In this document: positions 1 through 29,454 of the stretch, piece after piece | Layout: every line of letters begins with the position of its first letter | Position numbering within the stretch: position 1 is the stretch's first letter | Virus record (IMG/VR): IMGVR_UViG_3300042691_004000 | Location: 1 to 29,454 of that record | Strand: one strand, 5' to 3' | Length of the DNA: 29,454 nt | From: a virus | Made by a program: the position numbers and the translations under genes | Notes under the pieces: generated by a model | Database searches by the model: none | What the model was told of the DNA's origin: nothing | What the model saw: only the letters and a program-made list of their open reading frames with translations

Positions 1-1
1 C

Positions 2-439
2 TTCGACTTGTGCAGCAATCGCAACGCCCAACTGCTGGACAGCGCGCTTACCACCCACAGACGTGACGGTGTAACGCACCTCCAAGTCCTTGTCCTGACC
101 GCTCAAGCATTTTAACCCCATCCCAACCTGCACTTCCCAGCCCTTTTTCGCATCAGGCGGCGCAACGCCGACTTCAGGACGTGGGTCAGTGACTGGCACC
201 ATCTTCTCGGCCAGCACTTCACCCTCACCCCATGCGATGAAGCCGTGAACGAACGACATAGGATTGACTGCCCATGTGGTGCCGTCTTCAACTTCGGTTT
301 GGTTCGCACCGTAGACCCAGTGGCCGCCCTTGTCCATCTTCAGAATGACGGAGCCAACGGCGCCGACATCTTGTTCCAATGAACGAAGCGCAGTGGTGAG
401 CGCGGATACGTTTGGCAGGTTTGCTATAGCGAATGACAT
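2..439 (-). CDS. Phage protein of unknown function next to the DUF2800 nuclease (3' end outside window)
   Basis: The reading frame starts at ATG 439 and is still open at the left edge after 146 codons, so the C-terminus is missing. An AAGGAA ribosome binding site lies about 7 bases upstream. The N-terminus reads MSFAIANLPNVSALTTALR, and a central part is rich in aromatic residues (GGHWVYGANQTEVEDGTTW, then WAVNPMSFVHGFIAWGEGE). The start is only 15 bases beyond the nuclease stop, so the two are probably co-transcribed. I recognise this as a recurrent phage protein found beside DUF2800 nucleases but know no function. In related phages that slot often holds a single-strand DNA-binding protein (DUF2815), so a DNA-binding or recombination role is a guess from context. 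No enzyme motif is visible. Confidence 0.75.
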   Translation of the reverse strand, partial: MSFAIANLPNVSALTTALRSLEQDVGAVGSVILKMDKGGHWVYGANQTEVEDGTTWAVNPMSFVHGFIAWGEGEVLAEKMVPVTDPRPEVGVAPPDAKKGWEVQVGMGLKCLSGQDKDLEVRYTVTSVGGKRAVQQLGVAIAAQVE

Positions 440-454
440 TGTAGTTTCCTTTAC

Positions 455-1573
455 TTAAAGTTTAGAGAGGGCTGCAGACAACTGCTTCCCGATTTGCAAC
501 ACCGCTGGCCGTGCATCATCATCCGTGGCCAACGTACTACCCGACGAAATCGATACGACTAATTCCGGCGGTAATTCCATTTTAATCTTTTTTAAGAGCT
601 TCTCGGCTTGTGCCGGCGAAATAACTTCAAGCTCTTTGTACGGCTCCACAAGCGACTTCAACAGAAACGCTTTCGCTTTCTCTTCATCCACCCACTGGCG
701 CGTGCCGCGTTTGGCGACCAGTTTGTAACCTGGCACTGCCTGTCCGTTTTCAAGCATCTGGAACGCGAGCGCTCGCAGGTTCTTGACGTAATCCTCCAGC
801 ATGTCGGCCTGCTGCAGCTGCATGGCAATCTGCTCTGCTGGCAATGCAGCCAGTTGCACTTTCAATGCGCGCTCAGCGGCGCCTGTCATCTCAGGACAGA
901 TCGGTTTGGCTGTACACCAACGACAGTGATCACCCGTTTGCATCGTTGGGTTTGGCCATGACGACTCACGCACAGCGCGAGCGAGTTCGACTTCGAACTG
1001 CTTCACACGCTCTGGTGTCGTGACCCAACGACGCATCGCTGGTGGCTGCACAATGATGCACTCTATTTCTTCTGCGCCTTCAAATACCCACTGACAAGCG
1101 GGTGTTCGCATAGCGGCGGCTGCGTAAAATAAGAGCTGAGGGTTGTCTTCAGCATCCACAAGTACGCCATCGCCAAATTTCCAATCAAGAACGATCGCGC
1201 GTTTACCTTTACGCCCAAGTAAGTCAGTGCTACCAAAGACACCAGGCAAAAAATCGCCAAAGCCAACTCGGGTTTCAACCATGTACTCCATCTTCTTCTC
1301 TGGATCGACTTCATCGAGTAGCGCGAGAGCGGGAATAATCTTCTCATCAAGTAGCTCCGGTGTGAGTATCTGATCTTTGTACTGGGCGCCGATGCACTGC
1401 TCTGGCCGCTTGTCAAACTCAAGCAGTTCGGCGATCACGTTATGCAACAACGTGCCGCGTGCCGCATGTTCGGACTCGACCTGTGGTGGCATCTGTTGCA
1501 CAAGCTTGACCGACGCTGGGCAGTTGATGACGCGCTTGGCGGTGCTACCGCCGACGATATTGGAATGGCTCAC
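455..1573 (-). CDS. DUF2800 family PD-(D/E)XK nuclease with RecB/Cas4-like Fe-S cluster motif
   Basis: 372 aa. The sequence shows a full RecB/Cas4-type nuclease core: RGTLLHN with His44, FGSTDLLG with Asp117, VLDWKFG with Asp130 and Lys132 (D-x-K), and a QxxxY motif at Gln146-Tyr150. Four cysteines are arranged as one N-terminal (Cys18) plus three C-terminal (217, 220, 226, within CRWCTAKPIC). That is the pattern that holds a [4Fe-4S] cluster in AddB and Cas4. The expected activity is exonuclease or end resection on DNA, probably for phage recombination or replication. The start is GTG at 1573, overlapping the upstream stop as GTGA, with GAGG six bases upstream. It is the second gene of a leftward operon with 1570-1761 and 2-439. 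Family assignment is strong; the biological role is inferred. Confidence 0.92.
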   Translation of the reverse strand: MSHSNIVGGSTAKRVINCPASVKLVQQMPPQVESEHAARGTLLHNVIAELLEFDKRPEQCIGAQYKDQILTPELLDEKIIPALALLDEVDPEKKMEYMVETRVGFGDFLPGVFGSTDLLGRKGKRAIVLDWKFGDGVLVDAEDNPQLLFYAAAAMRTPACQWVFEGAEEIECIIVQPPAMRRWVTTPERVKQFEVELARAVRESSWPNPTMQTGDHCRWCTAKPICPEMTGAAERALKVQLAALPAEQIAMQLQQADMLEDYVKNLRALAFQMLENGQAVPGYKLVAKRGTRQWVDEEKAKAFLLKSLVEPYKELEVISPAQAEKLLKKIKMELPPELVVSISSGSTLATDDDARPAVLQIGKQLSAALSKL

Positions 1574-1761
1574 AGTGCCCTCTCTTTCATCATGGCGTCT
1601 GCCATTGCGTAGGCTCTTTCGGCAAACTCAGTTTTCGACGCGTGGACGTCGGACGCTAATAAACCTTGCAATGCTTTAGCCGCAAAGTAATCGCGCAAGT
1701 CCATGCCACGGTGTTCCGCTGCCGGTATGTAATCCATAAATACATTTGGAAACGCTTTCAT
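1570..1761 (-). CDS. Small conserved phage protein, function unknown
   Basis: 63 aa, beginning MKAFPNVFMDYI and containing GMDLRDYFAAKALQGLLAS and a C-terminal AERAYAMADAMMKER helix. This resembles a small protein common beside phage replication genes, with no assigned function. The frame is open up to 1854, but I chose ATG 1761. It has GGGAG nine bases upstream, and a strong promoter (1795-1823) lies inside the longer version, so the longer protein would have no room for its own promoter. Predicted mostly helical with no membrane segment. It is the first gene of the leftward nuclease operon and is coupled to the nuclease by a GTGA overlap. Confidence 0.75.
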   Translation of the reverse strand: MKAFPNVFMDYIPAAEHRGMDLRDYFAAKALQGLLASDVHASKTEFAERAYAMADAMMKERAL

Positions 1762-1794
1762 TTGACTGTACTCCCGTGTAGTGATTGAGCCTCG

Positions 1795-1823
1795 ACTGTA
1801 GACCCTAAAATAATCCTTGTCAA
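1795..1823 (-). promoter_or_regulatory. Sigma70-type promoter for the leftward nuclease operon
   Basis: Read on the minus strand, a perfect TTGACA -35 box (1818-1823) is followed after exactly 17 bases by TACAGT (1795-1800, 4 of 6 matches to TATAAT). Transcription would start near 1788 and give a leader of about 27 bases containing the GGGAG site before ATG 1761. The -35 box shares six of its bases with the -35 box of the opposite promoter. Confidence 0.65.
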
Positions 1824-1845
1824 ATACTTTTTGATGCCTTATATT
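1817..1845 (+). promoter_or_regulatory. Sigma70-type promoter for the rightward VRR-NUC/helicase operon
   Basis: TTGTCA (1817-1822, 5 of 6) and TATATT (1840-1845, 5 of 6) are separated by exactly 17 bases. A start about 7 bases past the -10 box falls at 1851-1853, on or next to the ATG of the VRR-NUC gene at 1853. The mRNA would therefore be leaderless or nearly so. No Shine-Dalgarno sequence precedes that ATG, which agrees. Confidence 0.65.
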
Positions 1846-1852
1846 TCGCAGC

Positions 1853-2134
1853 ATGTTAGAAAAAGAAATCGAGAACTACTTTGTCTGGACGATCGAGCGT
1901 GCCGGCGGCAAGACGTACAAGTTCAGGTCAGTCAACCAGCGCGGCGTGAGTGACCGCATCGCTTGTATGCCCGATGGCAGCACATGGTTTGTCGAATTGA
2001 AAACCAAAGGCGGTCGGCTGTCTGAACTACAAAAGATCTTCCGCAACGATGTGTTGCGTCTAAAACAAAACTACGCCTGTTTATGGTCGAAGGAGATGAT
2101 TGATGAGTGGATTAGAGAGAGACAACGTGGTTGA
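1853..2134 (+). CDS. VRR-NUC domain nuclease
   Basis: 93 aa, the usual length for stand-alone phage VRR-NUC proteins (PF08774). Motifs run in order: Glu4 in the first helix (MLEKEIENYF), GVSDRI with Asp34, FVELK with Glu48-x-Lys50, and Gln60 after GGRLSEL. These match the PD-(D/E)XK fold of the family. Such proteins cut branched or nicked DNA and often lie next to a phage SNF2-type helicase, as here. The start at ATG 1853 is fixed because the conserved first helix begins at residue 2, yet no ribosome binding site precedes it. The predicted promoter places the transcript start at this ATG, so leaderless translation is likely. It overlaps the next gene by 32 bases. Confidence 0.9.
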   Translation: MLEKEIENYFVWTIERAGGKTYKFRSVNQRGVSDRIACMPDGSTWFVELKTKGGRLSELQKIFRNDVLRLKQNYACLWSKEMIDEWIRERQRG

Positions 2135-2219
2135 TAAATGGCTTTTTTTTGCAGTGTGTCTTTACGGCATTAATGCAATTGGTTGGGTGGTCTTTATTAT
2201 TTGGAAAACAATTCCATGA
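2103..2219 (+). CDS. 38-aa single-pass membrane microprotein
   Basis: A short frame starting MSGLERDNVVDKW with one hydrophobic segment (about residues 13-34, from WLFFAVCLYG through VVFIIW). Support for a real gene: a strong AGGAG site at 2091-2095 with 7 bases to the ATG, a 32-base overlap with the nuclease gene, and a stop that forms an ATGA overlap with the helicase start at 2216. No charged residue interrupts the segment. Function is unknown. It may translationally couple the helicase, whose own ribosome site is weak, or place something at the membrane. Confidence 0.65.
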   Translation: MSGLERDNVVDKWLFFAVCLYGINAIGWVVFIIWKTIP

Positions 2220-3553
2220 AACTGCGTCCGTACCAAGATGAAGCAGCCGACTTTCTGTACGAGCGTGACCGGGCGATGATCTTGGCGCCTGTTGGGGCTG
2301 GCAAAACTTGTATCACGCTGACTGCGATGCAAGCGATGGTCAAGGACGGCTACGCGAGTCGGTTCCTTGTCTTGGCGCCAAAGCGTGTGTGTACGGATGT
2401 GTGGCCAATTGAAGTTATGAAGTGGGCGCCAGATTTAGACCACCGCGTGGCCGTGGGCGCGCCTAAAGATCGCGCGGCAGCACTGCGCTCGTTTGTGGCG
2501 ATAGTGGTCACTAACTACGACAACATCCAATGGTTGGCCGAACAGGACTTGTCTGACTTCGACGCGATCGTGTTCGACGAGCTAACTAAACTCAAGAACC
2601 CCTCCGGCACACGCTTCAAGGCGCTGCACAAAGTGATTGACCAGTTCAAGATACGCTGGGGTTTGACAGGGTCGTTTACCAGTAACGGTCTGGAGGACGT
2701 CTTCGGCCAGTGCAAGATCATCGACGAGAAACTGCTAGGCCGTGCCAAGGGCGCGTTCTTGCAGCAATACTTTGTATGTATGAACCGCGACTTTGGGCAG
2801 TGGGCACCACGCCCAGGCGCGCTGGCGCTAGTCATGCAACGCATCAAGCCGGCCACCTTCGTACTGGAGCCTGGCGAATACAAAGACAAGCTGCCACCCT
2901 GCCATGTGGTCGAGCTGCGCAGTCAGCTGGACGACCGACAGCCCTACGAGAAGATGAAAAAGGATTTCGTAGTACAGTTTCCGACTGCCGAGATACTAGC
3001 GGCCAACGCAGCGGCTGTTACATCAAAGTTGCAACAGATGGCGTCTGGCTTTGTGTACGACAGCATCCGGGTGGCGAGCGATGCGCCGGGTCAGTTCACA
3101 TCCATCAAGACGGCGGTATGGTTTAGCAGGCACAAGTTTGATCGATTAGACGAACTATTGGAGGAAAACCAACATGCGAACACGCTTCTTGTTTACCAGT
3201 TCCAGGAGGAAGTGGCGGAACTGCGTCGTCGCTATCCGAGGCTGGTTACGCTCGATGATGACCGCGCTATTGAGCGATGGAACGCCGGCCAAGTCCAGCT
3301 CCTTGCTGTACATCCGAAATCCGCAGGACATGGCCTTAATTTACAGCACGGAGGATGCCACATGGTCTTTCTGTCGCTGCCGTGGTCGTTGGAACTCTAT
3401 GAGCAAACTGTCGGCAGGCTCCATCGTTCCGGTCAAGTGCGAGATGTCTGGGTCTATATTCTGCTCGCAGACAAGACAGTTGACGAAAAGATTTGGGGCG
3501 CGCTCCACGACAAACGAGCAATTTCCGACATAGCGATGGAGGCACTGAAATGA
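2216..3553 (+). CDS. SNF2-type superfamily 2 DNA helicase/translocase
   Basis: 445 aa. The N-terminal RecA-like domain carries MKLRPYQDEA (Q-motif region), Walker A APVGAGKT (about 24-31), Walker B FDEL (about 120-123) and TGSFTSNG as motif III. The C-terminal domain carries SAGHGLNL (motif V) and QTVGRLHRSGQ (motif VI, with the arginine finger). This is the compact SNF2/Rad54-like helicase widespread in phages; it hydrolyses ATP and moves on double-stranded DNA. I chose ATG 2216 rather than the frame opening at 2183, because homologous N-termini begin at KLRPYQ and the ATG overlaps the upstream stop as ATGA. Beside a VRR-NUC nuclease it probably acts in phage replication, recombination or fork processing. 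Confidence 0.92.
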   Translation: MKLRPYQDEAADFLYERDRAMILAPVGAGKTCITLTAMQAMVKDGYASRFLVLAPKRVCTDVWPIEVMKWAPDLDHRVAVGAPKDRAAALRSFVAIVVTNYDNIQWLAEQDLSDFDAIVFDELTKLKNPSGTRFKALHKVIDQFKIRWGLTGSFTSNGLEDVFGQCKIIDEKLLGRAKGAFLQQYFVCMNRDFGQWAPRPGALALVMQRIKPATFVLEPGEYKDKLPPCHVVELRSQLDDRQPYEKMKKDFVVQFPTAEILAANAAAVTSKLQQMASGFVYDSIRVASDAPGQFTSIKTAVWFSRHKFDRLDELLEENQHANTLLVYQFQEEVAELRRRYPRLVTLDDDRAIERWNAGQVQLLAVHPKSAGHGLNLQHGGCHMVFLSLPWSLELYEQTVGRLHRSGQVRDVWVYILLADKTVDEKIWGALHDKRAISDIAMEALK

Positions 3554-3816
3554 CTAACAAACAACCCGAAGCCCTGCGGCTGGCTGAAAAGATATATAAA
3601 TGGGCGCGTGATTATTCAACAACTTGGGATGAAGACAGGATGCTTACAGAAGCCGCCGCCGAATTACGCCGCTTGCATGAGGTGAATGCTGAGTTGGTGG
3701 AAATATTCAAGCGCATACGGTTTGAGCAAGGGTTTGCTTGCGAATGCGGTATTGAAGATGCGACATGGGAATTGATTGAAACCGCAATCACCAAATCTTC
3801 AGGAGAACAACAATGA
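3550..3816 (+). CDS. Small helical phage protein with a Leu/Glu-rich segment
   Basis: 88 aa, start ATG 3550 in an ATGA overlap with the helicase, with GGAGG seven bases upstream. The N-terminal MTNKQPEALRLAEKIYKWA and middle EAAAELRRLHEVNAEL segments are typical of small proteins from proteobacterial phages that predict as short coiled coils. The C-terminal half has two cysteines (ACECG) and a helix (TWELIETAI). Function unknown. Co-translated within the rightward operon. Confidence 0.75.
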   Translation: MTNKQPEALRLAEKIYKWARDYSTTWDEDRMLTEAAAELRRLHEVNAELVEIFKRIRFEQGFACECGIEDATWELIETAITKSSGEQQ

Positions 3817-3977
3817 CAACCTACACAATCGAAGTGAATCACGACGAGGACGGTATATCAGTGGTAGTTAAAGACCTTGACCCAGATACCGCAGATGAAG
3901 ATCGAGAAGCAATTGCGTATGCGTTAGAAGAAGCGTTACGGATAACAAGAGAAAACTTGCCGCAGAGGTTCCAATGA
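3813..3977 (+). CDS. 54-aa acidic protein of unknown function
   Basis: The protein starts MTTYTIEVNHDEDGISVVV and ends in a Glu-rich helix (EAIAYALEEALRI). ATG 3813 overlaps the upstream stop as ATGA, and AGGAG lies seven bases upstream. The stop overlaps the next gene as ATGA too. A beta strand-turn-strand then helix is suggested by the pattern. It is strongly acidic. No family recognised, but spacing, ribosome site and both overlaps argue it is translated. Confidence 0.65.
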   Translation: MTTYTIEVNHDEDGISVVVKDLDPDTADEDREAIAYALEEALRITRENLPQRFQ

Positions 3978-4327
3978 CCATCACACTAACACGCGAGGAA
4001 GCGCAGCAAGTGCTGGATGCGTTGCAATGCGCTACCCCGCCGACATTCAGCGCAAAGATAGTGGAGGATTGGGAGAAAGCAGTTGAATTCCTCCGCGCCC
4101 GACTCGCGCAGCCTGAACCGGAGCCGGTGGCAGACAAGTACCTGATGGAAGTTGAATGCACAAAATGCGGTGCAAAGCAGGATGGCGTTTTAACCGTCAC
4201 CGCGCCACAACAACGCAACTGGCAGGGGCTGACGGATGAGGAAATATCAGAGTTAATTCGTAATACGCACAACACCGGCAGTTTTGTACGCGCCATCGAA
4301 GCCAAGCTAAAGGAGAAAAATGCGTGA
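3974..4327 (+). CDS. Phage modular small protein with a CxxC motif
   Basis: 117 aa. Three parts can be seen: an N-terminal helix pair starting MTITLTREEAQQVLDAL, a short central CTKCGAKQDG (CxxC), and a C-terminal helix region with LTDEEISELIRNTHN and FVRAIEAKLKEKN. Each part recurs in different combinations in small phage proteins, so this looks like a mosaic. With only one CxxC pair a zinc ribbon would need a partner. Overlaps the neighbours as ATGA (3974) and GTGA (4324). No known function. Confidence 0.75.
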   Translation: MTITLTREEAQQVLDALQCATPPTFSAKIVEDWEKAVEFLRARLAQPEPEPVADKYLMEVECTKCGAKQDGVLTVTAPQQRNWQGLTDEEISELIRNTHNTGSFVRAIEAKLKEKNA

Positions 4328-4497
4328 GTCGATTAGATTATTGGAAAGCCAAACTGAGAGCGGCGCAGACGGAAGAGCGACAACGCCGCAAAGAGTTAAA
4401 CCAAATGGCGCGGGCATTCGAGCGCGCGCTGGAACAAGTGGATGACATACAGAAAAGGATAGAGCATGAAAAAGCTAAGCTGGCGCGCGCTAAATGA
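4324..4497 (+). CDS. 57-aa coiled-coil protein with GTG start
   Basis: GTG 4324 opens a frame whose start overlaps the upstream stop as GTGA, with AAAGGAG eight bases before it. The product starts MSRLDYWKAKLRAAQTEERQ and is almost wholly charged helix (Lys, Arg, Glu, Gln) with heptad-like hydrophobics, so a coiled coil is likely. An ATG at 4320 in another frame gives a 41-aa peptide of unlikely composition and was not chosen. Function unknown. Confidence 0.65.
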   Translation: MSRLDYWKAKLRAAQTEERQRRKELNQMARAFERALEQVDDIQKRIEHEKAKLARAK

Positions 4498-4660
4498 CAA
4501 GATCGCGGCGCTCTCCGAAGATGAAGTGTTTGCGATGCTCACACACGAGCAGCTGCATGAGCGACGCAGCTCGCACCTACAGCGCCTACACCAGCGCTAC
4601 TGCGCCCTGCGCGACGCCCGTGAACGGCTAGAGATCATGGCAAAGGCGGTACGCCCATGA
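4466..4660 (+). CDS. Small conserved phage protein, function unknown
   Basis: 64 aa, start ATG 4466 with AGGA seven bases upstream, overlapping the preceding gene by 32 bases. The pattern WRALNDKIAALSEDEVFAML followed by ERRSSHLQRLHQRYCALR and RERLEIM matches a small all-helical family seen beside phage replication genes. No function is known and no catalytic residue is apparent. Confidence 0.8.
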   Translation: MKKLSWRALNDKIAALSEDEVFAMLTHEQLHERRSSHLQRLHQRYCALRDARERLEIMAKAVRP

Positions 4661-4902
4661 AATGTCAGCAGTGCGGCGGCAAGACCCACGTTGTAAACAC
4701 TACGCAGCAGCCAGGCGGCATACGGCGGCAACGCAGGTGCCCATCATGCAAGAACAATGCCTACTCAGCAGAGGTGTGGGTTGCAGGCAACGTGATGGTA
4801 GGGAAATCGATTTATACTAAGGACGAGGCAGCGTTGATAAAAAAGAAAGGTGTTGACGCTCGCCGTGCAAATGAAGATAGGAGAAAAGACGATGCTCTAT
4901 AA
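4657..4902 (+). CDS. Small zinc-ribbon protein (NrdR-like N-terminal ribbon)
   Basis: 81 aa, coupled to the upstream gene by ATGA. MKCQQCGG (Cys3, Cys6) and RRCPSCKN (Cys28, Cys31) form a four-cysteine zinc ribbon resembling the N-terminus of NrdR. The ATP-cone domain of NrdR is absent. The C-terminus is a basic charged tail (ARRANEDRRKDD). Probably binds nucleic acid or modifies a host regulator; the target cannot be told. Confidence 0.75.
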   Translation: MKCQQCGGKTHVVNTTQQPGGIRRQRRCPSCKNNAYSAEVWVAGNVMVGKSIYTKDEAALIKKKGVDARRANEDRRKDDAL

Positions 4903-5107
4903 CGGTAAGTTTGTTAAAACCCATGAGATAGTTAAACCCGCGCCGTACGACACTGGCAAGGTGCGCATTGGTGAGTTCTATACGCCACCCTTGTATCAAC
5001 GCGTGTCTACGCCTGAAGAGCGGTTCATGCAAGATGTCGTGCTGGGCGCTAAGCCGCACCGCGAGTCGCCTGTGGCGAAATTCTTTGGGAGGTTACTGGG
5101 TGTATGA
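4892..5107 (+). CDS. 71-aa protein of unknown function
   Basis: I place the start at ATG 4892 (MLYNGKFVKTHEIVKPAPYD) because AGGAG precedes it by eight bases; the longer frame from 4850 has no such site. It overlaps the zinc-ribbon gene by 11 bases and the next gene by ATGA. The C-terminal part has a short basic helix (SPVAKFFGRLLGV). No family recognised. Confidence 0.65.
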   Translation: MLYNGKFVKTHEIVKPAPYDTGKVRIGEFYTPPLYQRVSTPEERFMQDVVLGAKPHRESPVAKFFGRLLGV

Positions 5108-5292
5108 GAGAACTTGTCTTCATCTACTACATCATCATTGCCGTGGCCACCATCGCATTCTTGGCTACCGTCATCCCGCAACCACCACGCCCTACTGCAG
5201 CGGAGTGCGGCGTTGCTGAGATATCGCCAGACATGTCGCCACAAGACCGCGCCGTCTGCCGGCAACTGCGGCAGATCCGGCACCGGATGTAA
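5104..5292 (+). CDS. 62-aa single-pass membrane protein, last gene of the rightward operon
   Basis: Starts MRELVFIYYIIIAVATIAFL, giving one strong membrane segment at about residues 4-24, followed by a Pro-rich stretch and a polar tail with two cysteines (AECGV and AVCRQLRQ). It starts in an ATGA overlap at 5104. It is the second membrane microprotein of the operon. The stop is three bases from the convergent Rz gene. Function unknown. Confidence 0.65.
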   Translation: MRELVFIYYIIIAVATIAFLATVIPQPPRPTAAECGVAEISPDMSPQDRAVCRQLRQIRHRM

Positions 5293-5306
5293 CGCTTAAT
5301 TAGCGT
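5292..5306. repeat. Small inverted repeat between convergent operons
   Basis: ACGCT-TAATT-AGCGT spans both stop codons of the convergent genes. With a 5-bp stem and no T run it is at best a weak bidirectional terminator. Confidence 0.3.
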
Positions 5307-5787
5307 CCATCATCATCTTGATTACGGTTTCGTATTGCTCTCGGCATTGCTTGAGGAGGACTCTTGTTTCGTCTGCTCTGGCAGCCTCCCCTGCAAGAAA
5401 TTCTCCATCTGGCCTATAAAGCTCTTTTCCAGTACATCCGGCGGCAGCGGGTCTAGCCTCGGCGGTACTGGGCACGGCACTGGCTTCGGTGGTGGGGCGG
5501 GTGGGGCGCTCGCGCACGACGTTAGAAAGAGCAGCAGCGCGAGCATTAAGATTCCTAATTTCACGGTCCTTCTCCTGGCGTAATCGATCGGCGCCGGCCT
5601 GCAGCGCTTGTTCTTTCTGCCGCGCTTGATCTTGCGCGGCGGCATAAGCGGCGTACTGCTCGGTCTTTTCTTTGTCCCATAACTGCTGGACGTGCGCCCG
5701 GCCAGATTTATTACCTTGGTAATACCCAGCGCCAGACGCCGCGCCAATGGCCAGCACGGCGCCGAGTATCATCCACGGGTTCATCAT
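5296..5787 (-). CDS. Rz-like inner-membrane spanin
   Basis: 163 aa. N-terminal membrane anchor (about residues 5-24, WMILGAVLAIGAASGAGYY), then a long Gln/Arg/Ala coiled coil (about 30-90), a Pro/Ala linker, and a C-terminal helix ending ETRVLLKQCREQYETVI. This is the layout of i-spanins, which span the periplasm and meet the outer-membrane partner to fuse the membranes in the last step of lysis. An Rz1-type lipoprotein gene lies wholly inside it in another frame. The start at 5787 overlaps the upstream stop as ATGA. It is the last gene of the lysis cassette. Confidence 0.85.
   Translation of the reverse strand: MMNPWMILGAVLAIGAASGAGYYQGNKSGRAHVQQLWDKEKTEQYAAYAAAQDQARQKEQALQAGADRLRQEKDREIRNLNARAAALSNVVRERPTRPTTEASAVPSTAEARPAAAGCTGKELYRPDGEFLAGEAARADETRVLLKQCREQYETVIKMMMDAN
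5322..5564 (-). CDS. Rz1-like outer-membrane spanin lipoprotein nested in Rz
   Basis: 80 aa from GTG 5564, preceded by AGGAG with seven bases spacing. It opens MKLGILMLALLLFLTSCAS: a signal peptide with lipobox LTSC, so Cys17 would carry the lipid. The mature part is proline-rich (APPAPPPKP, PVPCPVPPRLDPLPP), typical of o-spanins. The frame extends upstream to 5747, but that part is very basic and precedes the signal peptide, so it is not used. It is embedded completely in Rz, the lambda arrangement. Confidence 0.85.
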   Translation of the reverse strand: MKLGILMLALLLFLTSCASAPPAPPPKPVPCPVPPRLDPLPPDVLEKSFIGQMENFLQGRLPEQTKQESSSSNAESNTKP

Positions 5788-5948
5788 TTGGGTGGCACCT
5801 TGGTGCCGTCCAACTTCTTATGAACCTTGACCATCTTGCACACCTCAACCTCTTTGCCTTTCTGCTTCTCTTTATGACAGACCTTCTTTGTCTCAGCAGC
5901 AAACAGAACTAGGGGCACGAAGGCCAGAATCGCGATTAGGGTTTTCAT
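5784..5948 (-). CDS. 54-aa secreted cysteine-pair protein in the lysis cassette
   Basis: The product begins MKTLIAILAFVPLVLFAAE, a clear signal peptide probably cut near residue 18, followed by a short Lys-rich mature part with two cysteines (KKVCHKEK and EVCKMVK) that could form a periplasmic disulfide. It overlaps both neighbours by ATGA. Function unknown; its place between the holin-like gene and the spanins suggests a role in lysis or the envelope. Confidence 0.7.
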   Translation of the reverse strand: MKTLIAILAFVPLVLFAAETKKVCHKEKQKGKEVEVCKMVKVHKKLDGTKVPPK

Positions 5949-6349
5949 TCGTCTCTCTCCGGATGAGGTGGTTGAACAGGTGCTGCTTTACCGTTGTAGC
6001 CCGTAGCAGTAGGCTCATTCTCTGTACGCACGGTGGTCACCGTAGTGGTCACTACTGGCTTTGGTGGCTCTGGCTCTGGTTTGCTCAAGTTAGGCGGCAC
6101 AAACTGTGGCAGCGCTTCCTTACCCTTGACGGCGATCAGCGTGGCCAGCGCGCCCAAGATGTACTTGGACATGTCGGAGAGCAACAGGAAAAACTGCTTG
6201 TCTGCTGGCGCCATGCCGGACATGGGTTGCGTTACAAACACAACCGAATACATGGATAGTGTCGCCATCATGCCCAAGATCGCGCAGAACGTAATGCCGA
6301 TGGCGAACTTGAGATACGCGTTAAGTTGTTCTTCAGTTAGGCGGTTCAT
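5945..6349 (-). CDS. Holin-like two-membrane-segment protein
   Basis: 134 aa. Two hydrophobic segments are visible (about residues 14-39 and 58-74) joined by a polar loop (PMSGMAPADKQ), followed by a long Pro/Thr-rich soluble tail (KPEPEPPKP). This is the general build of a class II holin with a cytoplasmic tail. It lies in the lysis cassette with ATGA overlaps on both sides. Holins cannot be assigned from sequence alone, and the 83-aa protein at 7117-7368 is a competing candidate. Confidence 0.6.
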   Translation of the reverse strand: MNRLTEEQLNAYLKFAIGITFCAILGMMATLSMYSVVFVTQPMSGMAPADKQFFLLLSDMSKYILGALATLIAVKGKEALPQFVPPNLSKPEPEPPKPVVTTTVTTVRTENEPTATGYNGKAAPVQPPHPERDE

Positions 6350-6540
6350 GGTTTGGCCTTTTCAGGTTGCGTTACGTCTTCAGGACAGGTGCCTGTTGCA
6401 GTGCAAATGGGCGCTTTGCACTCTTTGGTTTCCCAATTGGCAGGGTCTTGGCACGGGTAGCGGAACCGATCACTACACGCACTAAGCGCCCAGCACATGC
6501 AAAGCATGAGCGTAATGTTTTTGACGATCTGCGAGTCCAA
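6346..6540 (-). CDS. Small lipoprotein with TTG start, overlapping the endolysin
   Basis: 64 aa. TTG 6540 is the only sensible start, five bases after a perfect GGAGG inside the endolysin gene. The sequence MDSQIVKNITLMLCMCWALS leads to a lipobox ALSAC, so the mature lipoprotein begins at Cys22. Six cysteines follow in or near SDRFRYPCQDPANWETKECK and ICTATGTC. It overlaps the endolysin 3' end by 59 bases. This resembles a recurrent small phage lipoprotein in lysis cassettes; function unknown. Confidence 0.75.
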   Translation of the reverse strand: MDSQIVKNITLMLCMCWALSACSDRFRYPCQDPANWETKECKAPICTATGTCPEDVTQPEKAKP

Positions 6541-7120
6541 TGGTTCCTCCGTTAATCCGCTTAGTCATAGTCAAAATGTCACCAGCATCTGCCAGCTTGT
6601 TCAAGCTTGTCTGCTCCCAGTACCAGCAGGCACTCTGCGCTGCACCCTCGAAGGTCTGCATGTACTCGGCAGCCGCCTCTGGCGTGATCTCCAGCGACGA
6701 CGCGAACCAGAAATAGTTGTCCTTGCCGGTAACCTGGATCAACCCACGACCCTTGTACCGGGCGCCGTCACCCGACGACTCGTCGCCATTGCCCATGCGA
6801 TTGGCATAAACGCGGTTGGCGATCTTGTCCGGCTGGCGGGCGTAGGCGTTGGCGATTGCGTCGTCAGGGAAATACTTGGCAAACGTCTTGCGCAGCCCGG
6901 CTGCGCTGTAGTTCAGGTTCTCGGTCAGCCAGACAAAGCCACCCGACTCATGCCCGCACTGGGCCATGAAGGCAGCGATACGTTTGGGGGTGGTGATCTC
7001 GTACTCATCAAGTAGCGTCTTGCCGCCCAACTCAGTCTGCTTGCCGAACAAGGCGTCGTACCATTGTTGAGGGTATTTGGTGTTGGGAACTAGCTGCTTA
7101 AACTGCTGAAATGTGATCAT
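6482..7120 (-). CDS. GH19-family endolysin (chitinase-like muramidase)
   Basis: 212 aa, the usual length of a single-domain phage GH19 lysin. FMAQCGHESGGF holds the catalytic Glu58, ENLNYSA the second acidic residue (Glu67), and RYKGRGLIQVTG (about 121-132) the substrate-binding signature. Cuts peptidoglycan glycan strands. There is no signal peptide, so release depends on a holin. The start overlaps the upstream stop as ATGA, and the 3' end overlaps the lipoprotein gene. Confidence 0.93.
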   Translation of the reverse strand: MITFQQFKQLVPNTKYPQQWYDALFGKQTELGGKTLLDEYEITTPKRIAAFMAQCGHESGGFVWLTENLNYSAAGLRKTFAKYFPDDAIANAYARQPDKIANRVYANRMGNGDESSGDGARYKGRGLIQVTGKDNYFWFASSLEITPEAAAEYMQTFEGAAQSACWYWEQTSLNKLADAGDILTMTKRINGGTIGLADRQKHYAHALHVLGA

Positions 7121-7368
7121 TCTTCGCCTCTCATCTCCCGTAAAACTTTTAGCCGCAATTCCTTCATCCTGCGGGTTTCTTCCTGCGCCCGGTACAACGC
7201 GTTATTCATGTCCATGTACATGACGCCCATCACCGGCAGCGCGATCACTAGCACAAAACACAAGACCACCACGGCGACGAGTAATGCCCACGGTATGTCT
7301 GGCTCATTCGAAGAAGCAGGAGGACTCCGACGTACCACGCCACGACGAAAAGGATTGCTCCAACCCAT
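7117..7368 (-). CDS. 83-aa single-pass membrane protein, possible holin or antiholin
   Basis: Basic N-terminus (about 1-25), one strong membrane segment (about 27-50, PWALLVAVVVLCFVLVIAL), then a charged helix (AQEETRRMKELRLKVLREM). The start at 7368 has GAGG upstream and lies 121 bases inside the preceding gene in a different frame. Its stop overlaps the endolysin start as ATGA. Placement directly before the endolysin fits a holin partner. Confidence 0.7.
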   Translation of the reverse strand: MGWSNPFRRGVVRRSPPASSNEPDIPWALLVAVVVLCFVLVIALPVMGVMYMDMNNALYRAQEETRRMKELRLKVLREMRGEE

Positions 7369-7958
7369 ACCGCCTCTTCCTTCCTTTTCCTTCTCAACCT
7401 GCGTTGCCGCGCCGCTTCAATCTGCATCTTCGCGGTTTCCCGCTTGTGTGCTTCGTCCTGCTCAATGACAATCTGCTTCCACATCGCTTCGTACTTGGTC
7501 CACAACGCGCCTAGTTCGGGCGGTGCCTTGTAGACCATTGTCTCGCGCAGCTCCGCCAGCATGGCGTCTAACCTTGACCGGACGATGACACGCATTAGCG
7601 CCCGTTTGCCGATCGATTCCGTGCCTGTGTAGACCTGCTGCGCTTCCGCTTCCTGCTGGATAAACACCTTGCCGATCTTGTCGTATTCGTCCATCAGAGC
7701 GCCTAAGTCGGTGCCGATCTGGATGAACACGTCGTTCGGGTCTGCCCTGCCAATTTCCTGAACCCGCTGTACTTCTTCGTTGTACTGGATCTTTTGCGCG
7801 TTGGTCGGGTTCTTGATCTTCCCGAACTGCGTCTTCAGATCATCCAGTACATCCTTAACCTCGCCTGCGGCGCCCTTGATGTCCTTGTAGAGCTGACATC
7901 CCTTCTTGACTGCAGCCACTGCCGCGTTGGCTGCGGCCAGAAGGGTGAGCGGGTCAAT
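7248..7958 (-). CDS. Putative internal or membrane-associated phage protein, apparent AUU start
   Basis: 236 aa if it begins at ATT 7958. The first in-frame GTG is at 7919, but the codons before it read DPLTLLAAANAAVAA, which continues smoothly into VKKGCQLYKDIKGAAGEVK and looks like the true N-terminus (related phage proteins as I recall begin MDP...). A perfect GGAGG lies five bases before the ATT. The body is helical and charged with a Lys/Arg-rich stretch (RQRRLRRKRKEE), and one C-terminal membrane segment (VWVGAILFVVAWYVGVLLLL). Possibly an internal virion or injection protein, or a lysis regulator. The last 121 bases overlap the next gene. Confidence 0.7.
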   Translation of the reverse strand: MDPLTLLAAANAAVAAVKKGCQLYKDIKGAAGEVKDVLDDLKTQFGKIKNPTNAQKIQYNEEVQRVQEIGRADPNDVFIQIGTDLGALMDEYDKIGKVFIQQEAEAQQVYTGTESIGKRALMRVIVRSRLDAMLAELRETMVYKAPPELGALWTKYEAMWKQIVIEQDEAHKRETAKMQIEAARQRRLRRKRKEEAVWVGAILFVVAWYVGVLLLLRMSQTYRGHYSSPWWSCVLC

Positions 7959-7968
7959 TTATTCCTCC
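7956..7968 (-). promoter_or_regulatory. Ribosome binding site plus AUU start codon
   Basis: On the minus strand GGAGG (7964-7968) is followed by AATAA and then ATT (7956-7958). The GGAGG sits in the last codons of the upstream gene, and the AATAA contains most of its stop. No ATG, GTG or TTG in the right frame is nearby. AUU starts are known (infC, pcnB) and are checked by IF3, so this would give a low or regulated yield. Confidence 0.6.
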
Positions 7969-10682
7969 ATATCAACAGGTTCTGCCACAGGCACCGGCGG
8001 CTCTGATACGCCTGCACGATACGCGCCTCTGGCTGCGCCTGTCATAAGATTGCTTGTTGCTTCAGCAACCCAATCTAAGCCGTATTTCTTGCCGATTCGC
8101 ACAGCTTCGTTAATCTTATTTGGGTCAAACGCGCCATCTTTCTTTGGTAAAGATGCAAAAATCTTCTGCGCGTCCGCTGGATTTAGCAAAATATTCTTGA
8201 GTTTTTCCTCTGTAGACCTAGCCACGCTGCCGGCCCACCATTTACTAATCAACGATGTCATGGCGTAGAATTTACCCGATACCGGGTTATTAAAACGCGA
8301 CAAAATCATTTCAGGTGGTATGCCAAGCGCCTCCTCAATCGGTGTCTTGGGTATCGTTTCACCACGGAAAGACACGTCAGATGGGTCTCGGTTCAAGCGT
8401 TGGGCCACCTCTACAAAATCACCAACTTTCTGCGCGTAGGTTGGGCCAAAAACGCGGTTGAACACAGCTGCTTTTGTACGGTCAGACAGCATGGCTTTTG
8501 GATTGCTGGCAGTAAGCAAATCGTCCAACATGAACGCGCGAACCGCGTTGATAGCGTCTGTGTTACCGCCGTACTGTTTTAAGAATCGATTAGTAAAATC
8601 AAGATCACCATATAGCTTAGCCACCAAATCGCCAGCATTAGCAAACCCGCCTTCACGAACGACTTGGTTGCCTGTTACACGCCGGAAATCAGCCTCCAGA
8701 GCTGTACGACGATTGATCAGTTGTTGCACATCGTTAATTGAATTGCGCAGCTCGGCTTCCAACCCGGAAATAGACGCCATCTTCGTTGCGTTTTTAGCCA
8801 GCCATTTATTTGCCGCTCTAGGATCAAGAACGCCATCTTTCACCGCTGCTGTAGTGAAGCTGTCGTAGAACGCATCGCGTGCCAGACGTTCACCTTCAGC
8901 GCCTGTTGCGCGGATCAATTCATCGACGTTCGTGCGGTTGCCAATAATGGCTGGCGCCACCTGTTCAACAAACTTTTTGCGGTCGATATTCTTGATAGTT
9001 TCGCTGTTGTACGGCAAACCAACACGCTGCAAATAAGCGTTATCTGCGTTGCGGTAAGCGTTAACAAATTCAGGGTTAAGATTATCGATATGTCCTGAGA
9101 CTTTCTCTTTGAGCATAGTCAGGAATCGAATCTGATCCGTGTTGTTGGTCGTGCGCAAATCAGCGTTAATACGGCGCTTCAATGAATCCAACGCTTCAGG
9201 ACTGACGTCCGAGAACTCCACGCCGCCAGGTGTAACTGGTTGACCTTCGGCTGTCAGAATAGGACTAGGCTCCGTAGTCTTAGGGCGGAATCGTTTCTCA
9301 ACTAAGCTATACAGCACGGGAAACTTGTTAAATATTTCCTTGTTGGTCTGGCTTGTAACGAACGAATAAATATCGTCCACCGCTGCCGCAGGCAAAACGA
9401 CGTTATTCTTGGCGGCCAGAGCAAACGCTTCTTTGTATAGCGGCTTAGTAGATTCGCGGGCCGCTTTCTCTTTTTGGTTAAGCAAGGCTTCAACCCGCGT
9501 ACCAAACGTTGTAGGGTCAATAGATTGACCTTTGTAAGCGTCAGCGATTTGCTGATCTAAACTGCGAACTTGTCTTGCTACTGACTTTTCAGTAGCCCTT
9601 GCTTGCGCAGCAGCGTCGGCACGGGATACGCCGGTTAGCTGTACTTTGCTTGGATCTCCAAACAAACGAATCTGATTTTCCCGCAATGCTTGTTTGGCGG
9701 CCTCAAACTGCGAACCATACAGCGCTTGAAACTTAGGGTCGCGCGAAGACAAGTTTTGGATAAAACTGTTGATAACGGGGTTGTCCATCAACAGCGCGTT
9801 CAATGGCAGTTGCACGGCCGGTGCGCCTGGCGCTTTAAGCGACACGCTCTGCTGTGCTTTAGCGGCTTTCTCCAGCACAGTCATGAAGTTAGGATCAGCG
9901 GCTGCGGCAGCGGCAAAGATGTTGTTAATCCGCGTATTGACGTCGCGCAACAATTCATCTTGTGGCACTGTACCCGTCAAATCTTTAACTTTTTTATTGG
10001 CAGCAGATAAACCTTTACCAGTTAAATCAACTAGACGACGGCTTTGACCCAAGGCGTAACTTGTGCCTGCGCCGCCTAACAAACCACCGACAATATCCGC
10101 ACCGGGTAAGTTAGTCGCACGTCCAAGTTCGACGCCAGCTTGGGCTCCTGTACCGATGCCAAACTGTTCAACCGGCGCGCCTACAACACGCGCAAATGGA
10201 CCACGAAATAAACCCGTGCCGCCAAGCATATAACTAAACGGATCCGTCACTGCCTGAACACCACCACCAAAAATAGCTTCGCCGGTAGTTGAAGGTTGCA
10301 CGCCTGTGCTACCCAGCATTTCCATCAATGGTTTGCGAACGGCTGCCTCACCCTGCGCGAATGCTTCGCCAGCCGTAGCAAATCTTGGTTGTTTCTGGCT
10401 AACATATCCACTAGGGCTAATCGGGTTGATCCCGTAATTAGATAAAATATTTCCAAAGCCAGACAATAAGGCGGGCGTGTTAGTTAAGCCACGACGCGCT
10501 TCTTCAGCCGTTAAATCGGTTAGCGTAGGCGCAAAAGGTTGACGACGTGGGCCGGCCAACGCTTGTCTAGCTTCCTCTTCCGTAATAAGCCCACCTGCAA
10601 CTGCACGGCGCATGACTTCGGTCTGCGTCGTGCCTTCAGGTACACCTTCGATTACTACACCGTTGGGGAGTGTGACATCCAT
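7959..10682 (-). CDS. Large candidate ejection/internal virion protein
   Basis: 907 aa. The start is ATG 10682 (MDVTLPNGVVIEGVPEGTTQ) with AAGGA six bases upstream; a GTG one codon earlier is also in frame. The N-terminal motif TLPNGVVIEGVPEGTT followed by a short helix occurs at the front of large phage structural proteins. The middle is Gly/Ala-rich (about 100-220) and hydrophobic enough to touch membrane. The rest (about 230-900) is long charged helices. No lytic transglycosylase motif is seen. With the 638-aa and 347-aa products it makes a set of three between tail and lysis genes, comparable in position to the ejection proteins of P22 (gp7, gp16, gp20) and T7 (gp14-16). Function by analogy only. 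Confidence 0.75.
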   Translation of the reverse strand: MDVTLPNGVVIEGVPEGTTQTEVMRRAVAGGLITEEEARQALAGPRRQPFAPTLTDLTAEEARRGLTNTPALLSGFGNILSNYGINPISPSGYVSQKQPRFATAGEAFAQGEAAVRKPLMEMLGSTGVQPSTTGEAIFGGGVQAVTDPFSYMLGGTGLFRGPFARVVGAPVEQFGIGTGAQAGVELGRATNLPGADIVGGLLGGAGTSYALGQSRRLVDLTGKGLSAANKKVKDLTGTVPQDELLRDVNTRINNIFAAAAAADPNFMTVLEKAAKAQQSVSLKAPGAPAVQLPLNALLMDNPVINSFIQNLSSRDPKFQALYGSQFEAAKQALRENQIRLFGDPSKVQLTGVSRADAAAQARATEKSVARQVRSLDQQIADAYKGQSIDPTTFGTRVEALLNQKEKAARESTKPLYKEAFALAAKNNVVLPAAAVDDIYSFVTSQTNKEIFNKFPVLYSLVEKRFRPKTTEPSPILTAEGQPVTPGGVEFSDVSPEALDSLKRRINADLRTTNNTDQIRFLTMLKEKVSGHIDNLNPEFVNAYRNADNAYLQRVGLPYNSETIKNIDRKKFVEQVAPAIIGNRTNVDELIRATGAEGERLARDAFYDSFTTAAVKDGVLDPRAANKWLAKNATKMASISGLEAELRNSINDVQQLINRRTALEADFRRVTGNQVVREGGFANAGDLVAKLYGDLDFTNRFLKQYGGNTDAINAVRAFMLDDLLTASNPKAMLSDRTKAAVFNRVFGPTYAQKVGDFVEVAQRLNRDPSDVSFRGETIPKTPIEEALGIPPEMILSRFNNPVSGKFYAMTSLISKWWAGSVARSTEEKLKNILLNPADAQKIFASLPKKDGAFDPNKINEAVRIGKKYGLDWVAEATSNLMTGAARGAYRAGVSEPPVPVAEPVDMEE

Positions 10683-10694
10683 CACGTATCCTTA

Positions 10695-12611
10695 TTATTT
10701 GGGCAATGCGTCAAACGGAACGTTTTTTGATTTTTGCGCGTTATCAACGGGCGCATTTGACCCTGTAATTTCTGGAACTCTAAAAGCTCTATCAAGATCT
10801 TGCGCTTTATACCCTGCGCGAATACCAAGATCGCGAGATGTATCCAGTTCCTCTTGCGCTTTTTTACGCGCTACTTTACGAATAGCTTGCAACGTAGCTT
10901 TAATTTTCTTTTGTGTGTCTACACTAGGTGTTCCAGTAAACAAAGTAGAAGTAGCATCGAAGAAGCCACCAATTAATGATGGATCGCCGCCAGCTTGCTC
11001 AATGTCGCGGCGGCTTAATGTACTATCGCCAAGTGCTCTAGCCAACTGTACGCGAGAGGCGTTAAACGATACAAAATTATTTGTTTTTATAGAGTCATTA
11101 ATATTTTGTAACGCAGCATCAGATGCGTTTACTGTATCTCTAAACGGTTTAATAGTGCTAAAAACATCGTTACGGAAATCAGTAATGGATTTAAGACCGC
11201 CTTTTTCGCCGGGCATAAACAATTTAGGCGCGCTCGTTGCCGCCGTTACATTTTCTTCAAGTTCAATACGCTTATTAACTTTAGCTTGTTCCGCTGGAGT
11301 TAAGTCTTTATAGCGTTTGCCTTCAAACATTTCAGCTGAAAGGGCTTCGCGTTTTGCACCGTAAGAAATTTCTCTTTCTTGAGTTTCAGGCCGTGTTGAT
11401 TCTTTTGTGATGTACGCGTCCATCCTAGTATTCCACTCTTTAGACCCTGGTTCGATATCTCTATCTAACAAAAGTTGAGCGAACGCGCTTACTTTACCTT
11501 TACCAGTATTGCCTTTCAGGAAATCAATCTGTTCCTGGTACACTTTGTATCCAGGCGAATCTTTTTCAAGCCCTGCTTGCAGTTCTCTAAGCCTTACGAT
11601 CTCATCGTTAATCGCCAGTTTTTCAAATTGTTTTTGACCTGGACGTTTAGCCTCAATGGTTTTGTCCAATGCACTTATAAACGCCGGTGAACCGGGTATA
11701 TACCCCGCGTCAATCAGCAATTGAGCTTCAGGGCTTCTTTTCTCAGCTGTTTCTTTATCTGCAGTTAAACGCCGGAGTTGAGTTGCGTACTCACCCTGCC
11801 ACTCCGAGGATTTACGGTCGGCACTAACCAGATCAGCCAACGCCGTAGCTTTAGCGACTTCAGGCAATTGTTTATCGATAGGCGTGGCTGTAAGCGTGTT
11901 GATGCGTGCCCGTATTGCTTTTACTCTAGGGTCATTATCAACGTTTACCGTAGGTTGCGTAGCTAAAGGTAGGCCATTTAACCCTACAACTTGAGACGGC
12001 GCGGCCCTTGATTGCGCTTCAGCAATAGCTTCTTTTTCCGCAACAAAAAGATCTTCAAGCTCATCAGCCTTAGTTAAGTTTTTCTCAAGACGTTTTATCT
12101 TGGCTTGAATAATCGCGCGTTGATTAGGGTCTGTGGTTTTTTGTAGGTCTTCCGTAAATTTGCCAATAAGTTCAGCCTCTTGAATGCCCGCAGGCAACGA
12201 TTGCACTTGTTCACGCCTAGCTTGCGCTTGACGTTGCTGCGCCAAAGCCATCTCGCTGCCTTGCTTATTCATAAAGTCAGTCAGCGACAAAGCCAGCTCT
12301 TGGTCGCCTCTTTCCGACGCAAGCTGAATACCTGCCATCAATGATTGCATATCCGCCGGGTTGATCGACTGCATGATTTCCTGGCGCTGGCGAATGCGCT
12401 GCAGCTGGGGGTCTTGCACACCCAGAAGGCCGCCAAACCCACGGCCTAACTGCTGCGCACCCAAGAACGTGCCGTAAACGGCTTGATCGCGAGGGCTCAA
12501 CTGAGCAAAGTTAAACGCGCGCTGCTGGTCAGCGGCTTGCTGTTGCGCCATTTGTTGCGCCTGATATTGTTCAGGCGACATGAACAGACCTAAGATATCA
12601 CTGGTAGCCAT
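10695..12611 (-). CDS. Candidate internal virion/ejection protein, coiled-coil rich
   Basis: 638 aa, ATG 12611 with AAGGA upstream. The first 130 residues are Gln-rich (AQQMAQQQAADQQR) with a Gly-rich GAQQLGRGFGGLLGV segment; the remainder is long charged helices and likely coiled coil, with little globular pattern. The beginning (MATSDILGLFMSPEQYQ) resembles a family seen in environmental podoviruses between tail and lysis genes. No enzyme motif. Assigned as an ejection protein from position, composition and size. Confidence 0.7.
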   Translation of the reverse strand: MATSDILGLFMSPEQYQAQQMAQQQAADQQRAFNFAQLSPRDQAVYGTFLGAQQLGRGFGGLLGVQDPQLQRIRQRQEIMQSINPADMQSLMAGIQLASERGDQELALSLTDFMNKQGSEMALAQQRQAQARREQVQSLPAGIQEAELIGKFTEDLQKTTDPNQRAIIQAKIKRLEKNLTKADELEDLFVAEKEAIAEAQSRAAPSQVVGLNGLPLATQPTVNVDNDPRVKAIRARINTLTATPIDKQLPEVAKATALADLVSADRKSSEWQGEYATQLRRLTADKETAEKRSPEAQLLIDAGYIPGSPAFISALDKTIEAKRPGQKQFEKLAINDEIVRLRELQAGLEKDSPGYKVYQEQIDFLKGNTGKGKVSAFAQLLLDRDIEPGSKEWNTRMDAYITKESTRPETQEREISYGAKREALSAEMFEGKRYKDLTPAEQAKVNKRIELEENVTAATSAPKLFMPGEKGGLKSITDFRNDVFSTIKPFRDTVNASDAALQNINDSIKTNNFVSFNASRVQLARALGDSTLSRRDIEQAGGDPSLIGGFFDATSTLFTGTPSVDTQKKIKATLQAIRKVARKKAQEELDTSRDLGIRAGYKAQDLDRAFRVPEITGSNAPVDNAQKSKNVPFDALPK

Positions 12612-12653
12612 AACTTTAATTCCTTGCGTTTGTGCCGGCTGTCAAAACAAAAT

Positions 12654-13697
12654 TTAGCGCCAATAAGTGGCAGGTGTTTGGTTAACGTTGCCAGCACCCC
12701 AATCATAATCCGCCGCGTTACCGGCGCCACCACCAAACAAATTTGCAATGCCTTGACCAAATGCCGGATTGCTACCCAAACCCGACAACGCAGCAGCCCA
12801 CGGATCAAACGCGGCGGCTTGTGTAGTACGTGCTGCGCCCATACCTCCCAGTAGTAGCGATTGACCCGAATTAGCGCCGGCAGTTGATGCGCGCGCACCC
12901 AATGTAGAGCCAAGGTCCAGCGGCTGCTGACCCAAGCTCTCAAGCGTCGAGACACCACCCAAGGTCGTAGTGAACGGATTCAATGCACCAGTGACGCCTG
13001 ACTCGTAACCACCCAAGAGCCCAGCGCCCTGACCAAACAAACCTGTGCCGAATGCCAACTGACGCTGGCCTTCTTGCTGCGCTTGCGCTGCTAGTGCTGC
13101 GTCCTGCTGGGCTAATGCGTTGTAATACGCCTCCATTTCAGGGTTGGCTGCAGCCAGACCGGGGCTGCCGCCGGGGCGCGTACCAGTACCACCAACGGCC
13201 AAGCCGCCACGGCCAGTTTGATACAGTTGATTTTGCAGCTGGGCGTACTGACGTTCACGGCTAGGCGCAAGCAAGTCGAGCTGGCGCTGCATGTATTGTT
13301 GCGCAACTTGTTCTGGCGTCTGCGCGAGGTATTGACCACCTAACCCAAACAACTGCTCCCCAGCACGGCGCAAAGGCGCGTAGGCTTCCGGCGCCATTTC
13401 GGCTTCGGCTAACCGCTGTTCCGCCAGCGTATCCAAACGATCTTGATACGCTGCCAGACGCGGATCGATCTGGTATCCAGCACCCATCAGACGACCACTA
13501 GGATCGAACTGGAACTGACTTCGGCCAAACCGTGTCGTTACCCCAACGGGACGAAAACGCTGCTCTTCGGCAGCAAGTTGCGCGGCTTTTAGCTGTGCGT
13601 CAGCGGATATTTGCGCAGCACGTTTCTGCGAATTACCACCTAATATGCCGCCTAAGAGGCTGGCGCCGCCGCCGATAAGTGCTGCCGTTACTGGCAT
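12654..13697 (-). CDS. Gly/Ala/Gln-rich candidate ejection protein
   Basis: 347 aa. It opens MPVTAALIGGGASLLGGILG, a glycine-zipper-like amphipathic segment, then an Ala/Gln helix (QKRAAQISADAQLKAAQLAA). Long Gly-rich patches follow (TGRGGLAVGGTGTRPGG). Small Gly-zipper proteins in this place in podovirus genomes (T7 gp14, P22 gp7-like) enter the host membrane during DNA delivery. AAGGGG precedes the start. The identity as an ejection protein is an inference. Confidence 0.7.
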   Translation of the reverse strand: MPVTAALIGGGASLLGGILGGNSQKRAAQISADAQLKAAQLAAEEQRFRPVGVTTRFGRSQFQFDPSGRLMGAGYQIDPRLAAYQDRLDTLAEQRLAEAEMAPEAYAPLRRAGEQLFGLGGQYLAQTPEQVAQQYMQRQLDLLAPSRERQYAQLQNQLYQTGRGGLAVGGTGTRPGGSPGLAAANPEMEAYYNALAQQDAALAAQAQQEGQRQLAFGTGLFGQGAGLLGGYESGVTGALNPFTTTLGGVSTLESLGQQPLDLGSTLGARASTAGANSGQSLLLGGMGAARTTQAAAFDPWAAALSGLGSNPAFGQGIANLFGGGAGNAADYDWGAGNVNQTPATYWR

Positions 13698-13698
13698 G

Positions 13699-14022
13699 TT
13701 AGTACCCCTTTACGATGACTTCATCCACCTTCGCCGGATCTTTCTCGTCGGTGGCGTGAATGCAATACCAAACACAATCTTCAATGGCTTTTATGCCATG
13801 TACCAAACCTGCTTTGACATCTATGCAAGCAGGTGCCTCAATAACTTCTATCTCATCGCCGATCAGCATGGCCACACGACCTCTAGCCAGAATAGACAAG
13901 TGGCTAAAGTCATGCGTGTGCTTCAAAATAGCTTGTCCTGCTTCTACACGCATCTCTTTGGCGTACATACCATCAGAGAAATGATGCGTAATCTGATGGT
14001 CTGGTAAGGTTTCGACAATCAT
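13699..14022 (-). CDS. Cupin-fold protein next to the short fibre
   Basis: 107 aa from ATG 14022, in an ATGA overlap with the fibre gene and with GGAAG upstream. The sequence shows a cupin core: HTHDFSHLSILARGRVAML (first cupin motif with His residues), a Gly-rich turn, then IDVKAGLVHGIKA (second motif with His). It could bind a metal or small molecule. Phage cupins beside tail genes are known but without a clear role; structural or fibre-modifying roles are possible. Confidence 0.8.
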   Translation of the reverse strand: MIVETLPDHQITHHFSDGMYAKEMRVEAGQAILKHTHDFSHLSILARGRVAMLIGDEIEVIEAPACIDVKAGLVHGIKAIEDCVWYCIHATDEKDPAKVDEVIVKGY

Positions 14023-14723
14023 GCCGTGCGCTTCCACATATAGACCGTAATGTACGGCTGGTAGTTTGCATTGGTGCCAGATGAACCTTCCGTTGAAACA
14101 CTAGTAGCAACAGTAATTCCTGTTGTATTGCTATTAACTACAGACGCGTTTCCTGTTATAGAATTTGTGTACTGAACACTATTCCCGCCGCTAAAACTTT
14201 CGCCAATTTTTACTGTATGGCTGTGGCCAGGGTCAGTAACCGTAGATGTGGCAGTGTGCGTGTGGCTTACATTAACTGCATTTGCAGAACCACCCGTTTC
14301 TTCTGCTGTATCAAATAGCGAATTACCAGAATCAAAACCAACCATGACACGACCCGCGCCAAATGCGGTCCACGTACCAAACCCTAATAACGTACCAGGA
14401 TTGGTGCTGCTAGTTGCATTGGTATAGATAGAGCCAACTGGGTAAAGTGACTGTTTTATTGCATCAACAACATCTTGCACAAACGCAGTGGTAGCTATCT
14501 TGGTGCTATCGTCAGACGTTGACTGCGTAACAGCTATCGTGCCTGTCGGAAGCGTGGGCGTGCCAGTAAACGTGGGGCTGGCAAGATCGGCTTTGGTCGC
14601 AACGGCCGTGGCGATATTGTTAAATTCGGTGTCAATCTCCGTGCCTTTAACAATCTTAGCCGCGTTACCAGACGCCAATGCGTCTTTGGCGGCGAAGTCC
14701 GTACTCTTTACATAGTTACTCAC
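14019..14723 (-). CDS. Short tail fibre / receptor-binding protein
   Basis: 234 aa, GTG 14723 in a GTGA overlap with the nozzle gene, GGAG six bases upstream. The N-terminal part is helical, followed by a beta-repeat segment (ASPTFTGTPTLPTGTIAV) and a tail-collar-like domain with LYPVGSIYTNA and GTWTAFGAGRVMVG. HTHT and HSHTV resemble the His-x-His motifs that bind iron ions in trimeric fibre tips such as T4 gp12. It ends NYQPYITVYMWKRTA, a familiar fibre C-terminus. Probably a trimeric adhesin at the tail tip. Confidence 0.88.
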   Translation of the reverse strand: MSNYVKSTDFAAKDALASGNAAKIVKGTEIDTEFNNIATAVATKADLASPTFTGTPTLPTGTIAVTQSTSDDSTKIATTAFVQDVVDAIKQSLYPVGSIYTNATSSTNPGTLLGFGTWTAFGAGRVMVGFDSGNSLFDTAEETGGSANAVNVSHTHTATSTVTDPGHSHTVKIGESFSGGNSVQYTNSITGNASVVNSNTTGITVATSVSTEGSSGTNANYQPYITVYMWKRTA

Positions 14724-16279
14724 GTTACTCTCCCGTTTTTCGACAGAATCTCAATTTTTTGAATCGACAACGGCGAAGAATTGATGTCAGCTTCGTAGCC
14801 CGTTTGAACAATACGGCCAGTGCCCGTACCTTGCGCATATAGCGTCTGTAGTGCAATACCATCAGCATACTCCGCAACAGGAACCCCATTAGCGCCATAT
14901 TCAGCAATGCCATATTCCGACACGCTTTGTGTAGGAATTTGCGTGTTTTGCGACAAATAGTTTTCGTTAAAATCAAAACCCCACTTAATGGTGATGTATT
15001 GATTTGTGCCACCAATCACAATCACACCAATGCGTTTTAGTATAGATGTGACGCTTTGATCACCTAAGTCACTATGATTCGTGTAGTACTGAAATCGATA
15101 CTCAGCTGTATCATCCAGATACGTGCCGTATTTACCAATGTAGCCAGTTTGGCCTAAGAGCAAATCACCATTGCGACGCGACAACAAAGCCGACGGCGTA
15201 ATCGACGTCCATTGCGTCACTCGCGCAGATCCATCAGGCAAGTAGCCACGCGTATCAAACACGTAGACAGACTGATTGGTCGGCAACGTCAGCAGGTAAA
15301 ATGCATTGATTTCCGAGTACACGGCCTTAATATTAGCCAGCGTTTCACCTGCAACAATGCCCATTAAGTCGTTTCGCACGTTCTTGCTAATATCACGGAA
15401 CGGCGCGGACTTTTCCTGAATCGTGCGCATTAATGAGCGCACGCCGCTGTTAGACAGGAAGAAAACGTCAGTCGCAGTAGGTTGTATCGAGTCGCGCGCG
15501 ATGCAGCCAATACCCACCACCGTATCGCTTAGCGACATAGTCGCTGGCGCTGTCGCTCCCTGGTAAACCAATATCTGGCGCTTACCAAAGATAATCAGGA
15601 AATTGTTGTGCGCAGCTAAACCGACAATCTCGTCTGGTCCAGCAGGCCATACGTTGTTCACATTCAACGTGCCGGAGGTGCCGCCCGAGTAAATATGACC
15701 GGCCAACAAATCAGAGAACGTCAGTGTTTGCTTATCCGACGCCGTATTGGCGATCCATAGGCGACCGTAAGCTGATATGACAACATTGCCCGACGGCACC
15801 GTGCCGGCGTAGCCTGTCTTCTCACTGACGCGGCGGTACGTGGTCGTGCTAACAGCTGGATCGTAAATCAGCGGGTCATGGCCTGTCTGGAAGAAATACG
15901 TAATGCCATTAAGCGACGCGCACTGCCAGTTGTTGGCTGTGATGGTCGGGGCGGTGCCCCCTCCCCCGTAGGTCAACTCGACAACTGCATTGCTGCCGTC
16001 GAGTTTGAAAATCTTGTTGTTGCCGGCAAACAGAATCGTGTACGTACCGTCAGCCACCACCAACTCATGGATGACGCCCACATCATTGGCGCCTAGATTG
16101 CCCGAGCTGCTGTTGACTTTAGCCCAGCCCTCTCTCGCACCTACCCGGCCATACTGATCAATGACGCAATTCGTCGCCACCAAAGCAAACCCCGCGTTCA
16201 AATCGAGCGGCGAATCTTGGGTGTTCAGGCCGTAAAAGCCTGGCGCCGAGATCGTATCGATGCGCAGTGGCTGGCTCAT
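14720..16279 (-). CDS. Tail nozzle/hub protein, P22 gp10-like beta-propeller
   Basis: 519 aa, almost entirely beta-strand in pattern, with repeats of about 50-60 residues containing small aromatic strands (GITYFFQTGHDPLIYD, YGRLWIANTASD, NNFLIIFGKRQILVYQG, DVFFLSNSGVRSL). This fits a propeller-like hub of the kind in P22 gp10, which seals the portal vertex after DNA packaging. It sits directly after the adaptor gene, the usual order. Starts in an ATGA overlap at 16279. Confidence 0.75.
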   Translation of the reverse strand: MSQPLRIDTISAPGFYGLNTQDSPLDLNAGFALVATNCVIDQYGRVGAREGWAKVNSSSGNLGANDVGVIHELVVADGTYTILFAGNNKIFKLDGSNAVVELTYGGGGTAPTITANNWQCASLNGITYFFQTGHDPLIYDPAVSTTTYRRVSEKTGYAGTVPSGNVVISAYGRLWIANTASDKQTLTFSDLLAGHIYSGGTSGTLNVNNVWPAGPDEIVGLAAHNNFLIIFGKRQILVYQGATAPATMSLSDTVVGIGCIARDSIQPTATDVFFLSNSGVRSLMRTIQEKSAPFRDISKNVRNDLMGIVAGETLANIKAVYSEINAFYLLTLPTNQSVYVFDTRGYLPDGSARVTQWTSITPSALLSRRNGDLLLGQTGYIGKYGTYLDDTAEYRFQYYTNHSDLGDQSVTSILKRIGVIVIGGTNQYITIKWGFDFNENYLSQNTQIPTQSVSEYGIAEYGANGVPVAEYADGIALQTLYAQGTGTGRIVQTGYEADINSSPLSIQKIEILSKNGRVT

Positions 16280-16926
16280 GAGGCGTAGAACTCCTGCATT
16301 TCTGGGAACCGCGTGGCTTCCAAAGCAATGTAATCCGACAGCATGGTCTTATACAGCGCGTAGGCTTCCGAAGAGTTCAGACCGCCGTCTTCGCCGCGCT
16401 CAACCAAAGCGCGGGCGTAAGCGTTTTGCGCTACCAACACATCCGGCACCAACACAGATGTGGAGTCCGACGATAGCGCGGCTTGTGGAACCGACAGGAA
16501 AAACTTGATGGTGTAGATGCCATTAGGCCGCCCCCACAGCTGCACCTTGGCGTCGCCGTTGCCGTCTACACCTTCAAAGCAGTATTCGGTAGGAACAGCG
16601 GTCACTTGTGGCTGCAGGTTCTGCTTGCGCCGCATCTCGCCCACAGGAATGACTTCCATGACGACATTGCTGGTGGTGTTTAGTGGATCGCTGGTAACGC
16701 GGAACTTCTGACCTGCGCCGGTCAACGAGTATTCGTACGTAGCGGATGTCGTAGTAAAAGTGATTTCTTGGCCTAGCGCATTCCAATCGTAGGCGTCCTC
16801 GATCTGGCGTTTGGCATCATTGACAAACTTACCGATCAAGGAAGAATAGCTAGTCAGGCCAACGGTTGTGACCTGTTGTTCCCGCAAGCGGGCTAACACA
16901 TCGTTGACGAGTTCTAAGTAGGTCAT
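16276..16926 (-). CDS. Head-tail adaptor (SU10-type adaptor family)
   Basis: 216 aa. MTYLELVNDVLARLREQQVT, then SSLIGKFVNDAKRQIEDAYDWNAL, is the N-terminal helical pattern of the phage SU10-like adaptor family. The middle is beta-rich (VPTEYCFEG, AKVQLWGRP), and helices return at the end (ARALVERGEDG, MLSDYIALEA). It would form the ring below the portal that joins head to tail. ATGA overlaps with both neighbours. Confidence 0.85.
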   Translation of the reverse strand: MTYLELVNDVLARLREQQVTTVGLTSYSSLIGKFVNDAKRQIEDAYDWNALGQEITFTTTSATYEYSLTGAGQKFRVTSDPLNTTSNVVMEVIPVGEMRRKQNLQPQVTAVPTEYCFEGVDGNGDAKVQLWGRPNGIYTIKFFLSVPQAALSSDSTSVLVPDVLVAQNAYARALVERGEDGGLNSSEAYALYKTMLSDYIALEATRFPEMQEFYAS

Positions 16927-17225
16927 TTGCTTTTCGCCTTATTCCTTGCGGAGATAGCTTTAGCTTTTACCTTTGCATCTGCCTTGGATGTAGCGCCCCA
17001 AGCGTTTAAGGACAACAGCAGCCGGGTGGGCTTGCCGTCTACACGCTCCGGACCGGGCATATTGCCCATCCTGGCAAGAAAAGAAGCTCGTCGTGGGTTG
17101 TCGCCGGATTTCACCGGCGCTTTGAGGTTGCCCCCAGTTGCTGCATTATAAGACTCCCGGCCTTTGGCATTCAAGCCGCCTTTTGCATTTTGACCGGCTT
17201 TTCTTTGCCAAGCGGGTGTTTTCAT
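16923..17225 (-). CDS. DUF6321-like small basic protein
   Basis: 100 aa. TPAWQRKAGQNAKGGLNAKG, a NPRRASFLARMG segment and LLLSLNAWGATSK match what I know of DUF6321, a small Lys/Arg/Gly-rich protein of unknown function common in phage structural regions. Very basic. Overlaps the adaptor gene by ATGA. Could be a DNA-contacting virion component; not shown. Confidence 0.8.
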   Translation of the reverse strand: MKTPAWQRKAGQNAKGGLNAKGRESYNAATGGNLKAPVKSGDNPRRASFLARMGNMPGPERVDGKPTRLLLSLNAWGATSKADAKVKAKAISARNKAKSK

Positions 17226-17377
17226 TTCTTCCTCGCTGCCCTCATGTTGTCGATCAAATTCGGATAGGGCCGTCCAGCTGCCTTGGCCATACGCTTGGCC
17301 GACGCCTTTTTCGCTGGGGTCAAGGGCTTAGACTCACCCAGCTTTTTAGGCCGTTTGGCCTCCCAGACCGGCTTCAC
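17222..17377 (-). CDS. 51-aa Lys/Ala-rich protein with GTG start
   Basis: Starts MKPVWEAKRPKKLGESKPL at GTG 17377 in a GTGA overlap and ends LIDNMRAARKK, with its stop in an ATGA overlap with the next gene. Over a quarter of residues are Lys or Arg. The overlap chain and conserved-looking ends (GRPYPNLIDNM) support a real gene. It resembles small proteins that travel with DUF6321. Function unknown. Confidence 0.65.
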   Translation of the reverse strand: MKPVWEAKRPKKLGESKPLTPAKKASAKRMAKAAGRPYPNLIDNMRAARKK

Positions 17378-17538
17378 TTTTTGGCCTTTTTCTTGGCCAT
17401 GCCGGCCATGCTAAGCCCGATAGCTACCGCCTGTTTCTGCGGGTAGCCCTCTTTGCGCAGCTTGCTGATCTTGGCCGAAGCAGCTTCCTGCTTGCCTTTT
17501 TTCGTGTATGGGTACTTCTTTCCGTCAACCATTGGCAT
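17374..17538 (-). CDS. 54-aa Lys-rich protein (DUF6496-like)
   Basis: Starts MPMVDGKKYPYTKKGKQEA at ATG 17538 with AGGGG upstream and ends in a Lys-rich tail. The motif KEGYPQKQAVAIGLSMA is like that of small phage proteins annotated DUF6496; that match is tentative. First of three consecutive tiny basic genes, coupled to the next by GTGA. Confidence 0.65.
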   Translation of the reverse strand: MPMVDGKKYPYTKKGKQEAASAKISKLRKEGYPQKQAVAIGLSMAGMAKKKAKK

Positions 17539-17549
17539 GATGTCACCCC

Positions 17550-17756
17550 TTATTTGAAAAACAGTCTATCTGCAACAAAAGTCAGCACGCCGCCCAATGC
17601 GGACGCGATCGTCATACCCATCCAAAAGCCGCCTTTGGACTTATTAGCCATTTCCAGCAACTGCTTGACGTCATTGCGCAGCGCATGGATCTCTGACTGC
17701 ATGAGTTCTACTTGCGCTTCCAATTTGCCAAACTCTCTTGGGTCAATTTCTGACAT
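17550..17756 (-). CDS. Coiled coil plus membrane segment protein, holin/XhlA-like
   Basis: 68 aa. EFGKLEAQVELMQSEIHALR starts a coiled coil (about 5-38), followed by a C-terminal hydrophobic segment (about 43-64, GFWMGMTIASALGGVLTFV). The build is like the haemolysin XhlA family and other small holin-like phage proteins. It lies among structural genes rather than in the lysis cassette, so a second holin or a membrane-active virion factor are both possible. Confidence 0.7.
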   Translation of the reverse strand: MSEIDPREFGKLEAQVELMQSEIHALRNDVKQLLEMANKSKGGFWMGMTIASALGGVLTFVADRLFFK

Positions 17757-17946
17757 TTTCCATCTTCCTTGGCCGCCCCTGCCGTTTTGGTGGTGGGGAT
17801 AGGGTTACCAAACTAGCCGCTTCGCTGTGCGTATCCTCAGGTAAATCGACACGGATATAGCCTTGATGGCCCTTCATGCTGTCGATATCGTGCTGCAAAG
17901 TAAACGTGACTGTCTGGCCACTGGATAGACACTTAAAAGTTGCCAT
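17743..17946 (-). CDS. 67-aa small protein of unknown function
   Basis: I use ATG 17946 (MATFKCLSSGQTVTFTLQHD), which has AGGAGG six bases upstream; the frame runs ten codons further but through the terminator region. The first part is beta-like; the tail is Pro/Arg-rich (PPPKRQGRPRKM). It overlaps the next gene by 14 bases. No family recognised. Confidence 0.7.
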   Translation of the reverse strand: MATFKCLSSGQTVTFTLQHDIDSMKGHQGYIRVDLPEDTHSEAASLVTLSPPPKRQGRPRKMENVRN

Positions 17947-17966
17947 GAAACCTCCTGATGGCAAGA

Positions 17967-17984
17967 CGGGGGCCAAAGCCCCCG
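17967..17984. terminator. Perfect GC hairpin between small structural genes
   Basis: A 7-bp stem CGGGGGC / GCCCCCG with loop CAAA. On the minus strand it follows the stop of the 108-aa gene by a few bases, but the downstream bases (TCTTGCC) are only weakly T-rich. On the plus strand it is followed by GGCTTTT. A partial terminator or RNA-stability hairpin. Confidence 0.5.
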
Positions 17985-17988
17985 GCTT

Positions 17989-18315
17989 TTACGCCAATGA
18001 ACGTGCGACTACGAGACGAAGTGTGGACGACGCCAGATCAACGGTGCCGCCGGTTTCGTTCTGGAACCGGATGCTGACGGTGTCTGCTGCGCTGACGTAG
18101 CCTGTGACGATAAGACCCGCCACATCCACTGCCAGAGAAGCTGACAAAACCATGTCACCGAGTGCCACACCGGGAACAGCTACGGTATCGGTGTCACCAG
18201 CGCCGTCAGACAAGCTGTCAGCGTTGAGAGTGGCACGAACCAGCCAGGTGCTAGTGTAAAGACCGCGAAACTGGTCATTGCCAGCGCGGACGACGACGGA
18301 TGTTGCATTTGCCAT
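17989..18315 (-). CDS. Candidate capsid decoration protein
   Basis: 108 aa, rich in beta-forming and small residues (VVVRAGNDQFRGLYTSTWLV, DTVSIRFQNETGGTVDLAS). It follows the major capsid gene directly and has a strong ribosome site (AGGAG). Size, all-beta pattern and position fit a head decoration or stabilising protein, but no family is recognised. Confidence 0.65.
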   Translation of the reverse strand: MANATSVVVRAGNDQFRGLYTSTWLVRATLNADSLSDGAGDTDTVAVPGVALGDMVLSASLAVDVAGLIVTGYVSAADTVSIRFQNETGGTVDLASSTLRLVVARSLA

Positions 18316-18335
18316 GATGTTCTCCTAATTAGGTT

Positions 18336-18359
18336 AAAAACCCCCGGCCGAAGCCGGGG
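18336..18359 (-). terminator. Strong intrinsic terminator after the major capsid gene
   Basis: On the minus strand: stem CCCCGGC, loop TTCG, stem GCCGGGG, then GTTTTTAA. The 7-bp GC stem is closed by a C(UUCG)G tetraloop, one of the most stable known, with a T5 run right after the G. It begins eight bases past the capsid stop, so it would end or attenuate the late transcript here and enrich capsid mRNA. Confidence 0.85.
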
Positions 18360-18366
18360 AGTTTAA

Positions 18367-19338
18367 TTAGGCTGGAACAGCCAGTGCAAAGGCCGAGGAC
18401 GATGTTGCAGCGCCGACGGTTGCCGCAGTACGCATTGCCTTGACACCGTAGAGCATGTCAGAGGTGAACAGCGTGCCCAGGTATTCCTGCTTGTACTGGG
18501 TCTGCGAACGAACGCCCATCTGCTCAACCAGCACCATCGACTCCTTGTGACCCATCAGGCAGATACGGTCAGCGCCCGTGTTACCAGCACCGAAGTCGGC
18601 GTTGGAGGTGACGAATACGGGGATACCGTACAGGTTGCCGATTTCACCGTTACGGATGGCGCTGCCGTCACCGACAAATGCCTGTTCGGTGTAGCGAGCC
18701 AGACCCATCAGGGTGTTACGGCTGGAGGGTGGGATGATGAAGAAACGGCCATCCATCGGGGTGTCGTTGTCGTCCAGACGCTGGATGGTGCGACGGATCG
18801 CAGCATCGGTCAGGGCAGCAGCGTTGGAGGTCGTGCTGTTATAAGCAGTCGTACCGTCCGAGCCGATGTAGGCTTTGGTTGTGGTGTTGCTGGTTGCGTA
18901 GTCGTCGGTGCCAATGGTGGCGCCGTTGAATGCACGGCCGAGCTGCACCAGATCGGTATCTACTTGGCGAGCCAGCGCGTAGCCGGCGTCGTTGGTGTAG
19001 AACTGACGCAGTGAGTTCAGAGCCTGGGCTTCGACGATGTCTTCGATCAGACGGCTGTACTCGTAGTGCTTGTTGATCAGAATCTGGACTTCAGACTCAG
19101 TTGCAGCGATCAGCGTGACGGCATTGGTTGCCACTTTGGCCGAGGCGCTACCACGGGTTGGGGCAGGAACGTGAACGGTGTCACCTTTCTTGCCTTTGAA
19201 GTTCATCTTCATAACGACGTTGGCCAGAACCAGGTTCTTTTTGTAGGCCGCAACAATTTCATCACTCCAAATCTCTGGAATGAACGTTGCTGCTGTCGTT
19301 GTCGTTACGCTATTTGCTGGGCTAAATGCGGTTGCCAT
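18367..19338 (-). CDS. Major capsid protein (HK97-fold type)
   Basis: 323 aa, ATG 19338 with AGGAG seven bases upstream. The N-terminus (ATTTAATFIPEIWSDEIVAA) and motifs NKHYEYSRLIEDI, DGRFFIIPPSSRNTLMGLA, NLYGIPVFVTSN and GVKAMRTAA follow the pattern of phage coat proteins annotated as HK97-fold. Length is in the usual range. Flanked by scaffold upstream and a strong terminator downstream, the classic head-gene order. Confidence 0.92.
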   Translation of the reverse strand: MATAFSPANSVTTTTAATFIPEIWSDEIVAAYKKNLVLANVVMKMNFKGKKGDTVHVPAPTRGSASAKVATNAVTLIAATESEVQILINKHYEYSRLIEDIVEAQALNSLRQFYTNDAGYALARQVDTDLVQLGRAFNGATIGTDDYATSNTTTKAYIGSDGTTAYNSTTSNAAALTDAAIRRTIQRLDDNDTPMDGRFFIIPPSSRNTLMGLARYTEQAFVGDGSAIRNGEIGNLYGIPVFVTSNADFGAGNTGADRICLMGHKESMVLVEQMGVRSQTQYKQEYLGTLFTSDMLYGVKAMRTAATVGAATSSSAFALAVPA

Positions 19339-19364
19339 GTCTAACTCCTAAAGTCAAAAGTAAA

Positions 19365-20123
19365 TTATTTGACCCGGCCCTCTGCATACGCCGCCATAAT
19401 TTCGTCGGACAGCGCGTCATATCGAGCTGGATCGGTCATTTTCAGCCGAATAAGGTCAGCTCTGCGGTAGACGCGTTTTGAACTCTCCCCGGTGCCGCCT
19501 GTGTCCACTTGCGCTGCTTTTAGCGTCTGCTGGCGAGCCTCCTTACCAGATTGCTCGACCTGCTTTTGCTTAATGCCACGCAACTGTTTGTAGGTGCTTA
19601 GCAATTCATTGGCCGCATCGAAGTCAAACTGCGCATCGGCTCTGGCGTAGAGTTCGAGTCGTACCTGAGACGATTTAATCCATGTCTCAAAGTCCTTGTC
19701 GGCCCCGATTTCCATGAAATCTGGGTGTTCTTGCGCCAGACGCTGCTGAGTTTGCATCCGTTTGAACTCGATACCCGCCTGGCGGGCAGCGACAACATCA
19801 GGATGTGTCTCAACGGTCTTCTGAATCGCCTTTTTAGGGTCATCAAAAAAGTCTACTTCAGGCTCTACCTGCTCAACAGGTTGAGATTTTGACGAGAGAT
19901 TCTGCTTAATCAGCTCATCGGCTAGTTTCCGCACTTCCCCGACTTCCTGCGCCTGCCTTCCAATGACCTTTTCGGCCTCTTGGTGCATCTTGACAATGTC
20001 CTCGATCGACTTGCCGCGATAGCGGTCAGGTAGTTCTGGGACTTGTGGCGCTGCTAGTTCAGGTAGTTTTGCTTCCTCTGCCTCTAACTCACTAGGCATC
20101 TCTGGTTCTTGGTCAATCAACAT
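19365..20123 (-). CDS. Scaffolding protein
   Basis: 252 aa, very rich in Glu, Gln and Lys with long helices. The N-terminus is acidic and Pro-rich (EAEEAKLPELAAPQVPELP), then LPDRYRGKSIEDIVKMHQEA, a motif often seen in podovirus scaffolds. The C-terminus is helical with basic residues (RRADLIRLKMTD and AYAEGRVK), suited to coat binding. It lies directly upstream of the capsid gene. AAGGAA precedes the ATG. Confidence 0.85.
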   Translation of the reverse strand: MLIDQEPEMPSELEAEEAKLPELAAPQVPELPDRYRGKSIEDIVKMHQEAEKVIGRQAQEVGEVRKLADELIKQNLSSKSQPVEQVEPEVDFFDDPKKAIQKTVETHPDVVAARQAGIEFKRMQTQQRLAQEHPDFMEIGADKDFETWIKSSQVRLELYARADAQFDFDAANELLSTYKQLRGIKQKQVEQSGKEARQQTLKAAQVDTGGTGESSKRVYRRADLIRLKMTDPARYDALSDEIMAAYAEGRVK

Positions 20124-20187
20124 GTCGAAGTTCCTTTTCCTGCCATCTTTTGGTTCTCAGGATTAAACATGAACAGGGCATTTCTGC

Positions 20188-20415
20188 TTATCTGTTCGCC
20201 TTCTGCTCGGATTTTAGCTTGTCTCGGTGGCTTTTATCAAACTTTGCGTGAGCTGTAGGAAACGCTCCCGACCACCCTTCCAATTTAAACGCCGGCGCAG
20301 ATATGGTGCGGCTGGCCGTCTTGCCGCAATTGCAACGAACTACCTTGTCTTCATACTCGACAAATCGTTCGATGCGCTCTCCGCTTTCGCAGAGAAATTC
20401 AAATATCTTTCTCAT
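20188..20415 (-). CDS. Small CxC-motif protein (FmdB-like partial ribbon)
   Basis: 75 aa. FEFLCESGERIERFV and VRCNCGKTASR recall FmdB-type zinc ribbons, but only three cysteines (9, 28, 30) are present, so the metal site would be incomplete. KLEGWSGAFPT follows, as in phage FmdB-like proteins. It overlaps the upstream gene by 17 bases. Function unknown. Confidence 0.7.
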   Translation of the reverse strand: MRKIFEFLCESGERIERFVEYEDKVVRCNCGKTASRTISAPAFKLEGWSGAFPTAHAKFDKSHRDKLKSEQKANR

Positions 20416-20638
20416 TGAGTGCCTCGTATGCCTCTTCGCTGACCTGTTTCAAGGTTTTCAGCCAGTTTAGGATAGATAACTCACCCTTCTTAAATTGTAA
20501 ATCTTTTTCGTCCTGGATTGTAGCGACGTTATTTAAAGACGTTATCATTAAGTCAATATCTTCCAGTAGATCGCGCCAGCCTTGGTGGGTCATCATGGCG
20601 AACCGATCTTCGTAATAGCGCTGCAGTTCAGGCGTCAT
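20399..20638 (-). CDS. Small helical phage protein between fibre and scaffold genes
   Basis: 79 aa, acidic and helical: LQRYYEDRFAMMTHQGWRDL, a central coiled-coil-like segment, and LSILNWLKTLKQVSEEAYEAL. I recognise it as a recurrent protein near phage head genes with no assigned function. Its ATG immediately follows the stop of the upstream gene (TAGATG). Confidence 0.75.
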   Translation of the reverse strand: MTPELQRYYEDRFAMMTHQGWRDLLEDIDLMITSLNNVATIQDEKDLQFKKGELSILNWLKTLKQVSEEAYEALNEKDI

Positions 20639-20869
20639 CTAAATCCCCAAAGCGGCTTTAATCTCGTCAGGTGTTGCTGCTGCATCAATCTGTGTCTGGA
20701 TAGCTGCGTACTTCTCACGGATAGCCTGACGAGCAGTCTCAGCACCTTCTACTGCGCCCGGTATCTGCTTGGCTATAGCCTCGTCGTAAGGCTTGAATTC
20801 CTCAGCACGAGCAGCACGACGCATATCGTGACCAATGGTTTTGGCTTTGTCGATGTTGATCTTAATCAT
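20639..20869 (-). CDS. Small helical protein, possible tail-fibre assembly partner
   Basis: 76 aa. MIKINIDKAKTIGHDMRRAA, EEFKPYDEAIAKQIP and the C-terminal DAAATPDEIKAAL match a family commonly placed directly after tail fibre genes. Role as a fibre chaperone is assumed from position. It overlaps its upstream neighbour by ATGA. Confidence 0.75.
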   Translation of the reverse strand: MIKINIDKAKTIGHDMRRAARAEEFKPYDEAIAKQIPGAVEGAETARQAIREKYAAIQTQIDAAATPDEIKAALGI

Positions 20870-21057
20870 GCTTCATACTCCCATGCGTTACGGAACGTTC
20901 TGTCAGACGGGACATCAGCGACATCCACAATCTTGTAAGGAGTATTCGGCGGCACATCCTTAGCAGCGATTTCTTCAATGGTTAAGCCACACTCAGCGGC
21001 TGGAACTATGACAGCAACACCGCCGTCATCTGTTGGGTATAAAATTCTTGAGTTCAT
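20866..21057 (-). CDS. 63-aa fibre-associated small protein
   Basis: MNSRILYPTDDGGVAVIVPA, then GLTIEEIAAKDVPPNTPYKI and a C-terminal FRNAWEYE. This short protein recurs immediately downstream of phage tail fibres together with the previous family. AAGGA precedes the ATG by seven bases. The function is not known; a fibre assembly partner is likely. Confidence 0.75.
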   Translation of the reverse strand: MNSRILYPTDDGGVAVIVPAAECGLTIEEIAAKDVPPNTPYKIVDVADVPSDRTFRNAWEYEA

Positions 21058-21069
21058 TGGTTGTCCTTG

Positions 21070-23769
21070 TTAACGAAAAACAGAAACGCAAACTGTATCA
21101 ACATCAGCTAAACCAGCAGTTTGTGTAATAAATGAATTTATCCTGCACGATCCAGTTGCAAATCTTGCTCCAGCTCCAGGGTTATTGAAACAATAACTTC
21201 CATAAGAGTTACCGCTACCTGAACTTCCAACAATGGAATAATTAACATCCGGCATAGCATTGGTAAAGTTAACCGTATAGTCACCTGTGCCGTTATCCGT
21301 AATACTCGACACATTGCCACTAGCACGAATAGCGACTGTACCTGTGCCATTAAAGTTGACCCATGCACGACAGCCGTATGCTGTGGCTACTGAGCCATAT
21401 CCGGAATTAAATCCAAATGTGCTTCCAGTTGCGTTTCCTGTAACTGTTGCAGCACTTCCTGTTGTATTCTGGTTAAGTGTAGGAACATCACCAGCCTGAA
21501 TTGCTGACATAACTACGTTAGTGCCATTGCCACGCAAATACTGACCTGAAGTTACAGCGCCAGCAAATGAGTTCATTGATGCTTGTGCGGTTGTTTGGCC
21601 GGTTCCACCATTGGCTATAGGTAATGCGGTACCAGAATACGAGATAGCCAATGTTCCGCTTGTTGTTATTGGTGATCCGGTAACAGATAAAAATGCTGGA
21701 ACAGTAGCGGCAACGCTGGTAACAGTGCCCGTAGAAGAGACTGTTGCCCAACTAGTCGTGGTTCCGTTTGTAGTTAAGTATTTGCCAGAATTACCTGTTT
21801 GACTTGGGGCTAGGGCGTCAAAGGCAGCATTAGCTGTTGTTTGTCCAGTACCACCATTTGCAATAGCTACTGTTCCTGTAACATTACTTGCAGTACCTGT
21901 AGTATTTTGATTTAACGTTGGTATATCTGCAGCAGCAATGGCTCTAAAAGTAGGTACGCCCGCAGTGCCGTTGGGTGCGGCTAAAAAGTAATTTGCAGTT
22001 TTACTAGCATATGGATTTTGCGTATCACCATAGCCAGACGCCAAACTTATAGCTGGCGTATTGCCACCTGATGAAGCCACAGGCGATGTTCCAGTAACGC
22101 TGGTTACCGTACCAGTGTACTGATCGTTCGACGTGATGGTGAAATTAGGGTATGTGCCACTGATGCTGGTTGTTCCAGCACCTGTTAATGCCACTGTTTG
22201 ATCTGGCGCACTGTTGGTAATCGTCACATTGCCTGTGGCGCCCGACACAGAGATGCCAGTACCAGCAATAGCGCTCAGCACACCTGAGTTGGCAATCGTG
22301 ATCGTCCCAGCACCCTCAGTGATACTGATGCCGGTGCCGTCAGTTAAGGTGTTCTTCTCCCACAAGCTGGTGCTTGCGTTATAGATCAGCGTCTGGCCGT
22401 TGCTGGGCGACTGAGCCGAGACGTTATGCAACTCTTCCAGTTCATAGCCGTTCTGGATGCGCACGTACAGGCGACCATTACCCATGTTGGCACGTTCAAC
22501 CACACCAACATAGACCAAATGGTTGGGTGCGTAGGGCTTACTAGACGTCAACGTACCGGCTGTGGCGCCCACATAGAGCGTGTCACCAGGGTTGTAAGCA
22601 CTCAGATCCAGCCCGTCCTGCACGCCTTGGCACAAGACCATGCCGGCCTGACCTGCAGCAATATTTTCAGCGCAAACACCTAGAGTTTTGGCTGATGTCG
22701 TGTCGCTAGTGTTGCTCGCCAGCTTGACCGACACCCGATCGCCCTGCGCCGCGTACATATAGACCGGTTGACCCTTGGTAATCGTCACCGACTCGTCGTT
22801 AGTCACGTACGCATAGAGCGTCTGACCCACGTCCGCTGCAATATTGGCGTTTAAGCCAACAGTTAGCGTCTGTTGCGTAGCATCCCAGTACAGACGGCCT
22901 GCTGCGTTGGTAACCGTGGCACCTGTGTCGAACTGGATGAAGTCAGGTGAGGAAATACCACCTGTGATGCCTGTCATCGACGTGATATTGTCGTTCGCGC
23001 CGGCAGTAGCCCAGCTCTGATCGATCTTTTGCCAGACATTACCGTTGAAAATGAGCCAATCGCCCGGCTGCCAATCAGTAATCCCGTTTAGGTTGGTCGT
23101 GCCGGCCACCGAGACGATGTAGTAGTCGCCCGAAGTGCCTGTGCTAGACGCCAATGTGGGCGTGTTGGTTGACGCGTTCCACGTACCCTTGTAATCCAAG
23201 GCAATCAGCGCATCAATCTGCGCCTGCAGTGACGCCAGAGCGTCCAACACCGCCTGCGAGGTGCCACCACCGTTGGTGATAACCTTGATCCGCTCGGCCA
23301 AGTCGGGTGCAACGACCTCACCAACGTTGATTTCACGCCCGTTTGAGAGCGAAATCACCAAAGATCCGTCGAAGTCGATCTTAGCGTCAGTTACCGACAC
23401 CCCATCTTCGCCAGGCACGCCGGCTGGGCCTTGCATCCCATCCCGACCGTCCTTGCCGTCCCGCCCTGGACGTCCATCTTTGCCATCCTTGCCGTCACGA
23501 CCGTCAGATCCATCGACGCCATCGCGTCCATCTTGGATCGAGTTCACTCGATCGGTGATTTTCTGGCCTAAATCGTCGTATTTCGCCCGAATGTCGGCTT
23601 CAATCTTCTTCAAAGCATCGACTACCATGCCGACGTTCTCACTGACCCGTCGTTTCTGGTTACCTCTAGCCTCTTGAAGCGTCGCGCGAACTGAATCCAG
23701 AACAGCAGTCTGCTGCTCTGGCGTCATGTTCTGCAGAATGAGCTGCTTAGCTAGGCTTTCAACGTCCAC
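21070..23769 (-). CDS. Long tail fibre with collagen-like stalk
   Basis: 899 aa, GTG 23769 with GGAG upstream, overlapping the portal gene by 11 bases. Order of parts: an N-terminal helical coiled coil (about 1-78), a collagen-like stretch of 15 unbroken Gly-x-y triplets (residues 81-125), globular beta segments with DWQPGDWLIFNGNVWQKI, a TLGVCAENIAAGQAG segment, then Gly/Thr/Ser-rich beta-repeats including two copies of IANGGTGQTTA, and a C-terminal knob (AYGCRAWVNFNGTGTVAIRA) seen on many phage fibres. Probably trimeric and the main host-range determinant. Its place between portal and scaffold is unusual. Confidence 0.9.
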   Translation of the reverse strand: MDVESLAKQLILQNMTPEQQTAVLDSVRATLQEARGNQKRRVSENVGMVVDALKKIEADIRAKYDDLGQKITDRVNSIQDGRDGVDGSDGRDGKDGKDGRPGRDGKDGRDGMQGPAGVPGEDGVSVTDAKIDFDGSLVISLSNGREINVGEVVAPDLAERIKVITNGGGTSQAVLDALASLQAQIDALIALDYKGTWNASTNTPTLASSTGTSGDYYIVSVAGTTNLNGITDWQPGDWLIFNGNVWQKIDQSWATAGANDNITSMTGITGGISSPDFIQFDTGATVTNAAGRLYWDATQQTLTVGLNANIAADVGQTLYAYVTNDESVTITKGQPVYMYAAQGDRVSVKLASNTSDTTSAKTLGVCAENIAAGQAGMVLCQGVQDGLDLSAYNPGDTLYVGATAGTLTSSKPYAPNHLVYVGVVERANMGNGRLYVRIQNGYELEELHNVSAQSPSNGQTLIYNASTSLWEKNTLTDGTGISITEGAGTITIANSGVLSAIAGTGISVSGATGNVTITNSAPDQTVALTGAGTTSISGTYPNFTITSNDQYTGTVTSVTGTSPVASSGGNTPAISLASGYGDTQNPYASKTANYFLAAPNGTAGVPTFRAIAAADIPTLNQNTTGTASNVTGTVAIANGGTGQTTANAAFDALAPSQTGNSGKYLTTNGTTTSWATVSSTGTVTSVAATVPAFLSVTGSPITTSGTLAISYSGTALPIANGGTGQTTAQASMNSFAGAVTSGQYLRGNGTNVVMSAIQAGDVPTLNQNTTGSAATVTGNATGSTFGFNSGYGSVATAYGCRAWVNFNGTGTVAIRASGNVSSITDNGTGDYTVNFTNAMPDVNYSIVGSSGSGNSYGSYCFNNPGAGARFATGSCRINSFITQTAGLADVDTVCVSVFR
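21586..21864 (-). repeat. Two repeated 11-codon modules in the fibre gene
   Basis: IANGGTGQTTA is encoded at 21832-21864 and again at 21586-21618, 246 bases apart. Upstream and downstream the segment with NQNTTG is also present twice. Amino-acid identity is high while codons differ, which suggests an old duplication kept by selection on protein rather than a recent DNA copy. Confidence 0.75.
23395..23529 (-). repeat. Collagen-like Gly-x-y coding repeat
   Basis: Fifteen consecutive triplets beginning GRDGVDGSDGRDG, dominated by DG(R/K) units. Such repeats make triple-helical stalks in phage fibres and are prone to change in length. Confidence 0.85.
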
Positions 23770-25807
23770 CAGACAGCTCCTTGGTCAATTCTTCCAAGAA
23801 ATCCTCTTCCATGCCGCTGATCTTGTTCGCCTTTTCCGCCATTTGCATCTCAACAATCTTCGATTTGTTCTTGATGTCGGCTTCTTTTAGCATCAGCTCG
23901 GCGATCTTGACCCGTTTGTCGAACTCTTTGGAGGCCAATTCCGCATCATTGGGCAGATTCTGCGTGTTGGCCGCCATAATCTTGCTCTGCACCTCGATGG
24001 GCTTCAATTTCGTCTCAATCGTGGTGTTAATGGCCTCCGCCCGGTTGCGCTCAGCCTGCGTCTGATTGACCGCAATCTGCGACTGCGCGGCTTGCAATGC
24101 CAGCTGCTGCTGCATCATCGCTGCTTGCTGCGCTTCAGGGTTGGGCTGCGCCATCTGCGTTAGCGCCTCCATCAACTCCATGCGGTTAGACAGCGAGCTG
24201 TTGGCAACGATCCCTTTCAAAATCAATGGCAGCACCGGTGTGTCAGGGCCCAAGGTCTGCAAGAGCGCAATAAACTGCGCCTGCTCATACTCGCGCGCGA
24301 TGATGCCCAATGTCGCTGTCGGCACAAAGTTCAAATCCACCGACGGATAGCGCTCAGGGTCGAACTGCATGTACCTAAACGCCGCTTTTTTGATGAACGG
24401 AATCAGGAAATCTTCCTGGAAGTTCACCAGCGTGCGTTTGTACTTCTTAATGATCGTGGCGACCGCCATCGACATGCCGGCGTTGCCGCCATCACGGGCG
24501 ACTTGACTGACCATGCCTTGGCTGTCCAGCGTACCGGTGGCTTGCAAGAGCATACGCTCAAACGCCTGTGCAGTCGTCAGATTGCTGCCGTCGGTCTGAC
24601 CAAACTTGAACGGGAACAGAATCTCGCTTGGGTTGCCGTTGGTCATGAACGCCTTGCCGGGGCGCACTTCAAACTTCGCACCGCGTGGCAGCCGTGTGGC
24701 GTCCATCGCCACCATCGGCACCGCTGTTAACGCCAGCGAGTCCAGATGCGTTCTGACCTGCGCATCGATCGCCTTTTGCATGTTGTAGGCTTTCTCCACC
24801 GTCCCACGCCCAGGCAGCCGGTTTGGCACCGTGTCGTCCTGATAGGTCAGTACCGGACGATCCTTCATCATGTACGGGTTCTCTTCGGCCTTTAGCAACA
24901 TCCCGTCGTTACCAATGACGACGATCGCCTCGACCATGTCGCTGTAGTCTTCCGCAGGCGAGTCGTCCGGGAACAACTCAACCATTTCCTCGTCTTCTTT
25001 ATTGAGCTTAGCGATGTACTCTTTAGGCACTAGGCCGTAGTACGTCAGGAGCTTCACCTTCTCGTTTTGGTACTGACTGACCTCTTGTGTGGGCTCCAAG
25101 TCGGTATCGTCGTAGGTCGGCACAATGTTGACCTTACGATAGACGCCCTTCTCAATGTTAGCCACCACCTTGTGGATGGACACGTACTTCTCGATCGCCA
25201 CACCCATGCAGTCGTCCACCGACGTGCCGTTGGGGTCCCACAAGAAATTCTTTGGATTGACCGGTATCGGTTTGACCGAGACGCGGTCCACCTCTTGCAC
25301 GCCGATGGCCGCTTGGCTCGTCATGCCGGGGATCGGCTGGGTTGCTGGAATGTACTCTTTTTCCATTGTCACGGTGATCTCGGCGATACCCGTGCCATAG
25401 ATCTCAGCCAACAACTCGATCTGATCGACGTACTTCCTAAACTTGTCTTTCTTCAGATCCTCCATCATCTGGAGCTTGATCATTTCGACATCCATCGGAT
25501 TGCCGTTGATGTCCTTAACGTCGTCCTTGATGTCGAAGTATTCTCCAGAACCGAAGATCGCCTCCATGATCTCTGCATGGCGCGTCTCAACGGCTTGTTG
25601 GGTCATGGGGGTGACGATGCGAGAGCGTTCAGAGTCGCGTGTCTTGTCTTCAACAGCCCACTCGCCACGGAAGATGCGCTCATATTCTTCCCATTGCGGG
25701 AGGAAGTTCACATTGCGGTAGTCACGCCAGCGGTCGCAATGGTCAACCACGAAAGCGATAAGCTCTTTATCGTTTTCCGTGGGTTCGTCAAAATCGTTTT
25801 GGTCCAT
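23759..25807 (-). CDS. Portal protein
   Basis: 682 aa. WRDYRNVNFLPQWEEYERIF, SRIVTPMTQQAVETRHAEIM, then YGTGIAEITV and PKNFLWDPNGTSVDDCMG are typical of large portal proteins of podovirus type (P22-like group). The C-terminal third has a long Gln/Ala-rich coiled coil (MMQQQLALQAAQSQ, then AERNRAEAINTTIE). It would form the dodecameric ring through which TerL packs DNA. Starts one base after the TerL stop, with GGGGTG upstream, the standard terminase-portal order. Confidence 0.9.
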   Translation of the reverse strand: MDQNDFDEPTENDKELIAFVVDHCDRWRDYRNVNFLPQWEEYERIFRGEWAVEDKTRDSERSRIVTPMTQQAVETRHAEIMEAIFGSGEYFDIKDDVKDINGNPMDVEMIKLQMMEDLKKDKFRKYVDQIELLAEIYGTGIAEITVTMEKEYIPATQPIPGMTSQAAIGVQEVDRVSVKPIPVNPKNFLWDPNGTSVDDCMGVAIEKYVSIHKVVANIEKGVYRKVNIVPTYDDTDLEPTQEVSQYQNEKVKLLTYYGLVPKEYIAKLNKEDEEMVELFPDDSPAEDYSDMVEAIVVIGNDGMLLKAEENPYMMKDRPVLTYQDDTVPNRLPGRGTVEKAYNMQKAIDAQVRTHLDSLALTAVPMVAMDATRLPRGAKFEVRPGKAFMTNGNPSEILFPFKFGQTDGSNLTTAQAFERMLLQATGTLDSQGMVSQVARDGGNAGMSMAVATIIKKYKRTLVNFQEDFLIPFIKKAAFRYMQFDPERYPSVDLNFVPTATLGIIAREYEQAQFIALLQTLGPDTPVLPLILKGIVANSSLSNRMELMEALTQMAQPNPEAQQAAMMQQQLALQAAQSQIAVNQTQAERNRAEAINTTIETKLKPIEVQSKIMAANTQNLPNDAELASKEFDKRVKIAELMLKEADIKNKSKIVEMQMAEKANKISGMEEDFLEELTKELSGGR

Positions 25808-25808
25808 C

Positions 25809-27068
25809 TTACACCCCAGAAATTACGTCTATCGGCTCCCATTCATCGTCAGCGTCGCCTTCGAAGTAGGAAGTCACCGCCAACTGGTCAATGTAGGATA
25901 GCGCGTCGGGTAGGTCATCATGGACGCCTTGCGCCGGAAACATCAACAGTTGGTCTAAAAAGGTATCAAAATCACCTTCTTGGTTCAGCACGATCCTGCC
26001 ATGCTCGAACCGACCCTGGAGGCTCCAGATGATCCGGTCAGCCTTTTTCCGGTTACCATGCGTGAGATCAACTATGTGCGAATATACATTATTTTTGCGC
26101 ATTAAATCACTCAAATACGGCAAAACCGCGTTTTTTAACGCGCCCCGTTCGATCCCCACACTTAAGGGGCGGTAGTCCCGCATGGCCATCAGAATCTTCG
26201 CTGCCGTCTCGCGGATGTCCCAGCGCCCATGCTGGATTTCTTTAACGAACCACTTGCCATCCTCGGTCACTTTCACGATCGCGATCGCCGTCTCGTCCAG
26301 CCGCTTCTTCGAATTCGCCGCCTGCTTGGCCACTTCCTCGAACCCGGCCAAGTCCACGGCCACGAAGTAGCTGCCATAGTCCGGCTCCTCGCCGTACTTG
26401 ATCCACTCATCCTTGAAGATGTCGGAACCCGCATTGTCGAAGCTCGCCATGTACTCTTGCTTAAATGCAAACGTCGAGAGCGTCTTTTTCGCGGATTCGA
26501 TTTCCTTCGGGTCGATCAGTGGGTTGTCTTTGGTCGTGAAGTGCCAGCTCTTCCAATCCTCGTCCTCACCCGTCTGCCCCAACTTGTACAAGTCGTTGAA
26601 CCAATTCCGACCCTTGGGCGTGCCGATGAAGAGACCTCGTCCCTTCTTGTCTGACAGAGACGCGCGGATGACCTGCTCCCACGCTTCTGGCTTGATGTCG
26701 GCCACCTCGTCCAGCACGGCGTAGGTCAGCGAGACGCCTCGCAGGGTGTCTGGCCGGTCGGCGCCTCGCACATAAATCACCGCGCCGTTGATCAGCGTGA
26801 TGTCCTGGTTGTTGACGTGACTGCCGGCGATCACATCCCGTCCCAGATCCAGCAAGACGTTCCAGATAATCTGCCGGGCTTGGCCGTTCGTGGGCGCCAC
26901 GTACAGGACAGCCGAGCCAGACGGGCAGCGCAGTCCCTCAATCAGCAGCGTGGTCGCCGCCAGTCTGGACTTGCCACAACGCCGTCCAGCGGCCACGACC
27001 TTGAAGCGCGTCTTGTCGTTGAATACGGTTTGCTGCCAGGGCAGCAGCTGGAAGTTAAGGTCCGACAT
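25809..27068 (-). CDS. Terminase large subunit (TerL)
   Basis: About 419 aa. I use ATG 27068 (MSDLNFQLLPWQQTVF) because homologous TerLs begin just before this helix; the longer frame to 27152 is Arg-rich and lies inside the upstream gene. Walker A GRRCGKS (about 28-34), Walker B YAVLDEVAD (about 116-124), motif III FIGTPKG (about 147-153). The RNase H-like nuclease has VAVDLAGFE (Asp about 239), SVGIERGALK (Glu about 306) and DDLPDALSYI (Asp about 387). It cuts and pumps DNA into the prohead. It overlaps the upstream gene by 14 bases. Confidence 0.95.
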   Translation of the reverse strand: MSDLNFQLLPWQQTVFNDKTRFKVVAAGRRCGKSRLAATTLLIEGLRCPSGSAVLYVAPTNGQARQIIWNVLLDLGRDVIAGSHVNNQDITLINGAVIYVRGADRPDTLRGVSLTYAVLDEVADIKPEAWEQVIRASLSDKKGRGLFIGTPKGRNWFNDLYKLGQTGEDEDWKSWHFTTKDNPLIDPKEIESAKKTLSTFAFKQEYMASFDNAGSDIFKDEWIKYGEEPDYGSYFVAVDLAGFEEVAKQAANSKKRLDETAIAIVKVTEDGKWFVKEIQHGRWDIRETAAKILMAMRDYRPLSVGIERGALKNAVLPYLSDLMRKNNVYSHIVDLTHGNRKKADRIIWSLQGRFEHGRIVLNQEGDFDTFLDQLLMFPAQGVHDDLPDALSYIDQLAVTSYFEGDADDEWEPIDVISGV

Positions 27069-27552
27069 AGCCGAAGGGGTCTTTGTACATGAACGCCGGT
27101 TCTGGCGGCGCGGATGGCTGCTGTTGCATCTGCCACATGCGCGCCTTTTCAAGGGTGTCTAACCCCAACTCGTCGGGGTCTTTGTTGTACTGCCGCATAA
27201 AGAATTCTTTCCACGCGGTTGGGTGGGTAGGGTCTTTTAGCATGCGCCCTTCCGGCGTGGCGGATGGCCAGTGTGGGCGGTTGTCGTAGGGGCTTATCAC
27301 CTCCTGCACGCCAGCTTTCCAAGCGCCTCGGTAGTCATAGTCGGGCCGTTCAAGCATCATCTTTATGGCCTGCGAGTTACTCAGCTTTTCAACAGGGACG
27401 CCGGCGTCTTGCGCGAGGTACGGTTTAACCGAGTTAAATAACTGCGTGCCTTGTAGCCACTTCTGGAACTCTTTTTCTTCTTTTGGGGCAAGTTTGGTCG
27501 GCGTCCAAGGCATGGCGCTGAATTTTTCGTACTGAGCTATCCAGTTATCCAT
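27055..27552 (-). CDS. Conserved phage protein between terminase subunits, function unknown
   Basis: 165 aa. A C-terminal half with DYDYRGAWKAGVQEVI, DNRPHWPS and HPTAWKEFFMRQYNKDP matches a family I have seen next to phage terminases. Its N-terminus (MDNWIAQYEKFSAMPWTPT) overlaps the small terminase candidate by 8 bases. Function unknown; a packaging or head-assembly factor is likely. Confidence 0.8.
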   Translation of the reverse strand: MDNWIAQYEKFSAMPWTPTKLAPKEEKEFQKWLQGTQLFNSVKPYLAQDAGVPVEKLSNSQAIKMMLERPDYDYRGAWKAGVQEVISPYDNRPHWPSATPEGRMLKDPTHPTAWKEFFMRQYNKDPDELGLDTLEKARMWQMQQQPSAPPEPAFMYKDPFGYVGP

Positions 27553-27850
27553 CGATGATGTCCTTTATCTCTGGCGGGCTGGCCAGCCCCGAGATGGTGA
27601 TGTTGATCGCGCTGCGTTGCGCTGCCGTCTTCTCGAACAGGCTGGTCGGCAACGCTCGCTCCATGCAGAGCTTCAACGCCGCCATCTGGCCTGGGTGGCC
27701 GTCGTCCAACGCAATATCCAAGACCTTCTGGACGACTTGCTCGCCCTTGCCCTCAATCAGCATCTTCTTCAACTCTTTGATGCGCTGATTGTCGGTCTTG
27801 GGTAGCGTCGCCGGTGGCACGTAAGGCGGGTCTTTAATCGGTGCAGGCAT
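27545..27850 (-). CDS. Candidate small terminase subunit (TerS)
   Basis: 101 aa, ATG 27850 with AGGA eight bases upstream. The core NQRIKELKKMLIEGKGEQVV, then ALDDGHPGQMAALKLCMERA, forms two helix pairs. It has the size, helical build and position of a TerS or DUF5681-like DNA-binding subunit, first in the late operon. No clear helix-turn-helix can be seen by eye, so the call rests mainly on context. The large control region lies directly upstream. Confidence 0.65.
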   Translation of the reverse strand: MPAPIKDPPYVPPATLPKTDNQRIKELKKMLIEGKGEQVVQKVLDIALDDGHPGQMAALKLCMERALPTSLFEKTAAQRSAINITISGLASPPEIKDIIDG

Positions 27851-27881
27851 GGCTTTTTTCCTGTAAGGGGAAGCTGCGTGG

Positions 27882-27910
27882 ATTGTAGCCTTTTTTTACT
27901 AGCTAAGTGG
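27882..27910 (-). promoter_or_regulatory. Possible late promoter for the packaging operon
   Basis: On the minus strand TACAAT (27882-27887, 5 of 6) follows an A-rich tract; the -35 region at 17 bases (CCACTT) is poor. It would give a leader of about 25 bases to ATG 27850. A weak -35 would fit a promoter that needs a phage activator. Confidence 0.3.
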
Positions 27911-27943
27911 CTGTTTTGCTGAAAGGCTAATTTCACTTTTCGT

Positions 27944-27995
27944 GGGGGTGGGGGGCTCCCGCAAATTTTACTAGACCTGCCGGCCCCCTCCCCCC
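27944..27995. repeat. G-run/C-run inverted repeat
   Basis: GGGGGTGGGGGG (27944-27955) and CCCCCTCCCCCC (27984-27995) can pair over 12 positions (ten G-C pairs, one G-T, one mismatch) around a 28-base loop. Strong strand asymmetry; may also form other G-rich structures. Confidence 0.65.
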
Positions 27996-28043
27996 TATCA
28001 AAATGGCAACAAACGGCCAGCAAGCGGTCGACAGCCATAGCAG

Positions 28044-28058
28044 GCGGCTATCAGCCGC
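28044..28058. repeat. Short perfect GC hairpin
   Basis: GCGGCT-ATC-AGCCGC. On the plus strand it is followed by GTTTTAC, so it could act as a weak rightward terminator, though no plus-strand gene lies just upstream. Confidence 0.4.
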
Positions 28059-28072
28059 GTTTTACATAACGC

Positions 28073-28086
28073 ACGTTATATAACGT
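28073..28086. repeat. 14-bp perfect palindrome ACGTTATATAACGT
   Basis: A perfect palindrome, with a third copy of the half-site TAACG at 28067-28071. Shape and location fit an operator. Confidence 0.6.
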
Positions 28087-28110
28087 CGAAGTTTCTGCTA
28101 TAGATGCAGG

Positions 28111-28153
28111 CTATCGGGATAGGGGATACCTATCGATTAGCCAGGATCGATAG
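28111..28153. repeat. CTATCG inverted repeats, operator-like
   Basis: CTATCGAT (28130-28137) and ATCGATAG (28146-28153) form an exact inverted repeat with an 8-base spacer. A related CTATC-GG-GATAG lies at 28111-28122. Half-site centres are 16 bases apart. Confidence 0.6.
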
Positions 28154-28214
28154 ATTTTAATTAGGGTCAGAACATGAAAGCAGGGGGCACCATTTTGCCA
28201 GTACCTGACAGCCA

Positions 28215-28424
28215 TTAACTATTACCATTTGGCTCACTATCAGATATAACAAAATCGTTAGCATTGCCCGATTGACAATGCATTTGCTGATACCAGTCGA
28301 GTAGATTTTTAAAGCCAGCGCTGATATCGCCGTCGCCGGCATGAGCCAATATCGCGGCTTCGGTATCCGTTAAATGGCGCAGGAAATTGCGCGTGCGAAT
28401 TGATGCGGGTCTACCTGCTGGCAT
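28215..28424 (-). CDS. Small putative ribbon-helix-helix DNA-binding regulator
   Basis: 69 aa. Starts MPAGRPASIRTRNFLRHLTD. The pattern suggests a basic N-terminal arm, a short strand (about 13-19, NFLRHLT), helix 1 (about 20-30, DTEAAILAHAG), a turn (DGDIS) and helix 2 (about 35-47, SAGFKNLLDWYQQ), then a polar tail. This matches the layout of Arc/MetJ/CopG-type repressors by eye; I cannot confirm it without a profile search. The gene lies next to a cluster of dyad repeats, three of which are directly upstream of its start, as expected of an autoregulated repressor. The ribosome site is weak (GAG about 12 bases away). Alternative: a small phage protein of another kind. Confidence 0.5.
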   Translation of the reverse strand: MPAGRPASIRTRNFLRHLTDTEAAILAHAGDGDISAGFKNLLDWYQQMHCQSGNANDFVISDSEPNGNS

Positions 28425-28440
28425 AAGTTATCACTCTGAC

Positions 28441-28701
28441 ATGGTCAAATGGTCAAATGGTCATGCAATTTTAATCGCTGCTACCCCCAACGCAAAATCA
28501 AAATTTTTGCACTCCGGCACGGGATTCTGGCGTGCACGGCACGGGATTCCCTATATTACTTACTACTACTTACTAACATCTAAAAATAAATGACCATTTG
28601 ACCATTATTGGCCAAAAGCTAGTATCCATGCGGGTTTTGCCATGGTCATTTGCCCGTGCCAAATGACCATTTCATGACCATTTAGGACCCTAAATGACCA
28701 T
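28441..28701. repeat. Iteron/operator cluster: nine copies of ATGGTCA/TGACCAT
   Basis: ATGGTCA on the plus strand starts at 28441, 28449, 28457 and 28642; its reverse complement TGACCAT starts at 28591, 28599, 28664, 28675 and 28695. Copies within the first two groups are exactly 8 bases apart. The wider consensus AAATG-GT-CATTT is an inverted repeat (arms AAATG/CATTT), complete at 28588-28599 and 28661-28672. By chance one would expect far less than one copy of a given heptamer here. Confidence 0.9.
28515..28549 (+). repeat. 13-bp direct repeat CGGCACGGGATTC
   Basis: Exact copies at 28515-28527 and 28537-28549, start to start 22 bases, about two helix turns. They lie between the first two iteron groups. 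Confidence 0.8.
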
Positions 28702-28737
28702 TAAAACCGCGAATCGCAAATAAACGCAAAAGATTGT

Positions 28738-28765
28738 TTGACAACCTCAAAAAACGTGCTACCAT
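28738..28765 (+). promoter_or_regulatory. Extended -10 promoter for the rightward early genes
   Basis: Perfect TTGACA (28738-28743), 16-base spacer, and TACCAT (28760-28765) preceded by TGC, an extended -10. Transcription would begin near 28772, about 40 bases before ATG 28814. The last iteron ends 37 bases upstream of the -35 box. Confidence 0.6.
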
Positions 28766-28813
28766 GTAATCGCTGCAAAACAATAATTTATTCACTCAAA
28801 CGAAGGAAATAAA

Positions 28814-28987
28814 ATGACGGCTCATATCTTCAAAGCAAAAGGCGGCGTTTGGACCCTGATTATCAGCAAGTCGCCGATCGGCCAAATAAACGGCGATAAC
28901 GTGATAGCGCAAGCCACTTATCAGAATAAAACCGCCGCGAAACAAGCCGCAAAAGCGATCGGCGCAAAACCTTGGAATTACCTGTAA
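28814..28987 (+). CDS. 57-aa basic protein, first gene of the rightward unit
   Basis: Starts MTAHIFKAKGGVWTLIISKS, ends QAAKAIGAKPWNYL. ATG 28814 has AAGGA seven bases upstream and follows the predicted promoter. A beta-rich first half and a short Ala/Lys helix can be seen; pI is high. No family recognised. Early position suggests a host-takeover or regulatory role, but this is only context. Confidence 0.65.
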   Translation: MTAHIFKAKGGVWTLIISKSPIGQINGDNVIAQATYQNKTAAKQAAKAIGAKPWNYL

Positions 28988-28994
28988 ATCAAAC

Positions 28995-29012
28995 GGCCGG
29001 CGAAAGCCGGCC
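28995..29012. repeat. Intergenic hairpin with GNRA loop
   Basis: GGCCGGC-GAAA-GCCGGCC, a perfect 7-bp stem with a GAAA tetraloop seven bases after the stop of the 57-aa gene. No T run follows, so it is more likely an mRNA-stability element or attenuator than a full terminator. Confidence 0.6.
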
Positions 29013-29030
29013 ACCATTGGGGAAAAGAAA

Positions 29031-29120
29031 ATGGAAAAACCGACACTTGCAGAGATATGCGGCGCGATTGGCGCATTCGCGGCGCTGGCGTTATTTGTTT
29101 TTATGTGTCTTGCTTATTAA
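29031..29120 (+). CDS. 29-aa membrane microprotein
   Basis: MEKPTLAEICGAIGAFAALA then LFVFMCLAY: a short polar start and one membrane segment (about 8-28). A GGGGAA purine tract just upstream can serve as ribosome site. Short, so low certainty, but its start, stop and placement between two genes are tidy. Confidence 0.45.
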   Translation: MEKPTLAEICGAIGAFAALALFVFMCLAY

Positions 29121-29141
29121 TCACTCACAAGGGAACCGGCC

Positions 29142-29454
29142 ATGAAAAATCCATTCAAAGCACAATTAAAACGCGAAAACCTGCCCTATCGGCCAATATT
29201 GGGCGAATCCAGCGCCAAAACGATCAAAGGCCAGAAAATCGGCTACTTGACGGCAATCTGCTATCTGGTACCGGATGAAAAGCTCTGCCCGTTTGCGATA
29301 ATGGCCGGCTGTTTTGAGCCGTGCCTGAAATCATCCGGCCGTGGCGCGTTTAATGCCGTGCAAGCGGCCAGAGCGGCCAAAACCGCGTTTTTCCGCGAGA
29401 ATCAGCGCGCGTTTATGCTCTCAATGGCCGCCGATATATGGTCGCACGCTCGCC
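29142..29454 (+). CDS. GP88-family phage protein (cut by window end)
   Basis: At least 104 residues, open at the right edge. AAGGGA lies upstream of ATG 29142. SAKTIKGQKIGYLTAICYLV, LCPFAIMAGCFEPCLKSSGRG and NAVQAARAAKTAFFREN match the gene product 88 family (PF17338) of phages, whose N-terminal half carries these conserved cysteines (here CPFAIMAGCFEPC). The family has no firmly proven function known to me. The frame is in the early rightward unit. Confidence 0.75.
   Translation, partial: MKNPFKAQLKRENLPYRPILGESSAKTIKGQKIGYLTAICYLVPDEKLCPFAIMAGCFEPCLKSSGRGAFNAVQAARAAKTAFFRENQRAFMLSMAADIWSHAR

Follow-up and report, generated by a model that had tools for sequence, protein, structure and literature searches.

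A likely iteron replication origin in an environmental phage, with repeat specificity that covaries with the predicted wing of the phage primase-helicase

The window analyzed here, a whole stretch of 29,454 nucleotides, is a 29.5-kb virus fragment from IMG/VR (record IMGVR_UViG_3300042691_004000) that encodes a terminase, an SU10/P22-type portal, a major capsid protein, an exonuclease, and a helicase; its right end falls inside an early gene. An array of short repeats lies between a leftward gene for a 69-aa protein and a rightward 57-aa open reading frame (ORF) (Table 1). Searches for tRNAs and Rfam families returned no matches. Elsewhere in the window, an 899-aa tail-fibre-like protein (21070-23769, minus strand) carries a collagen-like GxY stretch (GRDGKDGKDGRPGRDGKDGRDG) and is strongly divergent among close relatives. 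In the relative designated L002, the tail and capsid region occurs twice in divergent versions (L144-L146; e.g., proteins of 907 aa and 716 aa) on a 47.8-kb contig about 10 kb longer than its sister genomes, which is probably a chimeric or concatenated assembly.

Table 1. Features in and around the repeat array, in window coordinates
Feature	Position	Strand	Remarks
69-aa ORF, ATG start	28215..28424	-	Conserved neighbor of the array in one clade
Iteron triple, ATGGTCA x3, period 8 (28441, 28449, 28457)	28441..28463	+	Beside the start of the 69-aa gene; same place in relatives with other repeats
Block (A)GCGATT(T)AAAA, noncoding, conserved	28468..28479	-	Between the triple and the AT-rich tract
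AT-rich tract with TAG-like trinucleotides	28550..28589		Adjoins the middle iteron pair; relatives also AT-rich here
Middle iteron pair, period 8 (28591, 28599)	28591..28605	-	Exact copies; present in aligned relatives
Single iteron, opposite orientation (28642)	28642..28648	+	Exact copy
Distal iteron group (28664, 28675, 28695)	28664..28701	-	Exact copies; present in relatives
Promoter-like TTGACA-16-TACCAT, extended -10 TG	28738..28765	+	Consensus match only; rightward
57-aa ORF	28814..28987	+	First rightward early ORF; without family match
GP88-like early gene, start only	29142..29453	+	Cut by the window end; primase-helicase gene beyond it in relatives

A recount confirmed the nine exact copies of ATGGTCA, in both orientations and beside the 69-aa ORF, that the original prediction had placed within 261 bp (28441-28701). 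The 8-base spacing it described is true within the triple and within the middle pair. Across the whole window the heptamer occurs 14 times, compared with 3.2 ± 1.7 times in dinucleotide shuffles, none of which reached 14. AT content is about 75% in 28561-28600 versus 48% overall, and the AT-rich tract is a candidate DNA unwinding element. We found no GC-skew switch at the array and no DnaA box of the form TTWTNCACA anywhere in the window. For the rightward promoter proposed earlier, the motif is present and its flank is kept in relatives, but promoter matches in this region are no commoner than in shuffled sequence. The repeats had also been described as a dyad (AAATGACCATTT); this symmetry is probably incidental, because relatives with TGAGGGCAAT and TGTAGGCAAT repeats retain the layout but not the palindrome.

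A scan of IMG/VR with the 69-aa protein yielded 24 loci. Within its clade the arrays share one layout, consisting of a triple beside the gene, a pair adjoining the AT-rich tract, and a distal group, but the repeat takes at least six forms: ATGGTCA, TGTAGGCAA, TGAGGGCAA, TGTTAGTCAT, TGTCGGCAA, and TGTAGGCGA. When 12 arrays of six repeat types were aligned, the promoter-like flank, the AT-rich tract, and the AGCGATTTAAAA block formed a fixed frame inside which the iterons varied, with (A)GCGATT(T)AAAA near-invariant throughout. For example, L002 encodes a 69-aa protein that is 99% identical, yet its array is built of TGTAGGCAA/TGTAGGTCA. The circular phage genome MW202483.1, whose primase is 52% identical, has an array of another repeat (GTTTACA, 11 copies); the arrangement is therefore widespread.

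Arrays were detected as repeats present in both orientations with tandem spacing. By this criterion AAGTTAGTG, a second repeat in one clade, was not counted as an iteron. In the K-wing clade (wing residues are described below) and its neighbors, a second repeat family, (T)AAGTTAGTGg.CA, was detected in 13-14 copies close to the array region, at about 3.4-3.6 kb past the primase stop in L216, 3.0-3.2 kb in L240, and 3.1-3.3 kb in L255. In MW202483.1 (L295; 7083-7379 and 10226-10576), a small protein annotated as "dnaa protein helix-turn-helix" is encoded between the primase and the array, and the wing region of that primase reads CFAPELSTKR. The iteron common to the L215, L217, L220, and L228 arrays, TGTGGACAA, is one base off the complement of the DnaA box TTATCCACA (TGTGGATAA); this likeness may be chance or may reflect a link to host DnaA.

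Contigs of 19 relatives were read whole, and those reaching far enough encode a primase-helicase or part of one. This protein of ~767 aa has an N-terminal RepB_primase-like region and a central DUF5906/SF3-type helicase, with Pfam matches to DUF5906 (E = 8.9e-10, above the cutoff) and RepB_primase (E = 8.6e-5, just below the cutoff) and a match to the PHROG DNA primase (E = 3.8e-20). It had no Pfam match to Pox_D5 or D5_N, and a profile of its C-terminal domain found no relevant match in the PDB, the P4 alpha structure included. The segment after "...GWVDMGR" varies with repeat type, and the remainder of the protein is largely conserved. Further scans with the primase added about 110 loci, most carrying a downstream array; GTDB genomes contributed three distant relatives only, all in MAG contigs. 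IMG/VR contains more than 500 relatives. In nearly all loci with a detected array, it lies 2-3.5 kb downstream of the primase stop codon. The gene of the phage studied here is likewise predicted just outside the fragment, 2-3.5 kb from the array. The terminal 38-mer of the fragment was found in three relatives only, at least two of which have a primase with the segment IHSAEHQTRK, and we predict that this phage carries IHS(A/S)EHQTRK.

To compare protein and repeat, we scanned all 10-residue windows of the primase blindly at 42 loci with clean arrays (clean detection succeeded at some loci only), relating iteron distance to window distance with correction for whole-protein distance. The top window was IHSAEHQTRK (residues 726-735; partial r = 0.55). 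When the iterons were permuted 1000 times within clades, no window exceeded 0.46, and 0/1000 permutations reached the observed value. Closely related primases give the same picture: L174 and L175 are 98.0% identical, and 7 of their 15 differences fall inside the 10-residue segment (p = 2.5e-11), the L174 array consisting of ATGGTCA and the L175 array of TGAGGGCAA. Differences are likewise concentrated in the segment in L178/L180, L182/L184, L189/L190, L203/L195, and L199/L197. A second primase stretch, AAQIVQDMAA (windows starting at 317-320, L174 numbering), located before the helicase domain, also correlates with iteron type (partial r = 0.47).

AlphaFold2, given the C-terminal 170 residues of the primase with 59 relatives, predicted a winged-helix topology: helices at 92-101 and 110-119, a strand at 123-128, a loop, and a strand at 137-141, with mean pLDDT of 87-94 per block of ten over residues 111-160. 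In this model the two strands are joined by the covarying segment, which forms the wing. Foldseek searches with the domain gave weak matches (none below E = 0.001), mostly to winged-helix DNA binders, including RFX5; RFX proteins read bases with the wing.

Wing and iteron changed together across the collection. Among primase pairs less than 7% divergent elsewhere, those with the same iteron (n = 26) had a mean of 0.38 wing differences and at most 2, whereas those with different iterons (n = 20) had at least 5. Between L203 and L193, wing and iterons are both switched although the terminases are 100% and the portals 99.7% identical. A tree built without the wing requires at least 15 iteron label changes, with the same wing-iteron pairs reused convergently. 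ATGGTCA arrays pair with the wing IHS(A/S/H)E(H/F)Q, and H2 and Q7 switched jointly in 4/4 independent comparisons, too few for significance alone (sign test, p = 0.125). Methionine at wing position 2 goes with TAGTCA, lysine at position 2 with GGACA, and threonine at position 3, preceded by A, G, or S, with GGGCAA, each without exception among 46 cases, the rules being derived from the same data used to state them. Loci added later fit an N-T rule, INTRELTTKR occurring with ATGCACGTCAT as VNTREHTSKK had earlier. For new loci, the nearest wing predicted the iteron exactly in 6/9 readable cases and missed by one or two bases in the other 3/9.

The wing-iteron code is not strictly one-to-one. 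The wing LASREYQTKK occurs with TGTTGGCTATG in L285 and L287, with a TGTAGGTCATG-like repeat in L289, and with a TGTGGGTCATG-like repeat in L291; similarly, IHSREFATKK occurs with TGTGGGCAAT in L299 and TGTGGGTCAT in L298. In L002, CA and TC at iteron positions 7-8 are mixed within one array. Since wings are shared between differing repeats, either the wing is the main determinant but others contribute, or some wings accept both CA and TC at positions 7-8.

Taking the arrays together with the primase comparison, we consider it likely that the array is an iteron replication origin bound by the winged-helix C-terminal domain of the phage's own primase-helicase, and that the wing specificity of this domain switches fast. 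The conserved layout and the coupled change of wing and repeat support the original prediction in calling the repeats iterons and in suggesting a possible role in phage replication. Binding, melting, and origin firing we infer by analogy with SaPI Rep, Cch2, and P4 alpha. The C-terminal winged-helix domain would recognize the iterons and deliver the helicase ring to the array, with most of the base specificity residing in its wing, a beta-hairpin loop of 10 residues that for ATGGTCA arrays would be IHS(A/S)EHQTRK. Melting would then occur in the AT-rich tract adjoining the middle pair, and synthesis would be started by the fused primase together with the phage polymerase. The array may also influence the promoters on either side. 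Among related phages, wing and iterons have been exchanged jointly many times while the remaining primase and the origin scaffold stayed near constant.

The array could also be an operator through which the primase C-terminal domain controls two divergent units, with replication starting elsewhere. Iterons lie on both sides, near the start of the leftward gene and near the rightward promoter-like site, and an operator of this kind would produce identical covariation. However, the AT-rich tract by the middle pair and the fusion to a helicase favor an origin, and known relatives of this kind have such arrays as origins. We regard a purely regulatory array as unlikely, although operator and origin roles may coexist. 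Alternatively, the iterons may be read by another, variable protein from the early genes that separate array and primase, with the wing changing only through linkage to it. The genes in this interval are indeed variable, and DNA homology is broken there in switched pairs, but their content differs between contigs whereas the primase is always present. Moreover, change is concentrated in one predicted DNA-binding loop of a primase that is otherwise 94-98% identical, and the same wing residues recur across independent switches; a linked reader is very unlikely.

The original prediction had proposed the 69-aa protein as the reader of the repeats, a ribbon-helix-helix repressor that could bind the heptamers and regulate the units on both sides. 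In this protein's clade, 10-30 bp separate its gene from the iteron triple, and the predicted model has a helix-helix layout, but we find this proposal highly improbable given near-identical proteins beside different repeats (99% in L002, 93% in L006), array loci with the same kind of primase at which profile search found no homologue, and the absence of any ribbon-helix-helix match for the protein in Pfam, PHROGs, NCBIfam, or the PDB. Protein and repeats do not covary across relatives: the gene is kept while the repeats change, an outcome that the original prediction itself had named as counting against it. The monomer model is of low confidence (pLDDT 57), with helices only at 20-29 and 34-50, and Foldseek found no fold match for it; a ribbon-helix-helix fold is possible in that it is compatible with the helix-helix layout of this model. 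As judged from the relatives' sequences, the 69-aa protein is not the determinant of repeat specificity, and it may be an accessory regulator.

Several known systems resemble the proposed origin in part. MetJ and omega, both ribbon-helix-helix repressors, bind 7-8-bp tandem sites in both orientations, but the small neighbor protein here does not track the repeats. Lambdoid phages have O protein-ori iteron pairs whose specificity differs among related phages; O, however, is neither helicase nor primase, and the O gene itself contains its iterons. P4 alpha unites primase, SF3-type helicase, and a C-terminal winged-helix origin-binding domain in one protein and reads ori/crr iterons. The phages described here also fuse primase to an SF3/D5-like helicase, as in the P4 alpha / SaPI Rep type, and have a C-terminal winged helix (here by AlphaFold2 prediction), but they differ from P4 alpha in lacking D5_N, Pox_D5, and PDB profile matches, in their repeats, and in switching specificity between near-identical phages. 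Because no sequence homology to the P4/Pox_D5 group was detected, we describe the protein as working like P4 alpha and SaPI Rep and not as a member of that group. Geminivirus Rep, an HUH rolling-circle Rep, is unrelated to the winged helix on an SF3-type helicase considered here. Even so, PMC2974675 and PMC12548392 describe an iteron-related domain in it, a short segment varying with the iteron among close relatives, and in this both systems are alike. For SaPI Rep and SCCmec Cch2, the iteron origin lies downstream of the helicase gene and is bound by the C-terminal domain (PMC7581432; for the helicase kinship of P4 alpha, see PMC9611036). The array is downstream of the initiator gene in these phages too, but at 2-3.5 kb, past an early-gene block, in a phage that encodes a DNA polymerase of its own, and here comparison among relatives narrows the determinant down to a single loop.

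An iteron origin bound by the C-terminal domain of an initiator helicase is already known in kind; the novelty lies in the group of phages, in tracing specificity down to the wing loop, and in how often near-identical phages have switched convergently. We tentatively suggest that the wing constitutes an evolvable code in which a few residues set the origin, and that its switches (at least 15, convergent) may deny co-infecting relatives or satellites access to a phage's replication. The collection includes over a dozen natural specificities on initiators up to 98% identical. With these natural matched pairs, how the wing reads bases and why phages change origin identity can therefore be tested without designed mutants. 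Should the pairs prove private, environmental phages would fall into replication compatibility groups, much as plasmids do according to their iterons.
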